From positions 1 to 34,404 of the IMG/VR virus record IMGVR_UViG_3300031825_000053: a DNA stretch of 34,404 nucleotides; one strand, 5' to 3'. Origin of the DNA: a virus. A program made the translations under genes and the position numbers. Below, one piece after another: positions 1-34,404 of the stretch (positions are counted from its first letter, which is position 1; every line of letters begins with the position of its first letter). The notes under the pieces are model-generated. The model had not been told where the DNA came from and did not search any database. It saw nothing but the letters and a program-made list of their open reading frames with translations.

Positions 1-143
1 AGGACAAATACGACTATGCCATGGAAATAGCGGCCAAGAATGGGCGAGACGCGCCAAGCGAAGATGATGAAATGGATGGAATCCGCGCACTTATCGACGC
101 CGCCATCGACCACGAGCAGCCCGCACAAAGGGGTGGGGCGTAA
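1..143 (+). CDS. 3' end of an unidentified phage gene (partial)
   Basis: An open frame enters from the left edge (first full codon at base 3) and ends at TAA 141-143, giving 46 visible residues. The tail is acidic, with alternating Asp/Glu and Ala, and has no motif I recognise. Its stop is directly followed by the GTG start of the primase gene, so the two are probably co-transcribed and translationally coupled. Function cannot be judged from this fragment. Confidence 0.6.
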   Translation, partial: DKYDYAMEIAAKNGRDAPSEDDEMDGIRALIDAAIDHEQPAQRGGA

Positions 144-1115
144 GTGCTCGACTTCTCAACCGCGCCAGTAAACGCGCCCACCGCAGAGTTGACGGATGAT
201 AGTGACGCCCTGCGTCAGTATCTCATCTCGACGCTCGAGACGTGGCTGCCCAGACTGCTACCTGCTGGCAAGACGCATTCAGGTGAGTTCAGGGCGGGCA
301 GCGTGCATGGTGAGGCTGGCGGATCGTTCTCAATGCGCCTCACGGGGCAACGCCGCGGCATGTGGATGGACCACGCGACAGGCGAGGGCGGGGATGTGTT
401 TGACCTGCTGATGGTCACGGAGGGTGTGGACTTCGCAGGCGCGATCGCACTGGCGCGCGATATGTCTGGGCTCAAGATGCGCGCCACGCCACCGCATAAG
501 ACGCGCGAAAGATCGGCGGAGGATGACCGCAAGATCGTAGAGAAGGTGCTGTGGTATGCAGACGCGCAGCGCGTCATCCACACGAACTATCTGCGGAGCC
601 GCGGGATCACGATCGACGCAGAGGATCTGTTGTCCCACAGGTCTCTAAGGCACGTGAGCGGCACGCTACACCCGGCCATGCTGGGCAAGGTGCGCAACGT
701 GGCGGGCGATGTGACAGGGCTGCATCGCACGTATCTTTCTGCGGACGCACGGGGAAAGGCCGCCGTCGAGCCGAACAAGATGATGCTGGGGCGCACCCTG
801 GGCTGCGCTGTCCGGCTGGCACCGCATAGTGATGTGCTGGGGCTTTGTGAGGGTATCGAGACGGGGCTGTCGGTGATGATGCTGTTTCCGGGGGTGCCGG
901 TGTGGGCAACGCTGTCGACGAGTGGGATGCGCGGCGTGGTGTTGCCTGACGCAGTAAAGGAGGTGGCGATCTTCGCAGACAACGATCAGCCTGGGCGCGA
1001 CGCAGCGAATGTGTTGAGTGTGAGGTTGATGAGTGAGGGGCGGCGGGTGAGGGTGGTGTATCCAAAGGACAATTACGGGGACTTCAATGATGAGCTCGTT
1101 CAGGGTAAAGCTTAG
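144..1115 (+). CDS. Toprim-domain DNA primase
   Basis: This 323-residue protein probably makes RNA primers for phage DNA replication together with the helicase encoded downstream. The N-terminal half has the GGSFSMRLTGQRRGMW / DHATGEGGDVFDLL pattern of phage primases of the CHC2/VirE-associated group, but no zinc-binding Cys/His set. The C-terminal half is a Toprim fold: LCEGIETGLS supplies the catalytic Glu (about E236), and IFADNDQPGRDAA supplies the metal-binding DxD (D279, D281). The start is GTG immediately after the previous stop; no other start fits as well. The 3' end overlaps the next small gene by 29 bases. Its first residues (LDFSTA) match those of the helicase at 1666, which is unusual. 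The family call is firm; the replication role is inferred from family and neighbour. Confidence 0.85.
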   Translation: MLDFSTAPVNAPTAELTDDSDALRQYLISTLETWLPRLLPAGKTHSGEFRAGSVHGEAGGSFSMRLTGQRRGMWMDHATGEGGDVFDLLMVTEGVDFAGAIALARDMSGLKMRATPPHKTRERSAEDDRKIVEKVLWYADAQRVIHTNYLRSRGITIDAEDLLSHRSLRHVSGTLHPAMLGKVRNVAGDVTGLHRTYLSADARGKAAVEPNKMMLGRTLGCAVRLAPHSDVLGLCEGIETGLSVMMLFPGVPVWATLSTSGMRGVVLPDAVKEVAIFADNDQPGRDAANVLSVRLMSEGRRVRVVYPKDNYGDFNDELVQGKA

Positions 1116-1278
1116 CTTCAATCCGCCAGACACGCGCGTGCTAGACCTTGGCGTGTTTCACCGTAGAGAGCATGGTGAGGCTGCGATCAAGGCGGCGCGG
1201 GAGAAGTATAAGGGCATGCTCAAGAGGCTCGAGATTGGAGATCACACGCTCACTGCGGTGCCCGTCTCTGCGCGTTGA
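1087..1278 (+). CDS. Small hypothetical protein in the replication cluster
   Basis: A 63-residue basic protein overlapping the primase 3' end by 29 bases. ATG at 1087 and ATG at 1090 are both possible starts; a GGGG-rich stretch just upstream could serve as a ribosome binding site. The sequence reads like a small alpha/beta protein (VKLSFNPPDTRVLDLG, then a Lys/Arg-rich helix AAIKAAREKYKGML). I do not recognise a family. The overlap with the primase suggests coupled translation. Confidence 0.55.
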   Translation: MMSSFRVKLSFNPPDTRVLDLGVFHRREHGEAAIKAAREKYKGMLKRLEIGDHTLTAVPVSAR

Positions 1279-1281
1279 GTG

Positions 1282-1310
1282 TTGAAAGTGTAGAAGGCTG
1301 CGGGGATTAT
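1282..1310 (+). promoter_or_regulatory. Putative sigma70-like promoter with the phage repeat motif
   Basis: TTGAAA (1282-1287), a 17-base spacer and GATTAT (1305-1310). The -35 side carries the recurring motif TGTTGAAAGTGTAGAA that also precedes other gene blocks in this window. It would drive the DUF1737-like gene, the helicase and possibly the resolvase. The -10 matches consensus at four of six positions. Confidence 0.55.
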
Positions 1311-1337
1311 TCGAGGCATGGTGCTGAAAACACCGAC

Positions 1338-1472
1338 ATGGATGCGCCGATGACCACGATACAGTCTTCCGAATTGGTTTCAAGGGTTGTGGGTATCGGG
1401 AGTGGACGTAATACAAGACCTCGAAAGGGGAAATATCGTCCGCCGCTGCGCATTCCGGTTTTCAGCTCCTGA
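1338..1472 (+). CDS. Doubtful small basic ORF
   Basis: An open frame runs to TGA at 1470-1472. It could start at TTG 1275, but that start lies inside the promoter motif; ATG 1338 (44 residues) and ATG 1350 are more plausible. The C-terminus is basic and Pro-rich (RPRKGKYRPPLRIPVF). No convincing ribosome binding site precedes any start and no family is recognised, so this may be untranslated leader. Confidence 0.25.
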   Translation: MDAPMTTIQSSELVSRVVGIGSGRNTRPRKGKYRPPLRIPVFSS

Positions 1473-1499
1473 CAACTCACACATAAGGAGAATTCCGCA

Positions 1500-1661
1500 A
1501 TGACTACCGACTATCAAATCGTAACGAGCATCGACGATAACTTGGTTCAGGAGACGGTGAAGGCATTCTTGGATGACGGCTACTCACTTCGAGGCGATCT
1601 TATCGTCGCGTATGATGAAAGCGCGGGCTCACTCGTCTATACCCAAGTCGTAGTGAAGTAG
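1500..1661 (+). CDS. DUF1737-like small protein
   Basis: A 53-residue protein with a good ribosome binding site (AAGGAG at 1485-1490) before ATG 1500. The pattern YQIVTS...VQETVKAFLDDGY....GDLIV..D...LVYTQVVVK resembles the short DUF1737 family: an N-terminal strand, a helix ending in a Gly-aromatic turn, a second strand and a C-terminal Q-x-x-V-K. Members are small proteins of unknown role often found in phages. It ends four bases before the helicase ATG. The assignment is from memory of the family pattern. Confidence 0.7.
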   Translation: MTTDYQIVTSIDDNLVQETVKAFLDDGYSLRGDLIVAYDESAGSLVYTQVVVK

Positions 1662-1665
1662 CGGC

Positions 1666-3297
1666 ATGGACTTCTCAACCGCCCTCGTGGTGCAGGACGA
1701 GACTGCGCCGCCGACAATTGAAACGAAACTTGACGCACTCCTTCACGGGTGCGGCAAGGTTATAGAGCCACGCGAGTTCGATCAAATACAGCAGGACGCG
1801 GAGTGCTCCAATAGCAGCACAACCTCCGAGCAGATGCGCCAGCTGATGCAGGACTTGCGCGTCACGTGTCGCAACGACGCCATCGGTGTTGACAAGGTGC
1901 TCAAGGTGCTCGCCAACAAGACGGGCACCTCTGTCGTCGTGCTCCGCAAAGTGTATGCGACGATCGCGAAGCCGGTTGTGCCGGTGCGCAAGGACTTCAC
2001 CGGCCGCTCCATCGACGAGCTCACCGGCAAAGACCTGTGGGACTTCCTCGACTTGGACCAGGACGAGAACGGCACGGCGGTGCTGGATAACATGAACAAC
2101 GCCATCAAGGTGCTCGAGGCAGACACCAGGCTCAAGGGTCACATCTGGTTCGATGAGTTTGCGAACAGGATCCGCACGCGCCTCATCCTGAATGACGGTG
2201 GCGTTGCGCTGGGTCCTGAGCGCGAGTGGACGGACACGGACGACAAGCTTCTCACGCCCTACATGCAGGGCGTCATCGGCATGCCGTGGATGCGTGTGCA
2301 GACGGTCTCGGACGCGGTGCAGGCGGTGGCGCACCGCAGGCATGTGAACCCGCCGATGGAGTGGATGGAGTCTCTGCGTTGGGACGGCGTAGAGCGCCTA
2401 CCCACGGTCCTGCGCGACGCCTTCGGCGCCCCCGACACCGCATACATATCAGCCGTAGGCCGATGCTTTTTCGTGTCCATCGTGGCCCGCGTCTACCGGC
2501 CGGGCTGCAAGGTGGATACCGTGCCAGTGTTCGAGGGCGGGCAGGGCATGGGCAAGTCGCAGGCGATCGGCATTATTGGCGGGGAGTGGGGCAAGGAGTG
2601 CCACGAACAGGTGACAAGCAAGGACTTCTACCAAGTGCTAGACGGCAACATGGTGGTCGAGATCGCGGAGATGCACTCGTTCAGCCGGCATGAGGTGGAG
2701 CGCATCAAGGGCGTCATCTCGTGTGCCGTGGACCGTTACAGGGCGCCTTACGCGCGGCACGCGGAGAGCCATCCGCGGCGCACGGTGCTGGTTGGCACGA
2801 CGAACCGGGACGACTGGAATTCGGACGAGACAGGTGCGCGGCGCTTCTGGCCGATCCCCTGCACCAGAGTAGATTTGGGCTACCTCAGGACCTGGAGGGA
2901 TCAGCTATTTGCGGAGGCTGTGGCGCGTCTGAAGCGCGACGAATCGTGGTGGGACGTGCCCATCATCGAGGCTCGAGAGCAGCAGTCTCAGCGCCGCCCT
3001 GACGACGTTTGGACGGAGTTTGTGCGGACCTATGTTGACGGCGGCCAGTGCGAATATGGGCAGGGCGTGCGCTCCGATATGTTCGAGCGGAAGGACGAAG
3101 TGCGGGTTTCGGAGGTGCTTCGGGGTGCCCTGCGCATCCCGATCGATCGGCAGGACAAGCATGAGCAGATGCGGGTAGCTGCAATTCTTACACTGTTGGG
3201 TTGGCGCAGGGCGCAGCGCGGGCCGGCGGGGTCGCGATACAAATGCTGGATTCGTCCAATGGATTTTCACGATGCGGTATTCGAGCCGTCGGAATAG
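1666..3297 (+). CDS. VapE-type (virulence-associated E) replicative helicase/ATPase
   Basis: A 543-residue P-loop ATPase of the VapE/VirE group, which acts as phage or satellite replication helicase. Walker A is FEGGQGMGKS (about 289-298). VVEIAEM (330-336) is Walker B-like. VLVGTTNRDDWNSD followed by GARRFWPI (about 374-397) is the sensor region typical of the family. The N-terminal ~180 residues lack a recognisable domain and may bind DNA or the primase. ATG 1666 follows the previous stop by four bases with only a weak ribosome binding site, implying coupling. With the Toprim primase at 144 it forms the usual primase-helicase pair, with primase and helicase as separate proteins. Confidence 0.85.
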   Translation: MDFSTALVVQDETAPPTIETKLDALLHGCGKVIEPREFDQIQQDAECSNSSTTSEQMRQLMQDLRVTCRNDAIGVDKVLKVLANKTGTSVVVLRKVYATIAKPVVPVRKDFTGRSIDELTGKDLWDFLDLDQDENGTAVLDNMNNAIKVLEADTRLKGHIWFDEFANRIRTRLILNDGGVALGPEREWTDTDDKLLTPYMQGVIGMPWMRVQTVSDAVQAVAHRRHVNPPMEWMESLRWDGVERLPTVLRDAFGAPDTAYISAVGRCFFVSIVARVYRPGCKVDTVPVFEGGQGMGKSQAIGIIGGEWGKECHEQVTSKDFYQVLDGNMVVEIAEMHSFSRHEVERIKGVISCAVDRYRAPYARHAESHPRRTVLVGTTNRDDWNSDETGARRFWPIPCTRVDLGYLRTWRDQLFAEAVARLKRDESWWDVPIIEAREQQSQRRPDDVWTEFVRTYVDGGQCEYGQGVRSDMFERKDEVRVSEVLRGALRIPIDRQDKHEQMRVAAILTLLGWRRAQRGPAGSRYKCWIRPMDFHDAVFEPSE

Positions 3298-3300
3298 GGC

Positions 3301-3437
3301 TATGAACCCACGTGAACCACCTCAAAACCATATTCTGAAAGTCATAGTGTAAATGTGATGTCGGGAGCCTGAAAAATACTATAGGGGAGTTGGAGAGGTC
3401 GCTTTTAGGTGGTTTTGGTGGTTCAGGTGGGTGCATA
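3301..3437. repeat. Long imperfect inverted repeat bounding a non-coding stretch
   Basis: Left arm 3301-3329 and right arm 3411-3437 are reverse complements over about 25 of 27 paired positions, with one 2-base bulge and two mismatches. They flank 81 bases that include GAAAAATACTATAGGGG (about 3371-3387), which looks like a -10 element. The structure lies directly between the helicase stop and the resolvase start. It could be a replication origin, a structured RNA or a miniature inserted element; the sequence alone does not decide. Confidence 0.65.
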
Positions 3438-3451
3438 AAGGGAGAAAACCT

Positions 3452-4027
3452 ATGACATTCAAATACTTCGTCGGCGTAGACCCCGGTTTGACAGGTGGTG
3501 TCGCGATAATCGATGGCGAGGGAGACGTAGTATTGTTGCAGACTATACCAACCCAGGCACAGGGCGGGTATATCAAGCGCCGCGTTGACCCTCGAGCGTT
3601 TAGGGCGATGCTGCTCAGCGCGATCTACATGCCGGCACTCTGCGCAGTCGAAAGCGTCTGGGTCCGTCCCACCGATACCCGCACCAGCGGTGCCAGCCTG
3701 GTTCAATCAGCCGCTCTGGCAGAGGGTGTACTGGTGGGCCTGGGCGCCACAGTTCTGCGCCCGCTCCCGCAACTGTGGAAGCGAGCCATGGGCGTTACGG
3801 GGTCCAAGGAGACCAGCCTACAGCGCGCTAGGGCGCTGTGGTCTGCCCTAGTGTGGACTGACCACAACCTTGCGGAGTCGGCCTTGCTGGCGCGGTTCTG
3901 CTTCTTGCAAAGGGACAAGCCGCTGGAAGCGTGGGAAGTGGTAGAGAAAAAGAAACGCCCTAGCAAGGGCGCTAGGGCGAAGTGGGGAGGGGCGCAGCAG
4001 GGCACGCAGGGCAAGCAGGGCGCCTAG
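3452..4027 (+). CDS. RuvC-like Holliday junction resolvase
   Basis: A 191-residue RNase H-fold nuclease that would cut branched DNA intermediates during recombination or before packaging. It opens with FVGVDPGLTGGVAII, where D10 is the first metal ligand. AVESVW gives E67, and WTDHNLAESALLA (about 136-146) holds the last acidic residues, as in phage RuvC homologues. ATG 3452 is preferred because AAAGGGAG sits nine bases upstream; an in-frame GTG at 3431 lies inside the inverted repeat. The C-terminal ~40 residues are Lys/Gly/Gln-rich and overlap, on the other strand, a leftward terminator and a small ORF, so the tail may be shaped by those elements. Confidence 0.85.
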   Translation: MTFKYFVGVDPGLTGGVAIIDGEGDVVLLQTIPTQAQGGYIKRRVDPRAFRAMLLSAIYMPALCAVESVWVRPTDTRTSGASLVQSAALAEGVLVGLGATVLRPLPQLWKRAMGVTGSKETSLQRARALWSALVWTDHNLAESALLARFCFLQRDKPLEAWEVVEKKKRPSKGARAKWGGAQQGTQGKQGA

Positions 4028-4069
4028 GCCCATCAGGAACCCGAGCAGCACCTCAGCGAAGTAAGGCAT
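3848..4069 (-). CDS. Possible small membrane protein, antisense to the resolvase 3' end
   Basis: A 73-residue ORF with a strong ribosome binding site (GGAGGT) before its ATG at 4069. Residues 5-26 form one hydrophobic segment (EVLLGFLMGLGALLALRALL), followed by a basic Pro/Arg-rich tail. It is the last frame of the leftward cluster, 18 bases after the 25-residue peptide. The problem is that an intrinsic terminator at 3956-3979 lies within it, so only about the first 30 codons may be transcribed. Either termination is partial or only the start is a real coding remnant. Confidence 0.4.
   Translation of the reverse strand: MPYFAEVLLGFLMGLGALLALRALLRPSPLRPSALARAFLFLYHFPRFQRLVPLQEAEPRQQGRLRKVVVSPH
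3946..3979 (-). terminator. Leftward intrinsic terminator
   Basis: A perfect 9-bp stem CGCCCTAGC / GCTAGGGCG with a 6-base loop spans 3956-3979. Read leftward, the stem is followed by TTTCTTTTTCTC, the T-tract of a rho-independent terminator. There is no T-tract in the rightward direction. It would stop transcripts of the leftward accessory cluster before they run antisense through the resolvase and helicase genes. Confidence 0.8.
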
Positions 4070-4087
4070 CTTGAGCTACCTCCGGTA

Positions 4088-4165
4088 TTACCTGACAGAC
4101 CAGGCAACGGTTGTGATGCAAAGTATGGCGGCTAGGGCCAGGGTAAGGTCTAGGGCGATTTTCAT
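4088..4165 (-). CDS. 25-residue single-span membrane peptide
   Basis: ATG at 4165 overlaps the TGA of the upstream gene (ATGA) and is preceded by GGAGGTGGCGTC, a strong ribosome binding site inside the previous gene. The peptide is Met-Lys-Ile followed by a hydrophobic stretch (LTLALAAILCITTVAW) and ends Ser-Val-Arg. It resembles a minimal transmembrane peptide. Coupling and ribosome binding site support translation; function is unknown. Confidence 0.55.
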   Translation of the reverse strand: MKIALDLTLALAAILCITTVAWSVR

Positions 4166-4335
4166 GACGCCACCTCCGTTATCCACTGCGCCAGCAACCG
4201 GCCAGCGAGCTCCGGCGTCAACTTGAATGTGCGGATGAAGAACAGGATGGCGTCGTACGTAGGCATGGTAGCGATATAGGGCGAACGCAGGAACTGGCGC
4301 ATGTCGTCCGTTAATTCTGCGGTGTATGTGGTCAT
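4162..4335 (-). CDS. Hypothetical 57-residue accessory protein
   Basis: The start is ATG 4335, overlapping the stop of the upstream gene as ATGA, with GGGGAG upstream. The frame is open further upstream, but those codons read through another real gene and are rejected. The protein has a mixed helical composition (LTDDMRQFLRSPYIATMPTYDAILFF then a C-terminal helix LAGRLLAQWITEV). No family is recognised. Confidence 0.65.
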   Translation of the reverse strand: MTTYTAELTDDMRQFLRSPYIATMPTYDAILFFIRTFKLTPELAGRLLAQWITEVAS

Positions 4336-4583
4336 TGCGATCTCCCCGTTATGGCGGTGACGCCGGCCGTCAAAAGAAACTCGGCGCGCGCCGCTTCGTT
4401 GCGGCTCTTGAACGTGGGGCGCTCCTCGAACGGCCGCGAATCGCAGACGATGCGCCACTTGCGATCCGGGTAGTTGCGTGAGACACAACCGCACGCACCC
4501 GATGCGTAACGCACTTCCGACACGTACCATCCACCGTGACGCCATGGCGTGTATGTAAACCTTATGGGGATTGTGGTGCTCAT
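4332..4583 (-). CDS. Hypothetical 83-residue accessory protein
   Basis: A small basic protein, start ATG 4583 with AAAGGA upstream. It begins with beta-like aromatic sequence (IRFTYTPWRHGGWYVSEVRY), has three Cys in the middle (ACGCVSRNY and RIVCDSR), and then a segment (FKSRNEAARAEFLL) that recurs in small phage proteins. The stop overlaps the next start. Function unknown. Confidence 0.65.
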   Translation of the reverse strand: MSTTIPIRFTYTPWRHGGWYVSEVRYASGACGCVSRNYPDRKWRIVCDSRPFEERPTFKSRNEAARAEFLLTAGVTAITGRSQ

Positions 4584-4620
4584 TGTTTGATTCCTTTCAC
4601 GGGTGTGTGGTGCAGGGCTA

Positions 4621-5193
4621 CTAGGTTAAAAAGTCCGCGAAGCACTCGTAGACGATCTGCGTGAATTCGTTGCGAGACGCATCCCTCGCGGCAGCCCACG
4701 CAGCATCCCACGCAGCATCCCACGCAGCAGCCCTCGCGGCAGCCCTCGCGGCAGCCCTCGCGGCAGCCCTCGCGGCAGCCCACGCGGCAGCCCTCGCAGC
4801 AGCCCTCGCGGCAGCCCTTAACGATGCGTCGCCGGTCATGAGGTAATCCAGCACCACCTGCGGCGCGTCCCACAGGTCAACTACTAAAAGCGCTTCCATA
4901 CGCGCGAAATGACGCAGCAGTTCAGTTGCGTCCGTGCGGGCGATGATCCTGCGACGCCGGCACACCAGCTTGTCGTCCTGCTCTGCCTCGATTCCCTCGA
5001 TCTCGACAAGGCACAGCGTTGTGCCGGGCGCGTACTGCAGCGCATCGAACGGATTGCGTGAGGCATGCAGCCCACTGGCGCAAATCTTCACCGGGCCTTT
5101 GTGTTCCAGCCATACGCCATCTGCGGGTATGGGCGTCCCATCGCGCAGCGTCTCGCCTACGAAATGCCAGGCAAGTTCTGGTTTCTTTTTCAC
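4621..5193 (-). CDS. DUF7666-like protein with an alanine-rich 4-residue repeat tail
   Basis: A 190-residue protein. Residues 1-115 fit a phage/bacterial family I recall as DUF7666: WHFVGETLRDG near the start, GLHASRNPFDALQYAPG in the middle, DKLVCRRRRIIARTDATELLRHFAR, then VVDLWDAP. The following ~50 residues are a degenerate repeat of Ala-Ala-Arg/Trp-Ala, predicted as a long helix with Arg/Trp on one face, encoded by twelve 12-base units (4679-4822). The last 15 residues leave the repeat. Its start overlaps the end of the upstream gene (ATGA). Biochemical function is not known to me. Copy-number change in the repeat would alter helix length without a frameshift. Confidence 0.7.
   Translation of the reverse strand: MKKKPELAWHFVGETLRDGTPIPADGVWLEHKGPVKICASGLHASRNPFDALQYAPGTTLCLVEIEGIEAEQDDKLVCRRRRIIARTDATELLRHFARMEALLVVDLWDAPQVVLDYLMTGDASLRAAARAAARAAAWAAARAAARAAARAAARAAAWDAAWDAAWAAARDASRNEFTQIVYECFADFLT
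4679..4822. repeat. Twelve tandem 12-base units within the DUF7666-like gene
   Basis: Plus-strand unit gcagccctcgcg. Four consecutive identical copies lie at 4727-4774; the others differ by one to four bases (gcatcccacgca, gcagcccacgcg, gcagcccttaac). Each unit encodes four residues on the minus strand. Confidence 0.9.
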
Positions 5194-5453
5194 GGTGCTT
5201 TTGCTCCTTTAGTTATGAGTGTGGGGTGAGCCGCACGAAGGCGTCCAAGGCGTTCCGCATCGGCCACGCATTGGCAGTTCGGATTGCTCTGCGCGGTGCG
5301 CATGACCTCGGCGCCGCGCCTGGTGCGAAATGGACCGATGACCGCCGCGTAATGCCTGCCGTGCGTTTCCTGGGTTGGCGTGCCGATCGCGCGGAATATC
5401 TCGCGCTTGTGGTCTGGGCGTATGCCCACATAAAGCTTTACTCGCAATGCCAT
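5190..5453 (-). CDS. Hypothetical 87-residue protein
   Basis: A small basic protein starting at ATG 5453. It reads as one compact domain: YVGIRPDHKREIFRA, then HYAAVIGPFRTRRGAEVM and CQCVADAERLGRL. The GPFRTRRGAE segment is common in small phage proteins of unknown function. Its stop overlaps the start of the DUF7666-like gene by four bases, so the pair is coupled. Confidence 0.65.
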   Translation of the reverse strand: MALRVKLYVGIRPDHKREIFRAIGTPTQETHGRHYAAVIGPFRTRRGAEVMRTAQSNPNCQCVADAERLGRLRAAHPTLITKGAKAP

Positions 5454-5536
5454 GATCTAACCCTTATAGAGAGCGAAAACCTCGCCCCTGCTGCCCACTC
5501 CTGGGGTGCTGTAGGGAATGGGCAGGGAGGGCGGGG

Positions 5537-6010
5537 TTACGAAAACCAGCGCAAAGCGATTGAGCAGCCGAATTCCTTACGCAGCGCGGATCGTAGCCAG
5601 TCGCCCGCGGACATGCCGTTGTGTTTGCCCTCCGCGTCTGGCTTCGGCATACAGTGCTCACGGTAGTAATCCCAGATTGCAGACGCGAGCACGGCGCACG
5701 CTGCGCGCCGGTATTCCGTCGGGAAGTATTGGCCGGCACAGTAGTCAATCGAGACTCGCTCGCCCCCCTCCTTGATGGTGAGGCGGCCCGAGTAGGAACG
5801 CTTCACGGCGCTTAGAAGATCATCGGCCGTGATGCTGTCACGCCAGGCAACGGCATCGATCAGGGTTTGTGCGTGGTGCCTGTCCCTGGTGATGCTGCGC
5901 ATTTCGGAGCGATACGCGCTCACGTCGCCATAGTTGGCGAATTCGAGACCGGGGCGTTGTGAAATGAATGCGCGTAGCGCCTGCAGGATCCGTTCTTTTC
6001 TGGGTTCCAT
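5537..6010 (-). CDS. Hypothetical 157-residue protein
   Basis: Start ATG 6010. A mainly helical, charged protein (RKERILQALRAFISQRPGL..., then RDRHHAQTLIDAVAWRDSITADDLL) with a second half containing YCAGQYFPTEYRRAACAVLASAIWDYYR and GMSAGDWLRSALRKEFG. I do not recognise a domain. A TGTCGAATCTGTAGCAC motif lies 27 bases upstream on the same strand, suggesting its own regulated transcript. An 83-base gap separates it from the next gene. Confidence 0.65.
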   Translation of the reverse strand: MEPRKERILQALRAFISQRPGLEFANYGDVSAYRSEMRSITRDRHHAQTLIDAVAWRDSITADDLLSAVKRSYSGRLTIKEGGERVSIDYCAGQYFPTEYRRAACAVLASAIWDYYREHCMPKPDAEGKHNGMSAGDWLRSALRKEFGCSIALRWFS

Positions 6011-6036
6011 GATGTGTCCTTGTTTGTTGGGTGTTA

Positions 6037-6053
6037 GTGCTACAGATTCGACA
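6037..6053 (-). promoter_or_regulatory. Repeated 17-bp regulatory motif, leftward copy
   Basis: Read leftward: TGTCGAATCTGTAGCAC. It matches rightward copies at 7707-7723 and 29804-29820 at 14 of 17 positions across all three. It sits 27 bases before the ATG at 6010. No good -10 hexamer follows at sigma70 spacing, so it may be an activator or phage-factor site rather than a plain promoter. Confidence 0.5.
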
Positions 6054-6065
6054 TCAAGAACAAAG

Positions 6066-6584
6066 CTATCGAGCCAGGCGTTTGCAATGCGCTATTTGGG
6101 TATTGTCGCCATACTGAACTGCGTGCCATGGCTTACCATCCGGGCCGATGAACCATGCGTCATAGCGGCGCCGCGTGATGTTGTGGCTTCCCGTTCGTTT
6201 GTGGCTTACCTTGAAGCGAAGCGAGCCGGGCCAGTTAGTTACTTCCCAAGTCCAAAAAGGCGAACCAGTTTTTACTGGTGACTCGTGCTTAACGTCAGTG
6301 AGGTAAAGCGTAGCGCGGCCGGTTGAAATCATTTGCTCGCGGTCATGCTTTGCGCAGCATGCGTAACAGATTGCCGGACTACGCTCGATCGTTTCGCCTT
6401 TCTTGACATCCGGCGCGTCCGTATGCGTTGCGACACGCTCCGCCGCGCCGCAACCGTATCCAGATCCGCCGGTATCTGGTTTCGCCGGTAACGCGGCGCC
6501 GCATTCGTGGCAATGTGTAGGACTCGGGCCAAAGCCAGATCCCCATCCGTTGCGATGTCGGACGTGGTAAGAATATGTGGACAT
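6066..6584 (-). CDS. Hypothetical protein with zinc-ribbon-like Cys pairs
   Basis: A 172-residue protein starting at ATG 6584. Cys pairs HCHECGAAL and GYGCG near residues 24-46, then ICYACCAKHD near 72-81, could bind zinc. The C-terminal half is beta-rich and aromatic (FWTWEVTNWPGSLRFKV, RYDAWFIGPDGKPWHAVQYG). The GKPWHAVQYG-type ending is seen in small phage proteins of unknown function. No catalytic motif is visible. Confidence 0.6.
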   Translation of the reverse strand: MSTYSYHVRHRNGWGSGFGPSPTHCHECGAALPAKPDTGGSGYGCGAAERVATHTDAPDVKKGETIERSPAICYACCAKHDREQMISTGRATLYLTDVKHESPVKTGSPFWTWEVTNWPGSLRFKVSHKRTGSHNITRRRYDAWFIGPDGKPWHAVQYGDNTQIAHCKRLAR

Positions 6585-6611
6585 GATCGTTTCCTGTCTG
6601 CGTTGAAAAGG

Positions 6612-6821
6612 TTAATACCCAAGCCATTCGCGCACAGCAGTCCACGTAGGCGCGAGCTCCACGGTCCGCGAGCCGGGAACGCCGTTGACCGTGAAGTCTT
6701 CGATGGCGCGCAAGCGACCGTCAATGCTTGAGATCCATGCGCGCTGATTGTGTTGGCGGATGTAGGCAACGAGGCGGTGCAGGGTGTTTTGCGGCGTGGG
6801 GTGTGTGGCTTGGGTTGGCAT
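6612..6821 (-). CDS. Hypothetical 69-residue protein
   Basis: ATG 6821 is chosen because GGAGGTGTGAC precedes it; the frame is open for 17 more codons upstream but those overlap another gene. It contains HRLVAYIRQHNQRAW, DGRLRAIEDFTVNG and a C-terminal APTWTAVREWLGY typical of small phage accessory proteins. The start lies one base after the upstream gene's stop, so translation is coupled. Confidence 0.65.
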   Translation of the reverse strand: MPTQATHPTPQNTLHRLVAYIRQHNQRAWISSIDGRLRAIEDFTVNGVPGSRTVELAPTWTAVREWLGY

Positions 6822-6822
6822 G

Positions 6823-7113
6823 TCACACCTCCGTTGCTTTGGCGATTGCTTTGCTTGCCGAGACATCCGCAATCATCAAGCTGTAATGTTTTCTGACGTT
6901 CATTTTTACATGCGCTCGGAGCTCTTTCCGTAGGCTTACCAGCGCGTCGAGCAGCTCAGGCGCAGCCATAATGAGATTGCAATTAGCCTCGATTTCTTCC
7001 GGCGATAGTCCGACGGTAGTAACTTGCGCGACGTGCGTATTGCGCCCGGCAAAGATGGTGGGATACTTCGCGGCCGGTTTGATGTTGCGATACCACGGTC
7101 CTTTGGTGTGCAT
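6823..7113 (-). CDS. Phage protein with the ANxxLIMAAPELLDAL motif
   Basis: A 96-residue protein whose ANCNLIMAAPELLDALVSL helix (about 48-66) marks a very widespread family of small phage proteins of unknown function; HTKGPWYRN at the start is equally typical. For that reason ATG 7113 is preferred over ATG 7152, which would add 13 residues and does have a GGAG upstream. The C-terminus is basic and helical. Confidence 0.65.
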   Translation of the reverse strand: MHTKGPWYRNIKPAAKYPTIFAGRNTHVAQVTTVGLSPEEIEANCNLIMAAPELLDALVSLRKELRAHVKMNVRKHYSLMIADVSASKAIAKATEV

Positions 7114-7190
7114 GTGGGGCTCTCTTGGGTGTGGTGAGTGAATGAACAGCATGAAACAGGCTCCGTAGAGGGCACCTGTTTAGTTGCTGG

Positions 7191-7400
7191 TCACTCGGGC
7201 CGAAGTGCTTTGCGTGCCGTTATCACCTGCGGAAGATTGTCGAGCGTGCTATCGAATTGTTGATACTTGGGTAGCAGTTGATGGGCAAGAGAGATTAAGT
7301 CACTAATCGCTGCCTCTAACTCCGCTATGCGCGCCATGTGGCTGTAGTGCGCAGTAGCGCGTTGCTTGGTCTTGTGTGCGTCGAATTGGGTAAAGCGCAT
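7191..7400 (-). CDS. Hypothetical 69-residue helical protein
   Basis: Start ATG 7400 with AAAAGGAAG upstream. Residues about 22-45 (MARIAELEAAISDLISLAHQLL) look like an amphipathic or coiled-coil helix; the N-terminus is basic. No family is recognised. Confidence 0.6.
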   Translation of the reverse strand: MRFTQFDAHKTKQRATAHYSHMARIAELEAAISDLISLAHQLLPKYQQFDSTLDNLPQVITARKALRPE

Positions 7401-7428
7401 GTCTGCACTTCCTTTTTGTGGTGGGGAG

Positions 7429-7668
7429 TTATTTGGGGAGTCCGTTTACGATGCTTGCGGCTTCCGCTATCGCTTCCGCTGCTGTCGGCCAGTCATGCAG
7501 TGATGTGGATACGCACCGTGCGCCATCGTCTGCCATGATTTGCACCACGTAGGGCGCGTCCGCTGATATGGTTGCGTCATACGCGCCGATGCGCTTAGAC
7601 CAGTAGCCGGGATGCTCAAACGAGTAACCTGCGGTTTGAAACGTGGCCTTGTCTTGTTGGTTGGGCAT
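7429..7668 (-). CDS. Hypothetical 79-residue protein, first gene of the leftward cluster
   Basis: The start is ATG 7668, with AGGAAAGGC upstream; the longer open frame to 7839 crosses the divergent control region and the terminase start, so it is rejected. The sequence has GYWSKRIGAYDATISADAPYVVQIMADDG and a C-terminal WPTAAEAIAEAASIVNGL, a pattern seen in small phage proteins. Function unknown. Confidence 0.6.
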   Translation of the reverse strand: MPNQQDKATFQTAGYSFEHPGYWSKRIGAYDATISADAPYVVQIMADDGARCVSTSLHDWPTAAEAIAEAASIVNGLPK

Positions 7669-7706
7669 GGTTGCCTTTCCTCGTAATTGCCCTACGTTAT
7701 GTCGGG

Positions 7707-7723
7707 TGTCGGAACTGTAGCAC
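7707..7723 (+). promoter_or_regulatory. Repeated 17-bp regulatory motif in the divergent region
   Basis: TGTCGGAACTGTAGCAC, one of three close copies in the window. It lies about 70 bases before the small terminase ATG, nearly the same distance as the copy before the gene at 29892. It also lies about 40 bases upstream of the leftward cluster, so it may serve both directions. Confidence 0.5.
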
Positions 7724-7737
7724 GTTGTATGCCAGTG

Positions 7738-7766
7738 TTGAAAGTGTAGTGAGAGGCGTTGTATAT
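7738..7766 (+). promoter_or_regulatory. Putative promoter for the late operon
   Basis: TTGAAA (7738-7743), a 17-base spacer and GTATAT (7761-7766). The -35 part is embedded in TGTTGAAAGTGTAG, identical over 14 bases to the site near 1282. A 4-bp hairpin GGGG-AAACTT-CCCC (7769-7782) follows in the leader, directly before the GGAGG of the small terminase gene. Confidence 0.55.
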
Positions 7767-7791
7767 GCGGGGAAACTTCCCCGGAGGCACG

Positions 7792-8388
7792 ATGGCACGA
7801 CAAGGCAAAAGTGACGCGCAGCGTCAGAATGTGACGCAAATTGCGGCACTTCCTCTGGCGTCGCGGATATTGGAGGACGCCGAACCGGAAGCGGACATAG
7901 ATGAGAAAAAGTTAACTGAACCTCAAAGAAAGTATCTTGAAGCGATAGTTAACGGCAACAATCAGACGGACGCGGCGCGGCTCGCCGGCTATAAGTTCCC
8001 AGAGCAGCAGGGCTACTACTTAGCGCGTCAGCCGAAGATGCGGGCGTTGATCCGTCAAGCCCTACTCAACCGCTTGGAAAGCGACGGCGCAGCCATTGCG
8101 GTCAATACCCTCATCAAGATAGCCCAGAACGAAAAGGCCCCAGCCGGAGCGCGCGTCATGGCGTCCAACTCGCTCCTGGATCGCGCCGGAATCGCATCAA
8201 AAGTGCTGGAAAAACAACGGGAAGGCGGGCAAAAGGCGCTGTCGGACATGACCGTGGACGAGCTTGACGCCTTCATACAGGCGGGACAAGCAGCGATCAG
8301 CAAGGCGCGCGACGCCGCAGCCATCGAAGGCACGGCCGTGCCTGTGGATAACCCCGATACTGCGCAGAATAGCGCGCAGCAGGGGTAA
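7792..8388 (+). CDS. terS: Terminase small subunit
   Basis: A 198-residue DNA-recognition subunit of the packaging motor. The N-terminal part carries a helix-turn-helix (KLTEPQRKYLEAIVNGN / NQTDAARLAGY, about 38-66), as in small terminases that bind the pac or cos site. The middle is helical for ring oligomerisation (LLNRLESDGAAIAVNTLIKIA) and the C-terminus is disordered and Ala/Gln-rich. ATG 7792 follows GGAGG at 7783-7787; a TTG 11 codons upstream is rejected because it falls in the promoter and hairpin. The large subunit is unusually far away (about 3 kb), separated by fibre genes. Confidence 0.8.
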   Translation: MARQGKSDAQRQNVTQIAALPLASRILEDAEPEADIDEKKLTEPQRKYLEAIVNGNNQTDAARLAGYKFPEQQGYYLARQPKMRALIRQALLNRLESDGAAIAVNTLIKIAQNEKAPAGARVMASNSLLDRAGIASKVLEKQREGGQKALSDMTVDELDAFIQAGQAAISKARDAAAIEGTAVPVDNPDTAQNSAQQG

Positions 8389-8657
8389 ATAATCGTTATA
8401 GATCAAGGGGGCGAGTAGTCTACGGCAGACTAGTATCACGCCTGGCGGGCTCGTGGCGCACCCATGCGCCCGGGCCACGCCGCGCCTGCCGCCCGGGCCA
8501 CCCCCGCCGGCACCCCGGCGCGCGGACGCTGACATCCTCACCCGCCCCCACACCAAAATTCGGCCCACCACAAACTTCACCCTACACTTTGTAGGGATGT
8601 TGAAAATGTAGAGCGCCATCGTCGAAAATCGGGCCAACCTCCATCCGGGAGCAGCCC
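8389..8657. other. Non-coding stretch with hairpins and a motif copy
   Basis: No credible gene lies here. TAGTCT-ACGGC-AGACTA (about 8415-8431) and CCTACA-CTT-TGTAGG (8581-8595) are perfect 6-bp stems. Between them is a very C/G-rich run. The second stem leads straight into TGTTGAAAATGTAG (8599-8612), a copy of the promoter-like motif, but the hexamer 17 bases after TTGAAA (CGAAAA) is a poor -10. Confidence 0.5.
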
Positions 8658-9194
8658 ATGCCCACCACGTTCTCCGTCACCCCCGTAGCGACGCTACAGC
8701 TAGCTGTCCCCAACGGCGGCACCTTCATCCTGCCTTATGCGCCCGGGGAGGACTCCAGCACGGCATGGGACACGACCTCTCCCGCGCATGTCCTCGCCAT
8801 CCAGGGGAACATCTACACCACCGGCTTCAGCGTCTCCTTTGACGCGGACGGCATCACGGTCACGAACACCTCGCTGGGGACGATACCGGCCAGCTCTCGC
8901 GCGCGGCTGCAAGCCTCAAAAATAGTTCTCTCTGCGTCGCTTGAGGACTTGGGCGTCACCGAAGCCGGCGCGGCCCTGTTGGACGACGCTGACGCTGCTG
9001 CGCAGCGCGCTACGCTGGGGCTCGGGACCGCCGCCACCACTGACGCCACGGCTTACGCCACGGCCCCTGTCGCCGCTCCCGCCGCCGCGAACTCTACCGG
9101 CACGGCCGGGCAGATCGCCTACGAAGACGGATTTCTCTACGTTTGCGTCGCCACCGATACGTGGCAGCGCGTTGCCATTGCGACCTGGCCGTAA
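8658..9194 (+). CDS. Fibre/virion surface protein sharing a module with the protein at 29892
   Basis: A 178-residue beta-rich protein. Residues about 18-86 (NGGTFILPYAPG ... DGITVTNTSLGTIPASSRARLQ) align with residues 16-84 of the protein at 29892, suggesting a shared virion-attachment module. Residues 108-125 (LLDDADAAAQRATLGLGT) are a phage fibre linker motif also present in the next protein. The last 35 residues (NSTGTAGQIAYEDGFLYVCVATDTWQR) are a common ending of phage tail-fibre proteins. Likely a receptor-contact or decoration protein; no enzyme motif is present. Confidence 0.65.
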   Translation: MPTTFSVTPVATLQLAVPNGGTFILPYAPGEDSSTAWDTTSPAHVLAIQGNIYTTGFSVSFDADGITVTNTSLGTIPASSRARLQASKIVLSASLEDLGVTEAGAALLDDADAAAQRATLGLGTAATTDATAYATAPVAAPAAANSTGTAGQIAYEDGFLYVCVATDTWQRVAIATWP

Positions 9195-9197
9195 CCT

Positions 9198-10415
9198 ATG
9201 ACGCAGCCCACTGCCTACACGCAAATCACCGACTACTCCGATGAACTGGTGACGTCCCAGGTGCCCGGGACGCACGGCGCGCACCTGGACCAGGACTTCC
9301 AGGCGATCAAGCTGACGACGGACGAGATTCGCACGAACCTTGCGCTGATTCAGCGGGACGATGGGGCGCTGAAGAACCTGGTGGTCACGCCCGATTCATT
9401 GAGTGCTGCGACGAAGGCGCTCATCGCGAGTGACTGGACGCCTCGAGGGGCGTGGGCCACGGCGATCTCTTACGTCATTGGCGACATCGTTACGGAGGGT
9501 GTGACGACATACGTTTGCGCCGCGCCCCACACATCCGGCACTTTCAGTGTTGATCTCGCTGCGGTGAAATGGATTGCGCTGACGTTGCCGGTGACGTCAT
9601 TCATCGGCACGCTGTTCGATGATGAGGATGCGGCTGCCGCACGCGCAACACTGGGCGCCGGTGCCACCGGAGACGCCGTGTTCACCGCCGCGGACGCAGC
9701 AACGGTTCTAGCGATCATTAAAGCCGGCGTCGTATCGCGCTCATCGAACACGATTCTCGGTGCTTCGGACATCGGCAAGACCGTCATCGCGACCAGCACG
9801 TTCACGCAGACGTTCGACACGGCGGCGAATCTGGGCGACGGCTGGTCCGTGTACTACCGAAATGGGGGTACGGGCGTCATCACGCTTGACCCGAACGCGG
9901 CCGAAACCATCAACCTCTTGTCCTCGATCCCGCTCCAGCCGGGCGACGGAGGTTTAATCGTTTGCGACGGCGCGGCGCTTCAACTCGTCGGGAAGCTGAC
10001 CGGCCCCGCATTCTCTGTTGACCGAAACGGCGCCAACCAGACTGGCGTTGTAGATAGCGTGTCCACCAAGGTGCTGCACAATCATGCGTCATTCGATACG
10101 CATTCGGCGTTCGATGCCGTCAACAGCAGGTTCGTCGCCCCGGCGCCCGGCACTTATGCGTTTGAGGCGCAGGCCGCCATAGCGGCCGCTGTAGATCAGG
10201 GGCTGCTGAACAGCGCGATCTGGGTCAACGGAGTTGAGGCGAAAAAAGCGGAGATTCATCTATCTGGAACGGAAGTGCAAAGCGCGGTTGTGGTCGCGCG
10301 TCTGCAACTCGCGAAAGACGACTACGTGGAGCACTATTTCCGTCATGGCAACGGATCGGATGCCACGATACACGGCCTAACCTCCTTGACCTATTTCAGC
10401 GGGCAAAAAATATGA
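9198..10415 (+). CDS. Tail fibre-like protein with carbohydrate-binding-like and C1q-like domains
   Basis: A 405-residue protein, probably a host-recognition fibre. Order: N-terminal particle-binding region (1-75); a segment resembling CBM5/12 chitin-binding repeats (about 80-127, WTPRGAWATAISYVIGDIVT ... YVCAAPHTSGTF); the fibre linker LFDDEDAAAARATLGAG (139-155); a beta region (190-265) ending near LTGP; and a C-terminal C1q/TNF-like jelly roll (270-405), recognised by AFSVDRNGANQTG, FDTHSAFDAVNSRFVAP and APGTYAFEAQA. C1q-like knobs often form trimeric receptor-binding tips. ATG 9198 starts four bases after the previous stop, and its stop overlaps the next start. Confidence 0.75.
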   Translation: MTQPTAYTQITDYSDELVTSQVPGTHGAHLDQDFQAIKLTTDEIRTNLALIQRDDGALKNLVVTPDSLSAATKALIASDWTPRGAWATAISYVIGDIVTEGVTTYVCAAPHTSGTFSVDLAAVKWIALTLPVTSFIGTLFDDEDAAAARATLGAGATGDAVFTAADAATVLAIIKAGVVSRSSNTILGASDIGKTVIATSTFTQTFDTAANLGDGWSVYYRNGGTGVITLDPNAAETINLLSSIPLQPGDGGLIVCDGAALQLVGKLTGPAFSVDRNGANQTGVVDSVSTKVLHNHASFDTHSAFDAVNSRFVAPAPGTYAFEAQAAIAAAVDQGLLNSAIWVNGVEAKKAEIHLSGTEVQSAVVVARLQLAKDDYVEHYFRHGNGSDATIHGLTSLTYFSGQKI

Positions 10416-10834
10416 ATCTGAATCTGGCCATCCGGACCCTGTTTCCTGACGCCGTGCTGGATCGTGACTACACCCTCCAAGACGACGGCGAGGGACCGTA
10501 TATCTCCTCTTGGACTCTCAACGCGCCGCAGCCGACCGACGCTGAGATGAGCGATGCGCTGGCGACGGCCATGCCACGCACGCAAATCGACGGCCAGATG
10601 GCCGCGTTCGAGCGAGAGCCCGGCAATTACATGACAGAGCGCGGGCTGCGCGAACTCGTGCTCAATCTCGCGCTGTCGCAGGCGGCAATCACACCGGAGA
10701 TGCTCGATCCCGATGTTGCACTGGACGAGCAGGGACAGATGTTCCTCGCACTGCCTTACGTCGCGCAGCGTGCGGCGCTCGTTGAACGCCAGATGCGCGT
10801 CTGGCGTGCAGAGCGCGACGCGCTCGGGGGGTAG
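10412..10834 (+). CDS. Tail fibre-associated protein (XkdW/chaperone-like)
   Basis: A 140-residue protein starting in an ATGA overlap with the fibre gene. The segment ISSWTLNAPQPTDAEMSDAL is the signature of small proteins encoded just after phage fibres (XkdW-like, thought to help fibre assembly). The rest is helical and charged and ends in an Arg-rich helix. Position and motif support the call; the exact role is inferred. Confidence 0.6.
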   Translation: MNLNLAIRTLFPDAVLDRDYTLQDDGEGPYISSWTLNAPQPTDAEMSDALATAMPRTQIDGQMAAFEREPGNYMTERGLRELVLNLALSQAAITPEMLDPDVALDEQGQMFLALPYVAQRAALVERQMRVWRAERDALGG

Positions 10835-10839
10835 CGACT

Positions 10840-11190
10840 ATGCGACTCGGCAAAGCCTGCGCGGCTCTCCTGATGCTCATCGTCTTCGGCGCGGGCACCG
10901 TCCTCGCGCTACCGCTCGTGCTTATTGCGATCGCGGTCTACGCGCTCACGGGTAGCGCGTGGTGCGAGGAATACGTCGGTTTCCGCGGAAAGTCGTTCGA
11001 TCAGGTGTGCAACGCCTACTGGTGCGGTGGGCATCCTAAGGAGACGATCTCGAGCCATGCGGGGCGCTGGATCGCCTCGGGTCTACCGTTGCCGCTCTGG
11101 GTGAGGGTGGTGCGCGCAGTGACTGACGTATTCGAACGCGATCACTGCGTCAAAGCTATTGAAGAACCGTTTCGCGGCTTGCCGCTTTAG
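10840..11190 (+). CDS. Membrane-anchored phage protein of unknown function
   Basis: A 116-residue protein. Residues 8-37 form a long hydrophobic N-terminal segment (ALLMLIVFGAGTVLALPLVL...), either a signal anchor or a hairpin of two short spans. It is followed by a Cys-containing domain with the conserved-looking stretch VCNAYWCGGHPKETISSHAGRW, which I recall from small phage membrane proteins without a known role. Its stop overlaps the stop of the antisense gene at 11187 by three bases, so the two converge. Confidence 0.65.
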   Translation: MRLGKACAALLMLIVFGAGTVLALPLVLIAIAVYALTGSAWCEEYVGFRGKSFDQVCNAYWCGGHPKETISSHAGRWIASGLPLPLWVRVVRAVTDVFERDHCVKAIEEPFRGLPL

Positions 11191-11324
11191 ACATCGACCC
11201 AGATGTGTGCCGCTCCGAGTGCGTGACTATGCCGCTCAATCTGCTTTGCCGAGCAGCAAGTGCACGAACGACTTGAGCCGGTGACGTGCCATTTGTGGAA
11301 GCCGAGGAAGCACAGGATTTTCAT
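11187..11324 (-). CDS. Small Cys-rich DUF1660-like protein, antisense within the late operon
   Basis: A 45-residue ORF read leftward, with an excellent ribosome binding site (AAGGAG eight bases before ATG 11324). It begins KILCFLGFHKW and continues SSRSCTCCSAKQ, which resembles the short DUF1660-type prophage proteins (Cys, Gly-x-His-Lys-Trp, then a Cys-x-x-Cys) that may bind metal. It fills most of the gap between the membrane protein and the large terminase, in opposite orientation to everything around it. No strong promoter is seen upstream. Function is unknown; the family link is from memory. Confidence 0.65.
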   Translation of the reverse strand: MKILCFLGFHKWHVTGSSRSCTCCSAKQIERHSHALGAAHIWVDV

Positions 11325-11378
11325 ATTCTTCTCCTTGGAGGTGGGGTATGACCGTCGCATGTTACCAGCAAAGGCAAT

Positions 11379-14075
11379 GTGTATGAATCAAATTCCAGAA
11401 CAAGTAGGTATCCTTGGTGGGCTGGTGCCTCGCTGATGTCTAATGTCGTCGAATCTGCGCTCGAGCAGCAGATCAAGGCTGCCAAGCGCCTGAAGGCGAT
11501 CAAGCGGGCTCGCGAGAGCTTGCTGGCCTTCATTCGATTCATCCACCCTGACCCTGAGCACGAAGACGACCCGGACTACTCGACGTATGAGGAGACGCCG
11601 GTCGCGAAGCTGCTCTGCGAGGTCATGGAGAAGGTGGAGCGCGGCGAGCTCCTGCGCGTCTGCGTCAGCATTCCGCCGCAGTTCGGAAAAGAACTCAGCC
11701 ACTCGACGCCTATGCTCACCCCATCCGGATGGACAACGCACGGCTCCTTAAAGCCCGGTGACATGGTGTATGGCGGAAACGGCCTACCTGTTCGCGTGGT
11801 TGCGGTGTCAGAAGATTGCGATTCGACTCACGAGATCGAGTTCGTGGACGGACAGGTCATTCGTTGTCATGCAAATCACGAATGGTTGGTGCATTGCAAT
11901 GATCGGCTTGGAAAGCCGCTTGCGGTAATGGAGACGAAGGAAATGGAGCGCGCCGGAGTGTGGATTGGAGAGCGTGGCAAACGCGGAAGCCGCGCTCGCT
12001 TTAGCGTGGATTGGGTTGCCATCCGCGGTGAAAGCAAGCAACTACCCATTGAACCGTATGCGCTTGGCGCATGGCTTGGTGACGGAACATCGACGTCCCC
12101 GTGTATTTCTTTTGCGGAAGAAGATCGCGCTGTGGCGGAAGCCATTGATGTCACCTATCCGCGCAGTTCGTGCGCCGTCCACAAAACAACCGGTGTTCGT
12201 CGATCATATCATGGCGGAGGATTGCATAAGGCGCTGCGCACCAACGATCTACTGAGCAACAAGCATATTCCAGTTGACTACCTTACGGCCTCCTTTGAGC
12301 AGCGTCGTAAGCTGCTAGCGGGGTTGATGGACACTGATGGGTATATTCATCACCCAACGCAACGCGCTCAATTCAGCACGGTCAGTAGGCGGCTCGCGGA
12401 TGATTTCGCTACGCTCATTGGCACATTTGGAATGCGCGCGACGATATGTGAAGTTGCGCCGTCATTGTCGTCCTCTGGGATACAGGGTAAGCGCCCGGTG
12501 TTTCAGGTGACGTTTTCACCAACCATCGCGATTGACTGCGTGTTGCCACGAAAGGCAACAAGCGGGTTCGTCGTTAAGAATCGTCGCCGCGGGATCGTTT
12601 CGATACGTCGCTGCGATCCAGAGCCCGGTCGCTGTATTCAGGTGGAAAACGACGATGGCATTTATTTGGCCGGGCGCGGATTGGTGCCAACCCATAATTC
12701 CACCATCATATCTCGCGCGTTCCCAGCGTGGTGTGCCGGCCGCGCTCCACACAAACACCTGATGCTCGGCACCTACTCGCAAGACTTCGCTGAAGACTTC
12801 GGCGGCGAGGTGCGCAACATCATGCAGTCCAACGCTTTCCGCCAGGTGTTCCCTCATTTCGGTCTGCGTAAGGGCGAAAAGGCCAAGGACACACTCGTCA
12901 CCACGAAGGGGGGCAAGATCAACTTCCTGGGCCGTGGCGGCGCCGGCACCGGCAAGCCAGCGGACACGTTCATCGTCGACGACCCGATCAAGGACGACCA
13001 GGAGGCTCAGAGCGCGGCGACGCGGAAGACCGTCAAGTCCTGGTTCAGCAAGGTATCGTTCAGCCGAATCCACAAGTTCTCTCCCGTAGTGATCGTCCAC
13101 ACGCGCTGGCACGAGGACGACTTGATCGGCTGGCTCGTGGACCCGTCGCACCCCGAGCACAACCCCGCGATCGCTAAGAAGTGGACCTACATCAACATCC
13201 CTGCGGTGGTCACAGAGCAGAAACTTGCGTCTGCGCTGGGGCTCACGCTCGAGCGCCCAACGGACCCGGACATCATCGCGCAGTTCGGTGACCGGCCGAT
13301 GGCGTCGCTGTGGGAGAACCGGAAGTCGCTCAAGTTCCTCGCGGAGGCATGCCAACTCGACAAGCGCGGCTTCTACGCGCTCTACATGGGGCAGCCGGCA
13401 CCGGAGGACGGCGACTACTTCAAGGCCGCGGACATCGTGGGGTATTCATCCATTTCTGCGTTGCCCAGGAACATCCACGTCTACGGTGCCTCGGACCATG
13501 CGCTGACCACTGACGAAGAGAACGACGCTACGTGCCTGGGGTGCTTCGGCGTCGACGAGAACGACGACATCTGGATTTACCCGGACCTGTTCTGGGAGCG
13601 CGTCGAGACCGACGAGACTTTGGACGCGATGATGGATCGCATGAAGCGGCACAAGCCGATGGTGTGGTGGGCTGAAGACGAGCACATCAACAAGTCGCTC
13701 GGGCCGTTCCGCCGCAAGCGGATGATGGAGGAGAAGGTCTACTGCACCGTGGATGGGATTTCACCAGGCCGCAGGGACTTGAAAGCGAGGGCGCGCTCCA
13801 TCCAAGGCCGCATCCAGATGCGCAAGGTCCACTTCCCGACGTTCGCGCCGTGGTGGCAGGAAGCGAAGAACGAGATGATGAAGTTCCCGAACGCGACGCA
13901 TGACGACTTCGTGTCGTTCCTCGCGTTGATCGGGCTCGGTCTGTCGAAAGAGGTGGCCGCGGCGCCTGAGAAGAAAACTCAGACATATGCAACGGGAACC
14001 TTCGGATGGTTTAAAGCGCGATCTAAGCTGGAAAACAATCAGGCGCGGCTCAAGCTGGTCGCGAGCGGAAAATAA
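11379..14075 (+). CDS. terL: Terminase large subunit interrupted by an intein
   Basis: The packaging ATPase-nuclease, translated as an 898-residue precursor; removal of the intein (residues 105-440) would leave about 562 residues. The Walker A motif PPQFGK/S is split by the intein between Lys and Ser. Walker B is TFIVDDPIKDD (about 530-540), VVIVHTRWHEDDLIGWL is the following conserved motif, and the C-terminal RNase H-like nuclease has acidic residues in YGASDHALTTDEEND and THDDF. The GTG start at 11379 has AAGG five bases upstream; ATG 11436, which overlaps the stop of a 17-codon ORF (ATG 11383), is an alternative giving MSNVVESALEQQ. Without splicing the ATPase site is broken, so packaging should depend on it. 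Confidence 0.85.
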   Translation: MYESNSRTSRYPWWAGASLMSNVVESALEQQIKAAKRLKAIKRARESLLAFIRFIHPDPEHEDDPDYSTYEETPVAKLLCEVMEKVERGELLRVCVSIPPQFGKELSHSTPMLTPSGWTTHGSLKPGDMVYGGNGLPVRVVAVSEDCDSTHEIEFVDGQVIRCHANHEWLVHCNDRLGKPLAVMETKEMERAGVWIGERGKRGSRARFSVDWVAIRGESKQLPIEPYALGAWLGDGTSTSPCISFAEEDRAVAEAIDVTYPRSSCAVHKTTGVRRSYHGGGLHKALRTNDLLSNKHIPVDYLTASFEQRRKLLAGLMDTDGYIHHPTQRAQFSTVSRRLADDFATLIGTFGMRATICEVAPSLSSSGIQGKRPVFQVTFSPTIAIDCVLPRKATSGFVVKNRRRGIVSIRRCDPEPGRCIQVENDDGIYLAGRGLVPTHNSTIISRAFPAWCAGRAPHKHLMLGTYSQDFAEDFGGEVRNIMQSNAFRQVFPHFGLRKGEKAKDTLVTTKGGKINFLGRGGAGTGKPADTFIVDDPIKDDQEAQSAATRKTVKSWFSKVSFSRIHKFSPVVIVHTRWHEDDLIGWLVDPSHPEHNPAIAKKWTYINIPAVVTEQKLASALGLTLERPTDPDIIAQFGDRPMASLWENRKSLKFLAEACQLDKRGFYALYMGQPAPEDGDYFKAADIVGYSSISALPRNIHVYGASDHALTTDEENDATCLGCFGVDENDDIWIYPDLFWERVETDETLDAMMDRMKRHKPMVWWAEDEHINKSLGPFRRKRMMEEKVYCTVDGISPGRRDLKARARSIQGRIQMRKVHFPTFAPWWQEAKNEMMKFPNATHDDFVSFLALIGLGLSKEVAAAPEKKTQTYATGTFGWFKARSKLENNQARLKLVASGK
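11691..12698 (+). mobile_element. Class 3-like intein with LAGLIDADG endonuclease, in Walker A of the terminase
   Basis: A 336-residue in-frame element between FGK and STIIS. Block A is ELSHSTPMLTPSGW, so residue 1 is Glu, not Cys/Ser. Block B is IRCHANHEWLV with His63 and Trp65. LGAWLGDG (125-132) and LLAGLMDTDG (208-217) are the two LAGLIDADG helices of a homing endonuclease. The C-terminal blocks are GRCIQVENDDGIYLAG with Cys315, then GLVPTHN with Thr334 and terminal Asn336; the next residue is Ser. The Trp/Cys/Thr set and the non-nucleophilic first residue define class 3 inteins, which start splicing from the block F Cys. Base composition looks more AT-rich than the flanks, consistent with later arrival. 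Confidence 0.88.
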
Positions 14076-14087
14076 GGGGAGCACACG

Positions 14088-16217
14088 ATGCCATTGGACG
14101 ATACGCAAGAACTCGACGTCGTAACGCAGGGTCCGGCCATCGACGGCTCCAACGCGGGACAATCATCTTATGCGCCCGAAAAGAGGGCGGAGCCGCCGGA
14201 GGAGCGCAAGGCGCTGGTGAAGCGCATCCTCTCCACCATTAAAGAGGACGCGAAGCATTGGGAGTCGAACTTCAAGCAGATGCGCGAGGACCAGAAGTTC
14301 GCGCGCGGCAAGCAGTGGAGGGGGCAGACCGCGGACGACGATCGTTACGTCGCGAACATCACGCAGCGCCACATTCAGCAGCGCGTGTCCTCGCTCTATG
14401 CGAAAAATCCGACCGCCGTTTCCAAGCGCAGGCAGCGCATGGAATACACGATATGGGACGGCGAGCCCGAGTCGCTGGCGCAGGCGCAGCAGATGCTCAC
14501 GATGGCGAGCCAGGTGGCGCAGGATCCGGCGATGGCGGCCGGCGCGGCCATGCAAGACCCCGCTGGCGCGGCGCAGATGATGCAGCAAGCGATGGGCGCG
14601 CAGGAGCTCATGGCCGACATCCAACAGGCGCAGCAGCGTATCAAGATGTATGACCGCATTGGCAAGACGATGGTGTGCCTGTTCCAGTATTACATGGGCG
14701 AGTCGCAGCCGCCGTTCAAGCTGCGCGCGAAGCAGCTGGTGCGCCGCGTGGTCACGTGCGGCGTGGGCTACATCAAGCTCGGCTTCCAGCGCATCAACGC
14801 AGGGCAGGCGAACCCCGACATCAACGCCAAGATCGCGGACTTCACGACGCGGCTGGATGCGATGCGCGCCCTGTCGGAGAAGGTGGCGGAGGGAGAGTTG
14901 GACCACAACGCAGCGGAGGTGGAGGAGTTGCGTCTTGGTCTGACCGACATCCAGAAGAAGGCGGAAGTTATCGTGCGCGAGGGTCTGATATTCGACTTCC
15001 CGAAGGCGACGGCCATCATCCCTGACGCCGGCGTCGAGGAGTTGAAGGGCTGGGTTGGCGCCAAGCACGTGAGCCAGGAATTCCTGTTTGCGCCCGCCGA
15101 AGTGACCGCCATCTATGGTATCACGCTCGAGAAAGGGAGGTATTCAGGGTTCACGAAATCCGGGCGCAAGAAGAATGACGGTGACATGGCGAAGGTGTAT
15201 GAGCACTACGACAAGACGACCGGGCTCATGTACACCGTGTGCGAGGGGTATTGCGACTTCCTCGAGGAACCGCAGTCCCCGCCCATCGAGATAGACCAGT
15301 TCTTCCCGTTCTTTCCGCTGTCGTTCAACGACGTCGAAGACGAAGAGAACCCGTTCCCTCCGTCCGACGTGCAGCTCATCAAGCACCAGCAGCGTGAGAT
15401 CAACCGCGCGCGCGAAGCCCTGCGCCAGCACCGCATAGCGAACGGGCCGAAGTATGCCGCTGGCAAGGGAATGCTCGGGGAGCAGGATAAGACCAATCTG
15501 CAGGCTGGAGTCGACCACGAAGTTATCGAACTCTCTGCGCTGAACGCGGGGCAGAAGCTCGACGAGATCCTGCAGCCCATCAAGATGCACCCCGTCGACC
15601 CGGCGCTCTACGACACCGGCCCGCAAAAGGAGGACGTCCTGCTCGCCGTGGGCTCGCAGGAAGCGAACCTTGGGCCGACCAGTGGCGTGACCGCCACGGA
15701 ATCGTCCATCGCGGAGGGCTCACGCCTGTCTTCCACCGCGTCGTGCATCGATGACGTGGACGACTGCTTTACGCTCCTGTTCCGCGCTGCCGGACAGGTC
15801 ATGCTTACCGAAGTGTCCGCGGAGACGGCCAAAAAGATCGCCGGCCCGGGAGCGGTGTGGCCGGAGATGTCGCGCGAGGAAATCGCGGAGGAGCTTTACC
15901 TGGAGCTCGAGGTCGGGAGCAGTGGGCGGCCGAACAAGGCGCAGGAGATCGTCAACCTAGAGCGCGTTACCCCGCTGCTGATTCAGGTTCCGGGCGTCAC
16001 GCCCAAGTGGATCGCGAAGAAGCTGGTCAGGGCCGTGGACGAGAACATCGACCTGTCAGAGGCGTGGGTGGACGGCATGCCATCGATCACGTCCATGAAC
16101 GCGGTCAAGACGCCGGAGGGCGCCATGGGCATGGACCAAGGCGGCGAGGGCGCGCAGAACGCGCAGCAGGCGCCAGGCAAGGAGGGGAGTCAGGCTCAGT
16201 TCCCGTCTGGAGCGTAG
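14088..16217 (+). CDS. Portal protein
   Basis: A 709-residue portal, the dodecameric ring through which DNA enters and leaves the capsid. The N-terminal region after a disordered 30 residues reads KALVKRILSTIKEDAKHWES, then REDQKFARGKQWRG and YVANITQRHIQQRVSSLYAKNP, as in podoviral portals of about 700 residues. An Ala/Gln/Met-rich insertion lies at about 135-185. The C-terminal half contains PSDVQLIKHQQREINRAREAL and SSIAEGSRLSSTAS, typical of the portal stem and wing. The tail is Gly/Gln-rich. ATG 14088 follows AAGGGGAG. It comes directly after the large terminase, the standard order. Confidence 0.8.
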   Translation: MPLDDTQELDVVTQGPAIDGSNAGQSSYAPEKRAEPPEERKALVKRILSTIKEDAKHWESNFKQMREDQKFARGKQWRGQTADDDRYVANITQRHIQQRVSSLYAKNPTAVSKRRQRMEYTIWDGEPESLAQAQQMLTMASQVAQDPAMAAGAAMQDPAGAAQMMQQAMGAQELMADIQQAQQRIKMYDRIGKTMVCLFQYYMGESQPPFKLRAKQLVRRVVTCGVGYIKLGFQRINAGQANPDINAKIADFTTRLDAMRALSEKVAEGELDHNAAEVEELRLGLTDIQKKAEVIVREGLIFDFPKATAIIPDAGVEELKGWVGAKHVSQEFLFAPAEVTAIYGITLEKGRYSGFTKSGRKKNDGDMAKVYEHYDKTTGLMYTVCEGYCDFLEEPQSPPIEIDQFFPFFPLSFNDVEDEENPFPPSDVQLIKHQQREINRAREALRQHRIANGPKYAAGKGMLGEQDKTNLQAGVDHEVIELSALNAGQKLDEILQPIKMHPVDPALYDTGPQKEDVLLAVGSQEANLGPTSGVTATESSIAEGSRLSSTASCIDDVDDCFTLLFRAAGQVMLTEVSAETAKKIAGPGAVWPEMSREEIAEELYLELEVGSSGRPNKAQEIVNLERVTPLLIQVPGVTPKWIAKKLVRAVDENIDLSEAWVDGMPSITSMNAVKTPEGAMGMDQGGEGAQNAQQAPGKEGSQAQFPSGA

Positions 16218-16391
16218 ATGAAACCGACGCCAAATACGGACGGAGAATACATCTGCATCGGATGTGACCGATCATTCAAGTCGATAGTGGAGCCACAAAC
16301 AATGCTCGGAGAACCCATTTGCGGTCGATGCTTCAGGAACCTTGATGCGCTGGCAGCTATCGCCGGCGAACTGTATCCACAGGGAGCCTGA
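16218..16391 (+). CDS. 57-residue Zn-ribbon-like peptide
   Basis: ATG 16218 begins directly after the portal stop. Two Cys pairs, CIGC (14-17) and CGRC (35-38), separated by 17 residues, fit a small treble-clef or zinc-ribbon fold; the C-terminal helix is LDALAAIAGEL. It is tightly packed between the portal and the next small gene. It may be a small structural or host-modulating protein; no family is recognised. Confidence 0.6.
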   Translation: MKPTPNTDGEYICIGCDRSFKSIVEPQTMLGEPICGRCFRNLDALAAIAGELYPQGA

Positions 16392-16392
16392 C

Positions 16393-16542
16393 ATGTGCCT
16401 CCCCGCCCAGCCGCAGAACCCAACGCCGCCAGCGAGCCCGGCCATTACCAGCTTGCTGCGCACCATGTCCCCACAACCACAGGTGACCGCCAATGATCCT
16501 CGTAAAACCCCTCAACCGGGATTCGGTTTTATACGTGGTTGA
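16393..16542 (+). CDS. 49-residue Pro-rich protein with a Met-Cys N-terminus
   Basis: ATG 16393 has AGGGAG upstream, overlapping the previous gene's end. It begins Met-Cys-Leu-Pro and is rich in Pro, Gln and Ser with no predicted fold. Two ejection-region proteins (22370 and 22990) also begin Met-Cys. The end overlaps the gp13-like gene by 50 bases in another frame, which leaves some doubt that it is real. Confidence 0.45.
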   Translation: MCLPAQPQNPTPPASPAITSLLRTMSPQPQVTANDPRKTPQPGFGFIRG

Positions 16543-16939
16543 ACATCTGTGGAGCCGCGGTCAGCGGGAGGTCGAAACCTTCGGCTACCAGACGGATGAA
16601 ATCGCGCCCATGCTGATCGCGTGTGTCGGCAAGCCCTACTCATTCGCCATCTGCGATGAATCGGGGCCCGTGGCGATCACCGGCGCCAACGAGGTCGCGC
16701 CGGGCTGCTGGCGCACTTGGTTCCTCGCCACCGACGACTTCGAACGGCAGGCGCTCGGCGTGACGCGTGCGCTCCGGCGCGCCCTGAAAGAAGGCGTCTC
16801 CCAACAGCACCCGCATTCCCTAGAACTCCACTCTGCGTCAGGGCACCCGGACACCGATCGCTGGTTTGGCCTGCTGGGCTTCGTGCCGGCGGATAACCAG
16901 GGCGGCCCGATCCGGCGCTTCGTTTGGGCCGGATGTTGA
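16493..16939 (+). CDS. Gp13-like (GNAT-fold, DUF2833-type) protein
   Basis: A 148-residue protein resembling T7 gp13 and relatives, which have an acetyltransferase-like fold and are needed for virion assembly. It begins VKPLNRDSVLYVVEHLW, then PYSFAICDESGPVAITG (strand pair), CWRTWFLATDDFERQALGVTRALRRALKEG (strand and helix) and the C-terminal DRWFGLLGFVPADN, where GNAT proteins place LGF. No full acetyl-CoA loop (Q/RxxGxG/A) is apparent, so catalysis is doubtful. Its position between portal and scaffold agrees with a virion role. The stop TGA lies inside the promoter motif that follows. Confidence 0.65.
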   Translation: MILVKPLNRDSVLYVVEHLWSRGQREVETFGYQTDEIAPMLIACVGKPYSFAICDESGPVAITGANEVAPGCWRTWFLATDDFERQALGVTRALRRALKEGVSQQHPHSLELHSASGHPDTDRWFGLLGFVPADNQGGPIRRFVWAGC

Positions 16940-16964
16940 AAGTGTCGAACGCATAGCCTATAAA
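16936..16964 (+). promoter_or_regulatory. Strong sigma70-like promoter for scaffold and capsid
   Basis: TTGAAA (16936-16941), exactly 17 bases, then TATAAA (16959-16964). This is the best match to the bacterial consensus in the window and carries the repeated TGTTGAAAGTGTCGAA motif. It would give extra transcription of the scaffold and major capsid genes. Confidence 0.7.
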
Positions 16965-16990
16965 TCAGACACCTTTTGAAGGAGACGTGT

Positions 16991-18025
16991 ATGCCGCTCG
17001 TCAACGGCGAAGAACAGCAGGACGCCACTGCAACCGCGGTGGATGAAGTCAAGGACGTAACGAACGCTGCGGAGTCGTCCCCCGCAGATGAGAAGAAGGA
17101 TGACGTAAAAGCCCCGAAGTCGATGCTCGAGGCCGTGCAGGACGCCGTGAAGGTGCCCGAAGCGGAGGAGATTAAAGACGAGAAGGGCGCGGAATCGTCG
17201 ACCGCGGAAACGGGTAAGGAGGACGAGTCGAAGTCCACCGACGCCAAGGACGGCAAGGACGCCTCGAAAGAGGACGAAAAGCTGCCCTTCGCGAAGCACC
17301 CCCGCTGGCAAGAAGTGTTGCACGAGAACCGGATGCTCAAGGCGAAGTCTGCCGCGCATGAACAGGTTGCTCAAGAGTTTGAGGAGTTCCGCGGGTCCGT
17401 TCGCAAGATGGGCTTGACGTCCGACGAGATCGATACGGGCTTCGAGATCATGCAAGCGATGAAGCGTGACCCCGCGAAGGCCTACGAACTCCTGAAGCCA
17501 TACCTGGGAACGCTGCAAGCCTTCGTCGGTGAGGCGCTGCCGGACGATCTGCAGGCCGAGGTCGATGCCGGAACGCTGAACCTGGAACGGGCGAAAGAGA
17601 CTGCCCGCCTGCGCGCCACAAGCGCGCATCGCGAAGCGGTCGCTGCGCAGGACGCGAAAGACGCGGAACGCGACGCCCAGACGAGTGCCGAGGAGAAGCA
17701 GCGCCAATTTGGCGATGCGTGTGCGACGGCTGTGGCAGCGGAGGAAAAGCGGTGGCAGGAGACGGACCCCGACTACCCGAAGAAAGCGAAGCTGGTTGAC
17801 GCGCAAGTGACCAAGCTCCTTTCGGAGAAGGGCGACAAGATCCGGACGGTCAACGACGCAGTGGCGCTCGCGCGCGAAGCGAAGAAGATCGTCGAGGACG
17901 AGTTGACTCCCATCCTGGGGCGCAGGGAAGCGAAGCGAACGGTGACCGGCGGAGGCTCATCTGCGAACACAAAGGCGGCGCCGACAACGCTGCTCGAGGC
18001 GATGAAGAACGCCGTCGAGACGTAA
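16991..18025 (+). CDS. Capsid scaffolding protein
   Basis: A 344-residue, highly charged, mostly helical protein directly before the major capsid gene, as expected for a scaffold that guides procapsid assembly and then leaves. The first ~100 residues are disordered and Lys/Asp/Glu/Ser-rich; the rest is helical (RWQEVLHENRMLKAKSAAHE, DPAKAYELLKPYLG, REAKKIVEDELTPILG). A short motif is repeated: PKSMLEAVQDAV (about 42-53) and TLLEAMKNAV near the C-terminus (333-342). The same motif occurs in the overprinted gene at 26989. ATG 16991 has AAGGAG upstream; the TTG at 16976 is rejected. Confidence 0.8.
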   Translation: MPLVNGEEQQDATATAVDEVKDVTNAAESSPADEKKDDVKAPKSMLEAVQDAVKVPEAEEIKDEKGAESSTAETGKEDESKSTDAKDGKDASKEDEKLPFAKHPRWQEVLHENRMLKAKSAAHEQVAQEFEEFRGSVRKMGLTSDEIDTGFEIMQAMKRDPAKAYELLKPYLGTLQAFVGEALPDDLQAEVDAGTLNLERAKETARLRATSAHREAVAAQDAKDAERDAQTSAEEKQRQFGDACATAVAAEEKRWQETDPDYPKKAKLVDAQVTKLLSEKGDKIRTVNDAVALAREAKKIVEDELTPILGRREAKRTVTGGGSSANTKAAPTTLLEAMKNAVET

Positions 18026-18060
18026 GGCAAGCCGCCACAAAAAAATAAAGGGGCGAAAAA

Positions 18061-19107
18061 ATGCCTTTCACTGCCGCTGAGTTAAACAACATAGCAAACG
18101 CTGCGCTGGACTTCCATATGAAGGGTCCGGCCTTCGATCAATCGATCCAAGAAAAGCCGCTGATGAAGGCCCTCAAGGCCAAGGAGAAGGAATTCCCCGG
18201 CGGCAAGGAATACATCACCTTCCGCACGAAGGGCGTCCACACCACGTCGCTGCAGGGCTACAGCCACGACGACACGGTGACCTATTCCAACCCGGCCAAC
18301 ATCAAGCAAGGCCAGGCGAACTGGTATGAGCTCCACGCCGGCATCAACTTCACCGGCACGGAACTGAAGAAAGACGGCATCAGCGTCGTCGACTCGGTGA
18401 CGGGCGCGAAGACCACGGAGCACACCGACCGCGAGATGACCGTGCTTGCCGGCTTGCTCGAAGACAAGCTGCAGGACATGACCGAAGGCTGGGCGGAGAC
18501 GTTCAACAGCATGCTCTGGAAGGACGGCACGCAGGACGCGAAGCAAGTCCCGGGCGTGACCTCGTTCATCATCAATGCGCCGACCGTGGGCACGACCTTC
18601 GGCATCGACCGTGTGGCGAACAGCTGGTATCGCAACCGCGCCAACCTCGCGATTGCGTCGAACAGCGGCACGTGGGCCAATCAGCCCCTGGTGCGCGCGC
18701 TGCAGCAAGACTTCCGTCAGCTGCGCCGCTACCAAGGCCTGAAGCCGACGCACATGTTCGCCGGCTCGGACTTCCTCGACGCGCTCGAGATGGAACTGCG
18801 CGCCAAGGGCAACTACACGCTCGAAGGCTGGGCGAAGGGCGGGGCGATCGACGCCAGCGTTGCTGACGTCTCGTTCAAGGGTCTGAAGTTCGAATACGAC
18901 CCGACGCTCGATGACCTCTCGAAGGCGAAATACTGCTACATCCTCGACCTGAACAACATCACGCTCATGCCGATGCAGGGGGAGAACATGAAGCAGCATT
19001 CGCCGGCGCGGCCTGAAGACAAGTATGTCTACTACCGCGCGGTGACGTGGACCGGTGGCTTGATCGCCAAGGGCCTGCGCTCCAGCGAGGTGATCTCGAT
19101 CGCGTAA
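18061..19107 (+). CDS. Major capsid protein
   Basis: A 348-residue protein that should form the icosahedral shell (HK97 fold by position and size). It opens with FTAAELNNIANAALDFHMKG, has an extended region rich in Gly/Thr (KEYITFRTKGVHTTSLQGYS, HAGINFTGTELKKDG), a spine-helix-like segment (EMTVLAGLLEDKLQDMTEGW) and a C-terminal part with THMFAGSDFLDALEMEL and YYRAVTWTGGLIAKG. This resembles capsid proteins of temperate podoviruses. Codon use is strongly GC3-biased, fitting high expression, and the ribosome binding site is AAGGGGCG. A hairpin terminator follows the gene. Confidence 0.8.
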   Translation: MPFTAAELNNIANAALDFHMKGPAFDQSIQEKPLMKALKAKEKEFPGGKEYITFRTKGVHTTSLQGYSHDDTVTYSNPANIKQGQANWYELHAGINFTGTELKKDGISVVDSVTGAKTTEHTDREMTVLAGLLEDKLQDMTEGWAETFNSMLWKDGTQDAKQVPGVTSFIINAPTVGTTFGIDRVANSWYRNRANLAIASNSGTWANQPLVRALQQDFRQLRRYQGLKPTHMFAGSDFLDALEMELRAKGNYTLEGWAKGGAIDASVADVSFKGLKFEYDPTLDDLSKAKYCYILDLNNITLMPMQGENMKQHSPARPEDKYVYYRAVTWTGGLIAKGLRSSEVISIA

Positions 19108-19172
19108 AGAATCAAGACTCCCTGCGGTGCCGTGGACGGTGTGACCGGCGGCACAAGAAGGGTCTGTGCACT

Positions 19173-19204
19173 CCCCTGGCGCGCGCCGCAGGCGCCGGGG
19201 TTTC
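19173..19204 (+). terminator. Intrinsic terminator or attenuator after the capsid gene
   Basis: CCCC-t-GGCGC pairs with GCGCC-GGGG (a 9-bp stem with one bulged T, 8-base loop), followed by TTTCTCCC. The short T-tract suggests partial termination, which would lower expression of downstream genes relative to the capsid. A similar hairpin plus TTCTCCCC follows the gene ending at 30770. Confidence 0.6.
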
Positions 19205-19223
19205 TCCCAAACAAGGAGTTTCG

Positions 19224-19547
19224 ATGCAACTCTACCGTGCTGACGTGAAGATCGGGCGCAGCGAAATTGGCCCCTACAAGACCCACGTGCTCGCGAAAGA
19301 AGAACTCACCGCAGCCGAAATTATGGTCCTGCGGTTCATCCACGGCGACGACTCCGTGGTCAACGTGAAGCGCACCCGGATGGACAAGCGCGCACACGCC
19401 GCGGAATGGGACCGCCTGGAGAAGCTCTACGCGAGCGACAAGGGCAACCCCGCGGTGTCCGTGTTCGGCCCGGCCGGCGCCTCGCGCCTCCCGGTGGATC
19501 TGCCGGAGGCGGCGCCGGAAGAAGTCGAAGAAAAGGCGAAGGCCTAA
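19224..19547 (+). CDS. Hypothetical head protein, 107 residues
   Basis: ATG 19224 has AAGGAG eight bases upstream; the frame is open to 19047 but that part overlaps the capsid gene and terminator. The sequence opens with beta strands (LYRADVKIGRSEIGPYKTHVL), then EELTAAEIMVLRFIHGDDSVVNV and a charged helix, and ends in a Pro/Glu-rich tail. Similar small proteins lie between capsid and adaptor genes in podoviruses; a head-completion or regulatory role is a guess from position. Confidence 0.65.
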   Translation: MQLYRADVKIGRSEIGPYKTHVLAKEELTAAEIMVLRFIHGDDSVVNVKRTRMDKRAHAAEWDRLEKLYASDKGNPAVSVFGPAGASRLPVDLPEAAPEEVEEKAKA

Positions 19548-19550
19548 GCC

Positions 19551-20249
19551 ATGCCGCGCGGCACGTCCCTCTCCCTCCTCACGGAAATGGTGCAGGACGA
19601 GTCGCGCACTTCGTCTGCGACCTCGCGCGGAGTCGACCACCGTGCCTACCTGCAGCGCCTCATCAAGCGGGTGCAGCAGGAACTCTACGACGACTACGAC
19701 TGGCCGTTCATGCGCATCACGCGCGACGCGGCCGGCAAGGACATGGCGGCCGGGCAGCGGTATTACGACTTCCCGACTGCGCTGAATCCGGATCGCATCA
19801 GCCGCGTGTGGCACCAGTTCGGCGGGCTGTGGACGCCGCTCGATCAGGGCATCACGCCAGCCGAATACAACGCCTACGACTCGGACGCCGACGTCCGCGC
19901 CGATCCGCCGCAGAAGTGGGACTGGTATGGCGAGAGCCAATTCGAGGTGTGGCCGTTGCCAGCATCGGCCAATGGCGAGGTGCGCTTCGAGGGCATGAAG
20001 TCGCTGACGCTGCTGTCCAATGATGCGGCCACAGCCGACCTGGATGATCACCTCATCGTTCTGTTCTGCGCTGCCGAGGTGCTGGCGCCGAACAACCAGA
20101 AGGACGCGAGCCTCAAGCTGCAGAAGGCGCAGCGTCGCCTCGCCACGCTGCGGGGCAACCTGGGCACACAGAAGCGCGTCGTGTTCGGCGCGCGCGCCGA
20201 AAATGGCAAGCGCCGGGAGACCACGCTGCGCGTAGTTCGGGCGGTGTAA
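19551..20249 (+). CDS. Head-tail adaptor (tail tubular protein A-like)
   Basis: A 232-residue protein resembling T7 gp11 and P22 gp4 type adaptors, which form a dodecameric ring under the portal. The N-terminal helix bundle includes HRAYLQRLIKRVQQELYDDYDWPFMRI, a pattern shared by these adaptors, followed by RYYDFPTALNPDRISRVW and KWDWYGESQFEVWPLPAS. The C-terminus is helical and basic. It lies between capsid and nozzle genes, as expected, and its stop overlaps the nozzle start (TAATG). Confidence 0.75.
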   Translation: MPRGTSLSLLTEMVQDESRTSSATSRGVDHRAYLQRLIKRVQQELYDDYDWPFMRITRDAAGKDMAAGQRYYDFPTALNPDRISRVWHQFGGLWTPLDQGITPAEYNAYDSDADVRADPPQKWDWYGESQFEVWPLPASANGEVRFEGMKSLTLLSNDAATADLDDHLIVLFCAAEVLAPNNQKDASLKLQKAQRRLATLRGNLGTQKRVVFGARAENGKRRETTLRVVRAV

Positions 20250-22318
20250 TGAGCTACACACTCAGCCTCGACTTCAAGAGTGGCATCGACCGCCGCCGCC
20301 CTATCTCGGCTGCCGTGCAGGGCGCGCTCTACACCTGCACGAACGCGCACATCACGCGCGGCGGGGATATCGAGAAGCGCAAAGCGTTCGTCTCGAAATA
20401 TACGCTTCCCTCCGGCACATTCGGCATGTCGAAGGCGTCGGGATCGCTCTACGTCTTCGGTTCTGCGGTGGCACCGTCCATGCCATCCGGCGTTCTCTAT
20501 CAGCGCCTTCAGCACCCCGATGGTCAGGCGATGACCAAGATACTCGATTGGGACTTGTTCAACGGTCAGATATACGCCGTTGCGCAGTTCGCTGACGGCG
20601 CAATCTACCACTTCTTCAACGGCACTCGCGTTTCATCGCTTGACAGCGGGATAGTGCGCGCCGCCATGACGAACAATGACGGCATCGCGTCACACCTGAA
20701 CGGGTTGATCGACACAGACGCCGCGTATGACCCGACCGTCTCTGGATCGGTCATTACCGTAGTCGCCGCAGTGGCCGGAACTCCCTTCACGATCAGCGCA
20801 TCAACGGTGGACGGAGGCGGCACGAACGATCAGACTGCGGTGGTCGCGAATACCGTTGCGAACGTGGTGGGTGTGACAGAGGTGCTGTCCAGCACGTCGT
20901 TCACGGTCACCGGGGGCACCGCTTCCGCAGGCGTGAATAAGGTGTCGAGCATTACCATCAACGGCGTCGAGATACTGAGCACTGCGGTTGACTGGGCTAC
21001 ATCGTTCTCTGCGACGGCAACGGCTATCGCGGCCCAGATCAACACCTACAATTCGACCCCGGAATACACCGCAACTGCGAGCGGGCCTACCGTTACGATC
21101 AAGGCTGCGGCGGGTAGTGGCGCCACGCCAAACGGATTTGCCGTGAGCGTCGTGGTGGCTGGGGACGTGACCACGACCACGCCGGCCGCAATGTCGGGCG
21201 GAGTTACCGCCGTCTCCGCGGTAAAGCAGCAGGCTACGGTTACGATCGGCGGAACATTCCAGGTGGGTGACAAGTTCACCATTACGATCGATGGCAAGAC
21301 CTTCGGCTACAACGGGTCAACGTCGATCCAGGGCACAAGCTGCCTCACGCACGAGAACAAGATGTATGTGACGGCCGCCAGCCTGCTCGAGTTCAGTGGT
21401 GTGGCCGCGCCCACCGGGTTCGACCCACTGACGTCCACAGGTGCCGGCAACATCAATATGTCGAATCACGAGTCGGGTTCGGACACGCTGACCGGGCTCG
21501 AGGTCTACCAGACGCATCTCGCCATCTTCGCGCGCCGCGCGATACAGATTTGGACGATGGCATCGGACCCGGCTGAAAACGCTAAGTTTCAGATCATCAA
21601 GAAAACCGGGAGCCGCGCCACGCGCTCCATCTATGCGTATGGTGACAACGATCTCGTTTACCTCTCGGACAGCGGTATTCGCTCACTGCGGTCTCGAGAG
21701 GCCATCAACCTTGCTACCGTGTTCGATCTGGGAACGCCGATCGACCCGCTGGTGAATGAGCACGTTGCCACATTGACGGATGCGGTAATTGAGTCTGCGG
21801 TGAGCGTGATAGAGCCGACGGATGGCCGGTTGTGGATGGCGATCGGCGGGAAGATTTTCGTCTACACCGCGTTTACGTCGGTCGGGATCAGCGCATGGAC
21901 GACGTATGAGCCAGGGTTCACGCCGTCCGACATGGTTGACCTGAATGACCGTGTGTATGTTCGATCCGGGGATACGATCTATCTCTACGGCGGCGATGAC
22001 AATGCGACGTATGACGCCTCAACGGTGACGGTAAGGTTGCCCTACGTTCACTCGGACAAGCCAGCCACTTACAAGCAGATCGCTGGGTTTCAGGCGGATC
22101 TCGAAAATGTGTGGGCGGTGAAGCTCTACATCGCTCCGGCGGTGCCCGCTGCCAATGTGGACGTTGGGATCATGGAGGGCTTTACCTACAACGACGGGAT
22201 GACAGGTGCGCTCGGCAACGCCACGCACATCTCCCCGGAATTGGTATGCACGACAACCGGTTACGCGCGAGTCAGCAATATGGCGGTCCACTTCCTGAAG
22301 TCCGGTCAGGGCACGTAG
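20249..22318 (+). CDS. Tail nozzle (tail tubular protein B-like)
   Basis: A 689-residue protein that probably forms the hexameric tail nozzle below the adaptor, like T7 gp12 or P22 gp10. It opens LDFKSGIDRRRPISAAVQGALYTCTNAHITRGG, typical of the family, and has propeller-like repeats (LYVFGSAVAP, DGRLWMAIGGKIFVYT, YVRSGDTIYLYGGD). An insertion at about 155-350, rich in Thr, Val, Ala and Gly, contains a fold seen as an insert in phage tail proteins (ITINGVEIL ... ATAIAAQINTYNS ... VTIKAAAGSGATPNG). The gene starts within the adaptor stop codon. Confidence 0.75.
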   Translation: MSYTLSLDFKSGIDRRRPISAAVQGALYTCTNAHITRGGDIEKRKAFVSKYTLPSGTFGMSKASGSLYVFGSAVAPSMPSGVLYQRLQHPDGQAMTKILDWDLFNGQIYAVAQFADGAIYHFFNGTRVSSLDSGIVRAAMTNNDGIASHLNGLIDTDAAYDPTVSGSVITVVAAVAGTPFTISASTVDGGGTNDQTAVVANTVANVVGVTEVLSSTSFTVTGGTASAGVNKVSSITINGVEILSTAVDWATSFSATATAIAAQINTYNSTPEYTATASGPTVTIKAAAGSGATPNGFAVSVVVAGDVTTTTPAAMSGGVTAVSAVKQQATVTIGGTFQVGDKFTITIDGKTFGYNGSTSIQGTSCLTHENKMYVTAASLLEFSGVAAPTGFDPLTSTGAGNINMSNHESGSDTLTGLEVYQTHLAIFARRAIQIWTMASDPAENAKFQIIKKTGSRATRSIYAYGDNDLVYLSDSGIRSLRSREAINLATVFDLGTPIDPLVNEHVATLTDAVIESAVSVIEPTDGRLWMAIGGKIFVYTAFTSVGISAWTTYEPGFTPSDMVDLNDRVYVRSGDTIYLYGGDDNATYDASTVTVRLPYVHSDKPATYKQIAGFQADLENVWAVKLYIAPAVPAANVDVGIMEGFTYNDGMTGALGNATHISPELVCTTTGYARVSNMAVHFLKSGQGT

Positions 22319-22344
22319 GAAGTGTCGAATATCGCTGATAGAAT
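22316..22344 (+). promoter_or_regulatory. Putative promoter for the ejection-protein genes
   Basis: TAGGAA (22316-22321), a 17-base spacer and TAGAAT (22339-22344). The spacer begins GTGTCGAA exactly as in the promoter at 16936. The -10 matches TATAAT at five of six positions; the -35 is weak. Confidence 0.55.
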
Positions 22345-22369
22345 TGGTCGAAAATAAAAGGGTGCGCCC

Positions 22370-22981
22370 ATGTGCATGTCTGCCCCAAAAGATAACTCTG
22401 CGGAGATTGCGCGCCAGCAGGAAGACGAGCGCCAGGCGCGCATCACGGCCGGGACCGCCAAGGTAAACGATGCCTTCGGTGGCTTCAATGACGACTATTA
22501 TGCCGGCATCGGCAAGTCGTATCTCGATTACTACAATCCACAGTTGGATCGCCAATACAACCGCGCTCGAGAGGCGCTGACATATCAGCTTGCCGACAGT
22601 GGCAACCTCGATAGTTCCGCCGCCGCACGCAAGTTCGGTGACCTGACATCCGACTACGGCGTGCAGAAGCAGACAATCGCCAACCAGGCGGAGGGCGAGA
22701 AGCAGGGTTTGCGCGGACAGGTTGAAGACAATCGCGGCGATCTCATCAGGCAATTAGAGACTGGCGCCGGTGTCGATACGACCGCCGCCTCCGCGATGGC
22801 GCGCGCGAACTCGTTGTCCAAGCCCGCTGCGTATTCACCCCTTGGTGACCTGTTCTCGCAATACACCGGCGCGCTGCGCACGAATGCCGCAATGCAGGGT
22901 GCGGGATATCCAGGAATCGGTGGGATTCCGCGGCGGCAGGTTCCGCAGACAAGTTCGTCATCCGTAAAAACGATTGAGTAG
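22370..22981 (+). CDS. Internal virion/ejection-type protein with a Met-Cys N-terminus
   Basis: A 203-residue helical protein, first of the ejection block after the nozzle. It begins MCMSAPKDNSAEIARQQEDERQ; Met-Cys is also how T7 gp14 begins. Residues about 45-130 contain an aromatic stretch (DDYYAGIGKSYLDYYNPQLDRQYN) and long Gln/Glu-rich helices. The C-terminus is flexible (Ser/Thr-rich). Such proteins form the channel that carries phage DNA across the cell envelope. The call rests on position and composition. Confidence 0.6.
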   Translation: MCMSAPKDNSAEIARQQEDERQARITAGTAKVNDAFGGFNDDYYAGIGKSYLDYYNPQLDRQYNRAREALTYQLADSGNLDSSAAARKFGDLTSDYGVQKQTIANQAEGEKQGLRGQVEDNRGDLIRQLETGAGVDTTAASAMARANSLSKPAAYSPLGDLFSQYTGALRTNAAMQGAGYPGIGGIPRRQVPQTSSSSVKTIE

Positions 22982-22989
22982 GGACGCGC

Positions 22990-23232
22990 ATGTGCCTCGA
23001 TAACGCATTGAAGGCTGGCTCCATAGATCCGGTGGGTAAAGCCCTTATACCGAATGAGCGCACGCGCGCCCTGATCTCGCCTACGCCGTTGGGCACCGCA
23101 AAATTGATGCGCGGTGGGTTCGACTCACCTCACCCGCCGCCTCCGCGTCCCGCCGACGCTCCTCCGCGTCCCGCGTTCAACCTGGGGCTCGACGACAGCG
23201 CCGCGAAGTCCATGACAAAGACGGTGGTCTAA
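22990..23232 (+). CDS. 80-residue Pro-rich protein with a Met-Cys N-terminus
   Basis: Begins MCLDNALKAGSIDPVGKAL; residues 48-62 are Pro-rich (HPPPPRPADAPPRP). No fold is expected. It lies eight bases after the previous gene and its stop TAA directly precedes the next ATG, so it is part of a coupled set. Possibly a virion linker peptide; function unknown. Confidence 0.6.
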   Translation: MCLDNALKAGSIDPVGKALIPNERTRALISPTPLGTAKLMRGGFDSPHPPPPRPADAPPRPAFNLGLDDSAAKSMTKTVV

Positions 23233-23925
23233 ATGCCATTCCCTATTGCACTCGCCATAGCTGCCGCCATGATGGCAGCCAGCGCGAAGATGAACAACGA
23301 CGCGCAGAAAAGCGTTGTCGGCGCGCGCGAGAATGCGATGCGCGTGGAACTTGAGCGCCAGCGGGCGCTGCGTGAGCGCGCCGCCGCAGTGAATGACGAG
23401 ACGGAGGCGCGGTTTACGCGCCAGCAGCAGGATCAGTCTACGGGGCAGGAGGCGGATCGGCGCACGCAGGTATTGCAGGAGGCGGTGGCCCTGCCGACTT
23501 CAGGCATTCAGGACATCCCGGTTGCAGGTGCGCCAGCCATCGTGCAGTCTCAGATCGCCGCCAGCATTCGCGACGCACTGCTCTACGGCAAGAAGCTGGC
23601 TGGTGCGAACGCCAGGCTCGGGGCGTATGGTAGCAACCAGTTCAACAACGGGCTCACGCTCAACCGTTCGGCGCAGGACTTGGGGCAGGTTAGCGACTTC
23701 TCGCGTCGCTCCAGCGACATCACCGGCATGGAGCTTGAGTCAGCCAATCAGGCCGGAGCGAAGCAGCGCCAGATGGCGGATCTGTTCCGCATGGGGGGCT
23801 CACTCGTCGCCATGTATGGCGGAACCGGAGCGGGTGTCGGCACACAGGCTCCCGCACCCGTGGAGGATCGCAACCCGTCTGGAGTCGGTCTGCGCCAGGG
23901 TGGCGGCCAAGGGTTGAGGCTCTAA
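23233..23925 (+). CDS. Internal virion protein (gp14-like)
   Basis: A 230-residue protein. Residues 4-18 form a hydrophobic N-terminal segment (PIALAIAAAMMAASAK), followed by a long charged helix (ENAMRVELERQRALRERAAAVNDE) and Gln-rich sequence, then Gly-rich regions. This layout, a short membrane-inserting N-terminus plus a long helix, matches podoviral ejection proteins that form the outer-membrane pore. ATG 23233 directly follows the previous stop. Confidence 0.65.
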   Translation: MPFPIALAIAAAMMAASAKMNNDAQKSVVGARENAMRVELERQRALRERAAAVNDETEARFTRQQQDQSTGQEADRRTQVLQEAVALPTSGIQDIPVAGAPAIVQSQIAASIRDALLYGKKLAGANARLGAYGSNQFNNGLTLNRSAQDLGQVSDFSRRSSDITGMELESANQAGAKQRQMADLFRMGGSLVAMYGGTGAGVGTQAPAPVEDRNPSGVGLRQGGGQGLRL

Positions 23926-23926
23926 T

Positions 23927-25030
23927 ATGCCGCGCACCGCGAATCCCTTCTACCTCGGCACCGGAAGTCCGCGTCAGGGTGTGACGCACGCCGGAGGATA
24001 CAACAATCCGTATATGGCACAGGTCGCCGAGAACATCGGCGGCTTGTTGCTCGGACGCGAGACACCGAATCAGCGTGTAGACCGTGAGGCGAAGGCGGCG
24101 CTGACTGCTGCGCAGACGCGCAAGACCACGCTCGAGGGCAATGACCTTGAATATGGCGCTAAGGCGCGCGAAGCCGCCGCTCTGCGTCGTGGCGCTATCC
24201 AGCGGCTCGGACTGAACCCGGATACTCCTGACGAGGCGTTGACGCCGGAGCAACAAAAAAGTGTGAACAGCACGATTGGACAAATTCTGTTGTCGCACGG
24301 CCTGACCGGCAAGACGAACTACGACCAGCTTACTCAGGGCGAACAACGGTATAGTGATCGCACGCTGCAAGAGGATGTGCTAGCCGGCCGGCGCACCGCA
24401 GGCGCGGTGGGTGAGAGCGCCGCTGCTCGCCAAGGTAAGCCTCTCCTCAACGTCAATGACGGCACCCGCTTCAATCAGTTCGACTCTGCGGCGCCCATGA
24501 CCACTACGGAGAAGGGCCGCAGCGCGATCGGTCTGAACGCGGCCAGGGTGAAAACAGAGGGCACGAAGCAGGAGCGCAACCGCGCTGCCGCTGCGAAGTC
24601 TGGGCGCGAGTCTCTGGGTGAGACTCTGCTGGGGGTGGATGAAAACGGTAATGAGCAGTACAAGCTCGTGCCGAAAACGCCTGGCGCCATCCTCACACGC
24701 ACCTCAAAGGCCAAGGCTGCGAAAGATTCGCGCCCGAAGCTGCCGTTCAACAGCGGAAAGATTCTGGACGAGGAAATCGGTGCGCAGCTGAACGGTATGG
24801 ACCTCACGCCGGAGGACAAAACAGCCATCCGCGAGCGCGCGTCTCAGCTTTACCCCGACGTCGGCAACGCCACCGAGTCCGTGCGCCGCGCGCGCAGCGA
24901 ACTCGGGTATGACGTCGTAGAGGTGCCCGGGCGCATATTCGGAACGAACAAGAAGTTCTCGAAGGACGATAAGCGCGCGCCGACCGACCTTTCTGACGAC
25001 GAACTCCTGAAAAAACTCGGAGCGAAGTAA
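23927..25030 (+). CDS. Internal virion/ejection protein, 367 residues
   Basis: A mostly helical, Lys/Arg/Ala-rich protein. It opens RTANPFYLGTGSPRQGVTHAGGYNNPYMAQVAENIGGLLLG, then has long charged helices (EAKAALTAAQTRKTTLEGND, AREAAALRRGAIQRLG) and Gly/Lys-rich linkers. The C-terminal ~90 residues hold KLPFNSGKILDEEIGAQLN and DLSDDELLKKLGAK. It lies two bases after the gp14-like gene and two bases before the giant ejection-protein gene. The gp15-like role is inferred from order, not from a domain. Confidence 0.6.
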   Translation: MPRTANPFYLGTGSPRQGVTHAGGYNNPYMAQVAENIGGLLLGRETPNQRVDREAKAALTAAQTRKTTLEGNDLEYGAKAREAAALRRGAIQRLGLNPDTPDEALTPEQQKSVNSTIGQILLSHGLTGKTNYDQLTQGEQRYSDRTLQEDVLAGRRTAGAVGESAAARQGKPLLNVNDGTRFNQFDSAAPMTTTEKGRSAIGLNAARVKTEGTKQERNRAAAAKSGRESLGETLLGVDENGNEQYKLVPKTPGAILTRTSKAKAAKDSRPKLPFNSGKILDEEIGAQLNGMDLTPEDKTAIRERASQLYPDVGNATESVRRARSELGYDVVEVPGRIFGTNKKFSKDDKRAPTDLSDDELLKKLGAK

Positions 25031-25031
25031 C

Positions 25032-28000
25032 GTGGCCGACAAGACCGAACTGCTACTCGAGGCGGAGCGGCGCGGCATTCTGCCCGCCGACAAGAAGCCA
25101 CTGCTCGACGAGGCCCGCCGGCGCGGCCTGATTCCGGGTGGCGGAGCGTCATCTTCTGCGCCCACACCCGCCCCACAAGAACCCGGCCTCGCAGATCGCT
25201 TCAACATCATGGCGCGCGATGCCTTCGAGCAAAGCGGCCTGGGCACCGTTCTGCGCCGCAACCGTTCAGGACAGGCAGAGTTCGACCAGGTGGGCGACAT
25301 GGACGCTGCGCTGGGCGCGATGTCCCGCGGCGAGCGCGTGCCTCCGCAGAATCCGTATGCGCGCGTCCCGCGCGCCGCGCTCGAGCGCGCCCGAGACCAG
25401 GCGCTTGTCGACGCCGGCCGCCGGCGCGACGAATTCATGCCAGCGGAGACCGCGCGGCGCGCTGAAGTTGAGGCGCTGCCATCCTTTGCGGACGACCCGA
25501 CCCTCCTTGGCAAGGTCCAGAAGGGCGCGGTCAATTTGGGCGCCATGCTTCTCGGTGGCGCTCCGTCCCCTGAGAACTTGGTACCCGTCGGCCGCGGCGC
25601 CACGCTGGGCAGGACGTTCCTTAAAGGCGCGGGCGTCAACGCAGCCATCAACGTCCCAACGGATGTCGTGGCGCAGCAGCAGGACGTTCAACTGGGACTG
25701 CAGGACCAATACGACCCTACCCGCACGGCCATTGCCGCCGCCATAGGCGCCGCCACCGGTGGGGCGGTGAATGTTGTTCCTGACATCGCGCGCGGCGCCG
25801 CCAAGGGCATACGGCGCGTGTTCGAGCCGTCGGCGCAGCAGGTTGACCCGTCGCTGCCGGCGCTGCCGTCGCGCGTGGACACGCCGGACGTGAACACCAT
25901 GTATGTCGATCCCGCCGGGCGGGCCGGGACGGCGCAGGACCGCACGGCCATGGACTTCGGGCCGGACGTAGCCCGAGCCGCCGACACTACCGCCATCGAG
26001 GGGCAGTTTCGGCGCATACAAGATCCCACTGCCGAGCCCGCGCGCACCGCGCTGCCTTACGACGACACGCGCCCGATCCTCGCGGACGGCTCGCGGCCTG
26101 ACCCTGCGGAGTGGGATGCGATACAGGCACGCCAGCAGGAGATGCAGGACACCGGGCTCACGCCGGACGTCCTCGCCGCGCAACGCGCGCGTGATAACCC
26201 GACACCGGACACCGGCGTCCAGATGGAGCCCGATGTTCTGCGTCGCACCGTTGGCGACATACTGGCTGACCGCACGATCGACCCGCGCAAGACGGTGCTG
26301 GAGATCATTCAGGAGGCGACGGGCGTTCGCACCCCACCGGCCGCGAAGGAAACGAAGGCGCGTGCCGCGGACGTCAAGGCCGCCATGGACGAGCCGGTCG
26401 GCATCAAGCAGTCGCCCGACCAACTCGAGGAGCCGCTGACCGCCGCAGAGGCGATGGACCGGCAAGCGCAGGCCCGGCGTGGAGTCACAGACCCGGCGCA
26501 GACGTTGACGCCGGAGCAGATGGGCGAGCCGCCGGCGGTGACGCGCGCGCGGGAGCGGGGGTCTAAAGCTAGTCCGCAAAGCGCGGCTCCCGACGTTCAG
26601 CAGCCTAATGTTGGGCCGAGCGTTCAGGAAAAGCCGGCGTTCACGAAACGTGAACAGGCGCCGGAAACGAACGCACGCCCCGAACCGGAAAGCGATCAGA
26701 CGCGCAGCGAAGCGGCTGCCGCGGAGAATTTTGGTCGCGTGACCGGAGATATAAAAGGCGGCAGCACGAATGACCTGTGGCGCGCATCGCACTACGCCAG
26801 TTCCATTATCACCAATCTACAGAAGAAGGCGCAGCGCGGCGAACCGCACAACGCGGACATGCTGCGTTCGCTGGAGGTTGAGCGCGACGCCATTAAGGCG
26901 GAATGGCTTACTCGTTCAGATCGTTTCTCCAATGGCGATAAACCCCTCAACACAACCTCTGCGCCCGAACCGCGCCAAGGAGTCTCAAATGAAAAACATG
27001 CCCCCGATCAAAGCGTCCGTCAAACAAATGATGTCGGAATCGGCGGAGACGGAAGTCCCGAACGAGGAGTCGGCCAAGACGGAGCTCGCGGAGAACCACA
27101 AGCCCAAGTCGATGAAGGAAGCAATCGGCAAGGCGGTCGGCAAGAAAGTGCCGCCCCCGCCGAAGAAGCGCGCCGCGTCGATGAAGGAGGCGATGGAGGA
27201 GAGCATCAAAAAACCCCAGAAGAAAAAGGGGTAGCGCGGGAGGAGGTGCAAGATGCTGCTGAGCCCGGAGGACGACCCCGCGCTGGCGTGGATGAGCGCG
27301 CACGAGTGGGCGAAGGTGAGGCTGCACGAGTGGCTGCGGAGGGTAATGGTGGATCTTCTGCGAAGGGAGACTCGCCTGACTCGTCGCCGTTCGGCTCGGG
27401 AGAAGCGAAGCTTTACGACTTCGGCGCAGCAATAGGAGAGGGCATCACCAAGGCCGCACGATGGGCGCTTGGCGGCGACTACACTGAGGCGAAGGGCGAC
27501 CTGACCAAGATCGCCGCTGCGGTGAAAACGATGTTCGAGAGCAAGGGCAAGCCCAAGCCGGGCGAGGGCGACCCGCGCAACATCGGCAAACAGCTTTTCG
27601 ACGCCATGTTCGCGTCAGCGCATGGTGACATGATAGGGCTCTACAACAAGTTCAAGGCGCGCGGCGCTGACTCGCCCACGTTCAAGCGCATCCTGGACCA
27701 GACGTTCGCGCGCGCTGGAACCGGAGAAGGAACCGGGCGCACGTTCGACGAGGCGTATGACGCGCGCGTGAAGCGGCAACTGAACAAGGTGGACGATATC
27801 AGCGACGCCATGAAGGCGGCGAACGTCACGGACGAGCAGGTGTGGAGGCAGGTTACGAACCAGGCCGCACGTCAGGGTCAGGTCGGCAAGATCGCAAAGA
27901 TGGTCGAGGACTTCTTCGGTGAGTCGCTGAAGTATCAGCGCGACGCGGGCGCAGATATTGGCGAGAGCAAGAACTACTTCCGCCGCATCGTTGATCGCAA

Positions 28001-29789
28001 CAAGGCGTATGAGCAGCGCGCGAAGTTCGTTGACCAGGCGGCCAAGGTTTATACGGAGGATCAGGGGCTGTCTGCGGTAGACGCCAAGAAGGCGGCTGAA
28101 GCCTACTGGCACCGCGTCGTCTACGGCGTCGAGGGCCGCCCGGGCATGCCCGGCCGCTCCGGCACGGAGAAGTTCGCGCGAGAGCGCGAGTTCGGCCCCG
28201 CCGCAGAGAAGCATCTGGGCGACTTCTACCGCAAAGATATCATCGGCACGCTTGCGGAATACGCTACGCAGTCCGCGCGGCGCGCGGAGATCGCGCGCCT
28301 GTGGGGCGACAACTTCTCCCGCTGGACTGAACTCGAGTCCGCCATGAAAAAAGAGGGCGTGGGCGACGCCTTGCCGCAGCTTCGCGACTACGTGGAGATG
28401 ATCGCCGGCGTGAAGCAGTTCGACGTGAGCAAGATTGAGCGTATCGCCTCATCCTGGTCTCGCACGTGGTTCAGCCTCGGGTCGCTGACGTGGGCAACGA
28501 TGACCTCGCTGCCAGAGCTCGTCATGCCGGTCGTGCGCGCGAACATGGATGTCAAGGTCGCATGGAACGGCTACATCGGCTACCTCAAGGAAGCTCTGAA
28601 GGCTGCGCCCGGGCGTGACGCCAACTACTTCCGGCGCCTCAACGAAGACATCGGACTCGTGGCCGGCGCGCACTATGGCGCTCTGTCGGCGCAGCGGTTC
28701 GGCACGGAGTCCGCGCCCGGGTCGTATCAGTCGCGCGCCATCGAGAAGTTCTTCGCGCGCAACTTGCTCGAGCCTCTGACCAACTTCAACCGCGACCTGT
28801 CGACCGCTATTGCGGAGCCGTTTATCGCCAAGCAGGCGGGGCGCGCGTTCAAGGGCGACAAACTCGCCGCGCGGGAGCTCGCGGACCTCGGGGTAGACGC
28901 CGCTGCGGTGAAGGAATTCTCCACATGGGTGAACGGGATGAAAGGAAAGGCGCCGTCCTTCGCTGACCTTCAGGCAGCGGGCAAGAATGGAGACCTCTAT
29001 ATGCTCGCGCTCCAGCGATTCTCAGATCAATCCGTCATGCGCCCGACGGCCGCCACGAAGGCGAAGGGTGCGAACAACCCGGGCGTGATAGGACTGCTCT
29101 ATCACCTCCAGTCGTTCAATTACGCCTACAGTAAGAACGTGCTGGGGCGCGCGAAGAATCGCGTCATGGGTGAGGACGTGTCCGGCATGGACCGCATGCG
29201 CTATGGCCTGCAAGCTCTGTCGGGCATGGCGATGATAACAGCCCTGCAATATGCTCTGGGTGAGGCGCGCGACTCGAGTGCGGAGGCGCTGACCGGCAAG
29301 AAGAAGGACGTCACCTACACTCCCGCAGCGAAGGTTGAGCGCGCGCTGTCACGCGCCGGCGCGTTCGGCGTGGCCGATCCTTACCTGCAGATGCTATCCG
29401 GGGTGCGCTACCAGCGCCCCATCTCATCCGCCGCGGGCGGCCCGGTCATCGGCACAGGATTCGACATGGCGCAGACCGGTGTGAATATGTGGCTGAACAA
29501 CAGCGAGAACACGAACAGCGCGGAGCGCCGCTTCGCGCGCAACCTCTATCGCTACGGCGTGGAGCCCGGCGTGAACCTCGCGCTGACGAGCCTGCCGATC
29601 AACCCGGCTACCGCACTGGTGACGATGGTCGCGCTGCCCGCGATGCGCGAGTCGTTCGTGGACGACCTGGCTGGAGAGCACGGCCGTCAGAAGCCGCGCG
29701 AGATTCAAGGGTTGAGTGAAGTCATCGCCGGCAAGGCGAAATCCGGTCGTTCCTCCGGGCGTGAATCCGGGCGCTCCTCCGGCAGGTGA
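25032..29789 (+). CDS. Giant internal virion/ejection protein (1585 residues)
   Basis: The largest gene, in the position of T7 gp16-type proteins that are injected and build the periplasmic DNA conduit. It opens with a doubled motif LLLEAERRGILPADKKPLLDEARRRGLIP in two halves (residues about 7-35), common at the N-terminus of large phage ejection proteins. Residues 250-800 are largely disordered and Pro/Gly/Glu/Arg-rich; residues 653-801 are overprinted by two other genes. The remainder is helical, with LYDFGAAIGEGITKAARWALGG (about 790-815) and hydrophobic segments near 1145-1165 (WFSLGSLTWATMTSLPELVM) and 1390-1410 (LQALSGMAMITALQYALG). The C-terminus repeats Ser-Gly-Arg. No lysozyme or transglycosylase motif is evident. 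The start is the GTG at 25032, two bases after the previous stop. Confidence 0.75.
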   Translation: MADKTELLLEAERRGILPADKKPLLDEARRRGLIPGGGASSSAPTPAPQEPGLADRFNIMARDAFEQSGLGTVLRRNRSGQAEFDQVGDMDAALGAMSRGERVPPQNPYARVPRAALERARDQALVDAGRRRDEFMPAETARRAEVEALPSFADDPTLLGKVQKGAVNLGAMLLGGAPSPENLVPVGRGATLGRTFLKGAGVNAAINVPTDVVAQQQDVQLGLQDQYDPTRTAIAAAIGAATGGAVNVVPDIARGAAKGIRRVFEPSAQQVDPSLPALPSRVDTPDVNTMYVDPAGRAGTAQDRTAMDFGPDVARAADTTAIEGQFRRIQDPTAEPARTALPYDDTRPILADGSRPDPAEWDAIQARQQEMQDTGLTPDVLAAQRARDNPTPDTGVQMEPDVLRRTVGDILADRTIDPRKTVLEIIQEATGVRTPPAAKETKARAADVKAAMDEPVGIKQSPDQLEEPLTAAEAMDRQAQARRGVTDPAQTLTPEQMGEPPAVTRARERGSKASPQSAAPDVQQPNVGPSVQEKPAFTKREQAPETNARPEPESDQTRSEAAAAENFGRVTGDIKGGSTNDLWRASHYASSIITNLQKKAQRGEPHNADMLRSLEVERDAIKAEWLTRSDRFSNGDKPLNTTSAPEPRQGVSNEKHAPDQSVRQTNDVGIGGDGSPERGVGQDGARGEPQAQVDEGSNRQGGRQESAAPAEEARRVDEGGDGGEHQKTPEEKGVAREEVQDAAEPGGRPRAGVDERARVGEGEAARVAAEGNGGSSAKGDSPDSSPFGSGEAKLYDFGAAIGEGITKAARWALGGDYTEAKGDLTKIAAAVKTMFESKGKPKPGEGDPRNIGKQLFDAMFASAHGDMIGLYNKFKARGADSPTFKRILDQTFARAGTGEGTGRTFDEAYDARVKRQLNKVDDISDAMKAANVTDEQVWRQVTNQAARQGQVGKIAKMVEDFFGESLKYQRDAGADIGESKNYFRRIVDRNKAYEQRAKFVDQAAKVYTEDQGLSAVDAKKAAEAYWHRVVYGVEGRPGMPGRSGTEKFAREREFGPAAEKHLGDFYRKDIIGTLAEYATQSARRAEIARLWGDNFSRWTELESAMKKEGVGDALPQLRDYVEMIAGVKQFDVSKIERIASSWSRTWFSLGSLTWATMTSLPELVMPVVRANMDVKVAWNGYIGYLKEALKAAPGRDANYFRRLNEDIGLVAGAHYGALSAQRFGTESAPGSYQSRAIEKFFARNLLEPLTNFNRDLSTAIAEPFIAKQAGRAFKGDKLAARELADLGVDAAAVKEFSTWVNGMKGKAPSFADLQAAGKNGDLYMLALQRFSDQSVMRPTAATKAKGANNPGVIGLLYHLQSFNYAYSKNVLGRAKNRVMGEDVSGMDRMRYGLQALSGMAMITALQYALGEARDSSAEALTGKKKDVTYTPAAKVERALSRAGAFGVADPYLQMLSGVRYQRPISSAAGGPVIGTGFDMAQTGVNMWLNNSENTNSAERRFARNLYRYGVEPGVNLALTSLPINPATALVTMVALPAMRESFVDDLAGEHGRQKPREIQGLSEVIAGKAKSGRSSGRESGRSSGR
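26989..27234 (+). CDS. Overprinted Lys-rich gene inside the giant ejection-protein gene (+1 frame)
   Basis: An 81-residue frame entirely inside 25032-29789, shifted +1. AAGGAG (26978-26983) is correctly spaced before ATG 26989. Third codon positions are almost all G or C in this frame, as in true genes here, whereas the host frame over the same bases uses many A-ending codons and gives low-complexity sequence. The protein has PKSMKEAIGKAV (39-50), ASMKEAMEESI (63-73) and SVKQMMSESA (10-19), apparently a thrice-repeated helix, a PPPPKK linker and a KKPQKKKG tail. PKSM-x-EA-x3-AV also occurs in the scaffold protein, so a capsid-assembly or virion role is possible. Function unknown. Confidence 0.7.
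   Translation: MKNMPPIKASVKQMMSESAETEVPNEESAKTELAENHKPKSMKEAIGKAVGKKVPPPPKKRAASMKEAMEESIKKPQKKKG
27253..27435 (+). CDS. Second overprinted gene inside the giant ejection-protein gene (+1 frame)
   Basis: A 60-residue frame in the same +1 frame, 18 bases after the first nested gene. GGAGGAGGTGCAAG before ATG 27253 is one of the strongest ribosome binding sites in the window. The product opens LLSPEDDPALAWMSAHEWAKVRLHEWLRRVMVDLL, a convincing amphipathic helical protein, and then turns Arg-rich with less natural composition. It ends at TAG 27433-27435, where the host frame becomes well conserved-looking. The start is well supported; the last third may be constrained mostly by the host frame. 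Confidence 0.55.
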   Translation: MLLSPEDDPALAWMSAHEWAKVRLHEWLRRVMVDLLRRETRLTRRRSAREKRSFTTSAQQ

Positions 29790-29803
29790 GGGCTTGTAAA
29801 TGT

Positions 29804-29820
29804 TGTCGAAACTGTAGGAC
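29804..29820 (+). promoter_or_regulatory. Repeated 17-bp regulatory motif before the decoration-like gene
   Basis: TGTCGAAACTGTAGGAC, 71 bases before ATG 29892. It matches the copies at 7707-7723 (rightward) and 6037-6053 (leftward). No clear -10 follows at 17-base spacing. Confidence 0.5.
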
Positions 29821-29891
29821 ACTCCCCTCAACGCCTTCCGACAAGGCGGAGACAACATCAAGATCAACGCGCCCTCAAGGGGAGAATAAAA

Positions 29892-30770
29892 ATGACCTTC
29901 CAAGTCGCCAATGGCACCCTGGCCGCCTCCGTCGCAGACGCCGGCACCTTCACGCTTTCCTACCCCTCCGGCAGCGAGACCGGCACTTTTTACAAGGCCA
30001 CCGGACACAAGCTCGTCCTGGGCCAGGAAGTCCTCTCGTCCCCGAACCAGTTCAGTATCGCGCTGGGCGCGTCGACGATCACCGTCACCAACAAGTCCGG
30101 CGCCTCGTGGGCCGCGGGCACCGCATGGCGTCTGCAGCTCGAGGAGCAGGGCAAGCGCGCGTATCGCGACGACCAGACCCGCAACCTCCTGAAGCGTGCG
30201 TATCAGGCACCGACGTTCCTCATCAACCTCGGCGCCCCGGACACGGCTGACGCGGACGGCATTTCGGCGTCGCAGTCCGTATCGAACGGTGTTGCTGCGG
30301 CGCTCGATGGCGCGGTTGGCGCGACGCTCGACGTGCCGCGCGCAGTGGTCGGCGCGTGGACCGGGACCGCCATCGTGACCGTCACCGGCACGGACGAATA
30401 CGGCGCAGTTGTCGTCGAGAAGTCCTCGTCCGGCACCAGCCTGACCGGCAAGAAAGCGTTCAAGACGATCACCAGTATCGTGCCGAGCGCCGACATCACG
30501 GCCGCGACCTTCGGCACCGGTGACGTTCTCGGTCTCCCGGTGTTCCTGGCAGAGACCGGCTTCGTCGTGAAAGAACTGCAGGACGGCACGGCGCCGACGG
30601 CGGGCACCCTCGTCGCGGGCGATGTTACCAGCGGTGGCGCAACTGCCACCACGGGCGACGTGCGCGGCACCTACGACCCGAACGCGGCGTGCGATGGAGC
30701 GAAGGTGTTCCAGCTGATCGTGTCGCTGTCGGATCCGGGCAACATCGGCGTGGCTCAGTTCGCTGGCTAA
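29892..30770 (+). CDS. Head decoration/virion surface-type protein
   Basis: A 292-residue Thr/Ala/Gly-rich beta protein. Residues 16-84 (ADAGTFTLSYPSG ... STITVTNKSGASWAAGTAWRLQ) align with the N-terminal module of the fibre-like protein at 8658. The remainder (VPRAVVGAWTGTAIVTVTGTDEYG, KKAFKTITSIVPS, DVLGLPVFLAETGFVVKELQDG, GDVRGTYDPNAACDGAKVF) is a domain I recall from abundant virion proteins of related podoviruses. A good ribosome binding site (AAGGGGAG), GC3-rich codons and a following hairpin suggest high expression. Location on the virion is inferred. Confidence 0.6.
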   Translation: MTFQVANGTLAASVADAGTFTLSYPSGSETGTFYKATGHKLVLGQEVLSSPNQFSIALGASTITVTNKSGASWAAGTAWRLQLEEQGKRAYRDDQTRNLLKRAYQAPTFLINLGAPDTADADGISASQSVSNGVAAALDGAVGATLDVPRAVVGAWTGTAIVTVTGTDEYGAVVVEKSSSGTSLTGKKAFKTITSIVPSADITAATFGTGDVLGLPVFLAETGFVVKELQDGTAPTAGTLVAGDVTSGGATATTGDVRGTYDPNAACDGAKVFQLIVSLSDPGNIGVAQFAG

Positions 30771-30782
30771 CCCTTGTGACTC

Positions 30783-30808
30783 GCGGCCCTCTGCGGAGGG
30801 TCGCTTCT
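30783..30808 (+). terminator. Hairpin after the decoration-like gene
   Basis: GCGGCCCTC pairs with GAGGGTCGC (nine pairs, one G-T wobble, 4-base loop) and is followed by TTCTCCCC. The T-tract is short, so it may act as an attenuator or mRNA-protecting stem. Form and position mirror the hairpin after the capsid gene. Confidence 0.45.
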
Positions 30809-30824
30809 CCCCAAGGAGAGCGCC

Positions 30825-31046
30825 GTGCAGTTCGACCCGAAAATCAGCATGGGAAACGTCCTCACCATCTTGTCGATGGCGGCGGCGGTCTCCATCGCAT
30901 ACGGCGACGTCAAAACCGATGTCGCCGTCATAAAGGAGGCGCAAGCCTCTGCCAAGAACGTCACAACGAATGACGTCACCCTGTTGCGCGCGGACATCCA
31001 GCGCGTCGAAACCAAAGTCGACCGATTGATCGAAAGGCAGCGATGA
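30825..31046 (+). CDS. Small membrane protein with a coiled-coil tail
   Basis: A 73-residue protein starting at GTG 30825 with AAGGAG upstream. Residues 10-26 (GNVLTILSMAAAVSIAYG) form one membrane span; residues 30-73 form a heptad-like helix (VKTDVAVIKEAQAS ... LRADIQRVETKVDRLIERQ). This layout occurs in phage proteins near lysis genes (holin accessory or spanin-like), but no lipobox is present. The stop overlaps the next start (ATGA). Confidence 0.6.
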   Translation: MQFDPKISMGNVLTILSMAAAVSIAYGDVKTDVAVIKEAQASAKNVTTNDVTLLRADIQRVETKVDRLIERQR

Positions 31047-31408
31047 CCTTACCGCTTTCGCCGCAGCGCATCGCGGCGACATACGAGTGTCTGCGTCAGT
31101 TCCCGCCGTTCTGCCGGATGAAGTTGCCCTCGGCTGACACGCTGCGCTTTCAGGTGTCGCGTCACGCCGATCGATTCGGCCACTACACGCGCTACCTCGG
31201 AACGGAGCGGCACTTCATCGTCATCTCTGCGGTGAAGAACGGCCACTTCAACACGCTGGCTCAGACGGTCGCGCACGAAATGATCCATCTGCACCAGGCG
31301 GTCGCCAAGACCGAGACTTCGGGCGCAGAGCACAACGCTGAATTTCATCGCCTGACCGCGCGCGTCTGCAAGGCGTTCGGGTGGGACACAAAGGCATTCG
31401 TCGGATAG
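31043..31408 (+). CDS. SprT-like zinc metallopeptidase
   Basis: A 121-residue protein with AHEMIHLHQ (77-85), the HExxH zinc motif in its SprT form (HEMIH), and a downstream EHNAEFHRL (96-104) supplying a further histidine. SprT-like domains are often found in phages; their substrates are mostly unknown. A role in lysis or host takeover is possible from its location just before the endolysin. The residues needed for zinc binding appear intact. Confidence 0.75.
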   Translation: MTLPLSPQRIAATYECLRQFPPFCRMKLPSADTLRFQVSRHADRFGHYTRYLGTERHFIVISAVKNGHFNTLAQTVAHEMIHLHQAVAKTETSGAEHNAEFHRLTARVCKAFGWDTKAFVG

Positions 31409-31418
31409 GAGCTTGGAA

Positions 31419-31859
31419 GTGAACCTGACCCCGCATTTCACTCTGGAAGAACTGACGCACTCCGATGTAGCGGTGCGCAAGGGAATCGACAACACGCCGA
31501 ACGTGGATGTCATCGAAAACCTGCGCTCGCTTGCGCTTGCGCTTGAGCAGGTGCGCGAGCTTTTGGGCGTGCCCATGTATGTCAGCTCCGGCTACCGCTC
31601 TCTGCGCACGAATGCGGCCGTGGGCGGCGCATCGACCTCGGCGCACGTTCAGGGGCTCGCCGCTGACTTCACTGCGCCCGCGTTCGGCACGCCGATAGCG
31701 GTGTGCGAGGCGATCAGCGAGTCCGGCATCGGGTTCGACCAGCTGATCTACGAGGGCGCGTGGGTTCACCTATCCGTTGACCCGCGGCATCGGCAGCAGG
31801 TGCTTACAGCGCGCTTCGCGGGCGGGCGCGTGTCGTATCTGCCGGGGTTGGTGGCGTGA
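31419..31859 (+). CDS. Endolysin, M15-family peptidase
   Basis: A 146-residue D,D- or L,D-carboxypeptidase/endopeptidase of the Peptidase M15_3 type, which cuts peptidoglycan cross-links. Motifs: FTLEELTHSD at the start, VSSGYRS (about 55-61), SAHVQGLAADF giving zinc ligands H76 and D83, and YEGAWVHLSV with H117. GTG 31419 is chosen because GGAG lies eight bases upstream; the TTG at 31413 is too close to it. No signal peptide is visible, so release would depend on the holin. The stop overlaps the next start (GTGA). Confidence 0.85.
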   Translation: MNLTPHFTLEELTHSDVAVRKGIDNTPNVDVIENLRSLALALEQVRELLGVPMYVSSGYRSLRTNAAVGGASTSAHVQGLAADFTAPAFGTPIAVCEAISESGIGFDQLIYEGAWVHLSVDPRHRQQVLTARFAGGRVSYLPGLVA

Positions 31860-31999
31860 GCGCCTGGACCATTGGTGCCGTCACGCTGCTCTACATCGCC
31901 ACGGCGATCTCGCTGTGGCTGGAAGGACGGTCAGGGATGTGCGTCACCTTCATTGGATACGCGCTTGCGAACGTGGGACTGATATGGGAGGTGATGTGA
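31856..31999 (+). CDS. 47-residue two-span membrane protein in the lysis cassette
   Basis: GTG 31856 overlaps the endolysin stop and the frame ends at TGA 31997-31999, overlapping the holin ATG. Two hydrophobic segments (TIGAVTLLYIATAISLWL and MCVTFIGYALANVGLIW) are separated by a short charged loop (EGRSG), giving a hairpin topology. It may be a small holin or holin modulator. Tight coupling on both sides supports that it is translated. Confidence 0.6.
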   Translation: MSAWTIGAVTLLYIATAISLWLEGRSGMCVTFIGYALANVGLIWEVM

Positions 32000-32406
32000 T
32001 GGCATTCGGACTCGATGACGCAATCGCGGCTGGACTGTCGATAGTCAACAAGCTCATACCCGACCCGGAGAAGAAGGCGGCAGCCGCGCTCGAGGCAGTG
32101 CGTATGCGGCAGGCCGGCGAGTTCAAGTACATAGACGCCAACCTGCAGGCAGCGCAGATGCAGGCCGACATCAACAAGATAGAGGCCGGAAGTTCCAGCT
32201 TGTTCGTGGCGGGATGGCGGCCCGGCGCCGGCTGGGTGTGTGTTCTCGCGCTTGCCTATCAATTCCTTCTTCGCCCACTCTCGATCGGCTTTGGCTTCGC
32301 CGCCATGCCGACGCTCGACACTGGGGACTTGCTGACGGTGTTGCTCGGGATGCTGGGACTCGGCGGATTGCGCACCGCAGAGAAATTCAATAACGTCGCT
32401 CGCTAA
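31999..32406 (+). CDS. Holin (GTA-type 3TM family)
   Basis: A 135-residue protein of the 3TM holin family found in phages and gene-transfer agents. Pattern: an N-terminal amphipathic part with IVNKLIPDPEKKAAA, a helix ending QAQMQADINKIEAGSSS, then FVAGWRPGAGWVCVLALAYQFLL (first clear span) and LLTVLLGMLGLGGL near the end. The GWRP-GW signature is diagnostic. ATG 31999 is preceded by GGGAGGTGATG. It should form the pores that let the endolysin reach the cell wall. Confidence 0.8.
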   Translation: MAFGLDDAIAAGLSIVNKLIPDPEKKAAAALEAVRMRQAGEFKYIDANLQAAQMQADINKIEAGSSSLFVAGWRPGAGWVCVLALAYQFLLRPLSIGFGFAAMPTLDTGDLLTVLLGMLGLGGLRTAEKFNNVAR

Positions 32407-32415
32407 GGGGAACCA

Positions 32416-33633
32416 GTGCCTATCAAGCCCATCGATGTAAAAGTTTTGCAAGACACCATGGACCTCGTGGCGAAGCACGGCAGCGAGCGCGCAGCCGCGC
32501 TTGCCTCCGGCATCTCGCGGCAGACGCTACAGGGTAGGGTGCAGCGCGCCAAGGCGCTCGGCATCACATCCGGCATCGCCCACAAGGATAGCCCGGACCA
32601 ACTCAAGTCGCAGATCAAGCGACTCGAGGCGGAGCTGAAGCTGACGCAGAAGCAATCGTCGGACATGGACATCATCAAGTCCGTGGTCGGCACGCTGGGG
32701 CGCAGGCTCGACGCGCTGGATCCGCCGGAGTGGACCATCTCATCCAAGAACAAAGCCTCTGCGCCTGGGGTGCCCACCCTGTTCCTGAGCGACTTGCATT
32801 GGGGTGAAGTCGTCCACCCAGGCCAGATCAACGGCGTGAACAAATACAACGTCGCCATCGCGCACGAGCGCATGCGCACGTGCGTCGACTCCGCTGTGCA
32901 TTTGCTGCGCATCCTGAGTCCCAAGATGGACTACCCGGGCATCGTCGTCCCGCTCGGCGGGGACATGATCTCGGGGAACATCCATGACGAACTCACCGCA
33001 ACGAACGAAATCAATTCGATGCCTGCGGTGCTCGACCTGTGGGGCGTGCTGGTGGGCGTTATCACGCAGCTTGCGGACACGTTCGGCCACGTGTTCCTGC
33101 CGTGCGTCACCGGGAATCACGGGCGCGACACACACAAGATATGGGGCAAGGACCGGCACCATACGTCCTTCGACTGGCTGCTCTACCAGTTCCTCGCCAA
33201 GCACTTCGCCGCGGACAAACGGGTGACGTTCTTCATACCAGACGGCCCGGATGCCTACTACCGCATCTACGGGCATCGTTATCTGCTGACGCATGGCGAT
33301 CAGTTCAGGGGCGGGGATGGCATGATCGGGGCTCTGGGTCCGATCATCCGCGGGGACCACAAGAAGCGGTCGCGCAACGCGCAGATCGACATGGAATACG
33401 ACACGCTCATCATGGGGCACTGGCATCAGCTTATTCAGCTGAAGCGCCTCATCGTTAATGGCTCGCTCAAAGGCTACGATGAATACGCCTACAGCAACAA
33501 CTTCTCTTTCGAGGAACCGCAGCAGGCGCTCTGGATCACGCACCCGAAATACCGCATCACCTACCGCATGCCTGTGTATGTCGATCGTCAGCGCGAGCCG
33601 GCGAAGACGGCGTGGGCGTCAATCGCAGCATAG
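32416..33633 (+). CDS. Calcineurin-like metallophosphoesterase with N-terminal HTH
   Basis: A 405-residue protein. The N-terminal ~50 residues resemble a helix-turn-helix (SERAAALASGISRQTLQGRVQRA), followed by a coiled coil (QLKSQIKRLEAELKLTQKQ). The catalytic domain has the two-metal phosphoesterase motifs in order: FLSDLHWGE (D126, H128), PLGGDMISGNIH (D183), TGNHGRD (N234, H235), LLTHGDQ and IMGHWHQ. Relatives occur in many phages and may act on DNA ends, nucleotides or phosphoproteins; the substrate is not predictable. GTG 32416 follows AAGGGGA. Confidence 0.8.
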   Translation: MPIKPIDVKVLQDTMDLVAKHGSERAAALASGISRQTLQGRVQRAKALGITSGIAHKDSPDQLKSQIKRLEAELKLTQKQSSDMDIIKSVVGTLGRRLDALDPPEWTISSKNKASAPGVPTLFLSDLHWGEVVHPGQINGVNKYNVAIAHERMRTCVDSAVHLLRILSPKMDYPGIVVPLGGDMISGNIHDELTATNEINSMPAVLDLWGVLVGVITQLADTFGHVFLPCVTGNHGRDTHKIWGKDRHHTSFDWLLYQFLAKHFAADKRVTFFIPDGPDAYYRIYGHRYLLTHGDQFRGGDGMIGALGPIIRGDHKKRSRNAQIDMEYDTLIMGHWHQLIQLKRLIVNGSLKGYDEYAYSNNFSFEEPQQALWITHPKYRITYRMPVYVDRQREPAKTAWASIAA

Positions 33634-33642
33634 GAGACAGCA

Positions 33643-33897
33643 ATGAAAAAATGGCTCGCCATCATAGCCGCGGCGCTCCCCGGCGCCTGCGCCCCCGGCC
33701 CGGCGCTACCGGCCGACAGCATCCAGACGCAGGTTCGTCAGGACGGCTCCGTCGTCATCACGCTCACGCCGGCGCAGGCGGCTCAGTGCGTCCGTGAGGG
33801 TGGCTGCACCGTGGTCACCGAGGAGGCGTTGACCAGCATCGCCCGCGAGGCACTGAAGGCAGGAGAGCGGGTGTGTGGGCCGAAGGTGGGGGTCTAG
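33643..33897 (+). CDS. Small exported protein
   Basis: An 84-residue protein with a signal-peptide-like start (KKWLAIIAAALPGACAPG). The Cys at 16 lies in LPGAC, a poor lipobox because -3 is Pro, so ordinary signal cleavage is equally possible. The mature part has ITLTPAQAAQCVREGGCTVV and ends in GERVCGPKVGV, giving three further Cys. It could belong to the lysis group. It converges with the lipoprotein gene and overlaps it by four bases. Confidence 0.55.
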   Translation: MKKWLAIIAAALPGACAPGPALPADSIQTQVRQDGSVVITLTPAQAAQCVREGGCTVVTEEALTSIAREALKAGERVCGPKVGV

Positions 33898-34091
33898 TAG
33901 CACCTCGTATACACCCGGCCCGACACAACCTCGTCAACGCACCGCAGCGGCTCAGTCTGATAGTCGCTCGGTGCCCCGGCGCCGCCCGCGCCGATCAAGA
34001 GTAGATACCCGAATTCCGCCCACGACCCGGGCTCCGGCTGCGACGCGCAGCCCGCCAACACGCACACCAGCACCAGCATTGCTTTGCGCAT
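33894..34091 (-). CDS. Small lipoprotein
   Basis: A 65-residue protein starting at ATG 34091 with GGGAGGTCC upstream. RKAMLVLVCVLAGCASQ is a clean signal with lipobox LAGC (Cys15). The mature part has a hydrophobic Gly/Ala stretch (YLLLIGAGGAGAP) and two Cys near the end (LRCVDEVV ... TRCY). Being the last, leftward gene at the prophage edge with its own promoter, it may be expressed during lysogeny (a moron-type surface protein); that is inference. An outer-membrane spanin role is less likely because it lies in the opposite orientation to the lysis genes. Confidence 0.7.
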   Translation of the reverse strand: MRKAMLVLVCVLAGCASQPEPGSWAEFGYLLLIGAGGAGAPSDYQTEPLRCVDEVVSGRVYTRCY

Positions 34092-34100
34092 ACGGACCTC

Positions 34101-34125
34101 CCGACGTTATGTCGGTGGCATTATA
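34101..34125 (-). promoter_or_regulatory. Promoter -10 and overlapping palindrome for the lipoprotein gene
   Basis: Read leftward: TATAAT (34125-34120), then the perfect stem CCGAC-ATAAC-GTCGG (34115-34101), which would cover the transcription start. The -35 is poor (AATGCA at 17 bases), suggesting an activated or repressed promoter. CCGACATAACGT also occurs leftward at about 7693-7704, upstream of the accessory cluster. Confidence 0.55.
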
Positions 34126-34145
34126 CGCCAAGACGCGCACGGTGC

Positions 34146-34167
34146 ATTGTGCGCAAATTGTGCGCAA
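34146..34167. repeat. Two adjacent 11-bp repeats
   Basis: ATTGTGCGCAA occurs twice in exact tandem (34146-34156, 34157-34167). The 11-bp period is about one helical turn, as in phased protein binding sites. Confidence 0.8.
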
Positions 34168-34190
34168 AACACTCACCGCATGCTTGCATT

Positions 34191-34221
34191 CTACACGCCC
34201 TACACGCATGCTACACGCATG
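34191..34221. repeat. CTACACGC repeat array near the prophage end
   Basis: CTACACGCC (34191-34199) is followed by two exact 11-bp units CTACACGCATG (34200-34210, 34211-34221). It lies 55 bases inside the presumed junction and may bind the recombinase. Confidence 0.8.
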
Positions 34222-34238
34222 AAACGAAACAACAATTC

Positions 34239-34280
34239 TCAGCGATCGCGCAGTACAGAGCCTGAAACAACGCACTTGTA
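34239..34280. other. Presumed right prophage-host junction
   Basis: Read leftward, the aldehyde dehydrogenase frame remains convincing to AQWYY (to about 34280), then becomes CVVSGSVLRDR and a stop at 34241-34239. The change point is therefore about 34265-34280. GCxTGAAAC...AAC occurs twice (about 34217-34233 and 34259-34275), which may be end-binding sites. The exact base cannot be fixed without the left junction. Confidence 0.6.
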
Positions 34281-34404
34281 ATACCACTGCGCCATGTATG
34301 CCGTCTGCGCGCTCATCTCCGCGTACAGCTTGCCGTTGTCGCGCACCTCGATCTCCGCGAGGAGCTTCGACTTGTCTGCGATGAGGTCGCCCAGCCTGCG
34401 CAAG
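34275..34404 (-). pseudogene. Interrupted host aldehyde dehydrogenase gene (fragment)
   Basis: Leftward frame entering from the right edge. LRRLGDLIADKSKLLAEIE, then VRDNGKLYAEMSAQTAYMAQWYY, is the conserved N-terminal helix region of NAD(P)-dependent aldehyde dehydrogenases, where (E)xRDNGK is a hallmark. Normally it continues into a Gly-Gly-x-Ala-Asp-Lys segment, which is missing here. About 43 residues are visible, equivalent to roughly positions 65-110 of a ~490-residue enzyme; the N-terminus lies beyond the window. The rest should lie at the left end of the prophage if this is an insertion. Confidence 0.75.

Follow-up and report, generated by a model that had tools for sequence, protein, structure and literature searches.

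Class 3 inteins form a large, already described class of which 1701 have been counted, 82.5% of them with LAGLIDADG motifs (PMC7891396), so that the combination of the two is the usual state. They are defined by a Trp at B:12, a Cys at F:4 and a Thr at G:5 (the WCT set), by a dispensable nucleophile at residue 1, and by a +1 residue that is mostly Ser or Thr (PMC5222942, PMC7891396); we follow these and the other intein papers cited below in the names and positions of the intein blocks. Class 3 inteins have been reported in terminases too (Kelley et al. 2016, PMC5050341). The five phage terminase inteins assayed in that work (TerL1-b, -c, -e, TerL6-f, and Pham3880-g) were without exception fast-splicing, and TerL1-c and -e are discussed there among the class 3 inteins. 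The best-studied class 3 redox switch is that of DnaBi1 from M. smegmatis, in which Cys48 is a partner in an oxidative disulfide (PMC6195587).

Here we describe an insert in the large terminase gene of a window of 34,404 bases, the whole stretch of DNA analyzed. Judged from its sequence and modeled structure, it is very probably a full-length class 3 intein with a LAGLIDADG homing endonuclease, situated between the Walker A Lys and Ser of a tailed-phage terL, and would be a selfish element that splices constitutively. It constitutes a further case of a known class, and P-loop terminase inteins are also known.

The terminase gene and the borders of the insert

The gene order in the window is typical of a tailed phage (Table 1). 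The frame that carries the insert encodes a large terminase: its part after the insert matches phrog_38 (E 3e-85), Terminase_6N is recovered with an E value of 1.6e-8, and the homology to terminase ATPase and nuclease domains is accompanied by a packaging-gene neighborhood with the small terminase and portal genes. The head protein and the C-terminal part of the terminase are 37 to 46% identical to those of Microcystis phage Mae-Yong1326-1 and Rhizobium phage RHph_N65. The Walker B motif of the terminase (FIVDDP) is uninterrupted.

Table 1. Features of the window and of its terminase-borne insert
Feature	Coordinates	Strand	Remarks
Primase	144-1115		
VapE-type helicase	1666-3297		
Holliday junction resolvase	3431-4027		
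Small terminase	7759-8388		Upstream of large terminase
Large terminase	11379-14075	+	Open frame, 898 aa
N-extein of large terminase	11379..11690	+	Ends ...VCVSIPPQFGK; start GTG 11379 or alternatively ATG 11436
Predicted class 3 intein with LAGLIDADG endonuclease	11691..12698	+	336 aa, Glu1...Asn336
Block A	11691..11729	+	ELSHSTPMLTPSG; Glu1 replaces Cys/Ser
Block B	11850..11885	+	GQVIRCHANHEW; predicted catalytic His63 (codon 11877), class 3 Trp65 (11883), His60
LAGLIDADG motif 1	12060..12086	+	ALGAWLGDG; Asp131 at 12081
Lys191 of NKHIP	12261..12263	+	K in 168/170 rows among the matches listed
LAGLIDADG motif 2	12312..12341	+	LLAGLMDTDG; Asp214 and Asp216
Block F	12627..12674	+	GRCIQVENDDGIYLAG; Cys315 (12633) predicted first nucleophile; Gly323 (12657) at F:13
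Block G	12681..12698	+	LVPTHN; Thr334, His335, Asn336
C-extein	12699..14075	+	Ser+1 (12699-12701), remaining ATPase, nuclease domain; stop 14073-14075
Portal	14088-16217		Next gene after large terminase
Major head protein	18061-19107		

The insert (ELSHSTPM...LVPTHN) lies in frame between PPQFGK and STIISRAF, that is, between the Lys and the Ser of Walker A. A sequence-only reading had placed it there, with Glu at its first position, and its borders prove exact to the base. In all 13 insert-free IMG/VR homologs with a readable junction (a 14th, L013, covers the later part only and stops short of it), HGK or MGK is directly followed by Ser or Thr, so that the N-extein runs on into the C-extein; one example reads PPRHGK and then SELASRRFPAW, and L008, the closest insert-free homolog by identity, GPQMGK and then SEIISRAAPAW. 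The site is likewise empty in both of the two phage records inspected, and related phages with an empty site, which that reading had proposed to look for, are thus at hand. In the superposed models, residue 7 of the predicted structure, which corresponds to Glu1, falls on residue 1 of 6riy, 6rix, and 6bs8, and Asn336 on their last Asn. Since the empty sites and the structural superposition agree, Glu is residue 1 of the intein; a shifted boundary leaving a Cys or Ser at position 1, named beforehand as the alignment that would speak against Glu1, is ruled out by the same two lines of evidence.

Homology, fold, and predicted splicing chemistry

In a tblastn search with the insert, 739 of 50,697 phage records matched, 508 of them over at least 80% of the insert (best E 2e-71), with annotations among the matches listed being mostly terminase or helicase; no relative above 60% identity was found in these records. 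The top three distinct sequences in a phmmer search of the PDB are class 3 DnaB inteins (E 7e-19, 2e-18, and 4e-17), and in the two alignments displayed residues 4 to 68 and 302 to 336 of the insert align to both splicing halves. Because of these two sets of matches, chance resemblance is excluded. In viral contigs the best intein identity among the matches listed is 54%, and pattern scans of such contigs for close relatives, with the intein alone (one pattern match) and with the N-extein (30 pattern matches), recovered no relative. An AlphaFold2 model of the intein, computed from 39 aligned sequences (the window and 38 of the 42 listed relatives), has a mean pLDDT of 92.9 and a pTM of 0.90. 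Its residues 7 to 343 superpose on residues 1 to 146 of 6riy_A with a Z score of 20.0 and an rmsd of 1.5 Å over 127 residues (38% identity), which places it in the HINT fold of known class 3 inteins, and the whole model superposes on 1jva_B (PI-SceI) with a Z score of 28.7 and an rmsd of 3.1 over 325 residues.

All the residues that mark class 3 inteins were located: Glu1 in place of a nucleophile, Trp65, Cys315, Thr334, His63 (B:10), His335 (G:6), Asn336 (G:7), and Ser+1. His63, Trp65, Cys315, Thr334, His335, and Asn336 are invariant in an alignment (A1) of 16 sequences, comprising the window and 15 phage or plasmid records picked from the match lists. In a first set of 170 non-redundant rows among the matches listed, found with search patterns in which these residues did not figure and with a ranking that favored similarity to A1, His63, Trp65, and Asn336 are each kept in 170, Thr334 and His335 in 169, and Cys315 in 167. 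In a larger set of 225 non-redundant rows among the matches listed, Trp65 is present in all 225, position 315 is Cys in 221 and Ser in 4, and Thr334 is kept in 224, some of these rows having been fetched by a pattern requiring THN.

Both sets are samples from the matches listed rather than censuses. At the first alignment stage 175 of 178 rows were kept, short pieces being dropped (two of L144 and one of L153); 91 of 96 added frames were long enough, 230 of 266 rows were left after the removal of identical cores, and L223 and L247 (misaligned or incomplete) and further repeats were then removed to give 225, with the 170 rows as the first set. Because part of the added rows was fetched by a pattern requiring F:13 Gly, PTHN, and a limited choice at +1, the counts for these features in the 225 rows are biased, and the first 170 are free of this bias. 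Counts of Asp131, Asp214, and Asp216 are conditioned by the LAGLIDADG search patterns.

Every sequence and fold criterion checked assigns the insert to the class 3 inteins, with splicing as a prediction, and the earlier designation as class 3-like, with its Trp, Cys, and Thr and its THN/Ser junction, is borne out by the located residues, the DnaB matches in the PDB, and the superposition. We also considered a class 1 intein and rejected it, as this class needs Cys1, Ser1, or Thr1 and the window has Glu1. The absence of a nucleophile at residue 1 would also suit a class 2 intein, in which the N-terminal junction is attacked by Ser+1 itself, with no need for Cys315; however, the full WCT set, with its block F Cys, is present and conserved, which points to class 3, and the closest structures are class 3 (class definitions from PMC5222942), making this the least credible of the alternatives and one to which we give almost no weight.

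For the class 3 intein, we infer the following pathway from the placement of these residues. After folding of the precursor, Cys315 of block F, activated by His63 and Thr334 and with Trp65 packed beneath it, would attack the bond before Glu1, giving rise to a block F branched intermediate from which the acyl group would move to Ser+1. Asn336, aided by His335, would then cyclize, and ligation of the exteins would restore PPQFGKST. Glu1 would merely form the leaving-group side of the scissile bond, with no nucleophilic role.

Residue 1 and an HxxH subgroup

Among the 225 non-redundant rows from the matches listed, residue 1 is Ala in 124, Leu in 35, Gln in 25, Pro in 13, Glu in 8, Asp in 5, Gly in 4, Arg in 3, Ser and Met in 2 each, Asn in 1, and Cys in 1 (L109), with a gap in 2. 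Glu1 is therefore uncommon, and the idea that it is unique was rejected: the eight rows with it are the window, L016, L039, L094, L240, L251, L258, and L270, and one of them, L016, comes from an isolated Bacteroides phage in which the insertion site is the same. Since a non-nucleophilic residue 1 belongs to the class definition, Glu1 is not special as a class trait. In a 160-row intein tree, with weak support for 67 of the 155 inner branches, the 8 Glu1 rows require 8 changes; the group table of this tree, which counts labeled rows only, gives 2 changes each for Glu1 and for Ser at F:4.

Block B of the window intein reads HxxH (His60), as against DxxH in DnaB-type class 3 inteins. The best-matching class 3 structures are DnaB inteins, and DnaBi1 among them is DxxH. 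At F:13, where many class 3 inteins have His, the window intein has Gly. In the 225 rows among the matches listed, the 114 DxxH rows have Ala1 in 98, F:13 His in 72, and a Cys at position 46 in 104; the 67 HxxH rows, the window included, have Leu1 in 27, Gln1 in 25, Glu1 in 6, and Ala1 in 6, with F:13 Gly in 67 of 67 and Cys46 in 0 of 67. Position 60 is neither Asp nor His in the remaining 44 rows. F:13 Gly also accompanies HxxH in 39 of 39 rows of the first set among the matches listed, which was unselected on F:13, and the pair occurs in isolated phages, namely, Bacteroides BF702P1 and BK649P1 and Gordonia Verity. Being common to a whole subgroup with intact frames, F:13 Gly with His60 is unlikely to mean inactivity.

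This bears on the reading that the intein has decayed to a cleavage-only or dead state, in a defective phage or a chimeric record. The record is a metagenomic fragment, and F:13 Gly with HxxH departs from the structurally characterized class 3 inteins; against this, the frame is open throughout, the catalytic residues are all kept, both exteins are intact and in frame, and the same pair is found in 67 of the 225 rows among the matches listed, isolated phages included. Hence, we regard decay as very unlikely and an intact, splicing class 3 intein as by far the better account.

An acidic residue 1 is combined with Asp60 in 0 of 13 rows, versus 113 of 210 with another residue 1 (225 rows among the matches listed), for which the Fisher value of 7e-5 overstates the case by counting related rows. 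Correction for relatedness leaves nine pairs on supported branches, with Asp60 differing in 1.4 on average and 0 in the wrong direction, too few to be informative, residue 1 switching between acidic and other 12 times on the tree used; for His60 and F:13 His the same correction leaves only three pairs, again too few. As Asp62 lies near Ala1 in DnaBi1 of M. smegmatis (PMC6195587), charge repulsion between an acidic residue 1 and Asp60 is a natural reading, though it remains a lead.

Four open terminase frames among the matches listed (L038, L046, L047, and L249) have a Ser codon at F:4 (TCC, TCA, TCT, and TCA, respectively), all with HxxH, Trp, THN, and Thr+1; just two of the four have a Cys at position 2. 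On the 160-row intein tree, with its 67 of 155 weakly supported inner branches, Ser F:4 takes 2 changes for 4 rows. Thr+1 is found in 4 of 4 Ser rows (about two origins) versus 47 of 221 Cys rows among the matches listed, an association that may be due to chance. Because mutation of Cys F:4 is reported to abolish splicing totally (PMC5222942), these variants would be adapted, use another route, or be dead. The portions of the class 3 intein literature on which we draw hold no mention of a natural Ser at F:4, which does not establish its absence from print. These variants are the most testable of the odd observations made here.

Taking these patterns together, we tentatively raise the possibility, which we hold to be rather doubtful, of a distinct class 3 subgroup, common among phage terminases, in which the junction chemistry has been rebuilt: HxxH would replace DxxH, the F:13 His and the Cys48-type partner would be lost, and residue 1 would be Leu, Gln, or Glu for Ala, with Glu1 tolerated as the block B acid is gone, and the four intact Ser-for-Cys terminases, always with Thr+1, might splice entirely through oxyesters. 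A literature search for HxxH class 3 inteins gave no paper describing such a subgroup, though its absence from print is not thereby established. If true, such a large HxxH/F:13-Gly subgroup in packaging motors, together with the natural occurrence of Ser in place of Cys, would reveal how much change the class 3 active site bears without loss of splicing, and it might offer inteins that tolerate a varied residue 1.

Mobility, gating, and known systems

Both LAGLIDADG motifs (LGAWLGDGT and LLAGLMDTDG) are intact, with the acidic residues Asp131 and Asp214/Asp216 kept, in keeping with their earlier recognition, and Pfam LAGLIDADG_3 matches the insert with an E value of 1.7e-8 (35 bits, cutoff 22.5). 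Lys191 is another conserved residue of the endonuclease domain. By cutting the Walker A site of terL alleles without the insert, the endonuclease would spread the intein. In a C-extein tree of 43 rows, from which L015, L040, L053, L059, and all rows with an E value above 1e-20 were left out, insert-free and insert-bearing terminases are interleaved with 4 changes of state; the window terminase is sister to the intein-bearing L033, next to the insert-free L008 and L002. GC3 is 0.565 in the intein, 0.75 in the N-extein, and 0.836 in the C-extein, but a lower GC3 in the intein is the general trend, seen at 80 of 92 loci with one of the three largest differences in the window, and is therefore weak evidence of recent arrival. 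The intact motifs, the empty sites in relatives, and the GC3 contrast fit a mobile element, in line with the suggestion of the sequence-only reading that the intein may still be mobile.

As the insert splits Walker A, the precursor should, by inference from the site, lack ATPase activity, in line with a report on a P-loop intein of RadA cited in PMC6195587. From this the sequence-only reading had suggested that splicing could gate packaging, and a regulated intein would delay ATPase activity until late infection or suitable redox or metal conditions. The class 3 intein DnaBi1, also at a P-loop site, is indeed inhibited by H2O2 and by zinc bound at its block F Cys (PMC6195587, PMC7360933). The suggestion nevertheless finds no support here: nothing in these results points to regulation, and the five phage terminase inteins tested all spliced quickly (PMC5050341). 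Three of these five we take as class 3, namely, TerL1-c and -e from their discussion in that work and a third because the WCT set is present in L019 (phage Zelink), a Baka-type terminase intein in alignment A1. Position 46, taken as the equivalent of Cys48 through the alignment displayed for the M. chimaera intein, is Thr in the window, which argues against a DnaBi1-type redox switch specifically, and Cys is absent there in all 67 HxxH rows among the matches listed. Moreover, related terminases lack an intein at the site, so that a gate would probably not be general. We therefore consider regulated splicing improbable and favor a selfish intein whose splicing would be constitutive.

The DnaB class 3 inteins, DnaBi1 of M. 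smegmatis and DnaB1 of M. chimaera (6bs8, 6rix, and 6riy), share the WCT set, the HINT fold (1.5 Å), and the THN end with the window intein, and DnaBi1 is likewise inserted in a P-loop before Ser. DnaBi1 is a mini-intein without an endonuclease, with Ala1, DxxH, and Cys48 (PMC6195587), whereas the window intein has Glu1, HxxH, F:13 Gly, no Cys48-type Cys, and a LAGLIDADG domain. The mycobacteriophage TerL1-a intein also follows directly on the P-loop Lys, before a hydroxyl residue, at what is called a classic site, but in a terminase of the Terminase_1 family and with Thr at +1, unlike the Terminase_6N match and Ser+1 of the window (PMC5050341). Two mycobacteriophage terminase inteins, L019 and L020, share 35% and 33% identity with the window intein. 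The window intein supplies a terminase example with Glu1 and an endonuclease from outside the mycobacteriophages, one for which natural empty sites are available. The terminase intein of Bacteroides phages BF702P1 and B124-14 is of the same class and occupies the same Lys/Ser site; that of BF702P1 shares Glu1, HxxH, F:13 Gly, and the LAGLIDADG domain with the window intein at 41% identity. The gene with this intein is annotated as a hypothetical protein or terminase large subunit. The nearest relative among the matches listed, L033 (IMG/VR contig 3300009285_002431), has an intein at the same site with 54% identity and a C-terminal terminase part with 61 to 62% identity in two aligned pieces; it differs from the window in its Leu1 and in a second, class 1-like intein at Walker B. 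Finally, PI-SceI and other LAGLIDADG inteins (1jva and 7qsu) have the same HINT plus LAGLIDADG architecture, with Z scores of 24 to 29 at 16 to 19% identity, but splice by class 1 chemistry with Cys1, unlike the window intein.

Two inteins within one terminase

The contig closest to the window among the matches listed (L033, IMG/VR contig 3300009285_002431) holds a second intein in the Walker B motif of its large terminase, a site that is empty in the window. As this second intein is of the class 1 type, a single terminase here carries two inteins of differing chemistry. The terminases of two further related loci, L047 and L118, likewise combine a class 3 intein in Walker A with a second, class 1-like intein farther along; that of L118 was seen complete, with TRWH directly after it, and that of L047 in part.

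Positions of the second inteins and of other features in the window
Feature	Location	Details
L033 second intein	C-extein residues about 90-405	Cys1; end VHN, then Cys
L047 and L118 second inteins, class 1-like	C-extein, after about residue 133	
Twelve-base tandem repeat	window 4679-4818	11.7 copies with 91% matches; lies within a frame on the reverse strand, 4621-5193
1585-residue frame	window 25032-29789	Ser/Gly/Arg repeats at its end

Apart from the terminase, the tandem repeat of the window translates as an Ala/Arg/Trp-rich repeat, and a PHROG search with the 1585-residue frame gave no match at E 0.001.

Variant residues and a shifted insertion site

Class 3-like terminase inteins at four related loci (L038, L046, L047, which is the same as L194, and L249) have Ser in place of the catalytic block F Cys, and all four show Thr at +1 and open frames. 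At L109 and L112, the intein is inserted two residues earlier, with the junction reading PPRH or APRH, followed by TKSEFAS. Cys1 co-occurs with the full WCT set (Trp B:12, Cys F:4, and Thr G:5) in the L109 intein, while the one from L112 has Arg1 and a terminal GHN.

Archaeal bins and gene labels

Class 3-type inteins of the subgroup with HxxH in block B were also found in contigs binned as archaea, namely, L113, from a Candidatus Nitrosotalea MAG, and L116, from a Pacearchaeota MAG. The host gene in L113 encodes a P-loop protein unlike terminase in appearance. Virus origin or mis-binning could explain both contigs. In several phage records (e.g., tblastn matches H1, H114, and H129), the intein-bearing gene is labeled “exonuclease,” “HNH endonuclease,” or “DarB-like antirestriction.” Since the intein flanks, at least in H1 (Gordonia phage Verity), look by sequence like those of a terminase P-loop, such labels on intein-bearing genes are untrustworthy.

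Follow-up and report, generated by a model that had tools for sequence, protein, structure and literature searches.

What is encoded in the +1 frame of the giant ejection-type gene of this phage? The window, that is, the whole stretch of 34,404 bases analyzed here, is an IMG/VR virus record and belongs to a tailed phage, as judged by its terminase, portal, SU10-type adaptor and capsid genes. Its gene for the large terminase subunit (11379–14075; 898 aa) has a LAGLIDADG_3 match at residues 307–359, probably an intein. The initial annotation had placed two +1 frames of 81 and 60 residues inside a 1585-residue gene, each behind a near-perfect ribosome-binding site. These coordinates proved exact and both sites are present, as laid out below.

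25032–29789, plus strand: host gene for a 1585-aa giant ejection/polyvalent-type protein; continuous open reading frame with a GTG start, C-terminal homology to relatives.
26977–26982, plus strand: AAGGAG, Shine-Dalgarno of the first candidate nested gene, 6 nt 5' of its ATG.
26989–27234, plus strand: first candidate nested gene, 81 aa, +1 frame, from ATG at 26989 to TAG at 27232–27234; proposed from its codon score and positional counterparts in relatives.
27239–27247, plus strand: GGAGGAGGT, Shine-Dalgarno of the second nested frame, 5 nt 5' of its ATG.
27253–27435, plus strand: possible second nested gene, 60 aa, +1 frame, with ATG at 27253 and a TAG ending at 27435; weak codon score.
27438–29786, plus strand: conserved C-terminal region of the host protein, beginning immediately downstream of the nested frames; NSENTN.AER and KNVLGR motifs.

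We infer the label 'ejection protein' from homology. The C-terminal region of the host is 36% identical to relative L098 and 31% identical to L099, and homologues of its C-terminal 780 aa are single ORFs of 1746–2846 aa. A Pfam search with the window host protein gave no domain match. The homologue L104, however, carries ddrB-ParB (E 2e-25) and LPD1 (E 1e-8) domains; in this, and in being giant single ORFs, these hosts resemble the polyvalent proteins (PMC5512222), whose description mentions neither 'overlap' nor 'alternative frame'. The window host is without the ddrB-type N-terminal part, while its C-terminus is homologous to polyvalent-domain hosts such as L104. Host residues 653–802, which lie over the nested frames, are abundant in Gly, Ala, Glu, Arg and Asp.

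Open frames are frequent in the window, which is 65% GC, and we dropped open-frame length as evidence for a nested gene because the same host gene contains longer +1 shadow ORFs. Coding potential was instead scored with a model of own-frame versus +1-shadow codon usage, trained on the genes of the window and expressed in nats/codon. The window's real genes score 0.39–0.63 and their +1 shadows −0.30 to −0.53; the longer +1 frames of the host gene, of 202 and 107 aa, are shadow-like at −0.22 and −0.53. The 81-codon frame scores +0.503, within the range of real genes. A GC-rich, low-complexity Gly/Gln/Arg linker might merely look coding in the +1 frame, with no nested gene at all, and the linker is indeed of low complexity in DNA where open frames are common. 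Yet when the host was recoded synonymously 20,000 times with its amino acids kept exactly, no recoding reached the score of the 81-codon frame (null −0.18 ± 0.08 versus +0.50 observed; z 8.9), and the selection signature described below is also found in relatives at 33–49% GC, so that we consider this explanation very unlikely. The third positions of the first frame, described in the initial annotation as nearly all G or C, do have a GC3 of 0.85, compared with 0.38 when those bases are read in the host frame.

The signal has a sharp left edge. The +1 frame already has 78 open codons ahead of the ATG at 26989, as would be expected if a programmed +1 frameshift added a K-rich tail to a truncated host protein and there were no separate gene. 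Those 78 codons are shadow-like, however, at −0.28; the score jumps from there to +0.50 at the ATG, where the host frame in turn becomes shadow-like (−0.47/codon over the 81 nested codons, with +0.32 and +0.43 on the adjoining sides), and we conclude that the coding signal sets in at the ATG rather than at a frameshift. In addition, relatives carrying the nested family described below have an in-frame +1 stop about a dozen codons or less before the nested start (directly before it in L107), and every nested start has its own Shine-Dalgarno-like site. A frameshift is therefore, of the explanations weighed here, the one we would least expect to be true. The Shine-Dalgarno and start of the first gene are predicted to be unpaired. 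On its codon usage, the 81-aa frame is very probably a real nested gene.

The predicted 81-aa product is basic (pI 9.8) and probably helical, although the helix prediction is of low confidence and the AlphaFold model (pTM 0.22) is uninformative. None of our homologue searches with it returned a sequence match, and it matched neither the HMM of the nested family in relatives nor the PHROG 2423 profile. As it matches none of these families, it is assigned to a shared slot by its host gene, frame and position, and the case for its reality rests on the codon evidence. The 60-codon frame scores +0.13/codon, a value reached by 2 of 20,000 host-synonymous recodings (z 4.0). Its gene-like signal is confined to its first half (30 codons, GC3 1.00), the second half scoring −0.07; its start region, unlike the first, is predicted to be paired, and homologue searches with its product found none. 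Whether it is a second nested gene we regard as an even bet.

Searches for the host with the window alone found no close kin, and the substitution test was therefore run on the counterparts in distant relatives. An alignment of capsid proteins that included Microcystis phage Mae-Yong1326-1 and Rhizobium phage RHph_N65 led to 80 loci, and a search with a host-domain alignment, which took no account of the nested frame, brought in more marine loci. Homologues of the host C-terminus are encoded in 11 of the 32 records searched, nearly all as single giant ORFs. In most of these giant homologues an internal ORF gives the top-scoring +1 stretch; it has an ATG or GTG start and a Shine-Dalgarno-like site and lies in a linker. 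Unsupervised 40-codon +1 peaks over all genes were noisy, many of the tops being gene ends or wrong antisense ORFs, so we applied a filter for start, Shine-Dalgarno and coding score, with the +2 frame as a control. Ten +1 ORFs qualified per 70,967 codons of giant genes and six per 245,033 codons of other genes, and several of those six resemble badly chosen ORFs; the same filter in the +2 frame gave none in giant genes and one in other genes. We saw no convincing nested gene in the giant relatives Mae-Yong1326-1, G009 and ctCJ8213. Relatives that keep the host but not the +1 gene, the case that the initial annotation had named as evidence against a nested gene, are thus few, and the slot is common without being universal.

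At about 14 loci (L104, L105, L106, L107, L113, L114, L116, L118, L121, L122, L123, L126, L149 and L168) the +1 products form one homologous family of 48–55 aa with an R.ANK motif, always in one linker of the giant polyvalent/ejection gene, between the ddrB-ParB domain and LPD1. One member lies in a Vibrio hannami prophage and the others in viral records. In that prophage (L149:17000-20929) the polyvalent gene is split into several frames while the nested family gene is intact. The family HMM found a member in another record, again nested in +1, and no stand-alone copy in 33 records. The L108 product may be a remote member, having scored 6.8 bits at the right place. AlphaFold models the family as a two-helix hairpin (pLDDT 75, pTM 0.48). 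With this family the 81-aa frame of the window shares a homologous host gene, the +1 frame and a linker before the conserved C-terminal part; its position matches relative to the host C-terminal region only. A nested gene family appears to be conserved, unannotated, in the giant ejection genes of these phages.

The counterparts in relatives are under selection in both frames. In codon-aligned pairs, differences within the nested gene pile up at host position 1, which is nested position 3, and elsewhere at host position 3. Substitutions at host positions 1, 2 and 3 number [20,5,4] in the nested gene versus [75,52,117] in the flank for L113–L114, [8,2,2] versus [4,2,17] for L104–L123, and [9,3,5] versus [20,15,79] for L122–L118. 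Four disjoint pairs gave one-sided Fisher p values of 0.002, 0.0013, 3.6e-5 and 0.005 (combined, about 2e-9), and in a sliding scan of the whole host gene the extreme fell at the nested place in 5 of the 5 pairs tried. Amino acid identity between L113 and L114 is 0.92 for the nested product, 0.58 for the host over the same bases and 0.80 for the host elsewhere. The proposal of a nested gene that bears much of the constraint is thus supported for the 81-aa frame, by its codon bias and by selection in the relatives, and extends far less clearly to the 60-aa frame.

The host ORF might in reality be two genes (about 25032–26990 and 27400–29789) that flank ordinary small genes, in which case the host frame would be open there by chance in GC-rich DNA. 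Host codons over the region are, as noted, shadow-like, and from the window alone the probability of a chance-open host frame, given the 81-aa product, is 0.07. An actual case of such an arrangement is Acinetobacter phage MD-2021a (L155:1809-7606), where an 85-aa gene that is not homologous to the nested family lies between separate ddrB-like and pilot-like genes. In the giant relatives with a nested gene, however, one ORF runs across it even in AT-rich genomes (33–36% GC), and in the marine genomes the probability that the host frame is open by chance, given the nested protein, is 1e-4 to 1.3e-2 each. The relatives' host amino acids over the nested gene can still be aligned, and in the marine clade the host motif ..KADG..GQ.SLL/LF is kept at the nested start. 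We therefore judge the two-gene arrangement improbable. From the substitution shift at nested position 3, and from host frames that stay open against the odds, we conclude that both frames are maintained in the relatives, and the suggestion that the host frame need only be a flexible linker has to be amended, that frame not being free. A conserved host motif like Q..(S)L(L/F) sits right where the nested gene starts in L104, L106, L114 and L108, and also in L100, which is without the nested gene; we take it to resemble a sliding-clamp-binding peptide.

Other relatives encode other +1 products in the giant gene (L098, L099, L101, L108 and L109). L005, the closest to the window by capsid protein, has a +1 nested gene at 14792–14989 with AAGGAG whose product is a member of phrog_2423 (E 1.4e-14), the sole clear match to that family among the nested products; its host ORF, of 810 aa, cannot be aligned with the window host, and L005 is placed in the slot by gene order and type only. 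Elsewhere PHROG 2423 proteins have genes of their own in the neighborhood of head and ejection genes, such as O4_21 of Pseudomonas phage O4, or form the N-terminus of a head maturation protease, as in Acinetobacter HZY2308. This suggests that the L005 nested gene was engulfed by the host frame rather than born by overprinting. Weak profile matches to phrog_1869 (L101, E 0.008) and phrog_4583 (L114, E 0.02) were not relied on. Most nested products are small basic proteins (pI 9.7–12), that of L101 (pI 5.7) being an exception. Among cultured phages, Pseudoalteromonas phage vB_Pun_Y3 (L157, host codon 1033) and Aeromonas phage phiARM81mr (L158, codons 173 and 1540) have candidate +1 ORFs in giant ddrB-type genes.

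Altogether, we think it quite probable that a real nested gene occupies a recurrent +1 slot of the giant gene and encodes a small basic late protein with a putative role. The 81-aa gene, wholly nested at the linker before the conserved C-terminal region, would be translated from the late structural mRNA by ribosomes that use its own Shine-Dalgarno and ATG to initiate, independently of those reading the host frame. Its product would be a small basic protein, probably helical; the slot would recur in related phages with unrelated small products inside, and the downstream 60-aa frame may be a second such gene. As to role, our first guess, put forward tentatively, is a head or virion accessory protein co-made with the ejection protein and acting in assembly, packaging or co-injection, because of the late-gene setting and the link to PHROG 2423; an anti-defense protein is a second and distinctly less likely guess. 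More broadly, it is possible, though at somewhat less than even odds, that many tailed phages share a recurrent, exchangeable +1 slot in their giant ejection/polyvalent genes. Small genes that once stood alone, such as PHROG 2423, would have been taken up there when the host frame was extended or fused, the host now running through them as a linker and different phages hiding different small proteins at one place.

Out-of-frame nested genes are classical in phages: Rz1 within Rz of lambda, E within D of phiX174 and the lysis gene of MS2, mostly lysis genes. The arrangement described here resembles them in that a gene lies inside or across another in a different frame, with its own ribosome-binding site and both frames selected; it differs in having a giant ejection/polyvalent host and a slot that recurs in divergent phages with changing content. 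Inspection of the nested products by eye showed no transmembrane or lipobox feature of the lysis type. The L005 product is, as a family member, like other PHROG 2423 proteins, which are separate or protease-fused elsewhere, and the window product lies outside that family. IddB of phage P1 is likewise annotated inside a ddrB gene; we rejected it as a precedent since it is antisense; it also lies elsewhere in ddrB and is known from annotation only. We found no report of the nested +1 arrangement in the literature searched, which took in few subscription journals.

Since a similar hidden gene, apparently selected for, persists in related phages, small genes have probably escaped annotation in phage genomes. 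The nested family offers a clean natural test case for the evolution of overlapping genes, in which one can ask which frame is old and which one bends. It also suggests that the linkers of polyvalent proteins are worth searching for hidden small virion or anti-defense proteins.
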